This document shows, piece by piece, positions 1 through 64,000 of a stretch of 64,000 nucleotides of DNA (its first letter is position 1; each line of letters begins with the position of its first letter). The notes under the pieces were generated by a model that was not told the origin of the DNA, did no database searches, and worked only from the letters and a program-made list of their open reading frames with translations. Source of the stretch: Piscirickettsiaceae bacterium (lineage in GTDB: Bacteria; Pseudomonadota; Gammaproteobacteria; Nitrosococcales; Methylophagaceae). The stretch lies in assembly GCA_013215775.1 (NCBI GenBank), contig JABSQO010000001.1:62001-126000 (forward strand), written 5' to 3'. Made by a program: the position numbers and the translations under genes.

Positions 1-2
1 TT

Positions 3-131
3 TATAGTGATTCACATAATGATTTGCCCTTATTAAATCTTGTCGATCATCCTATTGCAGTGGATCCCGATCCAAAATTACAAGCGATTGCTCAGCAGAA
101 AGACTGGAAAATTCTCAGTTTCCGTCAATAA
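3..131 (+). CDS. HAD-superfamily (SerB/HAD-IB-like) phosphatase, C-terminal fragment cut by window start
   Basis: Open frame from the window edge: [42 protein letters not shown], resembling the C-terminal motif of HAD-IB phosphatases (YSDSxNDLPLL...PVAVNPDxxL). Not in the supplied ORF list because its start is off-window. Confidence 0.75.
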
Positions 132-175
132 TTGGTACAATTCTTCGTTTTTATTATTCACATCAGGCCATCATT

Positions 176-1618
176 ATGGAATGGGAAGTCGTCATTGGAT
201 TAGAAATCCACGCCCAACTCGCCACCAAAAGTAAAATTTTCTCCAGCGCTTCTACCGCATACGGTGCGGAACCTAATACACAAGCCTGCGCTGTTGATTT
301 AGGTCTCCCTGGTGTTCTGCCGGTGCTGAACCAAGAAGCGGTTAAAATGGCGATTAAATTTGGTTTAGCTATTGGTGCTGAGTTACCTAAACGATCTGTC
401 TTTGCGCGTAAAAACTATTTTTACCCTGACTTACCCAAAGGTTACCAAATTAGCCAATTTGAACACCCTATCGTTGCAAAAGGTGAGCTATCAATTGAAT
501 TAGAGGATGGTTCTGAACGGATCATCGGTATTACTCGTGCCCATTTAGAAGAAGATGCTGGTAAATCAATGCATGGCAACTTTCATGGTCAAACAGGTGT
601 TGACCTCAACCGTGCCGGCACACCTTTATTAGAAATCGTCTCTGATCCAGACATGCGCAGTGCAAAAGAAGCCGTCGCTTATATGAAGAAAATTCATTCC
701 CTCGTGCGTTATCTTGAAATTTGTGATGGCAATATGCAAGAAGGTTCTTTCCGCTGTGATTCCAATGTCTCTGTTCGTCCAAAAGGCCAAAAAGAGTTGG
801 GCACTCGTGCTGAAGTAAAAAACGTTAATTCATTTCGTAATGTTGAGCGCGCAATCAATATTGAAATTGAGCGTCAAATTGAATTGATTGAAGATGGTGG
901 CACCGTTGTACAAGAAACTCGTTTATACGACGCCGATAAAAATGAAACTCGCTCCATGCGTAGTAAAGAAGAAGCGAATGATTACCGTTATTTCCCTGAT
1001 CCTGATTTATTACCCGTCGTTTTAGAACAAGAAATGATCGAACAAATTCGTGCTACTTTGCCTGAACTACCTAACGCTAAACGTGACCGATTTGTGGCCG
1101 ATATGAACTTGTCACTTTATGATGCTTCGGTGCTGACTAGTAGCCGAGAATTGGCTGATTATTATGAAACTGTTCTAACTGCCTCTGATAATAAAGATCC
1201 TAAATTGTGTGCTAATTGGATTATTACCCAACTCTTAGGCGCTCTGAATAAAGCAGGTATTGATATTTCTGATTCCCCTATCAGTGCTCAACAGCTGGGC
1301 GGCTTATTAACTCGCATTAATGACAACACCATTTCAGGAAAAATTGCTAAACAAATCTTCGATAACCTCTGGAATGGAGAAGGTAAAGATGCTGATAGCA
1401 TCATCGAATCACAAGGTCTGAAACAAGTAACTGACAGTGGTGCAATTGAAGCCTTGGTCGATGAAGTAATTGCAAACAATCCTGATCAAGTTGAACAATA
1501 CCGTAGCGGTAAAGAGCAATTGTTAGGTTTCTTTGTTGGCCAGATTATGAAAGCTTCAAAGGGTAAAGCGAATCCAGCCCAAGTTAGTGAATTATTAAAA
1601 TCAAAACTCACTGACTAA
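176..1618 (+). CDS. gatB: Aspartyl/glutamyl-tRNA(Asn/Gln) amidotransferase subunit B
   Basis: [26 protein letters not shown]... full-length 480 aa, family hallmark N-terminus and GatB/YqeY-like tail. Confidence 0.97.
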
Positions 1619-1641
1619 ACTGATAATTTATTTTATCTATA

Positions 1642-1675
1642 AAAAAGGCTGTGTTCTTTCGAACACAGCCTTTTT
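1642..1675. terminator. Bidirectional intrinsic terminator between convergent gatB and DUF1097-type gene
   Basis: Perfect 15-bp inverted repeat aaaaaggctgtgttc-tttc-gaacacagccttttt, with A/T tracts on both flanks. Confidence 0.9.
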
Positions 1676-1697
1676 AATTTATAACGTTGATGGTTAT

Positions 1698-2192
1698 TTA
1701 GTCACTCGTTAATATCGCTGATAACTTACCAGACAACATGCCGAAGACGGTACCAACAATCATTGATAATGAAATCACAACAACAGGATTAGATAAATCC
1801 ATTGCTGTAGTGCTTCCACCAACATGAATTGCATAAGCAGCTGTAGCTGCATAACCATAAACAAGCGTTGGCACAACAGATAATGCTGGTACTTGAGAAG
1901 CGAATACCAATATAAATACTGTTACGGCTACCCATACTGGTGCAGTGAGTGTATCACCAAGAGGAACCATGCCCATCATTGCAAACGCAATGCCGGCCAT
2001 TACCGCACCGAAAATACCACAAGCAATCGTATTTTTTAATGCTGCGCTATCAGCGCCATTGTGAAAATAAGAGCCCCACGCAATAAAGATTGCCCAAATG
2101 GTAACCATACCTGCTAATAGTCCGAAAGATAACCAAGTGGCTATGCCACCCAAAACACCAATACTTAATGATAATGCAACTAATCCTGACAT
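1698..2192 (-). CDS. DUF1097-family small membrane protein
   Basis: 164 aa, almost entirely hydrophobic segments with conserved Trp/Gly-rich pattern typical of DUF1097. Confidence 0.65.
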   Translation of the reverse strand: MSGLVALSLSIGVLGGIATWLSFGLLAGMVTIWAIFIAWGSYFHNGADSAALKNTIACGIFGAVMAGIAFAMMGMVPLGDTLTAPVWVAVTVFILVFASQVPALSVVPTLVYGYAATAAYAIHVGGSTTAMDLSNPVVVISLSMIVGTVFGMLSGKLSAILTSD

Positions 2193-2604
2193 AATCTTCT
2201 CTCTCTCTGTTATTTAAGTAAATAATTCATATCCATCAGATCACACTGTATTTTTATTTTCTGACGCTGATGGGATTCCTATTCGAGGTTGCGTTAATCC
2301 GCAAATTCCTCGCCAGCCACTAGAACATATTTTTATATATTTATCAATAACTCCGTTTTTGTATCTAAATCAAGTCACTAACACTACCTATTAATATTCG
2401 TGTGCTAAATAGATGTTTTTTTCTTCCCATATTAAGAGTTTTTATTGGGGAACTATTTTTTGTGGGCTGCTTCACAGTTTTTCAAACTGAATATTTCTCT
2501 CCGAATAAAGTCAGGTAGTATTCACCAATCGTTCATACAATGGATTACAGTTACGGATGTCTGTCATTAATATTTATCTTCAACACTATTTAAATAGTTA
2601 AATT

Positions 2605-3744
2605 ATGCAGTTTGAACAAGAACATCTCTCCTCGAAAATGGCATTGAATAAGTTGCCATCTGAATCTCCACTTCCTGATGCCGACTGGGTGCTGGTATTT
2701 GGTTCTGTTAAGCGCTTTAAAGAACGCAATTTCGGCCAAATATTACAAGATCGTTACCCAAATGCGCAGTTAATGGGCTGTACAACATCAGGTGAAATTG
2801 CTGATGATGGCGTTCATGATGACAGTATTCAAATTACGGCTATGAAATGGGAGAAAAGTACGCTTAAATTTGTTGCGAAACCTATCCCTAGTATGGCCCA
2901 ATCATTCGCATTAGGCGCTCAGATTGCCGAAGAACTTGACGGCACCGATCTTAAAGGCATATTTGTTTTAAGTGATGGTCTGCATGTAAATGGCTCCGAT
3001 CTTGTTGAAGGCCTACAAAGCGTACTGCCAGATACACCAATCACTGGTGGATTAGCTGGAGATGGAGCCGCCTTTACACAAACATTCCTATTACATGGCA
3101 CCAAAATACATGACAAAATCGTCACCGCTGTTGGCATTTATGGCAAAGATGCCATGATGACCAGTGGTGCCTTAGGTGGTTGGAAACCCTATGGTCCGCC
3201 CAGAAAAGTAACCCATTCAGTCCATAACGTTGTGTATGCGCTCGACGATAAACCTGCTCTACCTTTATACAAAATGTATATCGGATACTATGCCAAGGAA
3301 CTACCCGCATCGGGGCTCAACTTCCCTTTTGCGATCATGTCTGAAGATAAAAATATTAGTGTCATCCGAACTCTATTATCAATTGATGGGAAAGATAACA
3401 GTCTGACTTTTGCAGGTAATATTGCTCAAGGCTCAACCGTGCGCTTTCTGAAATCTGATCACGACAAGTTGGTTGATGGCGCCAGTGATGCTGCCCAACA
3501 AATTATTAATAAAAACATTAATCCTAATGACACGGCCATTGCCATTTGCGTGAGCTGTGTTGGTCGTAAACTTGTTATGGCAGATCAAGTCTCTGATGAG
3601 GTATTTGCCGTACAACGATTATTAGGAGTGAAAACAGGCATCACCGGCTTCTATTCTAATGGTGAAATATGTTCTGGTGAGGATGATGCTCACAGTCAGT
3701 TACATAATCAAACCATGACCATTGCCTATCTCAGTGAACACTAA
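2605..3744 (+). CDS. FIST N/C-domain (putative small-ligand sensory) protein
   Basis: 379 aa; GCTTSGEI, FVLSDGLHVNGSDLVEGLQSVLPD.PITGGLAGDGA and C-terminal FSCVGRKLVMG..TGFYSNGEI-like motifs. Confidence 0.85.
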   Translation: MQFEQEHLSSKMALNKLPSESPLPDADWVLVFGSVKRFKERNFGQILQDRYPNAQLMGCTTSGEIADDGVHDDSIQITAMKWEKSTLKFVAKPIPSMAQSFALGAQIAEELDGTDLKGIFVLSDGLHVNGSDLVEGLQSVLPDTPITGGLAGDGAAFTQTFLLHGTKIHDKIVTAVGIYGKDAMMTSGALGGWKPYGPPRKVTHSVHNVVYALDDKPALPLYKMYIGYYAKELPASGLNFPFAIMSEDKNISVIRTLLSIDGKDNSLTFAGNIAQGSTVRFLKSDHDKLVDGASDAAQQIINKNINPNDTAIAICVSCVGRKLVMADQVSDEVFAVQRLLGVKTGITGFYSNGEICSGEDDAHSQLHNQTMTIAYLSEH

Positions 3745-5021
3745 ATCTGAGCCAACTCCCTCGCTGCAGCCAATAATGCTAAGCGTGCAATCACACCATA
3801 AGCATAAAAACGATTAGGCTCTGCATCCGGCTCACCTTGCTTATCAGGGACATTACAGGGCTGAGCAAAAGCTAATGGCTCAAAATGCATACCTGGCGCA
3901 TTAAGGTTCTCGTCTTGGCCACGCCCAGTATGGACGCGATAAAAACCACCGACAACGAAATGGTCCATCATATAAATAACAGGCTCTGCAACAGCATTAT
4001 CATCACCTATCGTTTCAAAAGTATAAACCCCTTCTTGTACCAATACATTTTCAACTGTCATCCCCTCTTTAGCTGAAGACATTTTAGTTCGTTGTTTCCG
4101 ATTTAGGCTAGCAATTTCATCGGCACTTTTTATCGTCATTATGCCCATTCCATAGGTGCCTGAATCAGCTTTAACGATGACAAAAGGTTCTTTATCAATA
4201 CCATATTCGTCATATTTGTTTTGAATAGATTGCAGCATGCTTTCTACATTCTTATATAAACACTCACTTCCTGAGCGATCCATAAAATTGACTTCGCCGC
4301 ACTGCAATGACATAGGAGATACCAGCCAAGGATCAATATCAATTTGCTTAGCGAATTCCTGGGCAACACTATGATAATGTGTGAAGTGGTCGGATTTTTT
4401 GCGATCGGACCAACCTGCTGATAATGGTGGGATAACCTCTTGCTCTAATCCTTCCAAAATAGCTGGGCGACCCGCTGATAAATCATTATTCAATAAAACC
4501 AAACAAGGCGAAAAGTCACCTAATGCAACACGATTACCAACGCGTGTTAACGGTTCCAATCGGCATGTTTTTCCTGAAGGTAATTCAATCTCCATCAGCT
4601 CAGTCAGATCGTCACGAAGATTACCTATCCTTACTTCAACCCCTGCCTTCTCAAAAATTTCACGTAAGGTTTCCAAGCTCTCCAGATAAAACAAATTACG
4701 GGTGTGATTTTCAGCCACAATTAATACTTTTTTAGCACGAGGACAAACATGCTCAATTGCTGCTTGTACGGCATGGATACAAAGAGGCATGAAGGAAGAA
4801 TTAAGATTATTAAACCCTGCAGGGAATAGATTAGTATCAACGGGGGCTAATTTAAATCCCGCGTTACGTAAATCCACTGAAGCATAAAATGGCGCCGGTG
4901 TTAACAACCACTGTTCCCTTAACCATGATTCTACTTGTGTTTGATGTTGTAACAGATGCCTCTCAAGCTGCAATAAAGGGCCTTTTACAGCTGTTATAAG
5001 ATGAGGAACGCCAGAAATCAT
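3741..5021 (-). CDS. gshA: Glutamate-cysteine ligase (proteobacterial GshA, gshA_ferroox type)
   Basis: MISGVPHLITAVKGPLLQLERHLLQHQTQVESWLREQW...APVDTNLFPAGFNNL; upstream of divergent pilG as commonly seen. Confidence 0.85.
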   Translation of the reverse strand: MISGVPHLITAVKGPLLQLERHLLQHQTQVESWLREQWLLTPAPFYASVDLRNAGFKLAPVDTNLFPAGFNNLNSSFMPLCIHAVQAAIEHVCPRAKKVLIVAENHTRNLFYLESLETLREIFEKAGVEVRIGNLRDDLTELMEIELPSGKTCRLEPLTRVGNRVALGDFSPCLVLLNNDLSAGRPAILEGLEQEVIPPLSAGWSDRKKSDHFTHYHSVAQEFAKQIDIDPWLVSPMSLQCGEVNFMDRSGSECLYKNVESMLQSIQNKYDEYGIDKEPFVIVKADSGTYGMGIMTIKSADEIASLNRKQRTKMSSAKEGMTVENVLVQEGVYTFETIGDDNAVAEPVIYMMDHFVVGGFYRVHTGRGQDENLNAPGMHFEPLAFAQPCNVPDKQGEPDAEPNRFYAYGVIARLALLAAARELAQI

Positions 5022-5248
5022 AGTCTTGTCCTTATAAAATAGTCGAAATGAGGGTTATTGTGCTTACAACATGTGAACTACTGCACAGTTTGACAACTCT
5101 ATCTCGTTCATACTGCATTTTCGTATGAAAATAACCCATCTAGCAATGAACACTTTATATTATTAAAGTGACTAGCCTGACAGTAAAAAATGGGGTATCT
5201 TCATTATCTAATTTTCGAATATATTAAGTCTACAGGTATTGTTTTAGT

Positions 5249-5656
5249 GTGAGTGATAATCAAACAGAATTTTCTGGCTTAAAGGTCATGATAATCGATG
5301 ATAGCAAGACCATTCGTCGTTCTGCTGAGACCCTGCTTAAAAAAGCTGGGTGTGATGTATTAACGGCTGAGAATGGTTTTGAAGCATTGCCGATTATCAG
5401 TTCTCAACATCCTGATATACTTTTTATTGATATTATGATGCCGCGTCTAGATGGCTATCAAACTTGCTCATTAGTTAAAAGCAATCCCAATTTTAGTGAT
5501 ATACCTATCATTATGCTTTCAAGTAAAGATGGATTATTTGATCGTGCCAAAGGACGTGTTGTCGGAGCGGAACAATATCTTACCAAGCCATTTACCCGAG
5601 AGGATCTACTTGGTGCTATTCGTACTCATCTTCTCAACAAAGACAAGGATGTTTAA
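5249..5656 (+). CDS. pilG: Twitching motility response regulator PilG
   Basis: 135 aa receiver domain (VMIIDDSKTIRRSAETLL...DIMMPRLDGYQ...LTKPF), GTG start, heads the pil-chp cluster. Confidence 0.92.
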   Translation: MSDNQTEFSGLKVMIIDDSKTIRRSAETLLKKAGCDVLTAENGFEALPIISSQHPDILFIDIMMPRLDGYQTCSLVKSNPNFSDIPIIMLSSKDGLFDRAKGRVVGAEQYLTKPFTREDLLGAIRTHLLNKDKDV

Positions 5657-5661
5657 TCGAC

Positions 5662-6033
5662 ATGGCTCTTATCCTCATAGCTGATGATTCACCAACGGAA
5701 GTTTATGTCCTAAAGAAAATCTTGGAAAAACATGATCACCAGGTCATTATTGCTGATGACGGCGAACAAGCAATGGAATTAACACATAGCAAACATCCCG
5801 CTCTCATCCTAATGGATGTCGTCATGCCAAAACTAAATGGTTTTCAAGCAACACGCCGTTTGAGCAAAGACCCAGCAACACAAAATATTCCTATCATTAT
5901 CGTATCCTCAAAAAATCAAGAGACTGATCGGCTTTGGGGCTTACGACAAGGTGCAAAGGGCTACTTGAGCAAACCCGTTACTGAAGAGCAGTTAATTACT
6001 GAAATTAACAATTTATTAGGGCTTTCCTCATGA
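5662..6033 (+). CDS. pilH: Twitching motility response regulator PilH
   Basis: 123 aa receiver domain (MALILIADDSPTEVYVLKKILEKHDHQV...MDVVMPKLNGFQ) directly after pilG. Confidence 0.92.
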   Translation: MALILIADDSPTEVYVLKKILEKHDHQVIIADDGEQAMELTHSKHPALILMDVVMPKLNGFQATRRLSKDPATQNIPIIIVSSKNQETDRLWGLRQGAKGYLSKPVTEEQLITEINNLLGLSS

Positions 6034-6578
6034 CTGTTGTCACTTCTCCAGCGGATATAATTGCTGTACTTCAGGATATTGAACGTCGCAGTCGGCAAGG
6101 CGCTATCAATACGACGCAAGATGATAACCAGAAAACATGGACTGCCATTGGTTTTCGAATAGCACAAAATAATTTTCTTATTCCTCTAAATGAAATTCTC
6201 GAAATATTCCCTGTGCCTGAGCAAGTAACGCCTGTCCCAAAATCACAACCTTGGGTATTTGGAATCGCTAATCTTCGCGGAGAAATGTTACCGTTATTCG
6301 ATCTTAAATATTTTTTATCGGGACATCCAACCAAGAGAAACAAACGTAGTCGTATCATCGTTATTAATCATCCCGAATTATACTCAGGACTACTCCTTGA
6401 CGAAGTGTTTGGCTTAAAACACTTTCCTCAAGAACCAAATTACGATGAGGTCCCTTCATCAGACAGTGATTTTTCGCCTTACATTAATGGCAAGATTACT
6501 CAACAAGATACGCGCTGGGACGTGTTTAGCTTTAACAAGCTGACTGCTGACCCACGATTTTTAAATGCCGCTGCATAA
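6030..6578 (+). CDS. pilI: CheW-like adaptor PilI
   Basis: 182 aa CheW domain; start overlaps pilH stop by 4 bp. Confidence 0.88.
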
Positions 6579-6601
6579 TATTTGATTTCAGGATAATCAT
6601 T

Positions 6602-7864
6602 ATGAACTCAACAAGTAAACTCTTTATTTCCTCTCTAGTTTCAAAGAGAAATTTTTTAAACTTGATACTCACCTTCGCCTTTTCTGGCCTAACGGCTTAT
6701 GGTGTCTGGCTGCTTGCCACTAATCAATATCAACAATTTCTAAATGACCCATTAATGTTTGCTGCCGCTATTATTGCCAGTTTAGTTCTAACCATTATCA
6801 TGGTGCTACGGCTGGGCTACTTGCCTTCAAAAATATTAAAAAACTCTCTAGACACGATGGAGCTGCAAAATCGTCATAACCAAGATGCCATTTTAAGGTT
6901 GCTTGATGAGATGGGTGACCTTGCTGATGGTGACCTCACTGTATCGGCAACTGTCACCGAAGATATCACCGGCGCTATCGCAGACTCTGTTAACTATACT
7001 ATTGACGCCTTACGTAACCTAGTCGAGAACATCAACAATACCACGCTACAAGTTGCTTCAGCCGCGCAAGAAACACAGGCAACCGCATTGCACTTGACTG
7101 ATGCCAGTGATCACCAAGCAACACAAATAACTGAGGTCACAACAGCCATTACCGATATGGCCGCTTCTATTGAGCAAGTATCTCAAAATGCTAGCCAATC
7201 TTCCGATGTGGCAGCACAATCGGTAAGTCTTGCGGTGCAAGGTAATGCGGCGGTAAAAAAAGCCATCAATGGTATGGATACTATTCGCGAACAAATTCAA
7301 GAAACATCAAAACGTATTAAACGACTTGGTGAAAGTTCACAACAAATTGGCGACATCGTTGAATTAATCAATGACATCGCTGAACAAACTAACATTCTCT
7401 CGCTAAATGCTGCCGTTCAAGCAGCAATGGCAGGCGAAGCAGGTCGTGGTTTTGCCGTAGTTGCCGATGAAGTACAACGCTTGGCTGAACGTTCTGGTAA
7501 CGCCACCAAACAAATTGATGCCTTAGTCAAAACCATTCAAAGCGATACTAATGAGGCCATTAGTTCAATGGAACAAAGTACATCTGAGGTTGTTTCTGGA
7601 GCGAAATTATCACAAGATGCTGGGGCAGCACTTGAACAAATTGAAACTGTATCGCAACAACTTGCTGACTTAATTAACAATATTTCAGATGCCGCCAAAC
7701 AACAAGCTCAAGCGGCAGTGAGCACGGCAGATAACATGAACATAATTCAAGAGATAACGATGCAAACATCGACAGGCACCAACGAAAGTGCTGCATCTAT
7801 TGGGCGGTTATTAGAATTAACGAATGAACTCCGTACATCTGTTTCTGGCTTCAAACTACCGTAA
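6602..7864 (+). CDS. pilJ: Methyl-accepting chemotaxis protein, PilJ-like but short
   Basis: 420 aa; MCP signalling tip [35 protein letters not shown]; two closely spaced N-terminal TM segments. Confidence 0.85.
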
Positions 7865-7929
7865 CATTCAGCGACGATTAAAAGATGCCTTATTTCATCA
7901 CAATATTTACCACTGGCCTGGAGTAACAC

Positions 7930-10900
7930 ATGGCAGCAATAAACAGTGGAAATTATGATGCCCTTATCTGGGTGCAGGATGAAGTACAAGAGTCACTGGC
8001 CAGTGCTTTACAAGCACTCACTACTTTTATTGATGCCCCTGAAGATAGTACTGTATTAAATCCGTGCGTCACCCAATTACATCAAGTTACCGGCACAATG
8101 GAAATGCTCAATCTACAAGGGGCTCATCTATTAGTTCGTGAAATGTTAGCTTCAGCAATTGCTATTCGCGATCAACAAAATACTCAAATACAGGATAGTC
8201 TTTTAAAAGGACTGTTGTTATTGCCCAATTATTTAACATTGCTTGGTCCAAAACTATCTGATCATCCATTACGCCTACTTGATTCTATCAATGAATTACG
8301 TATCGCCCGTAATGATTCTATTATTGAAATCAATGATGTATTCACTCCGAACTTGTCTATTGATTTACCTAGTCATATCGTCTTTAACTCCGAAAGAGAC
8401 TTGCCAAATATAGGCTTATCATTTCACAAGATAAGTCATGCTTTCCAAATTTCACTGCTAAATTGGATAAAAACTGACGATCGAAAAAGTCTGCGTAAGA
8501 TGGCAAGCCTGATCAATTATTTACGCCTGAATTCGACTAATAATAAACCCACTGCATTTTGGTGGATCGCGGAAGGTTTCATTGAAGCTATCCTAGATGA
8601 TGGTTTGGTAACAGACTCAAAAGTTAAGCTCATTATGGGCAAGTTAAATCAACCTATAAAGCTGTTTACCACACAAGGTGAACAACAATTATTGGCTTTA
8701 TTTCCTGATAAACTCACTCAACAATTACTCCTGCTCTTGGCGGAGGCCACAAGTGAAGGCGAGAAAGTATCCACTCTCAAAGAGCTTTTCCATCTCGATT
8801 TCTTTGACCCTCAACAACATCACCAAATCTATAATTTTGGTGACAATGCCTTGGCTGATGTACATACCCAACTATTAGAACAATTACAGGAAATTAAAGA
8901 ACAAATCGACCAGTTCAATCGAGATTCTGATGATGTAGTAATCGCGGCTCTTGCTGTTATATCAGAGCAATTTTCATCAATGGCAGATACGCTAATACTA
9001 TTAGCTGAATCCGCTACTAGTACACTGCTTCAACATCAATCTGAACAACTCAACGCTTTCGTTTCATCACAACATCGCCCTAATGATGAGCAACTATTAT
9101 CGTTAGCAGATGTCCTGTTACAAGCCGAGATCCAGCTACAAAAGAACAGTGGGATTGCCGGATCAACTGCCGATAACGATCAACTTCTTCGTACGGTTGT
9201 CGGTGAATGTTTAGATGAACTCAACAATATTAAAGAAACTTTGGCCTTATTGGAAAATCGCCCTGATGGTGCTTCTGAAATATTATCTGATGCCGCCACT
9301 CAGTTAGAGTTAATGGCCGGCAGTATCCGCATGTTGAATATGGATGATGCAGCTACTTTACTCACAAATACTGCTCTTCAAATGAAAAATACCAGTGATG
9401 GAGCACAGAAACTTACCCCCGATGAACTTGACTCATTTGCTGAAGTAATTGCCGCCATTGAGTTATACATGGAGGGTTTTTCTCAGCATGGACAACAGCA
9501 ACTGCTCTTACTGGATCGAGCTCAACATATTCTCTCTAACTTTGAAATCCTTGACACTGATGACATTGAATCAATCATCTTGGATGCTAGTGAAAATTTG
9601 ACTAGTGTTGAACGCTATATTCAAGCACGGGCTGAAATAGAAACAAATAATATTGACCCCCCTGTTGAAGATAAGGCTCTAGAACCTATCGCATCAGAGA
9701 TCAGCAATAACTTAACCGGCGTTGAGCGCTATATCCAAGCACTGGCTGAAATAGAAACAAGTAATCTTGAATCTACTGTTGAAGATAACGCTCTAGAATC
9801 TATCGCATTAGAGAGCGGCAATAACTTAACTGGCGTTGAACGCTACATTCAAGCACAAAGTGAAGATCAAGCACCACAATTCGCTGAAGGCATCGATGCT
9901 GAAATTGCTGAAATCTTTATTGAAGAAGTCAATGAAGTGCACGATGAGTTACACACACTCATTCCAACATGGATCGATCAACATGATTTAGCAATATTGG
10001 CGACTATCCGTCGCCACTTCCACACCCTCAAAGGAAGTGGTCGTATGGCCGGAGCTAATATAATTGGTGAATTATCCTGGTCCATTGAAAATTTGCTCAA
10101 CCAAGTCATCGAGGGTGGTCATTCCGTTACTCCTACTTTAGAGCAACTGCTCCTCGACAGCTACCAAATTATTCCTGAGTTATTATCGCTGTTCACCCGT
10201 GGTGATATGAATTCTACGGAGCAGGTTGATGAATTAGCAAGCCGTGCCTATAACTTGCTATCAGCCGAAGAAGCCGAAGAAGCCGAAGAAGCCGAAGAAG
10301 CCAGTATCAACTTATCTGAACATGATGAGTTACAACAAATATTTAACAATGAAGCAAAACAACATATTGCTTCATTTAAGCATGTTCTCTCCCAAGCAAA
10401 ACCACCATTCAGTCTGAGCAAAGACTTATTACGTGCAGCACACTCTCTAAAAGGCTGTGCCAGTATTGCCCAAGTAACACCTATCACCATCATTGCTAGT
10501 CAATTAGATGCTGCTTTACGAAAAATTCATGGGCAGGCACTCACCCTAGATGAACAACAATTATCATTATTGGCTGACACAGTTGATGGTATTGACCAGA
10601 TTATCGCTCATTTAGAGCAGTCAGATACTGAAGAACCTGATATTCGCCTACTGTCAGATAATCTTTACCAGATTACCCCGCAAGATACCCAACAGCGCGT
10701 TATTGACCCTGAATTCCTTCTCGTTTATTTGGAAGAAACAGATGAATTACTGGCACAATACACCCAGCAAATTGAGCAACTTCAACAACAGCCTGATAAT
10801 ACAGAATATCAAACCTCCATTCAAAACACCTTAAAAGCACTTATATCCAGTGCTCAACATGCACAATTGACGGTTATTGCTGAGTTATATCAATTATTAG

Positions 10901-13473
10901 GGCAGCTTACTCAACATGCTAATGGAGCAAATACAACGGTCTTCCCCTTGTTGGAACAAGGCTATGAAGAACTCAATAACCAGATTGAAAACATAATACA
11001 AAACCAACCCGCAACGAATATTGATGACTTCAAACAGCAAGTTGATCAATGTCTCGAACAATTATCACCTGAAATAAACACGGTAACTGATAGCCTTACA
11101 CAAGAATTCACAGAATTTACTATTCCAACAGGTGATACTGAATTACTAGAAGCCTTTACCGAAGAGTGTGGTGAACTACTCGAATCCAGTGATAATGCGA
11201 TTAAAAACTGGCAGCAAGATAATAAAAATAAAGATGATTTTAAACAGCTACAACGTGATTTGCACACGATTAAAGGTGGCGCACGTTTAACGGGTATTAC
11301 ACCTATTGCTGACCTCGCCCACCACACAGAATCATTAGTATTATCAACTATTGGTCAACAAGATACACTTGATGCTCCTTTCTTCAATTTATTACAACGT
11401 TGCCAAGATCGTTTGGCCGATATGCAAGAGCAATTAGCTAATAACGCTGAAATATCATTTGCTCATGATTTATTAACAGAAATTGCACGATCTCCTTCCG
11501 ATCAAGCAAAAGTTGATGAATCACCAACAGAAACCAAAACATCCCAACAAGCTGTCAGCGTAATTGCTAAATTACCACCGAAAGCAATCCTCCCTGCAGC
11601 AGAAAAAACAACGAAATCAGCCCCCGTTGAGCAAGTTCGAGTTCGATCTGACTTGCTTGACCTCCTGACTAATTTTGCTGGTGAGGTCATTATCTCCCGT
11701 GATCGTGTCAGCCAACAGAATGTAGCTATGCGGCAACAATTAGCAGAGATGGAATCAACTGTCGAGAGACTACAAGACCAATTACGTAACTTAGAAATTG
11801 AAACTGAAGCTCAGATTCTATTCCGTTATGAGGATGAAGCTCTCAAACAACAATCAGAATTTGACCCGCTTGAATTAGACCGTTTTTCAATGATGCAACA
11901 ATTATCACGAGGACTGACAGAAAGTGTCAGTGATTTGAACGATATCACTCAATCATTGGACACTTTAGTACGCGAATCGGATACTATTTTATTACAACAA
12001 TCTCGCCTTAGCACTGATCTACAACAAGGCTTGATGACTACTCGATTACTGCCATTTACAGGTCTTGTCCCCCGTTTTGAACGTATTGTTCGTCAAACCA
12101 ATGATGAACTAGGTAAAAAATCTAAATTGACCATTTATGGTGCCGATTATGAATTAGATAGAACCATCCTTGACCACCTTGTCGCCCCCATTGAACACAT
12201 TCTTCGCAATGCAATTGCTCACGGCATAGAATCCGAAGATCAACGTAAAGAATTAGGTAAGGAAGAAATTGCTCAATTAACATTGACTATCACTCGAGAT
12301 GGCTCAGAGATTCTAATTACGTTATCAGATGATGGTCAAGGCATTAATGTTGAAAAAATCAAGCAGAAAGCATTAGAACAAAATCTCATTGACTCAGACA
12401 ATATGCCTAGTGATGAAGAATTGATTCAATTGATTTTGTCTTCTGGATTTAGTACTGCTGATAATGTGTCTCAACTCGCAGGTCGTGGCGTAGGCATGGA
12501 TGTAGTCAGCAATGAAATTCGTGCATTGAAGGGTCGATTATCAATCCAATCCACTGTTGGACAAGGTACAACATTCACTATCCGTTTACCGATGACATTA
12601 TCGATTATGCGAGCACTACTCGTTAGTAGTCATGATCAACAATATGCCATTCCTTTAGCCGCTATTAGTGGTGGTGAACGTATCACCGTTAATGCCATTA
12701 AGGCATTGTTAGAACAAGATGAAGCACATTATGAATTTAATGGTGAACAATATCGGTTTATCGCCTTAGCTAATCTACTTGATCGAGCACTTAAATTACC
12801 CGATGAGCCGACATTACAGCTACCACTTTTATTGTTCAAATACGGTGATATTCAAGTCGCTCTATTAGTTGATTCGATTAACAGTAATCGTGAAATTGTA
12901 CTCAAATCCGTAGGTGAACAATTAGGTCAGATTACGGCTATCAATGGTGCAACTATCTTAGGTGATGGCCAAGTTGTCTTTATTCTAGATATTCCAACGT
13001 TAATTGATAGCGCAAAACTTACCTCATCTCATGAAGAGTCCGAAGCATCTGAACTTGCATTAAATATTGAAGAGTTCACTAACCGAACACCACTCGCTCT
13101 GGTTGTCGATGATTCAATTACGATGCGAAAAGCCTCAACCAATATGCTAAAACGCCATGGTTTTGATGTAACAACGGCCCGCGATGGTGTGGATGCCGTG
13201 AGTCAATTGAATGAACAAATTCCAGATATTATTTTACTGGATGTTGAAATGCCCCGTATGGATGGATTTGAATTCGCCACTTTGGTGAGAAATGATTCTG
13301 ACTTAAAAGATCTCCCTATCATCATGATTACCTCTCGTACTGGAGATAAGCATCGTGACCGAGCAATGAATATTGGCGTTAATGCCTATATGGGCAAACC
13401 ATACCAAGAAACGGAAATTGTTGAAACCTTACAAAAATTATTGGGTGATAAGTACCCAACTGTAGGGGACTAA
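7930..13473 (+). CDS. chpA: Hybrid CheA-type histidine kinase ChpA/PilL with multiple Hpt domains and C-terminal receiver
   Basis: 1847 aa; Hpt motifs HTLKGSGRMAG, HSLKGCASIAQ, HTIKGGARLTG; H-ATPase HGIESxDQR, GRGVGMDVV; CheW domain; receiver ALVVDDSITMRKA...LDVEMPRMDGFE. Confidence 0.93.
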   Translation: MAAINSGNYDALIWVQDEVQESLASALQALTTFIDAPEDSTVLNPCVTQLHQVTGTMEMLNLQGAHLLVREMLASAIAIRDQQNTQIQDSLLKGLLLLPNYLTLLGPKLSDHPLRLLDSINELRIARNDSIIEINDVFTPNLSIDLPSHIVFNSERDLPNIGLSFHKISHAFQISLLNWIKTDDRKSLRKMASLINYLRLNSTNNKPTAFWWIAEGFIEAILDDGLVTDSKVKLIMGKLNQPIKLFTTQGEQQLLALFPDKLTQQLLLLLAEATSEGEKVSTLKELFHLDFFDPQQHHQIYNFGDNALADVHTQLLEQLQEIKEQIDQFNRDSDDVVIAALAVISEQFSSMADTLILLAESATSTLLQHQSEQLNAFVSSQHRPNDEQLLSLADVLLQAEIQLQKNSGIAGSTADNDQLLRTVVGECLDELNNIKETLALLENRPDGASEILSDAATQLELMAGSIRMLNMDDAATLLTNTALQMKNTSDGAQKLTPDELDSFAEVIAAIELYMEGFSQHGQQQLLLLDRAQHILSNFEILDTDDIESIILDASENLTSVERYIQARAEIETNNIDPPVEDKALEPIASEISNNLTGVERYIQALAEIETSNLESTVEDNALESIALESGNNLTGVERYIQAQSEDQAPQFAEGIDAEIAEIFIEEVNEVHDELHTLIPTWIDQHDLAILATIRRHFHTLKGSGRMAGANIIGELSWSIENLLNQVIEGGHSVTPTLEQLLLDSYQIIPELLSLFTRGDMNSTEQVDELASRAYNLLSAEEAEEAEEAEEASINLSEHDELQQIFNNEAKQHIASFKHVLSQAKPPFSLSKDLLRAAHSLKGCASIAQVTPITIIASQLDAALRKIHGQALTLDEQQLSLLADTVDGIDQIIAHLEQSDTEEPDIRLLSDNLYQITPQDTQQRVIDPEFLLVYLEETDELLAQYTQQIEQLQQQPDNTEYQTSIQNTLKALISSAQHAQLTVIAELYQLLGQLTQHANGANTTVFPLLEQGYEELNNQIENIIQNQPATNIDDFKQQVDQCLEQLSPEINTVTDSLTQEFTEFTIPTGDTELLEAFTEECGELLESSDNAIKNWQQDNKNKDDFKQLQRDLHTIKGGARLTGITPIADLAHHTESLVLSTIGQQDTLDAPFFNLLQRCQDRLADMQEQLANNAEISFAHDLLTEIARSPSDQAKVDESPTETKTSQQAVSVIAKLPPKAILPAAEKTTKSAPVEQVRVRSDLLDLLTNFAGEVIISRDRVSQQNVAMRQQLAEMESTVERLQDQLRNLEIETEAQILFRYEDEALKQQSEFDPLELDRFSMMQQLSRGLTESVSDLNDITQSLDTLVRESDTILLQQSRLSTDLQQGLMTTRLLPFTGLVPRFERIVRQTNDELGKKSKLTIYGADYELDRTILDHLVAPIEHILRNAIAHGIESEDQRKELGKEEIAQLTLTITRDGSEILITLSDDGQGINVEKIKQKALEQNLIDSDNMPSDEELIQLILSSGFSTADNVSQLAGRGVGMDVVSNEIRALKGRLSIQSTVGQGTTFTIRLPMTLSIMRALLVSSHDQQYAIPLAAISGGERITVNAIKALLEQDEAHYEFNGEQYRFIALANLLDRALKLPDEPTLQLPLLLFKYGDIQVALLVDSINSNREIVLKSVGEQLGQITAINGATILGDGQVVFILDIPTLIDSAKLTSSHEESEASELALNIEEFTNRTPLALVVDDSITMRKASTNMLKRHGFDVTTARDGVDAVSQLNEQIPDIILLDVEMPRMDGFEFATLVRNDSDLKDLPIIMITSRTGDKHRDRAMNIGVNAYMGKPYQETEIVETLQKLLGDKYPTVGD
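9595..9858 (+). repeat. In-frame 114-bp (38-aa) tandem repeat inside chpA, about 2.3 copies
   Basis: NLTSVERYIQARAEIETNN..., NLTGVERYIQALAEIETSN..., NLTGVERYIQAQSE...; unit starts at 9595, 9709 and 9823, spaced exactly 114 bp. Confidence 0.9.
10264..10302 (+). repeat. 9-bp minisatellite (gccgaagaa)x4 plus gcc within chpA
   Basis: Direct reading: gccgaagaagccgaagaagccgaagaagccgaagaagcc, encoding AEEAEEAEEAEEA. Confidence 0.95.
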
Positions 13474-13485
13474 AAGGAGCTTAAT

Positions 13486-13944
13486 ATGGCTGATAACGCT
13501 ACTGATTTTATTCCCTGTATGTTGATCCCTTTACAGCAACATTACTTGTTATTGCCCAACACTACCATTGCCGAAGTTATTCCGATGCCGCGACTAACAC
13601 TGGATGATTCGAAAACACACTACTGGGTGGGACAATATAATTGGAATTCTCAACAACTTCCTGTTATCGATCTTGAAAGTTTAGTGGAAGGTAACCCTTC
13701 AAAGTCAGCAGAAGCAAATAAACTTTGTATTTTGCATGGAATCAACTCCGATCTCGGTATTACTGCTTACGCCTTACCTTGTTATGGTGCACCGCAACTG
13801 ATTCATCTTAACGAAGATGCCTTAAAACTAGTTTCAGATACGGAAGATTCTGAGTTCTTGCACTGCCAAATTCATATTGGCAATAAAGTCGCCTACATCC
13901 CCAACCTAGATACCATCGAAACAACTATTAGCCAACAGCAATAA
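13486..13944 (+). CDS. CheW-like protein (ChpC-like)
   Basis: 152 aa CheW-type domain (PLQQHYLLLPNTTIAEVIPMPRL...YNWNSQQLPVIDLE) immediately after chpA. Confidence 0.78.
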   Translation: MADNATDFIPCMLIPLQQHYLLLPNTTIAEVIPMPRLTLDDSKTHYWVGQYNWNSQQLPVIDLESLVEGNPSKSAEANKLCILHGINSDLGITAYALPCYGAPQLIHLNEDALKLVSDTEDSEFLHCQIHIGNKVAYIPNLDTIETTISQQQ

Positions 13945-13992
13945 ACACTGGAAAGACATCATCATCACACCCTTTTAGTTTATGATAACGTC

Positions 13993-15936
13993 ATGAGTTT
14001 TTTTAGCGTTATATTAAGTGCTTTCTGGCTATTGATGCCAACGCTCGCCATTGCCACGGATAACAGTCCTCTAGAAAAACAACGTACTATTTTCCAACAA
14101 GCAAATAAAGCACTACAAACTAACCAAATTAGCCAATTCCAACGTCTCAAACAGCAGCTTGATGATTACCCATTGCAAGCCTATTTAGATTATCTCTATT
14201 TACGACACCGATTAAATCACACTAATAATGAAACGATTGCCCAATTTCTCGACCTCAATCAAAATACATTTTATGCCGACCGATTACGTAATGCGTGGTT
14301 AGATCGCTTAGCTCAACAGAAACAGTGGCCGCTCTACCTTCTTCATTATCAAGAGCCGCAACCCGTATCAAGACAATGTGTACGACTAAAAGCACTCATT
14401 AACACCGGTAAAAGTGAACAAGCTTTAGCGGAGACAACCGCCCTCTGGTTGGTGCCCCGCTCACAAAATAGTGCCTGCGATCCTGCCTTTAAATATTGGC
14501 AAAATCAAGGCCGCTTAACTGACGAACTCCGCTGGCAACGGATCCGGTTAGCCTTACAAGAAAATCAATTTAGTCTGGCTAAATATTTAGCAAAGACACT
14601 TTCCAATCCAAATGAAGCAATGGCATGGATTTCCCGATGGCAACAAATCCATAGCAACCCACAGTCACTATTAAAACAATTGCCGAAAACACCGCCTGCA
14701 GCACAAACTATCAATCTATTTAATGATGTTCCACTAGCTCGCGATATTATTAAACACGGTATCGAACGTCTTGCTCGAAAATCTACTGATAAGGCTTATG
14801 AGGCCTGGCAGCGTATTGCGCCTGCCTACCAGTTTAGCGAACAAGACAAGCTGACAACGCAACGTTATATCGCCAATCGAGCAGCACTTAGTAGAGAAGA
14901 CCGTACATTAGAATTTTTTTCCGATATTCCGGCTGAGCCTTGGCGGGTTCGTGCGGCACTTTGGCAGCAAGATTGGTCCGCTGTGCAGAAAGCCATTTTT
15001 AGTCTTAACATTAATGAACAACAATCAAATCGCTGGCAATATTGGTTAGGCCGTAGTCAAGCTGAACTTGGCAATCAACAAGCGGCTAATGAAACCTACC
15101 AAGGTTTAATTATGGATCGTGATTATTATTCTTTTCTGGCTGCAGACAGACTAAGACAACCTTATCAAATGAATCATAATCCAATTCAATATGAACAATA
15201 TGAACTGAGTAATTTCGCTCGTCGACCTGCGATTGCCAGACTAAAAGAGTTTTACACTCTGAACATGCAGCTTGAAGCAAGTCGACAAGCCTACGCCCTT
15301 AAAATCAGATTATCTCCTCGAGAATTACAGCTTCTTGCGACACTCACTCACCAATGGAACTGGCATAACCAAACTATATTTCTACTCGGTAAGGCGAAGT
15401 ATTGGGATGCATTAAATCTTCGTTTTCCAATTGTTTATGACAATGCCATCTTAAAAGCCAGTAAAACTAATGGTCTTGATCCATCATGGCTGTTCGGCAT
15501 CGCTCGTCAGGAAAGTGCTTTTAATCCACAAGCCCGTTCACCTGTTGGCGCAACAGGACTAATGCAACTAATGCCCAAAACGGGCAAACTCATTGCACGA
15601 CTAATTAACCAACCTTTGAAAAGAACAGCTGAATTATTAGATCCAAACAGAAACATACAATTAGGCAGTGCTTATTTACGTCGAATGTATGATCAGAACC
15701 AGCATAATCCTGTGCTTGCTACCGCATCATACAATGCAGGACCTCATCGAATTAAGCGCTGGTTACCTGAACAAACTCTCGCCGCTGACATCTGGATCGA
15801 AAATATTCCCTTTAATGAAACTAGGAAATATGCCAGCAATGTCATTAGTTATGCCGCTATTTTTGACTATCAACGTAAGAAAACTGTTCTCCCGCTGTCT
15901 AAGCGTATGCCAGCAGTAAAACCTAAAAACCATTAA
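13993..15936 (+). CDS. slt: Soluble lytic murein transglycosylase
   Basis: 647 aa, signal peptide, C-terminal SLT domain: GIARQESAFNPQARSPVGATGLMQLMPKTG...ASYNAGPHRIKRWLP. Confidence 0.92.
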   Translation: MSFFSVILSAFWLLMPTLAIATDNSPLEKQRTIFQQANKALQTNQISQFQRLKQQLDDYPLQAYLDYLYLRHRLNHTNNETIAQFLDLNQNTFYADRLRNAWLDRLAQQKQWPLYLLHYQEPQPVSRQCVRLKALINTGKSEQALAETTALWLVPRSQNSACDPAFKYWQNQGRLTDELRWQRIRLALQENQFSLAKYLAKTLSNPNEAMAWISRWQQIHSNPQSLLKQLPKTPPAAQTINLFNDVPLARDIIKHGIERLARKSTDKAYEAWQRIAPAYQFSEQDKLTTQRYIANRAALSREDRTLEFFSDIPAEPWRVRAALWQQDWSAVQKAIFSLNINEQQSNRWQYWLGRSQAELGNQQAANETYQGLIMDRDYYSFLAADRLRQPYQMNHNPIQYEQYELSNFARRPAIARLKEFYTLNMQLEASRQAYALKIRLSPRELQLLATLTHQWNWHNQTIFLLGKAKYWDALNLRFPIVYDNAILKASKTNGLDPSWLFGIARQESAFNPQARSPVGATGLMQLMPKTGKLIARLINQPLKRTAELLDPNRNIQLGSAYLRRMYDQNQHNPVLATASYNAGPHRIKRWLPEQTLAADIWIENIPFNETRKYASNVISYAAIFDYQRKKTVLPLSKRMPAVKPKNH

Positions 15937-15945
15937 ACTAGTACC

Positions 15946-17172
15946 ATGAAAACATACCTTGTCGGCGGCAGTGTCCGCGATAAATTACTTGGATTACCGA
16001 TTAAAGATCGAGACTGGGTTGTGGTTGGCAGCACGCCTAAAGAAATGTTGGACAAAAAATTTCAGCCGGTAGGAAAAGATTTTCCCGTTTTTTTACACCC
16101 TAAAACACATGAAGAATATGCCCTTGCTCGTACTGAACGTAAAACAGCGCCTGGCTATCGCGGATTTGTTGTTCATGCTGCACCCGATGTCACTCTTGAA
16201 CAAGATCTTGCTCGACGTGATCTAACAATTAATGCCATTGCTCAAGATGAGGATGGCAACTTAATTGATCCTTTTAATGGCCAGCAAGATATAAAGAATA
16301 AAGTCCTCCGCCATGTCTCACCCGCCTTTACCGAAGATCCTGTCCGAGTATTGCGTATCGCTCGTTTTGCTGCTCGTTTTGGCTTTACCATCGCCGATGA
16401 GACTAAAGTTTTAATCAACGAAATGATTAAAGCCAAAGAACTCGATCATTTAGTGCCAGAGCGTGTTTGGCAAGAATTAGAAAAGGCGTTAGCAACACCC
16501 AAACCATCACTTTTCTTTATGGCATTGCGAGATGTTGGCGCGTTGGCCAGTTTATTTCCTGAAGTTGACCGCTTATTTGGTGTGCCTCAAGTGGCAAAAT
16601 GGCATCCCGAAGTCGATACTGGGGTACATGTCATGTTAGTTATAGATCAAGCTGCACGGCTATCTGAAGATATATCGGTACGCTTTGCCGCTTTATGCCA
16701 TGACTTAGGTAAAGGCACTACACCTGAAGATATATTGCCTCAACATATTGGACACGAAGCAAGAAGTATCACACTCACTAAAAACCTATGCCAACGATTA
16801 CGCGTCCCTAAAGATATTGAATCGCTCGCAGTCAACGTGGCGGAATACCACACCCATGTTCATTTATTATTTGAACTAAAACCAAGTACCATTTTAAAAG
16901 TCCTTGAAGCATTAGATTCATTTCGTCGACCAGAACGGTTTCAACAGTATCTGTTGGCTGGTGAAGCTGATTTTCGTGGTCGTCCTGGTTATGAAGATGC
17001 ACCGATGCCAGAAATTGACTTCTTTCAACGCTGTTTTTTAGCCGCCCAGAAAGTGGATGTCCAAGCCTTGATTGAACAAGGGTTTCAAGGCTTAGAGATT
17101 GCCAAAGCATTACGTAAAGAACGCATTTCAACTATCCAACGCATCAAGGAAAATGTTGATTACAGTCAGTAG
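15946..17172 (+). CDS. cca: Multifunctional CCA tRNA nucleotidyltransferase
   Basis: MKTYLVGGSVRDKLLGLPIKDRDWVVVGSTPKEM...; HD domain LCHDLGKG. Confidence 0.97.
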   Translation: MKTYLVGGSVRDKLLGLPIKDRDWVVVGSTPKEMLDKKFQPVGKDFPVFLHPKTHEEYALARTERKTAPGYRGFVVHAAPDVTLEQDLARRDLTINAIAQDEDGNLIDPFNGQQDIKNKVLRHVSPAFTEDPVRVLRIARFAARFGFTIADETKVLINEMIKAKELDHLVPERVWQELEKALATPKPSLFFMALRDVGALASLFPEVDRLFGVPQVAKWHPEVDTGVHVMLVIDQAARLSEDISVRFAALCHDLGKGTTPEDILPQHIGHEARSITLTKNLCQRLRVPKDIESLAVNVAEYHTHVHLLFELKPSTILKVLEALDSFRRPERFQQYLLAGEADFRGRPGYEDAPMPEIDFFQRCFLAAQKVDVQALIEQGFQGLEIAKALRKERISTIQRIKENVDYSQ

Positions 17173-17219
17173 CACTTAACGTATAATTGCGCTATCAATT
17201 TAATTCGGACCAATATCCT

Positions 17220-18191
17220 ATGAGTAATACTGTTTCTGCCAATTGGACTAGCGTTAATGCTGCTTGCCAACCGTTAGTTGAGAGTCTGATCGCTGATGCA
17301 CAAGCACTACAACTTGAAGTCAGCACACTAAGCAATGGCACTCGAATCATTGATGCGGGTATTAATTGTGTTGGTGGTTTAGAGGCAGGTCGCCTTATTG
17401 GTGAAATTTGCATGGGCGGCTTGGGTACAGCCACATTAGGTACCAATAGTGGTTTTGATAACTGGCCTTGGTCTGTCAATGTGCATGCTAAAACACCTGT
17501 TTTAAGTTGTCTCGGTAGCCAATATGCTGGCTGGAGTTTATCGCATGAAAAATTCTTTGCTTTAGGTTCTGGTCCTGGTCGCGCATTGGCGGGCAAAGAA
17601 GCAGTCCTAAAAGAGTTTGGCTATAAAGATCAAGCAGACAAAACCGTTATCGTTTTAGAAGTGGATAAATTCCCACCCATTGAAGTCTCAGAAAAAGTAG
17701 CTAAAGACTGTGGCATCAAACCAGAAAATTTAACCTTTATCCTAACACCAACATCAAGCCTTGCCGGTGTCATGCAAATTGCAATTCGTGTGCTTGAAGT
17801 CGCCATGCATAAAGCACACGCCCTACATTTTCCTATGGATAAAATTATTGATGGTTTTGGCGTCACTCCTGTTGCTCCTCCTGGTGGTGACTTTATGACA
17901 GGTATGGGCCGTACTAACGATGCTATTCTGTATGGTGGCATGGTTCATCTATTTGTTGATGCAACAGATGAAGAAGCACAAGACCTAGCAGAGAAATTGC
18001 CTAGTAATACTTCCTCAGACTATGGTCGTCCGTTTGGTGAAGTGTTTAAATCTTATGACTTTGATTTCTTCAAAGTGGATCCAATGTTATTCAGCCCCGC
18101 CAAGGTGATTGTAACCAATGCCAATACAGGTAAAAGTTTTACTGCTGGTGAATTTAATAAAAAATTATTAACGACATCTTTCGGCCTATAA
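17220..18191 (+). CDS. mch: Methenyltetrahydromethanopterin cyclohydrolase
   Basis: [27 protein letters not shown]...[28 protein letters not shown] at 17220 preferred over the upstream TTG at 17187. Confidence 0.95.
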
Positions 18192-18213
18192 CCCTGCTGT
18201 CTTGAAGTAGCCA

Positions 18214-19140
18214 ATGTCTTCTCCCAAAATAGTTATTTTTAATGATACTCATGGCTGGCATAGTGAGCAGCTGGTTTCTGCACTAGAATCTCACAATATT
18301 ACTGCTATTCTGACTGACTTGGCAGAATGTACTATTGACCTTGATTCTCCAACAGGCTTGATTATCCCGGGTTTTGAAGATCAATTACCCAGCGTTGCAA
18401 TGGTGCGTGGTATTGCTCCAGGCAGCCTCGAACAAATTACGCTACGAATGGATGTCTTACATACTTTAGCCGAACTAAATGTACCCGTCTTTAACTCCGC
18501 CAGTGCAATTGAGCATACTGTGGATAAAGCTCGCACTTCACTTAGACTGCACCTTGCCGGATTGAACACACCAAAAACATGGGCATGTGAGAATAGAACT
18601 ATTGCCAGAAAAATTGCTGCTCAACAGTTCGAAAAAAATATGAGTTTAGTCGTCAAACCCTTGTTTGGCTGCCAAGGAAAAGGTATTGAAAAAATCATAG
18701 ATCTAGATCAGTTTGATGCAATCACACCTGTCGGTGATGCTTTTTATATGCAGGAATATATCGAATCTTTTGAACCCAATCACTGGCAAGATTGGCGTTT
18801 GATGGTTATTGATGGCAAAGTCTGTGCAGCCATGTCTCGTCGCTCTCAGCACTGGATCACTAACTTTGCTCAAGGTGCTGAATGTTTCCCCACCACTGTC
18901 ACTGCAGAAATGGAACAACTGGCTATTAAAGCGACACAAGCTGTGCAAGCCGATTATGCCGGTGTCGACTTGATTAGAAACCAAAATGGTAGTTACACAG
19001 TACTAGAAGTCAATAGCGTTCCGGCATGGAAGGGCTTACATCAAGCAACAGGTATCAATGTCGCTCATCATCTCACTCGAGCATTAATCAACCGAATTTC
19101 GTCGACTCCCGACTCTAAATTGGACTATGTTAAACACTAA
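18214..19140 (+). CDS. RimK-like ATP-grasp protein of the H4MPT island (Orf5-type)
   Basis: 308 aa; ATP-grasp motifs VVKPLFGCQGKGIEKI, YMQEYIES, GVDLIRNQNGSYTVLEVNSVPAWKGL; sits between mch and orf7/fae as in known methylotroph islands. Confidence 0.82.
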   Translation: MSSPKIVIFNDTHGWHSEQLVSALESHNITAILTDLAECTIDLDSPTGLIIPGFEDQLPSVAMVRGIAPGSLEQITLRMDVLHTLAELNVPVFNSASAIEHTVDKARTSLRLHLAGLNTPKTWACENRTIARKIAAQQFEKNMSLVVKPLFGCQGKGIEKIIDLDQFDAITPVGDAFYMQEYIESFEPNHWQDWRLMVIDGKVCAAMSRRSQHWITNFAQGAECFPTTVTAEMEQLAIKATQAVQADYAGVDLIRNQNGSYTVLEVNSVPAWKGLHQATGINVAHHLTRALINRISSTPDSKLDYVKH

Positions 19141-19975
19141 ACAGATTCAACAGTGCATCATTTGGGCTTGTGAAAATGAAGTCTCCGCACCAAAACCCGG
19201 CAATGTAAATTGTTTTAGCGGTGGTCATAATATGGAGGTGCAAGATTTCATTAACAGTGCTCACGCTATTGCTCCCGTCCTTGCCCAACCGAACATCAAT
19301 GTTGGAGACATGATTCTACAAGCGATAACTGCGACAAGAACTGTTGTAAACTGTAATACTAATCTTGGCATCGTGTTGTTATTTGCCCCGCTATGTCGAG
19401 CTATGCAAAATTGCCACACATTTGAACAGTTGCCAGAAGAATTGGCAAAAATATTACAAAACCTAACTGTTGATGATGCAGAGAAATGTTATCAAGCTAT
19501 TCGTCTCGCAGAAGCTGGTGGTTTGGGTAAATACGAACAGCAGGATATTAATAGACTGCCGACTGTTACATTAAGAGAAGCAATGGCACTTGCTCAAAAT
19601 CGTGATTCTATCGCTGCACAATACCTAAATAATTACCATGAAATATTTCATCTTGGACTGCCAAATTTGGTAGCCGCGATTAATTGCGGGGAAAGTGTTG
19701 AATGGGCTAGCGCTTTCGCGTATCTTATGCTCCTATCACACATTCCAGATAGCCTGATTCATCGTAAACATGGTTTGGAATGCGCCCAAAGGGTAATGGA
19801 ACAAGCAAAGAGCATAAGCGGTAAAGTCATAAATAACAATCGCTTAAGTGAGTTTGAGTCAGACATTTCCCAGTGGGATAACACATTAAAACAGGAAGCG
19901 ATTAATCCTGGAACATCTGCAGATTTGACCGCGGCAACGCTGTTAATTTATGCATTTGAACAGGCGCTTTGTTAA
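19127..19975 (+). CDS. Triphosphoribosyl-dephospho-CoA synthase (CitG)-like protein of the H4MPT island (Orf7-type)
   Basis: 282 aa; SAPKPGNVNCFSGGHNMEVQDFINSA...NTNLGIVLLFAPL; overlaps the preceding CDS by 14 bp. Confidence 0.82.
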   Translation: MLNTKQIQQCIIWACENEVSAPKPGNVNCFSGGHNMEVQDFINSAHAIAPVLAQPNINVGDMILQAITATRTVVNCNTNLGIVLLFAPLCRAMQNCHTFEQLPEELAKILQNLTVDDAEKCYQAIRLAEAGGLGKYEQQDINRLPTVTLREAMALAQNRDSIAAQYLNNYHEIFHLGLPNLVAAINCGESVEWASAFAYLMLLSHIPDSLIHRKHGLECAQRVMEQAKSISGKVINNNRLSEFESDISQWDNTLKQEAINPGTSADLTAATLLIYAFEQALC

Positions 19976-20007
19976 ATCGAATTTCAGCACAATGACGTGT
20001 TGAGCAG

Positions 20008-20056
20008 GGTATACGATCCTTTAATACGTATAACCTTACCTTAAATTAAGGTGAGG
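20008..20056 (+). promoter_or_regulatory. Two dyad elements upstream of fae
   Basis: GGTATACG(20008-20015)...CGTATAACC(20027-20035), then near-perfect palindrome CCTTACCTTAAATTAAGGTGAGG (20034-20056). Confidence 0.5.
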
Positions 20057-20102
20057 GGAAGTAGAGTTTTTTTATTAATTTTTAAAACAGGATTAAATAA
20101 CC

Positions 20103-20621
20103 ATGCCAGTTATCGATCGCGTACTCGTAGGCGAATCTCTAGTCATTGAAGATGGTGACTTAGACAACGTAGCCCACATTGACTTACTTATGGGCCCTCG
20201 TGGCTCAGCAGCAGAAGATGCATTTTGCCGCACTATGACAGACCAAAAAGCAGGTGTTAATGGCTTATTAGCCGTTGTTGCACCTAACTTAATGGTTAAA
20301 CCAGCAACAGTTATGTTTAACAAAGTAACTATCAAAAACATGAAACAAGCCGTTCAAATGTTCGGTCCAGCACAACGTGGCGTTGCCATGGCTGTTGCTG
20401 AATGTGTTGAAGACGGTACTATCCCAATGGCTGAAGCTGACGATTGTTTCATCTGTGTTGGTGTATTCATTTCACCAACCGCTGATAGTGATCAGAAGAT
20501 CCAAGATTGGAACTATCGTGCAACGAAAGAATCAATCAAACGTGCTGTTGCTCGTGAGCCGTCAGCAGCTGACGTTGTAGCACAATATAAAACTAGTGAG
20601 CATCCATTCGCTGCTAACTAA
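20103..20621 (+). CDS. fae: Formaldehyde-activating enzyme
   Basis: 172 aa; [61 protein letters not shown]. Confidence 0.97.
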
Positions 20622-20639
20622 GTTGTAATTGAATAGACG

Positions 20640-20670
20640 CCGCTCCCGAATAAGGAGCGGTGTTTGTTTT
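20640..20670 (+). terminator. Intrinsic terminator after fae
   Basis: ccgctcc-cgaataa-ggagcgg followed by tgtttgtttt. Confidence 0.8.
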
Positions 20671-21343
20671 ACTGATTCGCCATATCCAAATATCCATTGT
20701 GTAATGCACTAGCGATAAGAGCGCCTGAAGCATTTTCTCGTTCTAATACTTGTAAGTCCTGTAGCCCCCTCACTCCCCCTGCGACAATGACATCCACGTC
20801 CGATCTTTTCTCTCGTATCTGTTGCAGCAATTTAATATCTGGTCCCTCTTGGGCTCCAACATTATCTAAATTCATTGCAATAATCGTATCTGGCCACCAT
20901 TCTGATCTTTGCCATATTTCAGGATTGCCTAAAAATTTTCCATTCTGAAAATCCAACGACAACACACTCTGTCTTGCTTGTTTTAATATTGTTAAATTAT
21001 CTAATGTTTCACTCCCTATCACTGGTATAACATCAGGAATATCGGTTAAGGCTTGCCAATCTTGCCGTGACTTTATCCCTGCATCAATCCAAAATACAAC
21101 TTCAGGAAAAATAGTCACTAATTGTTGGTAAAGTGCTAAATCAGGATTTTGATCGAAAATACCCCCTAAATCTGCAATATAAATTATCTTAAAGGGATAA
21201 GTAGATCTTAAGTCAGCAATAACTTTCTCTGGCTCGATATATTCAGTGAGCACGGACTGTAAAGGTGGATAATTTTGTCGGTCTCCCCCACCAGCCTGCA
21301 CAACAATTCCCCCCATCAAATCAATGACCGGTATAATTTCCAT
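20669..21343 (-). CDS. HisA-related TIM-barrel protein (H4MPT-island associated)
   Basis: 224 aa; MEIIPVIDLMGGIVVQAGGGDRQNYPPLQS...VIVAGGVRGLQDLQVLE, HisA/HisF-like fold signature without a his operon context. Confidence 0.8.
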   Translation of the reverse strand: MEIIPVIDLMGGIVVQAGGGDRQNYPPLQSVLTEYIEPEKVIADLRSTYPFKIIYIADLGGIFDQNPDLALYQQLVTIFPEVVFWIDAGIKSRQDWQALTDIPDVIPVIGSETLDNLTILKQARQSVLSLDFQNGKFLGNPEIWQRSEWWPDTIIAMNLDNVGAQEGPDIKLLQQIREKRSDVDVIVAGGVRGLQDLQVLERENASGALIASALHNGYLDMANQ

Positions 21344-21366
21344 ACAATTTCCTTTACGCTCATCCC

Positions 21367-22392
21367 ATGAATTTATTTGTTTACGAACATATCACCAGTG
21401 GTGCACTTATCGACCAAGAGCTCCCTGCTAGTCTCGCACATGAAGGTGATGAAATGCTATTTGCTGTATTGCGTGATTGCGACGCTTTACCGAATTTGCA
21501 ACTGAGTATTCTACGTGATGCTAGATTAACTAATCTCGATATTTTTGATGGTGAAAAACACCATCACTGCCATATTATTTCTGACCAAACTGGCTTTCAA
21601 CAGGCTTGGAAACAATGTCTAACAAATGCTGATAGTGTTCTTATTATTGCACCAGAGACAGATAATACATTAGCAACATTGCAACAGCAGGCCATTGATT
21701 ATAATAAAGTTATATTAGGGTGCCTGCCATCTGCAATATCATTATCCACTAACAAACTAGCCTGTGCACAACGATTGAATGCTTATAATATACCGACACC
21801 TGAAAGTTGTTTGGCGAGTCACTGGAACCAACAGAAATTCGAACATCTTGAAGCTTATATTATGAAACCTATTGATGGCGCAGGATGTCTTGATACATTA
21901 ATCTTCGATACCCTTCCTGAATTGGAACACCATTTATCACAACAACATTCAGAAGCACTACAACACTCTCTCATCCAGCCATATATTCAAGGTATCCCCG
22001 CCAGTTTATCCCTACTAATATCTAACGATAATATCTTGGTGCTAGGGATAAATTCACAAAATATTGTCCGAAAAGACAATAATCTCATCTTTAAAGGCTG
22101 TGTGGTAAATGGTATCGATCAGGTTCTATTTTCACTGTCCGATGCCTCACAACTCGCTTCGCAAATTCAACAAGCTATTCCAGGCTTATGGGGATTTGTC
22201 GGAATTGATTTAATATTAACCGATACTCAAGTAGTTGTGATTGACATCAATCCTCGTCTAACAACATCCTATGTAGGATTACAACAATCATTATCCTTAA
22301 ACCCAATGACATTATTATTTTCCCTAAACGATGGTGTCATGCCGATTCTAGACACCACTAGACAACGTAAACACGTTAATATTGCGCTATGA
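21367..22392 (+). CDS. ATP-grasp protein, MfnD-like (tyramine-glutamate ligase-like)
   Basis: 341 aa; MNLFVYEHITSGALIDQELPASLAHEGDEML...; GFVGIDLILTDTQVVVIDINPRLTTSYVGL. Confidence 0.75.
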   Translation: MNLFVYEHITSGALIDQELPASLAHEGDEMLFAVLRDCDALPNLQLSILRDARLTNLDIFDGEKHHHCHIISDQTGFQQAWKQCLTNADSVLIIAPETDNTLATLQQQAIDYNKVILGCLPSAISLSTNKLACAQRLNAYNIPTPESCLASHWNQQKFEHLEAYIMKPIDGAGCLDTLIFDTLPELEHHLSQQHSEALQHSLIQPYIQGIPASLSLLISNDNILVLGINSQNIVRKDNNLIFKGCVVNGIDQVLFSLSDASQLASQIQQAIPGLWGFVGIDLILTDTQVVVIDINPRLTTSYVGLQQSLSLNPMTLLFSLNDGVMPILDTTRQRKHVNIAL

Positions 22393-23435
22393 CAACTAAC
22401 AAATCATTTATTACTGGCTGGGATATTGGTGGTGCTCACCTCAAAGTGGCTCGATGCGATCACCAAGGTACGCTTATCCAAGTAGCAGAATTTTCTTGTC
22501 CACTATGGCAAGGTATTCATTATCTAGAACAAGCTATTCAGTCGGTACTAGAACAGTTTAATAATAAAGATGATTTAACAGCCGTGACAATGACGGGGGA
22601 GCTCGTTGATATTTTCCCTGATCGACAAATAGGTGTGACACAAATACTAGATTGCTTTACTCAGTTTGTTCCCGAACAAAATTGTTCCGTCTATGCTGGC
22701 GATAAGGGTTGGCTATCTGCTAAAGAAGCTAAACAACAGTGGCAAAATGTCGCTTCCCGAAACTGGCAGGCTAGTGCCAGTCTTGTCGCATCTAAAATAA
22801 ATAATGGTCTATTTATTGATATCGGTAGCACGACTACCGATATTATTCCCATACATCAAAGTGAAGCGATTCCTTCTTCTTATACTGATAACCGTCGGCA
22901 AACCAGTCGTGAATTACTCTATACCGGAACAATAAGAACACCCTTAATTGCACTGACTAATATTGCGCCATTTAATGGCGAATTAGTCAGTCTCGCTGCT
23001 GAAGTTTTTGCCACTATGGGTGATTGTTGGGTCTTACTTGATCAGCTTAATCCCAATACTATTCAAGATAGCAGTGCTGATAGCAAATCGTGGTCTAAAG
23101 ATAATTGTGCCCGGCGTATTGCCCGACTGTTGGGCTTAGACTCGCGTGATGCAAGTAAAGAACAATGGCAACAATTGGCACTGTGGTTCGCACAACAACA
23201 AATACATCAAATTACTAATGCCTGTTTACAGGTATTATCTGCACATACTGAACGAGTGAATGACGCACCAATTATTGGCGCAGGTATAGGTCGTTTTATT
23301 GCCCAACAATGTGCCCAACAACTTGGTCGACCTTATATTGATTTTAGTTCTTTAGTGTCTCCAACCTCTCATGAAGCTGCAGATCATGCTCCTGCCGTAG
23401 CGATAGCGCTTCTAGCACAGCGAGACTTAACGTAA
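22389..23435 (+). CDS. Hydantoinase/oxoprolinase-like H4MPT-linked C1 transfer protein (MfnF-like)
   Basis: 348 aa; ITGWDIGGAHLKVARCD, LFIDIGSTTTDIIPI, GELLYTGTIRTPL-like motif, ASHK-type ATPase fold; overlaps previous stop by 4 bp (ATGA). Confidence 0.78.
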   Translation: MTTNKSFITGWDIGGAHLKVARCDHQGTLIQVAEFSCPLWQGIHYLEQAIQSVLEQFNNKDDLTAVTMTGELVDIFPDRQIGVTQILDCFTQFVPEQNCSVYAGDKGWLSAKEAKQQWQNVASRNWQASASLVASKINNGLFIDIGSTTTDIIPIHQSEAIPSSYTDNRRQTSRELLYTGTIRTPLIALTNIAPFNGELVSLAAEVFATMGDCWVLLDQLNPNTIQDSSADSKSWSKDNCARRIARLLGLDSRDASKEQWQQLALWFAQQQIHQITNACLQVLSAHTERVNDAPIIGAGIGRFIAQQCAQQLGRPYIDFSSLVSPTSHEAADHAPAVAIALLAQRDLT

Positions 23436-23444
23436 AATATCCTC

Positions 23445-24833
23445 ATGTCAGCTAAATACCCGCCACTTTGTGTCGAACTTCCATATCAATCAGATAGCAG
23501 CCTTTATTTTGAAGCACTGCGTGATTTGCCGTGGCCGGTGTTTTTAGATAGTAGTCAAAGATCAACTCAAGACAGTCGTTATGATATCTTGACTGCAGAT
23601 CCTTTTATTACATTAGTGACTACTGATGATGGTACAACCATTCAACATCGCCAGGAATCAGCAACACTTTCTCAGCTAGACCCTTTTTTATTACTGCAAC
23701 AACAGTTAGACAATTACCCTCGGCAAACATCAACCGACCTACCTTTTTGTGGCGGTGCGGTCGGTTATTTCAGCTACGATCTAGGTCGCAAAATTGAGAC
23801 TTTGCCTAACACCGCATACAACAACGAACATATCCCCGATATGGTTGTAGGTATTTATGATTGGGCAATTATTACTGACCACCAGCAACAGCAATGTTGG
23901 TTGGCCAGTTTTGCCATTGATGATAATACACATGAGAATTGGTCACAGCTCATTGAACGTTTTACCAAGCCATTTGTTCCTTATTCTGCTGAATTTAAAG
24001 TAGAAGGTGAATTGCGAAGCAATCTAGATCGCGCACAATATCAACATGCCTTTGACAAAATTCAGCACTATATTCATGAAGGTGATTGCTATCAAGTTAA
24101 TCTTGCCAAACGATTCGAAATAAAGGCCTCTGGTGATCCATGGGTTGCCTACAAAGAATTACGTCAGTTAAATGCAGCTCCTTTTTCAACTTTCTTCGCC
24201 CCCCCACAGATGACATTACTCAGTTCTTCTCCTGAGTGTCTACTTCATGTCCAAGATAATAGGGTAGAAACAAAGCCTATCAAAGGCACTCGCAGACGTG
24301 ATCTGAACAATTCTGAACAAGATAAAATTCTTGCTGATGAATTGATTCATAGCGTTAAAGATCGTGCAGAAAATCTCATGATTGTTGATTTACTGCGTAA
24401 TGACCTAGGGAAAGTATGCGTACCCGGTTCAATAAAAGTACCTAAACCTTTTGCTCTTGAGTCTTTTGCTACCGTGCATCATTTAGTCAGCACAATTACT
24501 GCTACCTTATCGAATAATCAAGATGCAATATCATTGCTTCGAGCATGCTTCCCGGGAGGTTCTATTACTGGCGCGCCTAAGTTACGTGCAATGGAAATTA
24601 TCGAAGAACTAGAACCTGACCGTCGAGGCGTCTACTGTGGCAGTATGGCTTATATTGGTTTTGATGGTGATATGGACAGTAATATTCTCATTCGAACCAT
24701 GATTTACAGTGATAATCGCTTACGATTTTGGGCTGGAGGAGGCATTGTAGCCGATTCAAATGCAGATGAAGAATATCAAGAAATCCATGATAAAGCAGCC
24801 GCTATGCTTAATCTTATCCAAAAATTGTATTAA
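23445..24833 (+). CDS. pabB: Aminodeoxychorismate synthase component I
   Basis: 462 aa; chorismate-binding domain KPIKGTRRRD, ENLMIVDLLRNDLGKVC, PGGSITGAPKLRAMEIIEELEP. Confidence 0.92.
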   Translation: MSAKYPPLCVELPYQSDSSLYFEALRDLPWPVFLDSSQRSTQDSRYDILTADPFITLVTTDDGTTIQHRQESATLSQLDPFLLLQQQLDNYPRQTSTDLPFCGGAVGYFSYDLGRKIETLPNTAYNNEHIPDMVVGIYDWAIITDHQQQQCWLASFAIDDNTHENWSQLIERFTKPFVPYSAEFKVEGELRSNLDRAQYQHAFDKIQHYIHEGDCYQVNLAKRFEIKASGDPWVAYKELRQLNAAPFSTFFAPPQMTLLSSSPECLLHVQDNRVETKPIKGTRRRDLNNSEQDKILADELIHSVKDRAENLMIVDLLRNDLGKVCVPGSIKVPKPFALESFATVHHLVSTITATLSNNQDAISLLRACFPGGSITGAPKLRAMEIIEELEPDRRGVYCGSMAYIGFDGDMDSNILIRTMIYSDNRLRFWAGGGIVADSNADEEYQEIHDKAAAMLNLIQKLY

Positions 24834-24841
24834 TTCTGATT

Positions 24842-25444
24842 ATGATTGTCGTTAAATTAGGTGGTAGTTTATACAATACCCCAGAACTGAAATTGTGGTT
24901 AAAGACACTGACTATTCAAGCTAAATCTCACCCCATCATAATCGTGCCTGGTGGTGGCCCTTTTGCCGATCAAGTTCGTCATGCACAGGAAACTCATCAA
25001 TTTAGTGATAGCCATGCTCATCATATGGCACTATTGGCAATGAGTCAGTTTGGATTACTATTATCTAGCCTTGTACCGAATTGCCAAGTTCTAAACTTTC
25101 CTGAGGATCCAATTACCACGTTTGAAGGACTCTCTGTCTGGTTACCAAATCAACAACTATTAACTAAGACGGCTCTTAAGCATAGCTGGGATATAAGCTC
25201 CGACAGTTTAGCCCTATGGCTGGCTAATGAGCTTCATGCTGAGCAATTGATTCTTATCAAACAGGTGGATTTACCAAACAATCTTTCTATCTCAAAACTC
25301 AGTGAACAAGGCATTCTTGATCGTGGGTTCCCACAACTCTACGCTCAGATACCCGTACCAAGCCAGATTATTTACGTCCAAAATTACCAACAATTTTCTG
25401 CACAGCTCGACCCTAACTCACTATCCCGATTACAACTACAATGA
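24842..25444 (+). CDS. Amino acid kinase-family protein, MfnE-like
   Basis: 200 aa; MIVVKLGGSLYNTPELKLWL...IIIVPGGGPFADQVRHAQ. Confidence 0.78.
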   Translation: MIVVKLGGSLYNTPELKLWLKTLTIQAKSHPIIIVPGGGPFADQVRHAQETHQFSDSHAHHMALLAMSQFGLLLSSLVPNCQVLNFPEDPITTFEGLSVWLPNQQLLTKTALKHSWDISSDSLALWLANELHAEQLILIKQVDLPNNLSISKLSEQGILDRGFPQLYAQIPVPSQIIYVQNYQQFSAQLDPNSLSRLQLQ

Positions 25445-26649
25445 ATGATGATATAACTCAATTATTGTCAGAGCTTCAACTCTCTCTCAACCAATTGACA
25501 ACTGCTCAGCAATCTCAGGCAGAGAAACTACCTATTCTTAATCAAGCTGCTAATAGTAATCATCTGTTATCCACACTAAGTGCTTTGATCTCGGAAGGTA
25601 ATATACACCGCTCAGAGACTTGGGCGGCTCATATGTCGCCTGCTATTTCTACGACCAGTCTATTAGGTCATCTTATTGCGGGTTTGCATAATGGCAATCT
25701 ACTCTCGCCTCAGATTTATCCTATTCTTGCATCAATAGAACAACAGATCCTTGATTGGTTATGTAACGTGTTTCAACATCAACATGGCCATTTTGTCGCA
25801 GGTAGCAGTTATGCCAACCTAGAGGCCCTATGGCAAGCAAAACAACAATCTAACAACGCTAACGTTGTCTACGCATCTCAGGCAGCACATTACTCCATCG
25901 CTAAAGCCTGCCAAATTTTGGATTTAAAACTAAAACCGATAGCGACGGATAATAATGACCGATTATTACCAACAGCATTACAACAAGCATGTGAAGATCA
26001 GGCTCCTTTAGCCATTGTCGCAACGGCTGGCACCCCTACGGCCGGTGCAATCGATCCTATTGCGAATTGTGTCGAGATATCCCAACAATTTAATGCCTGG
26101 CTTCATATTGATGCTGCGTGGGGTGGCGCGCTAATAATCCTACCTGAACATAAATCATTATTTGGTGAACTATCTCAGGCTAATTCTATCTGTTTTGATC
26201 CCCATAAAGGGTGGCAACAACCAAAACCTGCCAGTATTTTATTATACCAACAGCCACTTAAAGCGATGCTTGATAGTAATGTTGATTATCTTGAATTCAC
26301 ACCATCAAATAGTTTGCCCGGCTCTCGAGGAGGTGAATTATTTTTACCTCTGTGGCTGACATTAATGGGAGAAGGTATTGATGCGTTACGGGAAAAAATT
26401 CGGCTTAGGTTGGGACAAGCAGAATCATTTTCTAGTCAATTAAAGCAACGTACTGATTGGGAAATATATTCGTCACCTACTGGGATAGTATGCTTTCACA
26501 TTAATCGCTCTGTGGATTTAACCCTCCTAGTCGAACAAGGCATATTTTCACAAGCGAGCATATTGGGAACCAACGTCTATCGTGCGGTCTTTGCTAGTCC
26601 AAACACCAAAGCAACAGCGCTTATTGCTGCACTGGAGCCATACTTTTAA
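25441..26649 (+). CDS. Group II PLP-dependent decarboxylase (tyrosine/aspartate decarboxylase MfnA-like)
   Basis: 402 aa; TAGTPTAGAIDPI...WLHIDAAWGGALI...ICFDPHKGWQQP (PLP-Lys motif); starts inside the previous stop (ATGA overlap). Confidence 0.82.
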   Translation: MNDDITQLLSELQLSLNQLTTAQQSQAEKLPILNQAANSNHLLSTLSALISEGNIHRSETWAAHMSPAISTTSLLGHLIAGLHNGNLLSPQIYPILASIEQQILDWLCNVFQHQHGHFVAGSSYANLEALWQAKQQSNNANVVYASQAAHYSIAKACQILDLKLKPIATDNNDRLLPTALQQACEDQAPLAIVATAGTPTAGAIDPIANCVEISQQFNAWLHIDAAWGGALIILPEHKSLFGELSQANSICFDPHKGWQQPKPASILLYQQPLKAMLDSNVDYLEFTPSNSLPGSRGGELFLPLWLTLMGEGIDALREKIRLRLGQAESFSSQLKQRTDWEIYSSPTGIVCFHINRSVDLTLLVEQGIFSQASILGTNVYRAVFASPNTKATALIAALEPYF

Positions 26650-28078
26650 TTTGTTTATGTACACTATCAAATCGGCGTAACCAAGATGGTAGGGTATTCA
26701 AAGGGGCAGGCCAATTACCACTGGCAGTTAATGCAACTTGCTTACTGTCAAACACGCCATAGATCACAGCATACCAAACTCGACCATTACGCGTACTTTC
26801 AAATGTTGCCACATCACCTGTTAATGAATATTTCTCAATAAAATCACTAACTTCTTGTTTTTCCCAAGAGCCCATCAACTGAAATGTATAATCAGAACCT
26901 TGCTGTTGTAATATCCAATCTTGGTGATAAATCTCTTGAGTTAAGATTGTTGCATCCTCAACAATACGTTGCTTAGCCTCTAATGGCTCCTCAATATCTT
27001 GCGGTTCTTTTTGCTTTAAGATCAGTCCTATCTGTTCTATTTCTGACAATAAACTAGTTAACTCATCACGTTCGGCTTGTTCATTAGTTTTAATGTCATC
27101 ATTCTCTACAATAACCATCGCTGGCTCAACGTCCTCTGCCATATCAATCACACTTTGTTCCATTACCTCATTGTCAGATGATAAAGGTGTTAACCAGCTA
27201 TTAAGCTGATCTTGATATCTCAATAGTAATACTAATAATACGATTAAAATTCCCACTCCAATCCATCTCATGCCAGCCCTAAGTGAGGAAAAATCAAATG
27301 ACATTGAACTTGAGGCTACCGGCTTTAACCCTAATAACTGCTGATGTGCTAACTGGTTAATTAGCTCAGGATTACCTGATGATAATCGATAGAACTGCTG
27401 CACATCTTTATCCGAAAAAGGATTTTCTCCTTGATAACCGACACGGGTCAATCGAAACATCAAATAAGCTGAGAGCTCCTGTTGCTCCATAGCAGGCAAG
27501 TCAACCTTTTGTATGCGAGGCTGTACTGAATTTGCTAAAGAAATCTCACTCTTAGAGGCGATAACTGCCTGTAATAAATAATCCTCATTATTTTGCCAAT
27601 CGAACCAGGTTGATAAAGTTGCTAACGACCCTTCTGATAGCGCTTGGGCATTGTCCACCAGTAATAATGGCCTAATATTTAGTTTGCCAAGTTGTTTTAA
27701 TCTGTTTCTAAAGGTGTCACTAAGATTGTCACTTGCCTGAATTTCACCCTCATCAACCCCTAATTGTTGTAAACATAAAACTAAGGTTGCATCAGTATTG
27801 AATTGCATTTGACCGTCGAGATTGAATGTTTTCAATTCCTCGCCAACTTGATTTTGTAGCTGAGTAAGAAGTGTTGTTTTACCCAAACCATCATCGGCAA
27901 CCAATAGGGCAATCTTACTGCTAGATCTGACTAAATGAAGTAATAAGTTTAGTCTGTGCTCTAACTGTGAACTACTGTAATACGTATCCAGCTTAGTGGC
28001 GATACTAAAAGGAGCTGACTGAAGAGCCAACCGAGAAATATAGGATGGTTCCGTAGAAGAAGCTTCAAATTCAGTCAT
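26621..28078 (-). CDS. AAA+ ATPase with C-terminal SPOR domain, DamX-like
   Basis: 485 aa; ExeA-like ATPase N-terminus (LLVADDGLGKTTLL), central TM, SPOR-like C-terminus; downstream of aroKB. Confidence 0.8.
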   Translation of the reverse strand: MTEFEASSTEPSYISRLALQSAPFSIATKLDTYYSSSQLEHRLNLLLHLVRSSSKIALLVADDGLGKTTLLTQLQNQVGEELKTFNLDGQMQFNTDATLVLCLQQLGVDEGEIQASDNLSDTFRNRLKQLGKLNIRPLLLVDNAQALSEGSLATLSTWFDWQNNEDYLLQAVIASKSEISLANSVQPRIQKVDLPAMEQQELSAYLMFRLTRVGYQGENPFSDKDVQQFYRLSSGNPELINQLAHQQLLGLKPVASSSMSFDFSSLRAGMRWIGVGILIVLLVLLLRYQDQLNSWLTPLSSDNEVMEQSVIDMAEDVEPAMVIVENDDIKTNEQAERDELTSLLSEIEQIGLILKQKEPQDIEEPLEAKQRIVEDATILTQEIYHQDWILQQQGSDYTFQLMGSWEKQEVSDFIEKYSLTGDVATFESTRNGRVWYAVIYGVFDSKQVALTASGNWPAPLNTLPSWLRRFDSVHKQIKSMAPVQQ

Positions 28079-28091
28079 TACACATCCATCA

Positions 28092-29180
28092 TTAAGGTGT
28101 GTGTTGAAAAAATTCCAAGGTTTCTACTAATTTGTCCGCATCATAATTATCACTGATAACGGCGTTACCAATTCCTTTGAGTAGAATTAATCGAACATGT
28201 CCATCTTGGACTTTTTTATCTACTGCCATCAGACTGATAAATTGATCGGCAGACATATCGTTTGGCGTGGCGACGGGTAATCCAGCAGACATTAATATTT
28301 TGCGAATCCGCTTAACTATCTCATCATCTATCCAGCCCATGCGCTTAGATAATTCGGCAGCCATCAACATACCAACAGCAATTGCTTCACCATGTAGCCA
28401 ATTACCGTAGCCCATACCTGTTTCTATAGCATGACCAAAGGTATGTCCAAGATTAAGTAGTGCTCGTACACCATGTTCTAACTCATCCTCAGCAACAATA
28501 TTCGCTTTATCTTGGCAAGATCGTTCAATTGCTTCAGCCAATACATCTGGATCCCTAGCGCGGAGTTTAAGCATGTTTTGTTCCAGCCAATCGAAGAACT
28601 CAGCATCATTAATCAAGCCATACTTGATAACTTCAGCTAAACCAGAGGATAACTGTCTATCATCCAACGTATCTAATGTTTTAGTATCTGCGATCACACA
28701 TTGTGGCTGGTAGAATGCCCCAATCATATTTTTCCCCAAGGCATGGTTAACTGCTGTTTTACCGCCGACAGAGGAATCAACTTGTGAAAGTAATGTTGTA
28801 GGAATCTGTATAAACGGCACACCACGTTGGTAACACGCCGCGGCAAAACCTGTCATATCACCGATTACTCCACCACCCAAAGCAATTAGCGTAACTTGCC
28901 TTGAAAAATGTGACTGCAATAATTGATCAAAAATCTGGTTCAACACTTCAAGATTTTTATATTGCTCTCCATCAGGAAGAATGACTGATTCACATTGATA
29001 GTCTGTTAATACAGTTAAAATATCTTGCAAATATAATGGTGCTATCGTGGTATTTGTAACAATTAACACTTCTTTATTTTTAATGTGTTGCGTCAATAAC
29101 TCCGTCTGAGATAACAGGTTTTTCCCAATATAAATCGGATAGCTACGATCGCCAAGCACAACTTGTAATGTTTTCATCAT
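28092..29180 (-). CDS. aroB: 3-dehydroquinate synthase
   Basis: [16 protein letters not shown]...[46 protein letters not shown]. Confidence 0.97.
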
Positions 29181-29186
29181 TAATTC

Positions 29187-29708
29187 TTACTTGCCTAAGT
29201 CTTCCAATTGTTGAATTAGTCCCGACACAACATGCTGAATAGATTGTTCCCCTGTTTTCAATATGACATCCGCCACATCTCGGTACATGGGATCACGTTT
29301 TGCCAATAGATCTGCAATTTGTTGTTTCGGATTTTCTGTCTGTAATAGTGGCCTGCTTTTATCTTTAGCCGTACGACGTAATAATTGTTCCACCGATGCC
29401 GATAAATACACCACATGTCCACGAGATCGCAATACTCGTCGATTTTCTTCCGATAAGATCGCACCACCACCTGTGGCTAAGACAATATCTTTGAGGCCGG
29501 TTAATTGCTCAATCGCTTTCTGCTCACGAGAACGAAATCCTGCTTCACCTTCCATTTCAAATATCCAAGAAATGGAAACACCAGTACGATCCTCAATCTC
29601 TCTGTCGCTATCATAAAAATCGCGGCCAAGCGCTTTAGCTAAATACCTACCAACAGTAGATTTACCTGCACCCATTGGGCCGACCAAGAAAATATTGCCT
29701 GAAATCAC
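29187..29708 (-). CDS. aroK: Shikimate kinase I
   Basis: NIFLVGPMGAGKSTVGRYLAKALGRDFYDSDREIEDRTGVSI. Confidence 0.96.
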   Translation of the reverse strand: MISGNIFLVGPMGAGKSTVGRYLAKALGRDFYDSDREIEDRTGVSISWIFEMEGEAGFRSREQKAIEQLTGLKDIVLATGGGAILSEENRRVLRSRGHVVYLSASVEQLLRRTAKDKSRPLLQTENPKQQIADLLAKRDPMYRDVADVILKTGEQSIQHVVSGLIQQLEDLGK

Positions 29709-29730
29709 TTAATATCTCATGTTTTTTTCT

Positions 29731-29761
29731 GGAAAAAAAAACCGGGCGATAAAAGCCCGGC
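29731..29761 (-). terminator. Intrinsic terminator between pilQ and aroK
   Basis: On the minus strand ccgggc-ttttatc-gcccgg followed by a long T run. Confidence 0.85.
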
Positions 29762-29787
29762 TCATGTGTACTCTCAATATATTTTGA

Positions 29788-31941
29788 CTAAAACGTAAGA
29801 CTATCTTTAATTATCTTAGGGGTGATAAATACTAATAATTCTCGTTGAATGTCTTGATCAGTGGTCGTTTTAAATAGGAACCCTACATATGGAAGGTCTC
29901 CAAAGAATGGAACCCTAGTTGAACTAGATCCTTTATTCTGCTCATAGATTCCACCCAAGACTACCGTTTCACCATTTTCAACTAAAACCTGAGTCGAAAT
30001 ACTACGCGTATCAATGCTTGGTATACCTAAAAAGACTTCGCCCACTTCATCTTTATGTATTTCCAAATCCATTACAATCCTATCATCCGGAGTAATTTGA
30101 GGCGTAACATCTAAGCTCAGCACAGCTTCTTTAAACGCAACTGTCGTCGCACCACTTGAACTGGCTTCTTGGTATGGAATTTCTCGACCTTGTTTTATTG
30201 TTGCCTTTTTCTGATTCGAAGTGACAACACGAGGGCTAGAAATAACTTCACCTTTTCCTTCTTCTTGCATAGCCGATAATTCTAATTCAAGTATAGCTCC
30301 AAATGGCAATTTTGCTAATGCTAAAGCAAATGTGCCTGCCGCATTCGCAACCGGTAAATTCACATTCAATCGGTCTGCTTGCGCAAGCGTCTCACTATTT
30401 AATACCGTATTACCATTTAATAGTTCAGTTGTACCGTTTAATGATCCTGATATCGCTGTATTTGTAATGTCACTGCCACCATGAATTGATCCTGAAGTTC
30501 CAAATCTAACACCCAATTCTTTAGTAAAATCATTATTGGCAATAACTATTCGCGATTCTATTAGTACTTGTCGAATTGGAATATCTAACTTTTCAATTAA
30601 TTCATGAATTTGCGCTAATTGAGTCGCAGTATCGCGGAGTAATAATGAATTTGTGCGCTCATCGACGGCAACGCTACCTCGTTCAGATAGAAAACCCGTT
30701 TCCCCTTCACCTTGATTGTCCTGCTCATCGTCGTCAGGATCCAAAATTACTGCAAGATCTGCTGCTTTTGCAAAATTAATTTCAATTACTTCAGAATATA
30801 AAGGTTCTAATTGAATCAATTGTTTTTGTGCTTCCAATTCCTGTTTCTCACGTGCAGCGATCTCTACTGCTGGTGCAATTAACATGACATTGCCGCTTCG
30901 ACGCTCGGCTAAGCCTTTTGTTTTAAGGATGATATCTAAGGCCTGATCCCAAGGAACATTTTTCAGTCTTAACGTCACATTGCCCGTAACTGTATCGCTG
31001 GTAACTAAATTTAGACCCGTAAAATCTGCTAATAATTGCAGTACGGCTCGCACCTCAATATTTTGAAAATTCAGTGATAGTTTTTCACCCTTATAGCCAA
31101 ACTGATCCTTTTTAGCTGTTGATTGTAGATTTTCAACAATCGGCTTAACTTCGACCACTAATGTATTTTCAGATTGATAGGTTAAATGTTCAAATTTACC
31201 TTCTGTCGATAGCGTTAAGCGAGTGTCATTACCATTCTGCTCACTATCAATGATTTGAATAGGTGTTGCAAAATCAATTACATCTAAGCGTCTATGTAAG
31301 CTTTCTGGCAGTGAAGTCCCCACCAAATCCACAATAATGTTATCTCCTTCTTGTCGCACATCAACAATCACACCACTATCACTTAGTTGTATTGTTAATC
31401 GTGCTTCTCCTTTCTCACCACGACGAAAATCAATATCAGTCACTTCGCGGCTCACGCCACCAGTACTTTTGGCAATAGCAACACTTCCAACTGTCACTAA
31501 TACAATGTTGCCATCTTGCTCAACCGTATAAGGTGCTTTTTGAACTAAATTAATCACCATTCGAGTTCTGTCACCAGCTTCAACGGTTGACACACTATTT
31601 GTTACACCGATATTAATTTGTTGTGTTTTTTTATCTAGTTGATTATGTACTCCAGCAAAATCTAATACGATCCTAGCTGGATCATCAATGGAAAAACTCT
31701 TTGGAAGTTCAACTGGCTCTGAGAATGTCAGCACAATTTGTGTCTTTTCACCAGGTAAGGAAGAATAATCTACTGTTTGTAGATCTGCTGCTGAAGCTTT
31801 CACTATTGACATCAAAAAAATGCTTAGCAATAAAATCGTAAACGACATATAGCTAAAAGACGTGCCTAATGGCTTGTATTGAGATATTGCTAATAGTTGT
31901 TTTTTCATCATTATTCCATATTCGCTAGTCATGTTATTCAA
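29788..31941 (-). CDS. pilQ: Type IV pilus secretin PilQ
   Basis: 717 aa; AMIN domains, secretin domain (VISSPRVVTSNQKKATIKQGREIPYQ...). Confidence 0.96.
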   Translation of the reverse strand: MNNMTSEYGIMMKKQLLAISQYKPLGTSFSYMSFTILLLSIFLMSIVKASAADLQTVDYSSLPGEKTQIVLTFSEPVELPKSFSIDDPARIVLDFAGVHNQLDKKTQQINIGVTNSVSTVEAGDRTRMVINLVQKAPYTVEQDGNIVLVTVGSVAIAKSTGGVSREVTDIDFRRGEKGEARLTIQLSDSGVIVDVRQEGDNIIVDLVGTSLPESLHRRLDVIDFATPIQIIDSEQNGNDTRLTLSTEGKFEHLTYQSENTLVVEVKPIVENLQSTAKKDQFGYKGEKLSLNFQNIEVRAVLQLLADFTGLNLVTSDTVTGNVTLRLKNVPWDQALDIILKTKGLAERRSGNVMLIAPAVEIAAREKQELEAQKQLIQLEPLYSEVIEINFAKAADLAVILDPDDDEQDNQGEGETGFLSERGSVAVDERTNSLLLRDTATQLAQIHELIEKLDIPIRQVLIESRIVIANNDFTKELGVRFGTSGSIHGGSDITNTAISGSLNGTTELLNGNTVLNSETLAQADRLNVNLPVANAAGTFALALAKLPFGAILELELSAMQEEGKGEVISSPRVVTSNQKKATIKQGREIPYQEASSSGATTVAFKEAVLSLDVTPQITPDDRIVMDLEIHKDEVGEVFLGIPSIDTRSISTQVLVENGETVVLGGIYEQNKGSSSTRVPFFGDLPYVGFLFKTTTDQDIQRELLVFITPKIIKDSLTF

Positions 31942-31947
31942 CTGCCT

Positions 31948-32478
31948 TTAGTTTACATCAACCACAGAAAGGGACGACTCACGTTCTACAAACCTATTTT
32001 TTCCTTCTGGCACAATCTCATTCAATGTTATTTCCGTTTCACTAACCATCAAAATCTTTCCATGATATTGTCCCATATAGTTCCCTACTTGCACTCGATG
32101 AATCACTCCATCAGAAGCTCGAATTAGTGCAAAAATGCTTTCTTTCTCTAAGGTGCCAACAAACTGTAATTCACTTAAAGAATATGATTCAAGCGCTTCT
32201 TTTAATCTATGTTCTTCAGGGTGTATACCATTATCCTCTAATGGCATCTCATCTTCTATAGCCGCGACCTCTACCACTGTTGGCACAAATGGATCACGTA
32301 ACTCTGCAGCTGAATATGTAAATTTCTCATATGACTTCATTACAGGTATAGGGTCAATATCAGATATTTGTTTTGCCTGAACAGCAGCAACATAGCTAGC
32401 TAAATCTTCTTTTTCTTGTTGGCAAGCAGTTAACAACACAGCTAAAACAAATATCAATAATTTGATTACATTGATCAT
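31948..32478 (-). CDS. pilP: Type IV pilus lipoprotein PilP
   Basis: Lipobox LLTAC; RDPFVPT; LSELQFVGTL; GNYMGQYHGKI. Confidence 0.93.
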   Translation of the reverse strand: MINVIKLLIFVLAVLLTACQQEKEDLASYVAAVQAKQISDIDPIPVMKSYEKFTYSAAELRDPFVPTVVEVAAIEDEMPLEDNGIHPEEHRLKEALESYSLSELQFVGTLEKESIFALIRASDGVIHRVQVGNYMGQYHGKILMVSETEITLNEIVPEGKNRFVERESSLSVVDVN

Positions 32479-32533
32479 ACTATTTATATTCCTTGCACAT
32501 ATCTTCTCTCATTATCTAACTAAATTACCAAAA

Positions 32534-33121
32534 CTAATCTTCTTCCTGCTCATCAAAATAACGGTATGTTTTTGCCGTAATATTCATCGTCATATTTCCT
32601 GCTTCTTTCAACGTCAAGGTAAAATTATGTAAGGTTACGATTCTTGGTAATGCCGCAATAGCGCTTATAAACTCTCCAAACTGATGATATTTACCAGTCA
32701 CTGTCATGGTAATTGGCAATTCAGCATAGAAATCTACCGGACGCTCACCTTCCGGTTTAAATAACTGGAACTCCAATCCATTTATTAAGCCGGTCCGAGA
32801 AATATCAATCAATAAATCTGCCACTTCACTTTTTCTTGGAAGCTGTTTTAGCATCGAGGAAAAAGTCACTCTCATTTCCTTCATCTGCTCTTTATAGGCT
32901 TCTAAATTGACTGCTTTTGCTTGCTTGGTTTCGAATTCTCTTTTTAGTTGGACTTCTTTTTGCTCGATCCCCGCTAACTCTATCTTTTTATCCTTAATGA
33001 GAAAGTAATAGCCAGCACCCCAGATCACAGCACATAACAATAAAACAGCAATAGCTTTAATAAATCCAGGCCACTCACCGCTCTCATTAAAGTCTAATTC
33101 ACTTAAAGAAAACTCGGCCAT
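32534..33121 (-). CDS. pilO: Type IV pilus inner membrane protein PilO
   Basis: 195 aa; order in pilMNOPQ; LPRKSEVADLLIDISRTGLINGLEFQLFKP. Confidence 0.93.
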   Translation of the reverse strand: MAEFSLSELDFNESGEWPGFIKAIAVLLLCAVIWGAGYYFLIKDKKIELAGIEQKEVQLKREFETKQAKAVNLEAYKEQMKEMRVTFSSMLKQLPRKSEVADLLIDISRTGLINGLEFQLFKPEGERPVDFYAELPITMTVTGKYHQFGEFISAIAALPRIVTLHNFTLTLKEAGNMTMNITAKTYRYFDEQEED

Positions 33122-33699
33122 CAGATTTCTCCATCTTCTGTTTTAGGTTTCGATTCTGTTATGTCGACCGTGAATTTACGAATCACGTCACCTTTACCTC
33201 TAGCTTTAGTTGAAGTACGCTCAATCACCTGTAGACTTGATGCTCTGTTAAATTCGGCATCCTCGTCTAATTGTCGCATAAAAACAGAGACTCTAGCATT
33301 TGATTGCGCCACACCATTTAACGTTAATGAGTTGCCTTGTCGCGTTACTTTCTCTAAATGAATCCCTTCTGGAACTGTTCGTACTAAAGAATCAAATACT
33401 TTAACCACTTTAGAGCGACTTGCTTGCAACTCCTGAATAACTTGCATTCTTGCTAACAAACGTTCCCGCTCTTGTTCTAATGCACTAATTTCTTTTATCT
33501 TCTTATCTAAAACTGTAATTTCACTTTTCAAAAAGGTATTACGACCACTCTGTTCATCTATCAACCCATCTATGAATAAAATCGCACCATATAATACCAA
33601 CGCAGCAAAAATGAAACCTGCGACAACAATTGTGATAAATTGTTGCTGGCGTTGTTGGCGCCGATCTTCGCGCCAAGGGAGTAAATTAATATGAGCCAT
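33121..33699 (-). CDS. pilN: Type IV pilus inner membrane protein PilN
   Basis: MAHINLLPWREDRRQQRQQQF hallmark. Confidence 0.95.
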   Translation of the reverse strand: MAHINLLPWREDRRQQRQQQFITIVVAGFIFAALVLYGAILFIDGLIDEQSGRNTFLKSEITVLDKKIKEISALEQERERLLARMQVIQELQASRSKVVKVFDSLVRTVPEGIHLEKVTRQGNSLTLNGVAQSNARVSVFMRQLDEDAEFNRASSLQVIERTSTKARGKGDVIRKFTVDITESKPKTEDGEI

Positions 33700-34757
33700 T
33701 AATCAAAACTCCTCATCGCTAACCCACACGCTATCATCATCGACGGAGCATCATTACTTAGCGCTTGTATTTTAATCCTTGATCCTAAAGTCATGTCAGA
33801 AAATGGGTTAGCGATTGATGTCGACGTGCCCGTTTCTTCTTCTATCATGGCATCAACACCTTGAATCGAAGCACAGCCCCCTGACAAAATAATATGATCA
33901 ATTGATTGATATTGAGTTGAGGCTGAAAAGAAAAACTGTAGTGCCCGCGTAACGGTGGTCACCATTGAGCGTTTGAAAGGATCTAATACTTTAGGCGCAT
34001 AGTCATCCGGTAAATTATTTTCTTTTTTCGCACGCCCTGCTTCTTGATACGACATACCATAGTGACGTTCAATGTCTTCAGTCAACATGCGTCCACCAAA
34101 CGTTTGTTCGCGCGTAAAGACTATTTTTCTATCCACCAGTACGTGTAATGTTGTTACCGTCGCACCGACATCAACAATTGCCACAGTCAAACCTTGACCA
34201 TTATTTGGCATTTGTTCTGCAATCAATGTAAATGCATTTTCTATTGTATAGGCTTCAACATCGACTAGTTTTGGTATTAAACCTGCTTTTTCCAACACCT
34301 CTGTTCGCGCATCGACATTCTCCGTGCGTGAAGCCGCTAGCAGTACATCAACAGCATCGACGTCTGCAGCTGAAGCGCCTAACACTTCAAAGTCTAGCCG
34401 AACTTCCTCTAAGGGGTATGGAATATAATTATCAGCTTCCAAAGCTATCTGTTCTTCCATCTCGCGTTCTGACAATGACGCTGGGAATGATATGATTTTG
34501 GTGATTGCCGCATTGGCTGAAACGGCAACAGCTGCCTCTTTTGCTTTAGTCGATGACCGTTTTACTGCTCGTTTAATTGCGCCAGCAACTTCATCAGGAT
34601 TTTCAATACGGCCTTCCACCACTGAATTCAATGGCAAAGGTTCAACGGAGTATGATTCAACACTATACTTACCATTTTTTTGGTGCAGTTCAAGTACTTT
34701 CACCACCGATGAACTAATATCTATCCCTAACAGGGGGGATTTTTTTCGTCCAAACAT
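33699..34757 (-). CDS. pilM: Type IV pilus assembly ATPase-fold protein PilM
   Basis: LLGIDISSSVVKVLEL...; actin-like fold motifs. Confidence 0.96.
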   Translation of the reverse strand: MFGRKKSPLLGIDISSSVVKVLELHQKNGKYSVESYSVEPLPLNSVVEGRIENPDEVAGAIKRAVKRSSTKAKEAAVAVSANAAITKIISFPASLSEREMEEQIALEADNYIPYPLEEVRLDFEVLGASAADVDAVDVLLAASRTENVDARTEVLEKAGLIPKLVDVEAYTIENAFTLIAEQMPNNGQGLTVAIVDVGATVTTLHVLVDRKIVFTREQTFGGRMLTEDIERHYGMSYQEAGRAKKENNLPDDYAPKVLDPFKRSMVTTVTRALQFFFSASTQYQSIDHIILSGGCASIQGVDAMIEEETGTSTSIANPFSDMTLGSRIKIQALSNDAPSMMIACGLAMRSFD

Positions 34758-34964
34758 GTATTACCCCAATTCCTATATAAACTCAACAACTAAAACTATA
34801 GCTTAGCGCCCTAACTTAATGTAGTTTCTCAAAACTATAGTGCATGTTTATCAAAAATACAACTCCAAACGTCTTTTATTTGGTTATGTTCTACATCATG
34901 CTCCATAATGTGTTTATATACTTACTTGTTCATTTTTTCAACCTAGCTATTCACAAAAACACTT

Positions 34965-37364
34965 ATGCTGCGCTTTTTTAAACATATATTCACACTCTCC
35001 ATTGTTTCTTTTGTACTCCTTTTAGTTGTAGGTGGCAGCATTTTTTATTTGCTGGCGCCACAATTACCATCAACTGACAGCCTTAAAGATACACAATTGC
35101 AAGTTCCTTTACGTATTTTCAGCTCCGAGGGGTTATTGATCGCTCAATTTGGAGAAAAACGAAGGATCCCAATCGAATACAAAGACGTCCCCGAGCAATT
35201 GATTCATGCCTTTCTTGCATCAGAAGACGACCGTTTTTTCGAGCATCCCGGCGTTGACTATCATGGTCTGCTAAGGGCTGCCTATTCTCTGGTAACAACA
35301 GGCCAAAAGGCACAAGGTGGTAGTACCATCACTATGCAAGTTGCCCGAAACTTTTTCTTGAGCCGAGAAAAAACCTATTTACGCAAGCTCAATGAAATTA
35401 TTCTAGCCTTTCAAATTGAACAATCTCTCAGCAAAAAAGAAATCCTTACTTTATATCTGAATAAAATCTATTTAGGGAAGCGTGCCTACGGTGTCGGCGC
35501 TGCCGCAACTGTATATTATGGTCGCCCATTAGATGAATTAACGCTGCCTGAATTCGCCATGCTTGCAGGTCTGCCTAAAGCACCCTCTAAGTTTAACCCT
35601 ATAGCCAACCCTGATCGCGCCCTAATAAGACGTAATTATGTTTTACGCCGTATGTGGGAAGTGGGTTACATTGAGGAACAAAGCTATCTTACTGCGACAC
35701 AAGCTCCTATCACTTCCTCATATCACAGCCGCGAAGTTGAAGTTTATGCCCCTTATATTGCGGAAATGGTTCGCACTCAATTAATCAAACAATATGGTGA
35801 GAATGCCTACAGCACTGGTTTAAACGTACACACCACAATTCAAGCCAGCCACCAACGTGCAGCTAATGATGCGCTTCAATCAGCATTGATTGCCTATGAC
35901 AAACGCCATGGCTACCGAGGGGCTCAGCATACTGTTCTAATTGAAGAAAATATGACCTCTGAAGATTTTGAGCAATCACTATCGACATTTGACACTATTG
36001 GACCAATGCACCCCGGCATCGTTATTGCTACTGAAACTGAAGTCGCTCATGTGTATATAAAAAATATTGGCCTCATCGACATTAATATTTCATCACTAGC
36101 TTGGGCTAGGAAGCAAATTAGTACCAATCGTCGCAGCAAAACACCTAAAATCATTACTGATGTTATTAATGTAGGAGATATTATTCGTTTACATCAAAAT
36201 AACGAACAACAATGGCAGTTAGCCCAACTTCCCGAAGTTGAAGGTGCATTCATTGCGGTATCGCCTTATGATGGCAGTGTCACCGCACTTAATGGCGGCT
36301 TTGAATATTTCCAGAACAAATTTAACCGTGTTACCCAATCCCGTCGTCAACCTGGCTCTGGCTTCAAACCCTTTATTTATTCAGCAGCACTGGAAAAAGG
36401 CTATACCGCCGCCAGTATCATCAATGATGCACCCGTTGTGTTTGATGATCCTGGCTTGGAAAATGCCTGGCGCCCTGAAAATTACAGTGGTAAATTCTTT
36501 GGCCCAACACGGCTGCGGGTAGCACTGACCAATTCACGTAATTTAGTATCAATTCGATTACTTAGAGATATTACTGCGGCTTATACCATCGACTATGCCG
36601 CACGATTTGGCTTTGACACTAGTCAAATGCCTCGTAACCTATCATTAGCCTTAGGCAGTGGTAGCGCTGCACCGTGGGATATGGCTCGTGCATATTCTGC
36701 TCTAGCCAATGGAGGCTATCGTATTGAACCTTATATAATCCAACGTATTGAAGATGCAAGCGGTACTATTCTCTTTCAGGCTCAACCTGACACCGTTTGT
36801 GAGACATGCCTTATCACTGAACCTGAAATGGATGAAGAAGGCAATATTATCAATCCATACGGCTTCTCGCCGGCTACACGCATCATGACACCACAAAATT
36901 CTTACATCATGAATAGTTTGCTTCGTGATGTAGTTCGATATGGCACAGGGCGCAAAGCAATGAGTCTTGGTCGCAATGATCTTGCAGGTAAAACAGGTAC
37001 CACTAACGAGCAAGTTGATGCTTGGTTCAATGGTTTTCATCCTGAATTAGTCGCAACAGCTTGGGTAGGCTTCGATACGCCACGTACACTGGGCCGCTAT
37101 GAGACAGGAGGTCGCGCAGCATTGCCAATGTGGATTGATTTCATGAAAATAGCGCTTAAAGATACTCCGGATGAACCGCTTAAACAGCCTGTTGATATGA
37201 TCACCGTGCGAATCGATCCCAAAACAGGTCTACTAGCGAGACCAGAAACCGAAAAAGCGATCTATGAAAGTTTCCGTAAACAATATGTCCCGACGGAATT
37301 GACTCCTGCAGCCAGTTCTGGCGCCTCGGATAATGAAACAACCACGCCTATTGATTTATTTTAA
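34965..37364 (+). CDS. mrcA: Penicillin-binding protein 1A
   Basis: 799 aa; ASEDDRFFEHPGVDYHGLLRA, QGGSTITMQVARN, RQPGSGFKPFIYSAAL, KTGTTNEQVDAWF; divergent from pilM as is typical. Confidence 0.96.
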   Translation: MLRFFKHIFTLSIVSFVLLLVVGGSIFYLLAPQLPSTDSLKDTQLQVPLRIFSSEGLLIAQFGEKRRIPIEYKDVPEQLIHAFLASEDDRFFEHPGVDYHGLLRAAYSLVTTGQKAQGGSTITMQVARNFFLSREKTYLRKLNEIILAFQIEQSLSKKEILTLYLNKIYLGKRAYGVGAAATVYYGRPLDELTLPEFAMLAGLPKAPSKFNPIANPDRALIRRNYVLRRMWEVGYIEEQSYLTATQAPITSSYHSREVEVYAPYIAEMVRTQLIKQYGENAYSTGLNVHTTIQASHQRAANDALQSALIAYDKRHGYRGAQHTVLIEENMTSEDFEQSLSTFDTIGPMHPGIVIATETEVAHVYIKNIGLIDINISSLAWARKQISTNRRSKTPKIITDVINVGDIIRLHQNNEQQWQLAQLPEVEGAFIAVSPYDGSVTALNGGFEYFQNKFNRVTQSRRQPGSGFKPFIYSAALEKGYTAASIINDAPVVFDDPGLENAWRPENYSGKFFGPTRLRVALTNSRNLVSIRLLRDITAAYTIDYAARFGFDTSQMPRNLSLALGSGSAAPWDMARAYSALANGGYRIEPYIIQRIEDASGTILFQAQPDTVCETCLITEPEMDEEGNIINPYGFSPATRIMTPQNSYIMNSLLRDVVRYGTGRKAMSLGRNDLAGKTGTTNEQVDAWFNGFHPELVATAWVGFDTPRTLGRYETGGRAALPMWIDFMKIALKDTPDEPLKQPVDMITVRIDPKTGLLARPETEKAIYESFRKQYVPTELTPAASSGASDNETTTPIDLF

Positions 37365-37373
37365 TAGCCAAAC

Positions 37374-38858
37374 TTACTGAATTCGCTTGGCTTTCTGCCC
37401 GCGCGTTAATTCACCATTAGGATAATGGCCATTTAATAATCGGAGTTGTAATAATGGGCTATTAGTAATTCGAGATTTGTCGGCCCATGCTGCGTAATTA
37501 TCCGATTTACCTATTGTCACCACTTCGACCTGTTTGGCCTTAGCCAAGCTGATTTCACTATCTTGTAATGTGTGCAGGCTAATCGCTGTATCTAAAAAGT
37601 CTTTATCAAACTGCTCAAACAATGCTTTCTCTTTAGCACTGCCAAAAAAGATATATGCTTTATCTCGCAAATAAATAACACTGATTCTAACGGGGCGATC
37701 TTTCACCTCAAATAATCCCGTATACCCTTTCAATCCATGACTATTTAATGGTCGGCCATCTTTCAAGCCACCTATCTCTAAGCGCTGCTGTATAAATTCC
37801 CTTGGCGTCAATTTACGGTTACGATCTGCCGCGCCCATTTCAATAATGGCCTTACCTTCTGCCGCAATCGCTTTCAAGCTACTTGGATTATTTTGAACTT
37901 GCCAGTTTTTAGGAAAGATTAAAGCAAACTGCAATCCTAAATGGTAAAAATTCTGACCGGACCGAATCCCTTGCTCTTCGCTATCGCCAAAGGTCATACC
38001 ATCAATATGAGTTAAATATTCAGCGCGTTTTATTAATCCTTTTGAACTACTAGCATACTGTTCTGCTAATGAGACGACTTCCTGTAAACGAGTGTCATTA
38101 TCAGGATGACTGGCAAATAAACCATGATAGCCCTTAACTTCACGGCCTTGTTTTTTTGCTTGTTCAGCGGCAAATATCTCTTGATTTTTAAGGACTCGAA
38201 TCACATCAATCATTGCCATGGGGTCATAACCTGCTCGCGCAAGATACTCAGCTCCAAGGCCATCTGATTCCAACTCATGTTCACGACCATAACCACTGAG
38301 TAATGCTCCACCAAGAATATTAAGTATATCCTGAGCACCAGCAACACGAAGTTCTGGGAAGAGTATTGAGCCAACGGCGTAACCAAGATTGGTAGCTTGG
38401 GCTGCACTTTGCTGTCGTACACCATGACGAGCCGTCACATGGCCAATTTCATGGCCTAACACTGCGGCCAATTCAGCTTCGGAATTCAAATAAGCCATCA
38501 AACCGCGGGTAATATAGATATACCCTCCTGGCAAAGCAAAAGCATTGATAACCGGAGAATCCAATACCGTGAAACGATAGATTAAATTGTCTCGATGGCT
38601 GACTATCGCTAAACGTTCACCAACCGATTGAACATAGGCTTGTAATGCTTCATCTTGATAACGTCCATATTGCTTAATGATTTTAGGGTGGTTAGTACGA
38701 CCCATCTTAAGCTCACTATCTTCACTCATCATCACAAAGTCATGACTACCTGTTACCGGATTTTGTGCACAACCTACTAAGCTTAAAAACAACAAAGCCC
38801 CTGCTAATAAGCAGAGGCTTTGTAAATGTTTGCGATGTGTACTCACTGACACAGGCAT
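37374..38858 (-). CDS. M48-family Zn metalloprotease, lipoprotein (BepA/LoiP-like)
   Basis: Lipobox LSLVGC; AVLGHEIGHVTARHG. Confidence 0.9.
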   Translation of the reverse strand: MPVSVSTHRKHLQSLCLLAGALLFLSLVGCAQNPVTGSHDFVMMSEDSELKMGRTNHPKIIKQYGRYQDEALQAYVQSVGERLAIVSHRDNLIYRFTVLDSPVINAFALPGGYIYITRGLMAYLNSEAELAAVLGHEIGHVTARHGVRQQSAAQATNLGYAVGSILFPELRVAGAQDILNILGGALLSGYGREHELESDGLGAEYLARAGYDPMAMIDVIRVLKNQEIFAAEQAKKQGREVKGYHGLFASHPDNDTRLQEVVSLAEQYASSSKGLIKRAEYLTHIDGMTFGDSEEQGIRSGQNFYHLGLQFALIFPKNWQVQNNPSSLKAIAAEGKAIIEMGAADRNRKLTPREFIQQRLEIGGLKDGRPLNSHGLKGYTGLFEVKDRPVRISVIYLRDKAYIFFGSAKEKALFEQFDKDFLDTAISLHTLQDSEISLAKAKQVEVVTIGKSDNYAAWADKSRITNSPLLQLRLLNGHYPNGELTRGQKAKRIQ

Positions 38859-38900
38859 GTATTTTTAATCTTTACCAGACATGAAAAGTTCTGGCGCTGA

Positions 38901-39101
38901 TTATTTTCCGTATTTCTGACGGAATTTATCAACACGTCCAGCGGTATCCAACATTTTCTGTTTACCGGTGTAAAACGGATGGCATTCTGAACATACGTCC
39001 AAAGTTAATGCCTTGCTACGTGTTGAACGAGTTTTAAATGTGTTACCGCAGCTACAGGTAACATCAATCTCGTTGTATTCTGGATGGATATCCGCTTTCA
39101 T
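38901..39101 (-). CDS. rpmE: 50S ribosomal protein L31 (Zn-binding Cys form)
   Basis: [27 protein letters not shown]...[16 protein letters not shown]. Confidence 0.97.
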
Positions 39102-39239
39102 ATCTATACTCGTTAATTATGTTGGCTAAATCGTCACCCTAAAATTCTAATCAGGGCCCTTAGAGCCGGACAATTCTACTGATCAAACCTTATGACAGCA
39201 AGTTTTTTATTTAGTTTCGGTTCAATTATCTTAGTCACT

Positions 39240-39812
39240 CTATTTCTCTGCAACCAATATTGCTTGGTTTCGTAAGCCTTTGCTATGGTTTCCCAGCAAT
39301 GCTTCTTCACGATAAACTCGCATTTTCATCGATGAAAACAGCTGTAATAACTCATTATCACTCAATAAATATTCTGGATTTTTAGGCCCGATCTGCTCCG
39401 TTTTTTGCTGACAATAAGTCTGGTAAAACAATAGTCCGCCCGGCTTTATCGCTGCTAACAACGCGGGGCATAATGCTCGGTCTAAGAAAAAACTCACCAC
39501 CAATACATCAATACTATTGGGAATAGGTGGATTATTAACCACATCTTGCACTTCCGCTTTCACTGTCACGCCACTGACGTTAGCGGCATGTTTCAGCTGA
39601 TCAATTGCAACAGCAGAAACATCCCATGCTTGCACATCAAGTCCAGCCTTGGCCAAAAACAATGCATTGCCTCCTTGCCCACAAGCTAGATCCAAGGCGC
39701 TACCTTGCATTGGTAATAAATGACTATTTTGCTGTAATACTAAGGATGCAGTCGGAAAACCCTTTTCACGCTGACGGTATATTGCATCCCATTTCTGTTG
39801 ACTTGACTGCAT
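39240..39812 (-). CDS. Class I SAM-dependent methyltransferase (TehB-like)
   Basis: SALDLACGQGGNALFLAKAGLDVQAWDVSAVAIDQL. Confidence 0.85.
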   Translation of the reverse strand: MQSSQQKWDAIYRQREKGFPTASLVLQQNSHLLPMQGSALDLACGQGGNALFLAKAGLDVQAWDVSAVAIDQLKHAANVSGVTVKAEVQDVVNNPPIPNSIDVLVVSFFLDRALCPALLAAIKPGGLLFYQTYCQQKTEQIGPKNPEYLLSDNELLQLFSSMKMRVYREEALLGNHSKGLRNQAILVAEK

Positions 39813-39825
39813 TAAAGGAAACTTT

Positions 39826-41277
39826 CTAGCGCCTCCAAAATGCAGGCGTCAGCACAACCAGTAAGGTAAATATTTCCAGACGACCTAATAACATTGCCAC
39901 ACAGAGCACCCATTTAGAAGGTGAATTTATCTCACCATAATTAGCACCAACCTCACCTAGGCCTGGCCCTAAGTTATTCAAACATGCCGTCACAGCCGAG
40001 AATGAGGTCACGATATCTAACCCACTTGCCATTAGAAGCAAATGCATAATACTGAAACAAAATACATATAAAGCAAAGAAACCCCATACCGCTCCGATCA
40101 CCTTCGACGATAAGGCTTTATTGTTAATTTTGATGGCGATTATCGCATTCGGATGAATGAGCCGTAATACTTCACGATAACCCTGTTTAAATAACAGCAT
40201 CACTCGAACAACTTTTATACCACCACCCGTCGAGCCCGCACAGCCACCAATATAACTTGTCATTAATAACAAAATTGGCAAAAAACCTGGCCACAAAGAG
40301 TAATCGGTCGTGGTAAACCCAGCTGTCGTCCCTATTGATACCGCCTGAAAAACACCTTGATGTATTGCTGTCCATGGACTTTCAAAAGTGTGCATGAAAT
40401 ACAAATAAACGGAAGTAATCACTGAAATAATGGCAAGAATTCCCAGATAAGTTCGCAACTCTGAATCTGCCCAGTAATGACGAATCGAACGATGTCGCCA
40501 ACCTAAAAAATGTAACGCAAAATTCATACCTGCAAGTAGCATAAAAACCACGGTAACCATTTCAATTGTAGCGCTATTAAAAAATCCTATACTCGCATCA
40601 TGCGTTGAAAACCCGCCAATTGCCACTGTCGAAAAGCTATGTCCAATCGCATCAAACCATGTCATGCCCGCCCAACGAAAAGCGATGGCACAAGAGATCG
40701 TAAGGGTTAAATAAATATACCAAAGCGCTTTGGCTGTCTCGGTAATACGAGGCGTCAGTTTTGAGTCCTTCATTGGTCCTGGTGTTTCAGCACGATAGAG
40801 TTGCATGCCACCGACACCTAATAGGGGTAGAATTGCAACAGCTAATACCACAATACCCATGCCGCCCAACCACTGCAAAAACTGCCGGTAAAATAATATT
40901 GATTCGGGCAGGTCATCGAGCCCGGTCAGCACCGTCGCCCCAGTCGTCGTCAGCCCTGACATTGATTCAAATACCGCATCAGTAAATGACATGGCAGGTT
41001 CTTCAGCCATAAAGAATGGCACGGCTCCAGAAAGCCCCAATGTCACCCAAAACATCACCACGACCAAGAAACCGTCACGGATCTTTAATTCTTTACGATG
41101 TTTTCGTACTGGAAACCAAAAAACCAATCCAGCAACAAGTAATAAGGCAAACGCATCAATGAAAGCTTGTATGGCACCATCTTGATACAACCAGGACACC
41201 AAGATCGGCGGCAACATCGTCAAGCTAAACATGCCCAACAAAATGCCCAATATGCGTTGTATAGTCAGAAACTGCAT
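39826..41277 (-). CDS. trkH: Trk potassium uptake membrane protein
   Basis: 483 aa polytopic; SMSGLTTTGATVLTGLDDLP...LQWLGGMGIVVLAVAILP. Confidence 0.92.
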   Translation of the reverse strand: MQFLTIQRILGILLGMFSLTMLPPILVSWLYQDGAIQAFIDAFALLLVAGLVFWFPVRKHRKELKIRDGFLVVVMFWVTLGLSGAVPFFMAEEPAMSFTDAVFESMSGLTTTGATVLTGLDDLPESILFYRQFLQWLGGMGIVVLAVAILPLLGVGGMQLYRAETPGPMKDSKLTPRITETAKALWYIYLTLTISCAIAFRWAGMTWFDAIGHSFSTVAIGGFSTHDASIGFFNSATIEMVTVVFMLLAGMNFALHFLGWRHRSIRHYWADSELRTYLGILAIISVITSVYLYFMHTFESPWTAIHQGVFQAVSIGTTAGFTTTDYSLWPGFLPILLLMTSYIGGCAGSTGGGIKVVRVMLLFKQGYREVLRLIHPNAIIAIKINNKALSSKVIGAVWGFFALYVFCFSIMHLLLMASGLDIVTSFSAVTACLNNLGPGLGEVGANYGEINSPSKWVLCVAMLLGRLEIFTLLVVLTPAFWRR

Positions 41278-42782
41278 TAGTCCATCTGCCTGATAAAATC
41301 AATTCGACGATAATACGCCCACACCACCAACATGAACAGCGACAATATCCACAAAGGCCCCTGTCCCCATCTCACATAAGGTGTCATACCTCGCCTTGGT
41401 TGAATCTGACCTGTCAGCACCTCTTCCTCAAACTGAGCGGTTGTAGACATTAATTTTCCCTGATAATCAATCAAGGCCGAGATGCCATTTGTTGTTGATC
41501 GAATGATCGGCCGACCGGTTTCCAATGCTCTACTTTGGGAAATTTGCAAATGTTGGTGCGGCGCAAAAGAATCGCCATACCACGCATTATTTGTTGCATT
41601 GATCAGTAATGTCGCTTCTGGAACCGTGTGTAATATTTCGGTCGAAAAAACATCTTCATAACAAATTGATATCCCAACTTTTTGCCCAGCAACCTGTAAC
41701 AGTGGTTGCCGTTCTGGGCCTGATTGAAAATCTGACATGGGCAAATCGAAAAAGGCTATTAAGCCTCTTAGCCATCCAAATGGCACATAATCACCAAATG
41801 GAACCAACTGAGTTTTATGATAAAAACCTTCTTGGGAGCCCAAACTCAACATGCTATTAAAATAATCGCCGGATGAAATATCTTTCACAGGTAAACCCAA
41901 CAAAATATCCGTTTGATTCGCTCGTGCTTGTTCTGCCAGCGGGTCAAGATAAAGCTCTTTCACCTGATGATGAAATACGGTCACCGCATTTTCTGGCCAA
42001 ACAATTAAATCACTATCCCAGTGCTGCTCTGTTCTGGCCTGATACAGTGCTAAGGTTTTAAAGAGCTGTTCTGGATTCCATTTAATCTGCTGTGGAATAT
42101 TACCTTGAATTAGGCTAACTTTGATTTCAGCGCCATTTTTTTCAGTCCATGATGCTGACTTAAGCGCAAAACCACCCGCCCAGATAGCAACGATCAAAAT
42201 TATCGGCCACGCTTTCCTCAACTGCCAACTGACGACTAATAAGCCCGCTGAAAATGCAGTCAACAAAGACACGCCTAACACCCCAATAATAGCGATATAG
42301 CCACTTAATGGCCCATCAATTTGACCTACACCTAGATCCAGCCATGGAAAACCGGTTAAAAACCATCCTTTAAACCACTCAAACAACAGCCACGTAATGG
42401 GTAGCACTAAAAAGTAGTCAACCGTGGAAAATAGCCTGCCTGTTAATTTTTTAACGATCCAGCCAGCAGCTGCAAGATATAACGCCAAAAAGCTGACAAA
42501 TAAGCTTGTTAGGAATACTGCCAATGGTATGCCTGCATTGCCAAAGTCATGGATTGCAACATAAACCCACGACACACCCACGCCAAAAAATCCTAGACCG
42601 AATAAGAAGCCTCTTAGAGCTGCCTGTTTAGGACTTGTGTCTTGCCATGAAATAAACAACAAGGCCAAGCTGATTACCGCGATAGGGTAATAATGAAAAG
42701 GCGAAAAAGACAGTGGCAATAATAATCCGGCTAGCACAGCAACGATATGGCCATGCCACTCTTGTTTAACCATGGATAACAT
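41277..42782 (-). CDS. lnt: Apolipoprotein N-acyltransferase
   Basis: LIVWPENAVTVFHH, GISICYEDVFSTEI, nitrilase domain after TM region; overlaps trkH/corC ends by 1 bp. Confidence 0.95.
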   Translation of the reverse strand: MLSMVKQEWHGHIVAVLAGLLLPLSFSPFHYYPIAVISLALLFISWQDTSPKQAALRGFLFGLGFFGVGVSWVYVAIHDFGNAGIPLAVFLTSLFVSFLALYLAAAGWIVKKLTGRLFSTVDYFLVLPITWLLFEWFKGWFLTGFPWLDLGVGQIDGPLSGYIAIIGVLGVSLLTAFSAGLLVVSWQLRKAWPIILIVAIWAGGFALKSASWTEKNGAEIKVSLIQGNIPQQIKWNPEQLFKTLALYQARTEQHWDSDLIVWPENAVTVFHHQVKELYLDPLAEQARANQTDILLGLPVKDISSGDYFNSMLSLGSQEGFYHKTQLVPFGDYVPFGWLRGLIAFFDLPMSDFQSGPERQPLLQVAGQKVGISICYEDVFSTEILHTVPEATLLINATNNAWYGDSFAPHQHLQISQSRALETGRPIIRSTTNGISALIDYQGKLMSTTAQFEEEVLTGQIQPRRGMTPYVRWGQGPLWILSLFMLVVWAYYRRIDFIRQMD

Positions 42783-43645
42783 TACTCAGATGCAGAATTC
42801 TGCTCAGTTTCCAAAAGGATATTCATTTCAAATAAATGCACACGACGATTATCAGCTCTAATCACGGTAAATTGATATTGTCCAACTGTTATTTGTTCAT
42901 CACGTTCAGGCAAATGACCAAATTGGTTCACAACATAACCTCCAACCGTATCAAAATCCTCATCACTCCAATCAGTATCAAAGTATTCATTAAAGTCTTC
43001 AACCGTTGTTAATGCTTTTACCGTATAGCTGGAATCATTACGTTTTAAAATCGGCGCATCGTCATCAATATCGTGCTCATCATCAATCTCGCCAACGATT
43101 TGTTCAAGCACATTTTCAATGGTCACCATACCTGCCACACCACCATACTCATCGACAACAATTGCCATATGATTTCGACGTGCTCGAAATTCACGTAATA
43201 ATACATTGAGTCGCTTACTCTCAGGAATAAATACTGCTGGCCGCATGATGTCTCTTAAATCAAAATCAAATTTTCCAGCAGCGATGACGGCCGATAACAC
43301 ATCTTTAGCTAATAAAATCCCAATCACATCATCACGGTCATCATCAATAACAGGAAAACGTGAATGTGCCGTTTCGGTAATGAGTTTCAATGTATCTTCT
43401 ACTGATGCATCACGCGACACCATTGCCACTTGTGAACGCGGAATCATTACATCCCGCGCTTGCATGCGTGACACACTGAGAGCGCCTTCAACTATTGATA
43501 ATGCCTCAGCATCTAGAATATGACGTTGCGATGCAGAACGAATAAGCTCGATAAGTTGTGTCTGATCTTTAGGTTCCAAAAATAATTTTCTCAGGCGTTT
43601 CACCCAAGAAGACTTTTGAGGCTGACTCGGTCGCCCTTCACTCAT
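42782..43645 (-). CDS. corC: CorC/HlyC-type CBS domain protein
   Basis: ARDVMIPRSQVAMV, HMAIVVDEYGGVAGMVTIENVLEQIVGEIDDE; lnt-corC-ybeY-phoH synteny. Confidence 0.95.
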   Translation of the reverse strand: MSEGRPSQPQKSSWVKRLRKLFLEPKDQTQLIELIRSASQRHILDAEALSIVEGALSVSRMQARDVMIPRSQVAMVSRDASVEDTLKLITETAHSRFPVIDDDRDDVIGILLAKDVLSAVIAAGKFDFDLRDIMRPAVFIPESKRLNVLLREFRARRNHMAIVVDEYGGVAGMVTIENVLEQIVGEIDDEHDIDDDAPILKRNDSSYTVKALTTVEDFNEYFDTDWSDEDFDTVGGYVVNQFGHLPERDEQITVGQYQFTVIRADNRRVHLFEMNILLETEQNSASE

Positions 43646-44106
43646 TTATCATCACCTTGATCCTGATAAGGATCTTCGATCGCTAATGATTGCAAAATAC
43701 TTACTTCCTTTGATTCCATTGCTTGCGCTTCACCATCTTCAATATGATCATAGCCTAATAAATGCAGACAACCATGCACCGTCAGATGTGCCCAATGATG
43801 GTCAACAGGCTTATTCTGCTCTAAAGCTTCTCGATTTACCACTGGCACACAAATAATCAAATCACCTAATAATTTTGGCTCCATAGGTACAGGAGAATCA
43901 AAAGGAAAGGACAACACATTAGTCGGGCCAGATTTACCTCGATATGTCGAATTGAGTTCGGTACTTTCTGCTTCATCCACAAGACGAATACTCAACTCAC
44001 AATCTTGTGTCACTTCTTGCAATGCAGATGTTGCCCACTGTTGAAATTTCTCAGCTTCAGGAACGTCACCTTCATAGGCAATTTGTAAATCAATGACCAC
44101 TGTCAT
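43642..44106 (-). CDS. ybeY: Endoribonuclease YbeY
   Basis: HLTVHGCLHLLGYDHIEDGEAQAME. Confidence 0.96.
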   Translation of the reverse strand: MTVVIDLQIAYEGDVPEAEKFQQWATSALQEVTQDCELSIRLVDEAESTELNSTYRGKSGPTNVLSFPFDSPVPMEPKLLGDLIICVPVVNREALEQNKPVDHHWAHLTVHGCLHLLGYDHIEDGEAQAMESKEVSILQSLAIEDPYQDQGDDK

Positions 44107-45080
44107 GTGTTCGACTGCTCAGCCTTTTCATAAGCAAGAATTACTTTTTGTACTAAGGAATGACGTACTACATCTTTCGCTTGAAAAAATGTAAAACTGA
44201 TACCTTCAACACCTTTCAATACCTCAATAGCATGACGCAAACCTGATTTTTGTGACTTGGGCAAATCAATCTGAGTAATATCGCCGGTAATCACTGCCGT
44301 TGAGTTATAACCCAACCGCGTTAAAAACATTTTCATTTGTTCGGTAGTCGTATTTTGAGCTTCATCTAGAATAATGAATGATTCATTCAAAGTTCGTCCA
44401 CGCATATAGGCTAAGGGTGCGACTTCAATCACATTGCGTTCGATTAGCTTTGCCACCCTCTCAAAGCCTAACATTTCATACAATGCATCATACAAAGGTC
44501 GCAAATAAGGATCGACTTTTTGAGTCAAATCACCCGGTAAAAAACCTAATTTTTCACCTGCTTCAACAGCAGGACGAACCAATATAATTCGGCGAGCAAA
44601 ATCACGCTCTAAAGCCTCAACGGCACACGCCACTGCAAGATATGTTTTACCTGTTCCTGCAGGACCCACCCCAAAACTAATATCGTGAGTCATTACCTGT
44701 TTTAAGTAAGCTTGCTGATTCTCACCACGCGCTTTCACTAAGCCACGTTTAGTCTTAATCACTATCTCTGCCAGCTCTTCTTGGGCTTTTATATCGGCAC
44801 CACCACGCTGTCTAATCGCAAGATGCACTTGTTCAGGGACCAAGATAGTCTGTGACGTATCCGCATACAGTTCATGCACTGTCTGTTGCACATCCGCTAA
44901 CACGTCTGCTTTACCAATGATCTGGAACTTACCACCACGATTATTGATTTCAACACCAAAACCTCGCTCCATCATCCGTAGATGTTCATCAAGATGACCG
45001 CAAAGATTGGCAAGCCGGGCATTATCTAAAGGGCTTAATTCAAAACTAACACTGTCTGCTGTAGGAGAAGTCGCTGTCAC
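44103..45080 (-). CDS. ybeZ: PhoH-like ATPase
   Basis: FGVGPAGTGKTYLAVACAVEAL, FIILDEAQNTTTEQMKMFLTR. Confidence 0.95.
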   Translation of the reverse strand: MTATSPTADSVSFELSPLDNARLANLCGHLDEHLRMMERGFGVEINNRGGKFQIIGKADVLADVQQTVHELYADTSQTILVPEQVHLAIRQRGGADIKAQEELAEIVIKTKRGLVKARGENQQAYLKQVMTHDISFGVGPAGTGKTYLAVACAVEALERDFARRIILVRPAVEAGEKLGFLPGDLTQKVDPYLRPLYDALYEMLGFERVAKLIERNVIEVAPLAYMRGRTLNESFIILDEAQNTTTEQMKMFLTRLGYNSTAVITGDITQIDLPKSQKSGLRHAIEVLKGVEGISFTFFQAKDVVRHSLVQKVILAYEKAEQSNT

Positions 45081-45101
45081 TAAAAAATATTCCTGACTGA
45101 T

Positions 45102-46442
45102 TTAACTAACAATTGTATCGGCCAATAATTCGCCACGCAAAGAATTACTATAAGCCTCTGTGATATTTACATCTACAAATTTACCCATCAATTCTTTGCC
45201 GCCAATAAACACCACTGATCGATTATTTTCTGTCCGCCCAACCATCTCAGTATCATTACGCTGTCCTATACGCTCAACTAAAATACGCTGTGTTGACCCC
45301 AACATAGCCTGACTATGACTCGCTTCCAACTCAAGTAAACGCCGTTGGACAGTTTGTAGACGCTGTTTTTTAACCTCATCGGGTACGGAATCAATAAAAG
45401 CGGATGCAGGCGTACCGGGACGAGCGCTATATATAAAGCTAAATGAATGATCAAATTCAATGTCATTAATCACATCCATTGTCGCTTGAAAATCGGCATC
45501 ACTTTCATCGGGGAAACCAATGATGAAGTCACTCGACATACTCAAATTAGGGCGCACTTCTTTTAATCGACGAATTTTTGCCTTGTATTCAAGCGCCGTA
45601 TGACCACGCTTCATCATCGCTAAAATACGGTCTGAACCCGATTGAATAGGCAAATGTAAATGATCAACTAATTCTGGTATTTCAGCATAAGCATCAATTA
45701 AGCTGTCCGAAAATTCGACCGGATGAGATGTCGTGAAACGAATGCGGTCAATCCCATCAATGGCAGCAACATAGTAAATTAATAATGCTAAATCTGCTGT
45801 TTCATCGCCTTCCAATTCGCCTTGAAAAGCATTTACATTTTGGCCTAGTAAATTCACCTCACGCACACCTTGCACTGCAAGACCACGAATTTCAGTCAAT
45901 ATTTTATCGACTGGCCGACTGACTTCTTCACCTCGGGTGTATGGCACCACGCAGAAAGTACAGTATTTACTGCAACCTTCCATAATCGAGACAAATGCTG
46001 TTGGTCCATTCGCTTTTGCTTCCGGCAAATTATCGAATTTCTCAATTTCTGGGAATGAAATATCAATGCGTGGTTGATGAGTTTTTTGGACATCTGACAA
46101 CATCTCAGGCAAACGGTGTAATGTTTGTGGGCCAAAAATCAAATCAACATAGGGTGCGCGGCGACGAATGGCATCGCCTTCTTGACTAGCAACACAACCA
46201 CCGACACCAATCACTAAGTTTGGTTTATCCTCTTTCCAGCGCTTCCAACGACCAAGCTGATGAAACACTTTCTCTTGCGCTTTTTCCCGAATAGAACACG
46301 TGTTTAATAATAGTACATCTGCATCTTCAGCCACCTCAGTTATTTCCAACTGGTGAGACTCTGCGAGTACATCTGCCATTTTTGATGAGTCATACTCATT
46401 CATCTGACATCCGAAGGTTCTAATAAATAGTTTGCCGGCCAT
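45102..46442 (-). CDS. miaB: tRNA-2-methylthio-N6-dimethylallyladenosine synthase
   Basis: [22 protein letters not shown], radical-SAM motif [16 protein letters not shown]; internal ATG (46440-46442) preferred over the ORF start at 46469. Confidence 0.96.
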
Positions 46443-46570
46443 GAATTTAAATCGTGAAAAAGGTTGCACAGAATACTATTTTTACAGGGTAAACACAAAA
46501 CAAGTTATTGTTTTTGTTAAAAAGACCATGTTAAATTGTCCTCTTCTAACATCAATGAAAGGATTCAAAG

Positions 46571-47245
46571 ATGGCAATAAAAGACTGGCCTGTCGACGAA
46601 CGTCCTAGAGAAAAACTCCTACATCATGGTGCATCGATCTTATCTGATGCCGAATTGCTCGCTATCTTTTTACGAACCGGTGTCATTGGCCTATCTGCCG
46701 TTGATCTTGCTCGACAGCTCTTGGCCCACTTTGGCAGTCTTCGTGCGCTACTTGAAGCGAACCAAAAACAGTTCTGCCAACAATATGGCCTGGGGCCAGC
46801 TAAATACGTGCAACTACAAGCAGTGATGGAAATGAGTCGTCGACATTTTGAATCCACCCTATCTCGTGGAGATGTACTCATTGATGTAGACACTACAAAA
46901 CGATATATCCAACAACGTTTGCGTGCCTACCCACATGAAGTATTCGCTTGTTTATTTCTCGATAACAAACATCGCATGATCGCCTTTGAAGAACTGTTTC
47001 GAGGTACGATAGACGGTGCCAGTGTTTATCCTCGCGAAGTCGTCAAACAAGCAATACATCATAATGCTGCCGCGGTCATTTTTGCCCATAACCACCCTTC
47101 TGGCATTGCTGAACCCAGTCAGGCTGATCACAATATTACTCAACGACTTAAATCAGCACTTGAACTGGTTGATATTCGCGTATTAGATCATATTATTATT
47201 GGTGATGGAGAAATTATCTCGTTTGCAGAAATAGGTCAACTATAA
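46571..47245 (+). CDS. radC: RadC-family JAB/MPN protein
   Basis: [27 protein letters not shown]...[20 protein letters not shown]. Confidence 0.96.
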
Positions 47246-47249
47246 GCGC

Positions 47250-47984
47250 TCAATCCATATCAAATGGTTTCTCAGAAAATACCTTTTTACCAGTAAACAT
47301 GGCAGAGACCAAACCATTCCGATCTCGTAACTCTGCGACAACAACGGCTAATAAATGCAACAACACTGCAGCTAATAATACAAAGAAAGTATAGTAATGC
47401 GTCGTAATAAACGGCTTTCTGAAATCTCGCATATCCTTATACGCCACTTCATCTATACCTTCTTTTGAATAAGGTTTTACTAAATCTACACTAGATTGAT
47501 TTATTGCCACCCATTCCTTAATCGTATTACCAAATGGCGGCATATAAACATCGGTACCCGCCAAAACCAAGCCTGTTATTGCTTGCATACTCAACAATAA
47601 AAACAGTAATCCCACCATTAATCGTGCAATTGGATTATGCCCTAGAAAGCCTACTGGCTTACCTGCTTTCATCCCCTTTATCATTGCTGATAATTGTGTT
47701 TTATATTCTGTTCCAAACGGTAATATTGCACTCCATCGTGCATAACGACTGCCGATAAAGCCCCATACGATACGCCAGCTTAAATTTATGAAGAACACGT
47801 AACCGATATAAACATGAATGGTTTTAAGTAGAATCTTGCCATCCGTTGTTACACCTAAACCTTTAGCATTAAGGATCACCGTACCGATAGCAATCAAACC
47901 TAAAACACACAGTACATTTACCCAATGGAAAATACGTACTGTTTTATCCCATACAGGATAATTCGTTAGTTGCTGTTCTGTCAT
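47250..47984 (-). CDS. Cytochrome b561-type transmembrane protein
   Basis: 244 aa; VWDKTVRIFHWVNVLCV, HVYIGYVFFINLSWRIVWGFIGSRYARW, paired His TM helices. Confidence 0.85.
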   Translation of the reverse strand: MTEQQLTNYPVWDKTVRIFHWVNVLCVLGLIAIGTVILNAKGLGVTTDGKILLKTIHVYIGYVFFINLSWRIVWGFIGSRYARWSAILPFGTEYKTQLSAMIKGMKAGKPVGFLGHNPIARLMVGLLFLLLSMQAITGLVLAGTDVYMPPFGNTIKEWVAINQSSVDLVKPYSKEGIDEVAYKDMRDFRKPFITTHYYTFFVLLAAVLLHLLAVVVAELRDRNGLVSAMFTGKKVFSEKPFDMD

Positions 47985-48042
47985 GTCATGTGCCCTAATT
48001 GTTATTTATTGAACATTAAACAGTAGTTTTCTTATCAAACTA

Positions 48043-48894
48043 TTAAACCGCGAACGGATACTTAATAGGCTCATGATATTCATAACCTGTTACGTCAAAA
48101 TCATCCATTGTGACCCATGTTTCTAAATCTTCTAGTGTCTTAATATCAGGGTTTACATGCAACTGCGGTGATGCAAAAGGTGTACGTTTGAGTTGTACGT
48201 CTCGCATTAGCTCTAGTTGATCTTCATAGATGTGAGCATTGACTATCTTATGGTAGGCTTGCCCAGCTTTATTGCCCGTAATTTGAGCAATAATCTGTAA
48301 GAAAAAGAACACTTGAATCTGATTAAAATTCAGCCCTAATGGCACATCACATGAACGCTGATACGAGGTTAAATAAAGCGTGTCGCTTAATAGCGAAAAC
48401 GTGTGAGTATGCATACAAGGCCGTAAACACCCCATATGAAATTCGCCGGGATTATAAAAGGTGATGATTTCACCCCGGTCATCAATGCCTTTAGATAGAT
48501 TATCAACCAGTTTTCGAAGCTGATCTAGAGTACTACCGTCAGGTTTTTGCCAACATCGACCTTGGACCCCATAGACTCGTCCCATATCGTCTTGACCTTT
48601 ACGATACGAGTTATTCAACCAATCTTGATTATCATTAGCATTGGCATCCCATGTTTTGGTACCCAATGCTCGAAAATCTGCAGCATTATCATAACCACGA
48701 ATATAGCCCAATATTTCAGCTATCGCAGATTTCCAAAAACTTTTCCGCGTAGTGATAAGAGGGAACTGATTATTAGCAACATCGTAGGTGAGATCAGCAT
48801 TAATAACGGTTAAGCACCGTTTACCTGTACGCTTATTTTCGACCCACTCACCTTGGTCAATCAACCGTTGACACAGATCTAAATACTGTTTCAT
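48043..48894 (-). CDS. thyA: Thymidylate synthase
   Basis: [17 protein letters not shown]...[31 protein letters not shown] at 48894 preferred over the upstream ORF start at 48924. Confidence 0.96.
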
Positions 48895-48934
48895 GTAAGC
48901 CTCTAAAATGAATATTATTGGCAACTACTTTAAG

Positions 48935-49855
48935 CTACAAATCGTATTTCTGCATCCTATAAAGCAGTGTATCTCGACTGATCCCTAACAATCGAGCAGC
49001 CTTAGAACGGTTACCTGCTGCCATTTCTAACGCCTGCTCAATTAGATCTAACTCAACTTGCGCTAATTTAATTCCTGTTGGAGGTAAAACAAACATATGT
49101 TCATTTGCCGCAGCTTCAGGCATCATTTCCAATGGTAAATCTTCTGGTTGTATCACTTTCCCCGAATTCAGCAATGCCATTTGCTGGCAAAAATTCATCA
49201 ACTCACGAATATTCCCTGGCCAAAAATAGCTTTGCAAACAATGCTCCACTGATCTTGAATAACGAACAACTGCATTATTACTAGCAAACTCGCGACCAAA
49301 ATGGCGTAATAATAAACCAATATCATCACCACGCTCCCTTAATGCTGGCATCGTAATGGGAACAACGTGTAACCGGTAAAACAAGTCAGCTCTAAAACGC
49401 CCCGCCATAACCTCTTCATGCAAATTTGCACTGCTTGCTGCCAAAATGCGTACATCTGCTTTATGTAATTTATGGCTACCTTGTAACTGACACTCCCCCA
49501 CTTCCAAAAAACGTAAAACTTTTGCCTGTATAGGCAAGGGTAAAGCATCAACTTCATCAAGAAATACCGTACCGCCATCCGCTGCTAATAATTTACCTTT
49601 ATGCTCAATGTCACCCGCATCATTACATTGACCAAATAAATCGATCTCAATTCCTTCCAGTTGTAATGCGGCACAATTTATGGTGATTAATGGCCTTTCA
49701 TTGCGACGACTTTCTGCATGCAAGATGTCGGCGAGCAAACCTTTGCCCGTTCCTATTTCACCGTAAATCAATACACTGACATCACTAACCGCAATGATGG
49801 GTAATGTTCGTAGAATATTAGTAAGTTGCGGTGAAGCACCTAATATCTTATTCAT
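48935..49855 (-). CDS. NtrC-type AAA+ regulator with Fis-like HTH, no receiver domain, no GAFTGA motif
   Basis: 306 aa; Walker A GEIGTGKGLLADIL, GGTVFLDEVDALPLPIQAKVLRFLE, FRADLFYRL, C-terminal AAGNRSKAARLLGISRDTLLYRMQKY. Confidence 0.88.
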   Translation of the reverse strand: MNKILGASPQLTNILRTLPIIAVSDVSVLIYGEIGTGKGLLADILHAESRRNERPLITINCAALQLEGIEIDLFGQCNDAGDIEHKGKLLAADGGTVFLDEVDALPLPIQAKVLRFLEVGECQLQGSHKLHKADVRILAASSANLHEEVMAGRFRADLFYRLHVVPITMPALRERGDDIGLLLRHFGREFASNNAVVRYSRSVEHCLQSYFWPGNIRELMNFCQQMALLNSGKVIQPEDLPLEMMPEAAANEHMFVLPPTGIKLAQVELDLIEQALEMAAGNRSKAARLLGISRDTLLYRMQKYDL

Positions 49856-49859
49856 GCCC

Positions 49860-50600
49860 TCATTCCATATTCAGCTCTGATTGATGGGGATGTATATGAT
49901 TCACTGAGTGGTCATGACCATTACTATGGAACATCGGCCAAAAAGTAGTCAGCAATGCCATTAGAATAATTGACATCCCTGCAAATTGTCGTAAATTTTT
50001 CATCCTCGCCATTGAGGCAAGAAAGCCTGCAAATAATCCTGCACCCATCACTGCTGGCAATGTTCCCGCACCGAAAGCCAGCATCACCATTGACGCTTTA
50101 ATCGGTTCGCCGACAGTCGCTGCCACTGCTAATGCCGCATAAACCAATCCGCAAGGTAACCACCCCCAAACTGTACCTAACAAAAATGCCTGAGATCGCG
50201 TCCGAACGGGTAATAGCTTCTGCCCTATCGGTTGTAACAAGCGCCAAACAGGTGCGCCAACACGTTCCATTTGGGCGAATTTAGGAAACCAGCCAGCAAG
50301 ATAAAGCCCCATCCCTATCATCACGATAGCGGATAAAATACGTAAGATCTGATGGCCATTAAATGTGGCTAATGGTGAACTCAACAAACCAACAATAGCG
50401 CCAGCAATGCCATAACTTAACAATCGACCTAAATTATAATTAAGCACATAAGGAAACATCTTGGACTGACTTTCTCTCACCTCTACTGGCAAGCTCAATG
50501 TTAAAGCACCAATTACTGAACCACACATGGCAATACAATGAACTGTGCTAAAAAGCCCTAACAAAAAAGCCGTTATATATGAGCTGGTTATTGCTTCCAT
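49860..50600 (-). CDS. TauE/SafE (COG2836-like) family membrane protein with His-rich C-terminus
   Basis: 246 aa; FLLGLFSTVHCIAMCGSVIGALTLSLP...GWLPCGLVYAALAVA; tail HSNGHDHSVNHIHPHQ. Confidence 0.85.
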   Translation of the reverse strand: MEAITSSYITAFLLGLFSTVHCIAMCGSVIGALTLSLPVEVRESQSKMFPYVLNYNLGRLLSYGIAGAIVGLLSSPLATFNGHQILRILSAIVMIGMGLYLAGWFPKFAQMERVGAPVWRLLQPIGQKLLPVRTRSQAFLLGTVWGWLPCGLVYAALAVAATVGEPIKASMVMLAFGAGTLPAVMGAGLFAGFLASMARMKNLRQFAGMSIILMALLTTFWPMFHSNGHDHSVNHIHPHQSELNME

Positions 50601-50759
50601 CGTTTCAAAACCTTAATCACTTTTTATTCAGATACAGGCACAATATCATGCCCTAGAAAATCAAATTTGGGTCATTTCACACACCTTATTCCGAAAAGAC
50701 ACACTTTTCCTCAGGATAAAATTATTAAACTTTACGCATTCTTTTTTTAGGAACCTGCT

Positions 50760-52811
50760 ATGCGTCATTTTAAATTACTACCCTTATCCTTGCTAATGCT
50801 TGGCCTACATACCACTGTTCAAGCAGAACATATCAATCTTCCAACACTTTCTGTAGAAGGTGTCGCTGGTGAGGCAACACCGTATATGCAACCCTCCATT
50901 CCTGTTGGTTCGCCTGATACTGGTGACTTACTAAAACGCTTACCAGGGGCAAATATCAATCGTAATGGTCCGCTCACTAGCGTCGCACAATATCGCGGTT
51001 TATTTGGTGATCGGGTCAATGTCTTGGTTGACGGCATAAAAATTAACTCTGCTGGCCCAAACGCAATGGACACACCTTTAAGTTACATTCCCGTATCACG
51101 CCTCCAAGATATCGCTTTATATCGCGGCATTGCCCCTGTTCGTTCAGGAATGGAAACGATGGGTGGAACTATTATTGCCAGCTCAAAAAAAGCAGCCTTT
51201 ACTTATAGTGATGAAATGGAGTTTCATGGTAATGCAAACGCTGGTTACGGGGAAAATGGCGATAAACATAATGCATCACTTCTCGCCAGTATTGCCAATA
51301 ACACGCACAGATTCCATATTGCTAGCAGCATTGAGCGGGGCAATGATAACCTTGAATTTGATGGTGGCGATATCCTGCCTTCACAACATGAACGTGACAC
51401 CTTTGGTACCGGTTATGCATTCCAAAATGGAGCACAATATCTAACACTGCAAGCTGAGCACCATGATACGGGTAAAACAGGAACGCCTGCCCTACCTATG
51501 GATATCATCTATGCGACAGGCGAACATTACTCAGGTCTGTTTAAAAACGCCTTCGATAATGGTGGTGAAATCAGTGCTAAATTTAGCTATCAAGATGCCG
51601 ATCATAAAATGGCTAATTATATTTTACGTACACCACCAGCAAATCAGCGACATGCTATCTCTGATGTTCAATCTCACGGATTTGGATTGGCATATAGCAT
51701 CTCAGGCTGGACTGTCGGTTTTGATGCTGACCAAGCTAATCATAATGCCAATATCTACGATCCTAACAATGCCGCCTTCCTAGTACAGAATTTCAATAAC
51801 GTTGAACGTGATCGTTACAGTGTTTTTGGTGAAAAAGAATTCACTCTAAATGAGTGGAAGTTTGAAACAGGCCTACGTTATACTCGCGTTGAAATGGATG
51901 CTGGGACAGTTAACTCCACGATGATGATGCCCCCTGCAGTTACTCTTCGTGACAATTTTAACAATGCTAATCGTGAGCAAGATGAACACTTAGTTGATCT
52001 TGTATTCAATGCCTCTTATGCCCTATCCACTCAACTAGACATCATCGTTGGGCTCGCACGAAAAGAGCGAGCACCAAGTTATCAAGAACGTTATTTATGG
52101 TTGCCGCTAGAATCTACGGCAGGATTGGCTGATGGTAATAACTACATTGGTAATATCGGTCTTGATAGCGAAGTTGCTTACCAAACTGAAGTTGGCTTCG
52201 ATTGGCACACACCTCGCACTGGCTTCTCGCCACATATTTTTTATCACCATATTAATGATTACATTCAAGGCACACCAAGCACCAATATGGCCGCTAATAT
52301 GCTTAGCGCCATGATGGCACCAACCAAACCTGTGCCACTGCAGTTTAATAATGTCGATGCTAAATTATATGGGATCGATGCCAACTGGTTTGTTGCTCTT
52401 TCTAATCAATGGCAATTGGATGGCACCATCAGTTATGTTCGCGGTAAACGCCGTGATACCAGTGATAATCTTTACCGTCTTGCTCCACTCACTGCACGCA
52501 CGATGCTGAGTTATAACCAGACGAAATGGACTATTGGCCTTGAAGCTCAAACAGTAGCATCGCAACACAAAATATCCGCTGAAAACCACGAACAAAAAAC
52601 CAGTGGTTATACCTTATTTAACTTTTCGGGTAGTTTTCAGCCAACACAAAATGTGACATTAATAGCGGGTGTTAACAATCTGTTTAATCGTGACTATGAA
52701 AATCATCTTGGGGGCTATAACCGCATCAGTGATAATCCCGATATTGCACAAGGTGATCGTTTGCCAGGTCTGGGACGCAGTGCTTATCTTGGTGTGAATG
52801 TAGACTGGTAA
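50760..52811 (+). CDS. TonB-dependent outer membrane receptor (OprC/NosA-like, possibly copper)
   Basis: 683 aa; signal peptide, plug domain (LLKRLPGANINRNGPLTSVAQYRGLFGDRVNVLVDGIKI), C-terminal aromatic beta-barrel end (YLGVNVDW). Confidence 0.88.
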   Translation: MRHFKLLPLSLLMLGLHTTVQAEHINLPTLSVEGVAGEATPYMQPSIPVGSPDTGDLLKRLPGANINRNGPLTSVAQYRGLFGDRVNVLVDGIKINSAGPNAMDTPLSYIPVSRLQDIALYRGIAPVRSGMETMGGTIIASSKKAAFTYSDEMEFHGNANAGYGENGDKHNASLLASIANNTHRFHIASSIERGNDNLEFDGGDILPSQHERDTFGTGYAFQNGAQYLTLQAEHHDTGKTGTPALPMDIIYATGEHYSGLFKNAFDNGGEISAKFSYQDADHKMANYILRTPPANQRHAISDVQSHGFGLAYSISGWTVGFDADQANHNANIYDPNNAAFLVQNFNNVERDRYSVFGEKEFTLNEWKFETGLRYTRVEMDAGTVNSTMMMPPAVTLRDNFNNANREQDEHLVDLVFNASYALSTQLDIIVGLARKERAPSYQERYLWLPLESTAGLADGNNYIGNIGLDSEVAYQTEVGFDWHTPRTGFSPHIFYHHINDYIQGTPSTNMAANMLSAMMAPTKPVPLQFNNVDAKLYGIDANWFVALSNQWQLDGTISYVRGKRRDTSDNLYRLAPLTARTMLSYNQTKWTIGLEAQTVASQHKISAENHEQKTSGYTLFNFSGSFQPTQNVTLIAGVNNLFNRDYENHLGGYNRISDNPDIAQGDRLPGLGRSAYLGVNVDW

Positions 52812-52840
52812 ACAAGTAGAGAAAAATTTGAAGTCGAATT

Positions 52841-53449
52841 TTAAATATCAAGGAACCGTTTAATCGCTTCTCGTTCATTTTGTAATTCAAATCGTGCTTG
52901 TCGTACTTCATCAGCATCGGTTGTATAGCGAAAAATAACAATGTCACCTTGCTGAAACTGTGCTGACAATGTTGGCAGTGCAATCGGGCCAAGAATAGGA
53001 AAATCAACCACATTGGGTCGACGATCTGATTTGGTATGTTGATACTCTTCTTTATCCCAACCTGTTAATTTCAAAATATCAGGTTGGGGCGTGGTGACTT
53101 GGCTAAACAACCATTGTTCCGTCGTTGCTTCCGTATCGAAGGTATAGTTCACTTTTTGTTCAGCCCTCGCCGGGCTACCACATAGTTTTTGGTGGTCCAT
53201 CTTAATCGGTTTATGTTGATCAACCTGTAAGACGATCATTTCATAATCAGCAAAGTTATCGGCAATCTGATCGGTGATCATAAAACTACCCCATAACTCC
53301 CCATCATTTAAACGATGAATCATTAAGGTATCACCGGTATCGCTCGAAATAATGATTGAGTCACTAGCCTGCACCGAAAAAATGCTCGCCAATAACATCA
53401 ATGTCATCACCTTAGTTTGCTGCAAAATCTTTGTACAATTCATTTCCAT
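52841..53449 (-). CDS. Hypothetical secreted protein
   Basis: 202 aa with N-terminal signal peptide (VMTLMLLASIFSVQA); no family recognised. Confidence 0.65.
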   Translation of the reverse strand: MEMNCTKILQQTKVMTLMLLASIFSVQASDSIIISSDTGDTLMIHRLNDGELWGSFMITDQIADNFADYEMIVLQVDQHKPIKMDHQKLCGSPARAEQKVNYTFDTEATTEQWLFSQVTTPQPDILKLTGWDKEEYQHTKSDRRPNVVDFPILGPIALPTLSAQFQQGDIVIFRYTTDADEVRQARFELQNEREAIKRFLDI

Positions 53450-53480
53450 ACCTCCATAGACTGACCTTGGCTATATTGGT

Positions 53481-54989
53481 TCAATATTCCTTAATTTTAA
53501 GCTTTATCTTAATATTTTTTAGGTGTTCAACTTCTTGTAACAAATCGGCTTCTGATAATGGGTGTTTTGCCAGCCAACCTGCCGGCAAGCTCAATCGCAA
53601 ACCTTTTTTAATCACTTTTAGTTTCACAAAAGTATCTACCTGCTCGCTGCGACCTCTATTAAACACCATCGCCAAACGTAATAATACCGCCAAACGTTTT
53701 GTTGATTTATACAACTCATCGGGAAGCTCCTTGAACGCTTTCTTAGGAAATTTCTTGCGTTGGGCCAACACTATCGTAGCTAAAGCATGCTGATCTTCAC
53801 GTGAAAACCCCGGCAACACAGATTCAGCAATCAAATAGGCAGAATGGCGGTGAAATTGATTGTGTGAAATAGCCAGGCCAACTTCATGCAACGTTGCTGC
53901 CCACTGCAAGGAATGCAGGTATTCCTTATTATTAATTTTCCATACTGCTGATACTTGGTCAAACAACTGCACTGCCATCGTACTAACACGATCAGCTTGA
54001 GCTTCATCAATTTGATAACGCCTTGCTAATGATGCAACCGTACGATCACGCTCATCATCGTGTTGAATACGGCCAAGTAAATCATAAAGCAAGCCTTCTC
54101 GTAACGCACCATCAGATACAATCATCCGATCAATTTTTAAGCGCTCAAATGCAGCTTTCAATACGACCAACCCTCCCGGAATAACGGAGGCACGTTCGTC
54201 GCTTAAGCCTGCCAATTTCAAGTTATCAACATGGCCAGCATCAATCAGGGCCTCTGTTAATTTATCAAGGGATTTTGGGGTGATAATGCCATCATCTGCC
54301 CAGCCATTTTCTTTGACAATATTAGCAACCGATCGAATTGTTCCTGACGCACCAATGGCTTCTGTCCAACCCATATTGCGATACGGTCGTTGAATTGCTC
54401 TCAATCGCGTACCAGCAACAATCAAAGCTGTTCTCATACTCGTTCGAGTAATTTTTCCTCCCAAGAAAAAACGTTGCGAAAAGCTAACACAACCCATCTC
54501 TAAACTTTCTCGTCTTAGGCCTTTAAAACCTTCGCCAATAATAAACTCCGTACTACCACCACCAATATCCATTACTAATCGACGTGACTCATCAAATGCT
54601 AGAGCATGTGCTACTCCAAGATATATAAGTCGCGCTTCTTCTTCACCAGCAATAATCTCAATAGGATGACCTAAAGCTTGTCGGGCTAAACGCAGAAAAC
54701 TCCAACTGTTTTTTGCCACTCGCAAGGTATTGGTTCCAACAACACGCACACTGCCAGCAGGTAATTCTTTAATCCGCTCGCCAAATCGTTGTAGACAGGC
54801 AATTGCTCTATCCTGTGCTTCCTTGGACAGCGTATTTTCACTATCCAATCCTGCACGCAACTGCACCATCTCGCGCAACTTATCTACGACTTGAAAATGG
54901 CCATCACGTAGCTGCGCAATAATCATATGGAAGCTATTCGACCCAAGGTCAATGGCGGCTAATACATCTTGTTCTGTCTGTTGGGTCAT
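53481..54989 (-). CDS. ppx: Exopolyphosphatase (Ppx/GppA family)
   Basis: DVLAAIDLGSNSFHMIIAQLRDG...LVMDIGGGSTEFIIGEGF. Confidence 0.95.
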   Translation of the reverse strand: MTQQTEQDVLAAIDLGSNSFHMIIAQLRDGHFQVVDKLREMVQLRAGLDSENTLSKEAQDRAIACLQRFGERIKELPAGSVRVVGTNTLRVAKNSWSFLRLARQALGHPIEIIAGEEEARLIYLGVAHALAFDESRRLVMDIGGGSTEFIIGEGFKGLRRESLEMGCVSFSQRFFLGGKITRTSMRTALIVAGTRLRAIQRPYRNMGWTEAIGASGTIRSVANIVKENGWADDGIITPKSLDKLTEALIDAGHVDNLKLAGLSDERASVIPGGLVVLKAAFERLKIDRMIVSDGALREGLLYDLLGRIQHDDERDRTVASLARRYQIDEAQADRVSTMAVQLFDQVSAVWKINNKEYLHSLQWAATLHEVGLAISHNQFHRHSAYLIAESVLPGFSREDQHALATIVLAQRKKFPKKAFKELPDELYKSTKRLAVLLRLAMVFNRGRSEQVDTFVKLKVIKKGLRLSLPAGWLAKHPLSEADLLQEVEHLKNIKIKLKIKEY

Positions 54990-55063
54990 TAGAAAACCTA
55001 TCTATCTTGATAATGCCATTTTGCATTATTTTGCTTAAGATAAACAAGGTTGATTATCGCTTA

Positions 55064-55103
55064 GAACAAAAAAAAGCCCCATCTAAATAATCAGATGGGG
55101 CTT
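55064..55103 (-). terminator. Intrinsic terminator downstream of the phosphate porin gene
   Basis: aagccccatct-aaataatc-agatggggctt; minus-strand transcript ends in a long U run. Confidence 0.88.
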
Positions 55104-55137
55104 GAGAGTTAAGAGGAGACTAACTCAAAGGCTGGCT

Positions 55138-56532
55138 TTACCACTTAGCTTGTGCACGGAATTTAATTGCAGAAGGTTCTTGGTCTGTATCCGAACCATC
55201 TTGATCCCACGTCACAACCTTGTCGTAATTGACCATAAGACGAATATTTTGCGTTGGGTAATAATTAAGACCAACAGTCCATTTCTTCGCTTCATCATCA
55301 CCAGCGACATTACCATCATCAATATCTAAACTTTCAAAGCGAGCTGCGATTTGCCATGCACCTGCTGAAGATTTAGGTGTGATACCTGATGTATAGCCTT
55401 TTTTCCACTTCAGTGACTCTCCTGTTAAGAAGTAACCTACTTCAACCGCATAACCGTCGATATCAATATCGCTGCCGGCCACATTACTATCCGCTGTATA
55501 GTCAAGATACTCAGCCATGGCATGGAACGAACCGAAGACACCTAATGCATCAATGGTAAAGGCATCCGAACCATCATAATCACCAGCAGCTATTGTGCCT
55601 GAAGAAATTTTCGTATTATCTTTATGTGCCACTAAATGTTGCGAGAATTTGAAGCTACCATCGTTGTCGCTTCTATTCATATAACCAGCGCCAATTTGTA
55701 ACAAGTGGTTTTTATCTTGTATAAAGGGCACAAAAGAACCGCGAAGTGCAAATGTTGTACCATCATCATCTTCATCCGTGTAACCACCACTGATTGAGCC
55801 AGCTGTTACGCCAGCTGAAGCAGTCCAACGGTAATCTTTATTGGCGAATGAAACAACAGCGCCAGATTCACGTGCTGGAGAGATGTTGCTATCAGCAAAA
55901 AATGGACGATCCATAAATGTCATGTATTTTGAGCTAACTTTGGTGTTTAAACCAAATGGAATATGTGATTGACCTAGTTTTAAGCCAAATTTAGTATCAC
56001 CAAACTTAGTACCGTACTTAATATAGGCATCTTTAACCACAACTTCTTTGTCATCCTCATTATCACCAGTTGCGAAATCAGCTTCAAATTTGTAACCCCA
56101 ATCGTATATCGTTCCTTGGAAACCTAAACGAGCACGGCGTAGTTCTGTACCATCCCAATCGTCATTAGAATTGCTAGAATCAGCATCTGCAGATACCGCA
56201 TCCCACATGATTCGACCTATAGGCTGGAAAGACCAATTACCATCTTGGCTTTCAATTTTAAGCTTTCCTTTGGTAGTAATCTTAGGCATTTTAGCCGCTG
56301 TTGCCGCTACTTTTTCTACATCAGCCTTAACGTCAGCATTTGTAGCATCGCTGCTTTCTTTATCTGCCTTAGCAGCATTAACCAATAGTTCATAGTTTTC
56401 AGCAGTGATAGTGCCCTGCTCAACAAGGACTTTAAGCAGGTCTACCATAGCTTCATTGTTCGCCTGTGCAGGCAATACCGCCGCACCTAATAGTGCACCA
56501 GCAATTAATAGAGATGATGTTTTAAGTTTCAA
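55138..56532 (-). CDS. Phosphate-selective porin O/P-like outer membrane protein
   Basis: 464 aa; signal peptide, ...GRIMWDAVSADADSSNSNDDWDGTELRRARLGFQGTIYDWGYKFEADFA..., C-terminal ...IKFRAQAKW; adjacent to pst operon. Confidence 0.88.
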   Translation of the reverse strand: MKLKTSSLLIAGALLGAAVLPAQANNEAMVDLLKVLVEQGTITAENYELLVNAAKADKESSDATNADVKADVEKVAATAAKMPKITTKGKLKIESQDGNWSFQPIGRIMWDAVSADADSSNSNDDWDGTELRRARLGFQGTIYDWGYKFEADFATGDNEDDKEVVVKDAYIKYGTKFGDTKFGLKLGQSHIPFGLNTKVSSKYMTFMDRPFFADSNISPARESGAVVSFANKDYRWTASAGVTAGSISGGYTDEDDDGTTFALRGSFVPFIQDKNHLLQIGAGYMNRSDNDGSFKFSQHLVAHKDNTKISSGTIAAGDYDGSDAFTIDALGVFGSFHAMAEYLDYTADSNVAGSDIDIDGYAVEVGYFLTGESLKWKKGYTSGITPKSSAGAWQIAARFESLDIDDGNVAGDDEAKKWTVGLNYYPTQNIRLMVNYDKVVTWDQDGSDTDQEPSAIKFRAQAKW

Positions 56533-56612
56533 GGGACTATCCTTTCGTTATTAAATTAATAATCGGACATAAATCAGCCGAATATGTAAATAATAACAAT
56601 GATATATTTCAC

Positions 56613-56645
56613 CAAAATGAAACTTTTGTGACCATTTTGTTACAG
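56613..56645 (-). promoter_or_regulatory. Putative PHO box upstream of the porin gene
   Basis: Minus strand: CTGTAACAAAA-TGGTCACAAAA-GTTTCATTTTG, three 11-bp units. Confidence 0.6.
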
Positions 56646-56682
56646 TTTCTTTTCTGACCATTTTAAAAGGTCAGCCTACTTT

Positions 56683-57399
56683 TTAATCCTCACGCTGTAG
56701 CACCTTTTCGATATGTTCCACACTTAGGTGACGAACATCTTTACCTTCCACCAAGTAAATAACGTATTCACACAAGTTTCGACTATGAGCGGCTATACGT
56801 TCTAAAGCACGAGCCGACCACATCAAGTCCAAAACTCGTGAGATAGTACGGGGATCTTCCATCATATAAGTCAGCATTGTTCGCATAAAACTTTCGTACT
56901 CTTCATCAACACCCCTTGATTCCCGTGCCACGGAAAGGGCAGCATCAACATCTAATCGAGCAAAGGCGTCTAATGCATCGCGTAATATTCCACGCACATG
57001 ATTACCGAGCGCAGATAGTTCTCGATAATTCTTTTTAGGGTAATCAACATCTGTCGGACTTAACGCTTTATTAGCAATATTATTCGCTTCATCACCAATA
57101 CGCTCTAGATCAGTGATCGTTTTCAAAATGACTGTGACTAATCTCAAGTCACTCGCCGTTGGTTGGCGTAACGCAATGATCTGAATACATTCCTCATCAA
57201 TCTTCATTTCAAACTCATTGACTAGATTATCATCTTGCATCACACCTCTGGCTAAATCAATATCTGCTGTTTTTAATGCTTTTAAGGCATTGGCAACTTG
57301 CTGTTCAACCAAGCCTCCCATTGTTAACACACGTGTTCGAATATCCTGCAGTTCCTGCTCAAATTGCTGCGATATATGCTGTGAATTATTTGTAGCCAT
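56683..57399 (-). CDS. phoU: Phosphate-specific transport regulator PhoU
   Basis: 238 aa; two PhoU repeats (GGLVEQQVANALKAL; RGVDEEYESFMRTMLTYMMEDPRTI). Confidence 0.96.
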   Translation of the reverse strand: MATNNSQHISQQFEQELQDIRTRVLTMGGLVEQQVANALKALKTADIDLARGVMQDDNLVNEFEMKIDEECIQIIALRQPTASDLRLVTVILKTITDLERIGDEANNIANKALSPTDVDYPKKNYRELSALGNHVRGILRDALDAFARLDVDAALSVARESRGVDEEYESFMRTMLTYMMEDPRTISRVLDLMWSARALERIAAHSRNLCEYVIYLVEGKDVRHLSVEHIEKVLQRED

Positions 57400-57414
57400 G
57401 CTGTACTCCTAGTC

Positions 57415-58248
57415 TTAACCGTAACGACCGGTAATGTAATCTTCTGTTTGCTTCTCTTTCGGGTTAGTGAATAACTCATCTGTTGGGCCGAATTCTATTA
57501 ACTTGCCCATGTACATAAATGCAGTGTAATCAGATACCCGTGCTGCTTGTTGCATATTATGAGTCACAATTATGATGGTGTATTTGTCTTTTAACTCATG
57601 GATCAGCTCTTCAATTTTCAACGTTGAAAGAGGATCCAGAGCCGAAGCAGGTTCGTCTAGTAATAATACTTCAGGCTCTATCGCAACTGCCCGCGCAATC
57701 ACTAAACGCTGTTGCTGTCCCCCAGACATACCCATTGCAGATTCATTTAAACGATCTTTCACCTCATCCCACAAAGCGGCACTTTTAAGTGATTTCTCAA
57801 CGACGTTATCAAGTGTTGCTCGGTCGTTAACGCCTTGAAGTCGTAAACCATAAGCTACATTTTCATAAATAGATTTTGGAAAAGGATTGGGCTTTTGAAA
57901 CACCATGCCCACTTGGCGACGTAAATCGGCAACATTAACTGATGGCGCATTGAGATCACGACCATCCAGTGACATCTGCCCGTTAATACTCACGGTATCA
58001 ATCAAATCATTCATTCGATTAAAACAGCGTAATAGCGTCGATTTACCACAACCACTCGGGCCGATAAATGCCGTTACACGATTTTTGGCAATCGTCATAT
58101 TAATACCATGTAAGGCCTGTTTATCACCATAAAACAAGTTAAAGTCTTTCACTTGTAAACAGACTGTTTCTGCCTCTAGATTCATTTTTGAACCACGCTG
58201 CATTGAGTGAATATCAATGCTTCGTGCTACTGCTTGTTGTTCTGCCAT
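57415..58248 (-). CDS. pstB: Phosphate ABC transporter ATP-binding protein
   Basis: [49 protein letters not shown]. Confidence 0.97.
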
Positions 58249-58251
58249 TAT

Positions 58252-59922
58252 TTAACTCTCGCTTGCTTTATATGTTTCACGTAGACGATTTCGGATATGA
58301 ATCGCAACCAAATTTAATCCAATAATAATTAATACCAATAAAATTGCCGTGGCATAAACCAACGGTCTTGCCGCTTCAACGTTTGGGCTCTGGAAGCCAA
58401 CATCATAGATATGGAATCCAAGGTGCATAAACTGCCTGTCTAGATGTAGATACGGCGCTAAATTGTCCACAGCTAATGCTGGTGCAAGCTTAACCACCCC
58501 GACCATCATCAATGGTGCCACTTCACCGGCCGCACGTGCTACTGCTAAGATTAAGCCTGTCATCATTGCTGGTGCAGCCATTGGTAAGACTGTTCGCCAT
58601 AAGGTTTCAGCCTTAGTCGCACCTAATGCCAAACTGCCTTCACGAATGGCTCGTGGAATACGCGATAGACCTTCTTCTGTTGCCACAATAACCACGGGTA
58701 CCGTTAAAATTGCCAAGGTTAGTGATGCCCACATTAAACCCGGCGTACCAAATGTCGGTGAAGGTAAGCTGGCTTGGAAGAACAATTCATCAATATTGCC
58801 ACCTAAAAAATAGACAAAGAAACCTAAACCAAACACGCCATAAACAATGGAGGGCACACCTGCCAAATTATTTACGGCAATACGAATCAAACGAATGAGT
58901 GGCCCTTGTTTGGCATACTCTTTCAAATACACTGCTGCAATTACACCAAACGGTGTTACTAACACAGCCATAATCATCACCATCATAATAGTGCCGAAAA
59001 TTGCTGGAAACACACCCCCTTCGGTATTCGCCTCTCGAGGATCACTTGATACGAAATCCCATACGGCGTGACCATAAAAACCAATTTTCTCAAAAATACC
59101 CATGGCATTAGGACGGTGAATTAACACCACTTTAGCTAACGGTATTTCTACTTCATTACCATTCGATATTTTTACAATCATTCGATCACGGTTTAAGGCA
59201 GCATAGAGAATCGATAACTGTTTTTGTAGCTCGCTGTATTCAACATCAAGTTGTTGTTTTTCTGTTGCTAGCTCCGTATATTTATATGAACTTTCTGCTA
59301 CATCATTCAATTCTAATTGACGTTTATCTAATCGAATTGATTCCATACTATGATTAATCTTACCGATCACTTTGTATTCAAGATGTTTAATGTCGGCAAT
59401 CAAATCATTACTTCGAACTAAGCGTCGCTGTAACTCTTCATACCCATGATCGCCCGAAGCAACCACTTCATCTTGTTGTTTCACCTCGATTAGACGGCCA
59501 TAAAAACGACCCCATTCACGGCGTTCAATGGAGAGTAATTCTTTGGGGTAATGTGCTTCACCAAGCCACGGTTCATTAACCCAACGGAAGTCCATGCCAA
59601 AATGATCACGGTTACCCACCTTAATTAATAATCGATCGGCACTTTCTTGACCTTCAGGCAGATCAACACCAACACGTTTTAACTGTGCAGCAGGAATCGT
59701 TTCAACTTCAATCAGTTCACCGATTAATAACTGAGTTTGCTGATTAGGTTCGGTGTAACTCACTTCCATGATATCTGCAGGCCAAAAATGACTTAGACCT
59801 CGCACCGCGATCAAGCCCAATAGACCCAACACCATCACTAAGCTGATACTCACTGCACCCGCGTTGAGCCACACCCATGGAGAGCCACTCTTAACCCAAG
59901 AAGAAAATGATTGTTTAGACAT
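58252..59922 (-). CDS. pstA: Phosphate ABC transporter permease PstA, extended form
   Basis: 556 aa; permease domain (YLKEYAKQGPLIRLIRIAVNNLAGVPSIVYGVFGLGFFV) with about 300-aa N-terminal extension. Confidence 0.95.
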   Translation of the reverse strand: MSKQSFSSWVKSGSPWVWLNAGAVSISLVMVLGLLGLIAVRGLSHFWPADIMEVSYTEPNQQTQLLIGELIEVETIPAAQLKRVGVDLPEGQESADRLLIKVGNRDHFGMDFRWVNEPWLGEAHYPKELLSIERREWGRFYGRLIEVKQQDEVVASGDHGYEELQRRLVRSNDLIADIKHLEYKVIGKINHSMESIRLDKRQLELNDVAESSYKYTELATEKQQLDVEYSELQKQLSILYAALNRDRMIVKISNGNEVEIPLAKVVLIHRPNAMGIFEKIGFYGHAVWDFVSSDPREANTEGGVFPAIFGTIMMVMIMAVLVTPFGVIAAVYLKEYAKQGPLIRLIRIAVNNLAGVPSIVYGVFGLGFFVYFLGGNIDELFFQASLPSPTFGTPGLMWASLTLAILTVPVVIVATEEGLSRIPRAIREGSLALGATKAETLWRTVLPMAAPAMMTGLILAVARAAGEVAPLMMVGVVKLAPALAVDNLAPYLHLDRQFMHLGFHIYDVGFQSPNVEAARPLVYATAILLVLIIIGLNLVAIHIRNRLRETYKASES

Positions 59923-59939
59923 AGAAGACCTTCTTATTC

Positions 59940-62213
59940 CTACAAGCTACTGTATTTGTTGCGTAAACGCTGACGAACCACTTCAGCCACGGTATTAAAA
60001 ACAAAGGTTGCCATAAACAACACTAATGCCGCCAAGAACAGCACACGATAATGTGAACTGGCAACTTCGGCTTCGGGCATTTCAACAGCAATATTTGCCG
60101 ATAATGCTCGGAAACCTTCAAAGATATTAAAGTCCATAATCGGTGTATTACCCGTTGCCATTAACACAATCATCGTTTCACCTACGGCACGACCTAAACC
60201 AATCATCACCGCCGAGAAAATGCCTGGGCTTGCCGTTAAAATAACAACCCGTGTTAATGTTTGCCATGGTGTCGCCCCTAACGCTAATGAACCAATCGTC
60301 AGGTGTTTTGGCACGCCAAAGATGGCATCTTCCGTAATCGAAAAGATAGTTGGAATCACAGCAAATCCCATCACCATTCCAACCACTAAAGAGTTCCGTT
60401 GATCAAAGCCAATACCATGGTCATTCAACCACTGTGGCATATTGCTATCGAATAGCCATGCTTCAACTATTGGGCTGAGCATCATCGACACCACCCCCAC
60501 TAAAATGACCACTGGTACTAAGATCGCAGCTTCCCAACCATCAGGAATACGTTCTCGTAGGCTTGTAGGTAATCTTGTCCAACCCCATGCTGTTAACACG
60601 ATCATCACTGGGGTCATGACAAATATACTGAACACCCCAGGAAGGTTACCTTCAACAATCGGAGCCAACCATAATCCTGCTAAGAAACCCAAGATAACCG
60701 TCGGCAAGGCTTCCATAATCTCAATGGTCGGTTTAACAATTTTACGCATCCCCGGTGACATAAAATAAGCAGTATAGATTGCACCAAAAATAGCTAAGGG
60801 CATGGCAATAGCCATGGCATACATCGCTGCTTTGAATGTACCGAATGTCAGTGGCGTTAAGCTGAATTTTGGCTCAAAGTCATTACTGGCTGATGATGAC
60901 TGCCAAATGTACTCTGGTTTATCACGGCTCTCATACCAGACTTTTTCCCATAATGAATGCCACGATACATCAGGATGTTCATTATCGATGACTGATAACT
61001 TAACGTTTCCTTGTGTAGTCAAACTAATCAAACCATTGCTACGAGGAGAGATCGCCATCACAGTATGTCCACCGGCATCATTTAGCGGCTCAACCAATAA
61101 TGTACGCTCTGCTGTGGTGTGATAAATTCCCAGTTGGCCACTGGCATCTAGGGCTAAGAAACCTTTGCGAGCATATTCTGGAGAAATCGCAATAATTGGT
61201 GAGGATTGGTCAGCAAAACTTCGTACATTATGCAGTGTGTAATTATTGTCTTTATCTCGCACTGGGAACCATTGGTCCACATGTCCGTCACTACGTCCGA
61301 CTAGAATTGAAATACCACCTGTTAAAAATTCAATGGCCGTAATATCCACGTCTGATGGTACCGCTTTAATTTTTTGTACCAAGCGAGGTTTCGTAATATC
61401 CTGAATGTCATAGAAAGCAATATTGCCCGCATTATCAGCCAGATAAAGTTCCCGCTGATCAATATCCATCACTAATTGCGTTGTTTCAACTAAGGCAGGC
61501 AAGATTATTTCTGCACTGAACTGTTCGATGGTGAACTCGTCTTCATCCATAAAACTTTCTTCACGAATCAAGCTTGTTAATACCAATCGTTTGTCAGCCG
61601 TTACAGCAGCGATCGTTGTTTGCTCTTCGTTACTTTGCACAGTCAAAAATTTTAATGCTTGTCGTTGATTGTCCAACAGTAATGTTTCTTCACCCAATGG
61701 AAACTCGATTCTAGGTGTAATGGTGCGTATATCATTTGGATAGCTAATTTTATAAGCTTGCTTAAAAACTAAAGTCCGGCCATCTTCAAACCCATAAGCA
61801 AAAACACCTGTTGACGGATCACCTTTGCCAAAGCTGGCAATGACCATATCCGCTAAAGGTAATGATGGTTCAAGTATTGTTTCGCCACTGTCCGCGACAA
61901 AAAATCGTGCTTGACCCTGCATGTCTAAGCTCAAGGCCACATCATTATATTCATTCAAGGTGACATGTATTGCCGTCTTTTCTGACGAGTCATACTCTGC
62001 TGTCATTTCAATGTCTGCACCATAAAATAATGGCACCACGACATAAAGCAGATAAAAGAAAATCAATACAATGGCAAAAATAACAGCCATTCCACCTACA
62101 GCCACACCATATCTTGCCATGCGATCTTTGGTTTCACGCCATTTGCGACGACGCATCGTTATCGGTGAGTGTGCTGGTGGTAGTATGTTATTTTTTAGAG
62201 AATATTCAGTCAT
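59940..62213 (-). CDS. pstC: Phosphate ABC transporter permease PstC, extended form
   Basis: 757 aa; C-terminal permease (PTIEIMEALPTVILGFLAGLWLAP, SIFVMTPVMIVLTAWGWTRLP) preceded by a roughly 380-aa extracytoplasmic domain. Confidence 0.95.
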   Translation of the reverse strand: MTEYSLKNNILPPAHSPITMRRRKWRETKDRMARYGVAVGGMAVIFAIVLIFFYLLYVVVPLFYGADIEMTAEYDSSEKTAIHVTLNEYNDVALSLDMQGQARFFVADSGETILEPSLPLADMVIASFGKGDPSTGVFAYGFEDGRTLVFKQAYKISYPNDIRTITPRIEFPLGEETLLLDNQRQALKFLTVQSNEEQTTIAAVTADKRLVLTSLIREESFMDEDEFTIEQFSAEIILPALVETTQLVMDIDQRELYLADNAGNIAFYDIQDITKPRLVQKIKAVPSDVDITAIEFLTGGISILVGRSDGHVDQWFPVRDKDNNYTLHNVRSFADQSSPIIAISPEYARKGFLALDASGQLGIYHTTAERTLLVEPLNDAGGHTVMAISPRSNGLISLTTQGNVKLSVIDNEHPDVSWHSLWEKVWYESRDKPEYIWQSSSASNDFEPKFSLTPLTFGTFKAAMYAMAIAMPLAIFGAIYTAYFMSPGMRKIVKPTIEIMEALPTVILGFLAGLWLAPIVEGNLPGVFSIFVMTPVMIVLTAWGWTRLPTSLRERIPDGWEAAILVPVVILVGVVSMMLSPIVEAWLFDSNMPQWLNDHGIGFDQRNSLVVGMVMGFAVIPTIFSITEDAIFGVPKHLTIGSLALGATPWQTLTRVVILTASPGIFSAVMIGLGRAVGETMIVLMATGNTPIMDFNIFEGFRALSANIAVEMPEAEVASSHYRVLFLAALVLFMATFVFNTVAEVVRQRLRNKYSSL

Positions 62214-62235
62214 AGGTTCTCAACTATTTATTACA

Positions 62236-62270
62236 GAAAAACGCTCCACACAAAGTGCAGAGCGTTTTCT
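62236..62270 (-). other. Intercistronic hairpin between pstS and pstC
   Basis: agaaaaacgctc...gagcgttttct inverted repeat in the 75-bp pstS-pstC gap. Confidence 0.65.
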
Positions 62271-62288
62271 GATATTTACTTAAATAAC

Positions 62289-63245
62289 TTACTTAATTTT
62301 AGCTAATTCTTTTTCTGTTACCGATGCTGGCAATGGAATATAACCATCTTTAATAACAACATGTTGACCCGCTTTTGACAGAATCATTTTGATGAATTCT
62401 TGATCAAGTGGCGCTAATGGTTTGTTAGGTGCTTTATTCACATAAACGTAAAGGTAACGAGATAATGGGTATGTGCCGTTCGCTGCGTTTTCTTTAGATG
62501 CTGCGATGAAAGGCTTACCTGGCTCCTTAGTTAAAGCAATGGCTTTAACACCCGATGTTTTATAACCAATACCAGAGTAACCAATACCATTTAATGATTT
62601 AGTCACACCTTGAACAACTGAAGCTGAACCAGGTTGCTCGTTTACATTGTTTTTGTAATCACCTTTACACAATGCTTTTTTCTTAAAGTAACCATAGGTG
62701 CCAGACACTGAATTACGACCGTAGATTTGGATGCTTCCTAAATCATCAACGCCCGCTTGGCCCCAGTTAGTAATATCTTCTGCGTGGCCACATTTACGTG
62801 TTGCTGAGAAAATCGCATCCACTTGAGGAATAGATAAACCTTCGATTGGGTTATCTTTATGTACATATACCGCTAAAGCATCAATTGCCACACGAATGGG
62901 CGTTGCTTTATAACCATGTTTAGCTTCAAATGCCGCTGTTTCTTTGTCTTTCATTTTACGGCTCATAGGACCGAAGTTTGATGTACCTTCAGTCAGTGCT
63001 GGCGGAGCTGTTGAAGAACCCGCTGCTTGAATTTGGATACTAACATTAGGATATTCACGTTTGAACTCTTCAGCCCAAAGTGTCATCAAATTAGCTAATG
63101 TGTCAGAACCCACACTAGAAAGATTGCCTGAAATACCACTAACTTTTTCATAATCAGCTAAAGCTGGATCAACATCAGCGTACGTTGCTGCAGAAAAACC
63201 CATTGTTAATGCAGCGCCTAAGATTGCAAGTTTTTTTGTGAACAT
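62289..63245 (-). CDS. pstS: Phosphate ABC transporter substrate-binding protein
   Basis: [23 protein letters not shown] signal peptide; [53 protein letters not shown] at 63245 preferred over 63263. Confidence 0.95.
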
Positions 63246-63303
63246 TATTTGTTCATCTCCCAAGTTAAAATAAATTTATAGGGAGCAGTATCACGTCGGA
63301 ATA

Positions 63304-63342
63304 TGACAAGGATGTGAAAGAAATATGACAATTCGATGACAA
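63304..63342 (-). promoter_or_regulatory. Tandem PHO boxes upstream of pstS
   Basis: Minus strand: TTGTCATCGAA-TTGTCATATTT-CTTTCACATCC-TTGTCA, four half-sites in 11-bp register. Confidence 0.85.
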
Positions 63343-63372
63343 TGGAATTGTTGGGTACTTTAGGTAAAGAAT

Positions 63373-64000
63373 TTAGTCTTCTATTTCAACAACACGCGTT
63401 AAGGGAAAGTTGCAAATAAACTGTGAGCCAACACCTAGTTCACTACTAATTTTAAGATCAGCCTCATGCCTCTGTAAAACATGCTTAACAATGGCTAAGC
63501 CTAATCCTGTGCCACCCGCCTCTTGGGAGCGACCACTGTCTACTCGATAAAAGCGTTCGGTTAATCGTTCAAGATGATGTTCGGCAATGCCTTCACCATT
63601 ATCATGTATTTCAATATGGGCACCGCCACTATCAACGAACCAGCGGACAATGATTTTGCTATTGGCGGGAGTATATTTAATAGCATTAAAAACTAAATTT
63701 GATACCACACTCCGCAGCTCGCCCACATCCGCTAGTAAACCCTGTGCAGTCAAAATATCAAGTTCAATCTCATGTGAGTGATACTGTTCTAATTTTTTCG
63801 CATCTTCAACGACTGAGGCTAATAATACCGAGATATCTATTGGCTCATAAGTTAATGATTTTTCACCTGTTTCCAATTGTGACAATGCCAATAGATCGGT
63901 AATCATCATATGCATTCGCTCTGTTTGTTGCTGCATAACGGGCAGTGCAGATCTCCATTGCTCAGAAGGGCTATCCTCGTTGAAGGTTTCTAAATAACCA
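63373..64000 (-). CDS. phoR: Phosphate regulon sensor histidine kinase PhoR, C-terminal part (runs off window)
   Basis: Open through the window edge: GYLETFNEDSPSEQWRSALPVMQQQTERMHMMITDLLALSQLE...DNGEGIAEHHLERLTERFYRVDSGRSQEAGGTGLGLAIVKHVL. Confidence 0.92.
   Translation of the reverse strand, partial: GYLETFNEDSPSEQWRSALPVMQQQTERMHMMITDLLALSQLETGEKSLTYEPIDISVLLASVVEDAKKLEQYHSHEIELDILTAQGLLADVGELRSVVSNLVFNAIKYTPANSKIIVRWFVDSGGAHIEIHDNGEGIAEHHLERLTERFYRVDSGRSQEAGGTGLGLAIVKHVLQRHEADLKISSELGVGSQFICNFPLTRVVEIED

Follow-up and report, generated by a model that had tools for sequence, protein, structure and literature searches.

A gene at positions 25441-26649 (plus strand) of the window, by which we mean the whole 64,000-nucleotide stretch of DNA analysed, encodes a group II PLP decarboxylase of 402 amino acids that we judge, with a probability of roughly 80%, to be a PLP-dependent L-tyrosine decarboxylase making tyramine for the formyl carrier methylofuran (MYFR). 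Operon context and established PLP chemistry together point to tyrosine as the substrate, and the MYFR of this cell would be of the tyramine form. The proposal draws on the retained PLP residues, a fixed place in the operon, presence and loss shared with the pathway, and the remaining pathway genes in the genome; as a counterpoint, the nearest solved relatives of the protein are not tyrosine decarboxylases.

An earlier note on this DNA had placed the product among the group II PLP decarboxylases, an assignment borne out by an intact ORF running from ATG to TAA, a score of 143.3 bits against Pfam family PF00282 (gathering cut-off 27) and the presence of the motif ICFDPHKGWQQP. Members of PF00282 are typically decarboxylases, and this is the sole PF00282 protein of the source genome. 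By analogy with other group II decarboxylases, Asp224 in the motif HIDAAWGG (26104-26127, plus strand) is the predicted partner of the PLP pyridine nitrogen, and Lys256 in the motif DPHK (26197-26208, plus strand) is by alignment the Schiff-base lysine. These two residues and His150, assigned to ring stacking, are invariant in 32 family sequences, and they align with their equivalents in M. jannaschii MfnA (the sequence used is identical to PDB 3f9t) and others, MfnA being the L-tyrosine decarboxylase of archaeal methanofuran synthesis.

The gene is under purifying selection, with dN/dS of about 0.13 in the close pair L088/L090 and about 0.11 relative to L081, where dS is near saturation. Its GC and GC3 are the same as those of the neighbouring genes, and a recent horizontal gain marked by composition was rejected accordingly. 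An AAA-domain (DamX-like) gene on the minus strand (26621-28078) converges on the decarboxylase gene with a 29-bp tail-to-tail overlap (26621-26649), and many related loci show a similarly close tail-to-tail arrangement.

The decarboxylase gene is the final member of a C1-cofactor cluster. The cluster opens, on the plus strand, with mch for methenyl-H4MPT cyclohydrolase (17187-18191; TIGR03120, 419 bits, above cut-off), a glutamate ligase gene of the MyfB (Orf5)/MptN-like type (18214-19140; NF040720, 217 bits, below the cut-off of 350; RimK family TIGR00768, above cut-off), a CitG-like gene of the Orf7 type (19127-19975; PF01874, 241.7 bits) and fae for the formaldehyde-activating enzyme (20103-20621; TIGR03126, 214 bits, above cut-off). 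A HisA/HisF-related gene on the opposite strand comes next (20669-21343; TIGR00734, 126.6 bits, below the cut-off of 179.9); its place inside the cluster is kept in those Methylophagaceae loci that reach that far, and it is possibly a cofactor gene itself. The plus strand then continues with an mfnD-like ATP-grasp ligase gene of the tyramine-glutamate ligase type (Orf1; 21367-22392; NF040722, 87.3 bits, below the cut-off of 400; PF02655 and PF18301), an mfnF-like gene (Orf9; 22389-23435; TIGR03123, 333 bits, above cut-off; NF040623 for MfnF, 169.7 bits, below the cut-off of 520), pabB for aminodeoxychorismate synthase component I (23445-24833; TIGR00553, 372 bits, above cut-off) and an mfnE-like gene for [5-(aminomethyl)furan-3-yl]methyl phosphate kinase (Orf21; 24842-25444; NF040622, 86.5 bits, below the cut-off of 300). 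MfnF joins the furan to the tyramine or tyrosine unit, and the pabB product provides 4-aminobenzoate for H4MPT. The stop codon of mfnE and the start codon of the decarboxylase gene share the 4-bp sequence ATGA (25441-25444), which agrees with the translational coupling to an MfnE-like kinase described previously. The location downstream of MfnD-like and MfnF-like genes was likewise correctly described, but the pabB gene lying between mfnF and mfnE had gone unmentioned.

This arrangement is a property of the family Methylophagaceae, marine bacteria that live on methanol. A scan of one genome per species from 84,980 species, using two conserved motifs as the query and reaching near relatives only, returned 39 loci, all from Methylophagaceae (either Methylophaga itself or relatives not in culture that carry the label Piscirickettsiaceae or Gammaproteobacteria). 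The gene is present in the cultured species M. muralis (L109) and M. lonarensis (L112). The aligned proteins from these loci are 41-71% identical to the product of the window gene. The mfnE gene directly precedes the decarboxylase gene in 39 of 39 loci, and the full order (mch, myfB, citG, fae, the hisA-like gene, mfnD, mfnF, pabB, mfnE, decarboxylase) recurs in nearly all of them within the reach of the contigs. Because the same gene occupies the same place in all 39 Methylophagaceae loci, its position in the cofactor cluster is no chance event. The exact 4-bp overlap was counted in 31 of the 38 loci measured, taking as the start the start codon closest to the mfnE stop, a choice that favours overlaps.

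Across 57 genomes of the family, the decarboxylase is present in 54 and mch in 52. One genome of 1.1 Mb, scored as 100% complete (G029), carries neither the decarboxylase nor mch nor MfnF, and this reduced genome seems to have lost formaldehyde oxidation by way of H4MPT and methylofuran. Another genome without the decarboxylase (G069) is 68% complete. A true absence in G059, where the contig stops just beyond mfnF, and a truncation in G014, where a contig end cuts the gene, were both rejected, the gene running off the contig end in each case. A suspected pseudogene in G077, flagged for one TGA codon, was also rejected, as the frame is open for 388 amino acids and the flagged codon falls upstream of the start.

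The genes expected of a tyramine-MYFR system (MfnB, MfnD, MfnE, MfnF, MyfA, MyfB and FhcD types) are all present in the source genome. MfnB and FhcD are encoded in this genome, and on its contig C24 lies a second cluster with genes for a beta-ribofuranosylaminobenzene phosphate (beta-RFAP) synthase, for two Mpt_N proteins and for another ATP-grasp_3 protein, a fit for MyfA. Within that second cluster (L131, 11678-14537), the two Mpt_N proteins, of the methylene-H4MPT dehydrogenase type, flank the beta-RFAP synthase on either side; these genes adjoin the MyfA-like ATP-grasp gene, and a PQQ methanol/ethanol dehydrogenase-type gene is close by. Judged by gene content, the methylofuran pathway as published (Hemmann et al. 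2021; PMC8141765) thus appears complete apart from the aminotransferase. This enzyme, MfnC, is yet to be identified for bacterial MYFR (PMC8141765).

In the proposed sequence of events, tyrosine would bind PLP at Lys256, lose CO2 and be released as tyramine, to which the MfnD-like ligase would add glutamate. MfnF would then couple glutamyl-tyramine to a furan pyrophosphate, itself the product of MfnB, an aminotransferase and MfnE. The glutamate chain would be lengthened by MyfA and MyfB. Decarboxylation would have to precede acylation by MfnD because a PLP decarboxylase requires a free alpha-amine. The presence of mfnD does not in itself fix the type of cofactor, since Methylomicrobium album, a strain of the tyrosine type, has MfnD-like ligases too (PMC8141765).

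The description of the protein as MfnA-like holds in some respects and fails in others. MfnA (TIGR03812) is the best NCBIfam match, and the M. jannaschii enzyme likewise belongs to PF00282, is of nearly the same length (396 amino acids, versus 402 here), has the same PLP Lys, Asp and His residues and possesses an equally short loop from a conserved Tyr-Leu (after Tyr283 in the present protein) to Gly-Ser/Thr-Arg. As with MfnA, the gene is tied to furan-cofactor synthesis, in this case by its adjacency to mfnE throughout the loci. However, the MfnA score of 112.6 bits falls well below the cut-off of 299.4, identity is only 28% over 235 amino acids, and the two proteins do not group in the tree, a separation that is weak given the long MfnA branch. 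In this phylogeny of 27 sequences, an analysis that the earlier note had called for, the Methylophagaceae proteins resolve as one clade (98/99) that may attach at any of several points among PanP, RhbB-like, AADC-like and mxa-linked enzymes, and M. jannaschii MfnA lies elsewhere, at the end of a long branch and weakly placed next to histidine decarboxylases. The label 'MfnA' is therefore best taken as a statement of putative role, ancestry aside: the protein would be analogous to MfnA, and orthology is unsupported.

Given these relationships, we considered whether the enzyme might decarboxylate another amino acid (Glu, Dab, Trp/DOPA or His) and sit in the operon by chance, serving for example polyamine, GABA or stress metabolism. 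The closest solved relatives by sequence profile are 8zpi (188.6 bits) and 4rit (179.2 bits), versus 106.4 bits for MfnA. The structure predicted by AlphaFold2 with 32 family sequences as input (mean pLDDT 87.6, with the minimum in loop 277-297) matches group II decarboxylases, the top matches being a Sphaerobacter enzyme and the tryptophan decarboxylase of R. gnavus, and MfnA is not among its best 50 structure matches. In sequence and fold, then, the protein is nearer to Sphaerobacter/diaminobutyrate-type and tryptophan decarboxylases than to MfnA. The entry 8zpi is labelled EctB, and the L-2,4-diaminobutyrate decarboxylase RhbB (NF052646) nearly ties with MfnA among the NCBIfam profiles at 111.3 bits. 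That score is nevertheless far from the RhbB cut-off of 900, and the curated cut-offs for MfnA, PanP, glutamate, Dab and histidine decarboxylases are all missed by the protein, with a large shortfall for RhbB and for the glutamate and histidine enzymes. Glutamate, which had been offered earlier as an alternative substrate, finds minimal backing, with 34.6 bits against the glutamate decarboxylase profile (TIGR01788; cut-off 380.4). A role in the metabolism of another amino acid is also at odds with the family-wide place beside mfnE and with the joint absence of the decarboxylase, mch and MfnF in G029, and we regard it as quite unlikely.

We think it very unlikely that the enzyme is instead a PanP-like L-aspartate decarboxylase supplying beta-alanine for CoA, or one acting on both tyrosine and aspartate. 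Such a reading can appeal to the M. jannaschii MfnA structures 6jy1, 6ldr and 6m4y, which are deposited as L-tyrosine/L-aspartate decarboxylase, to a shared Pfam family and to 102.5 bits against PanP (TIGR03799), but that profile has a cut-off of 606.1. The operon, moreover, holds C1-cofactor genes and no pantothenate genes. Pyruvoyl PanD is encoded in the source genome and in 55 of the 57 family genomes, so beta-alanine supply is independent of the decarboxylase and a PanP-type replacement of a missing panD is not the case here. The gene panD is kept even in G029, which is without the decarboxylase and the C1 pathway. These observations weaken aspartate as the other alternative substrate that had been put forward.

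Least probable of all is that the protein carries out the MfnC aminotransferase step just before MfnE, in which case the cofactor would be of the tyrosine type: the vacancy for a bacterial MfnC, the overlap with mfnE, the fold type I PLP architecture and the transaminase title of 8zpi would suit it, but the protein belongs to a family of typical decarboxylases and retains all of their PLP residues, and half of the other MYFR genomes (10 of 20) have no PF00282 protein, which argues that MfnC is generally something else.

Those other genomes come from 398 high-completeness Pseudomonadota genomes, of which 21, the source genome included, pass the MfnF/Orf9 cut-off. Where PF00282 proteins do occur among the remaining ones, they are diverse and score at most 153 bits against the Methylophagaceae decarboxylase family.

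An L-tyrosine decarboxylase in this operon would bear on published differences among bacterial cofactors. The earlier note had proposed a tyramine-type furan cofactor as a chemically distinct bacterial variant; this form has been known since 2021, when MYFR from nine strains was found to contain tyrosine in two and tyramine in six, all six proteobacterial, with none detected in the remaining strain (Hemmann et al. 2021; PMC8141765). The note's statement that Methylobacterium methylofuran retains tyrosine was correct, the tyrosine form also being that of M. extorquens (PMC8141765). What remains of interest here is a separate enzyme clade and a prediction for a gammaproteobacterial lineage. Tyramine-type MYFR has so far come from alpha- and betaproteobacteria, and M. 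album, the single gammaproteobacterium to yield MYFR, has the tyrosine type (PMC8141765). A literature search for Methylophaga together with methylofuran found no paper, and none of the publications retrieved describes an analysis of MYFR from Methylophagaceae. The decarboxylase, coupled to mfnE family-wide, offers a clean gene-to-cofactor prediction, namely that Methylophagaceae make tyramine-methylofuran. If true, they would constitute a tyramine-type gammaproteobacterial lineage, and expression of the gene in Methylorubrum extorquens should convert the cofactor core. M. extorquens is already known to take up fed tyramine and incorporate it into its cofactor (PMC8141765).

BLAST searches by Hemmann et al. 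found MfnA homologues in three of the six tyramine-type strains and none in Methylophilus methylotrophus, Hyphomicrobium zavarzinii and Burkholderia sp. Leaf177, leaving open the source of tyramine in half of these strains and the reason why bacterial cofactor cores differ (PMC8141765). If the present assignment holds, archaeal MfnA as the sole query can overlook tyrosine decarboxylases of bacteria or give them the wrong name. The idea that the present clade supplies the missing enzyme of those three organisms is unsupported, the motif scan, within its reach of near relatives, having given Methylophagaceae alone.

Methylobacillus flagellatus, which makes tyramine-MYFR (PMC8141765), has a candidate MfnA, Mfla_2033, that is encoded next to mxa and is also a PF00282 protein. 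We know Mfla_2033 by description only and represent its type by a gene in genome G382 (L132, 9425-10957) that lies in the place described for it, beside PQQ dehydrogenase, MoxR-type AAA, DUF58 and VWA genes. This representative encodes 509 amino acids, shares 30.5% identity over 239 amino acids with the Methylophagaceae enzyme, and is found next to methanol dehydrogenase-type genes outside the cofactor operon, whereas the window gene lies inside it. In the tree, the G382 protein forms a lineage apart from the Methylophagaceae clade, which supports separate recruitments insofar as it stands in for Mfla_2033.

The score below the MfnA cut-off, the 28% identity and a clade of its own, apart from both MfnA and the Mfla_2033 type, suggest that Methylophagaceae recruited a group II decarboxylase separately. 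We lean, by a small degree, towards the broader view that tyramine-type furan cofactors arose repeatedly through different group II decarboxylases: archaeal MfnA, the mxa-linked enzyme of Methylophilaceae-like organisms, and the operon-locked Methylophagaceae clade, which would then be a new tyrosine decarboxylase subfamily.

In a further MYFR-type Pseudomonadota genome (G172), a decarboxylase encoded at approximately 7352-8788 of locus L133 falls together in the tree (100/100) with the tryptophan decarboxylase from R. gnavus, and this L133 enzyme is possibly another aromatic decarboxylase candidate.
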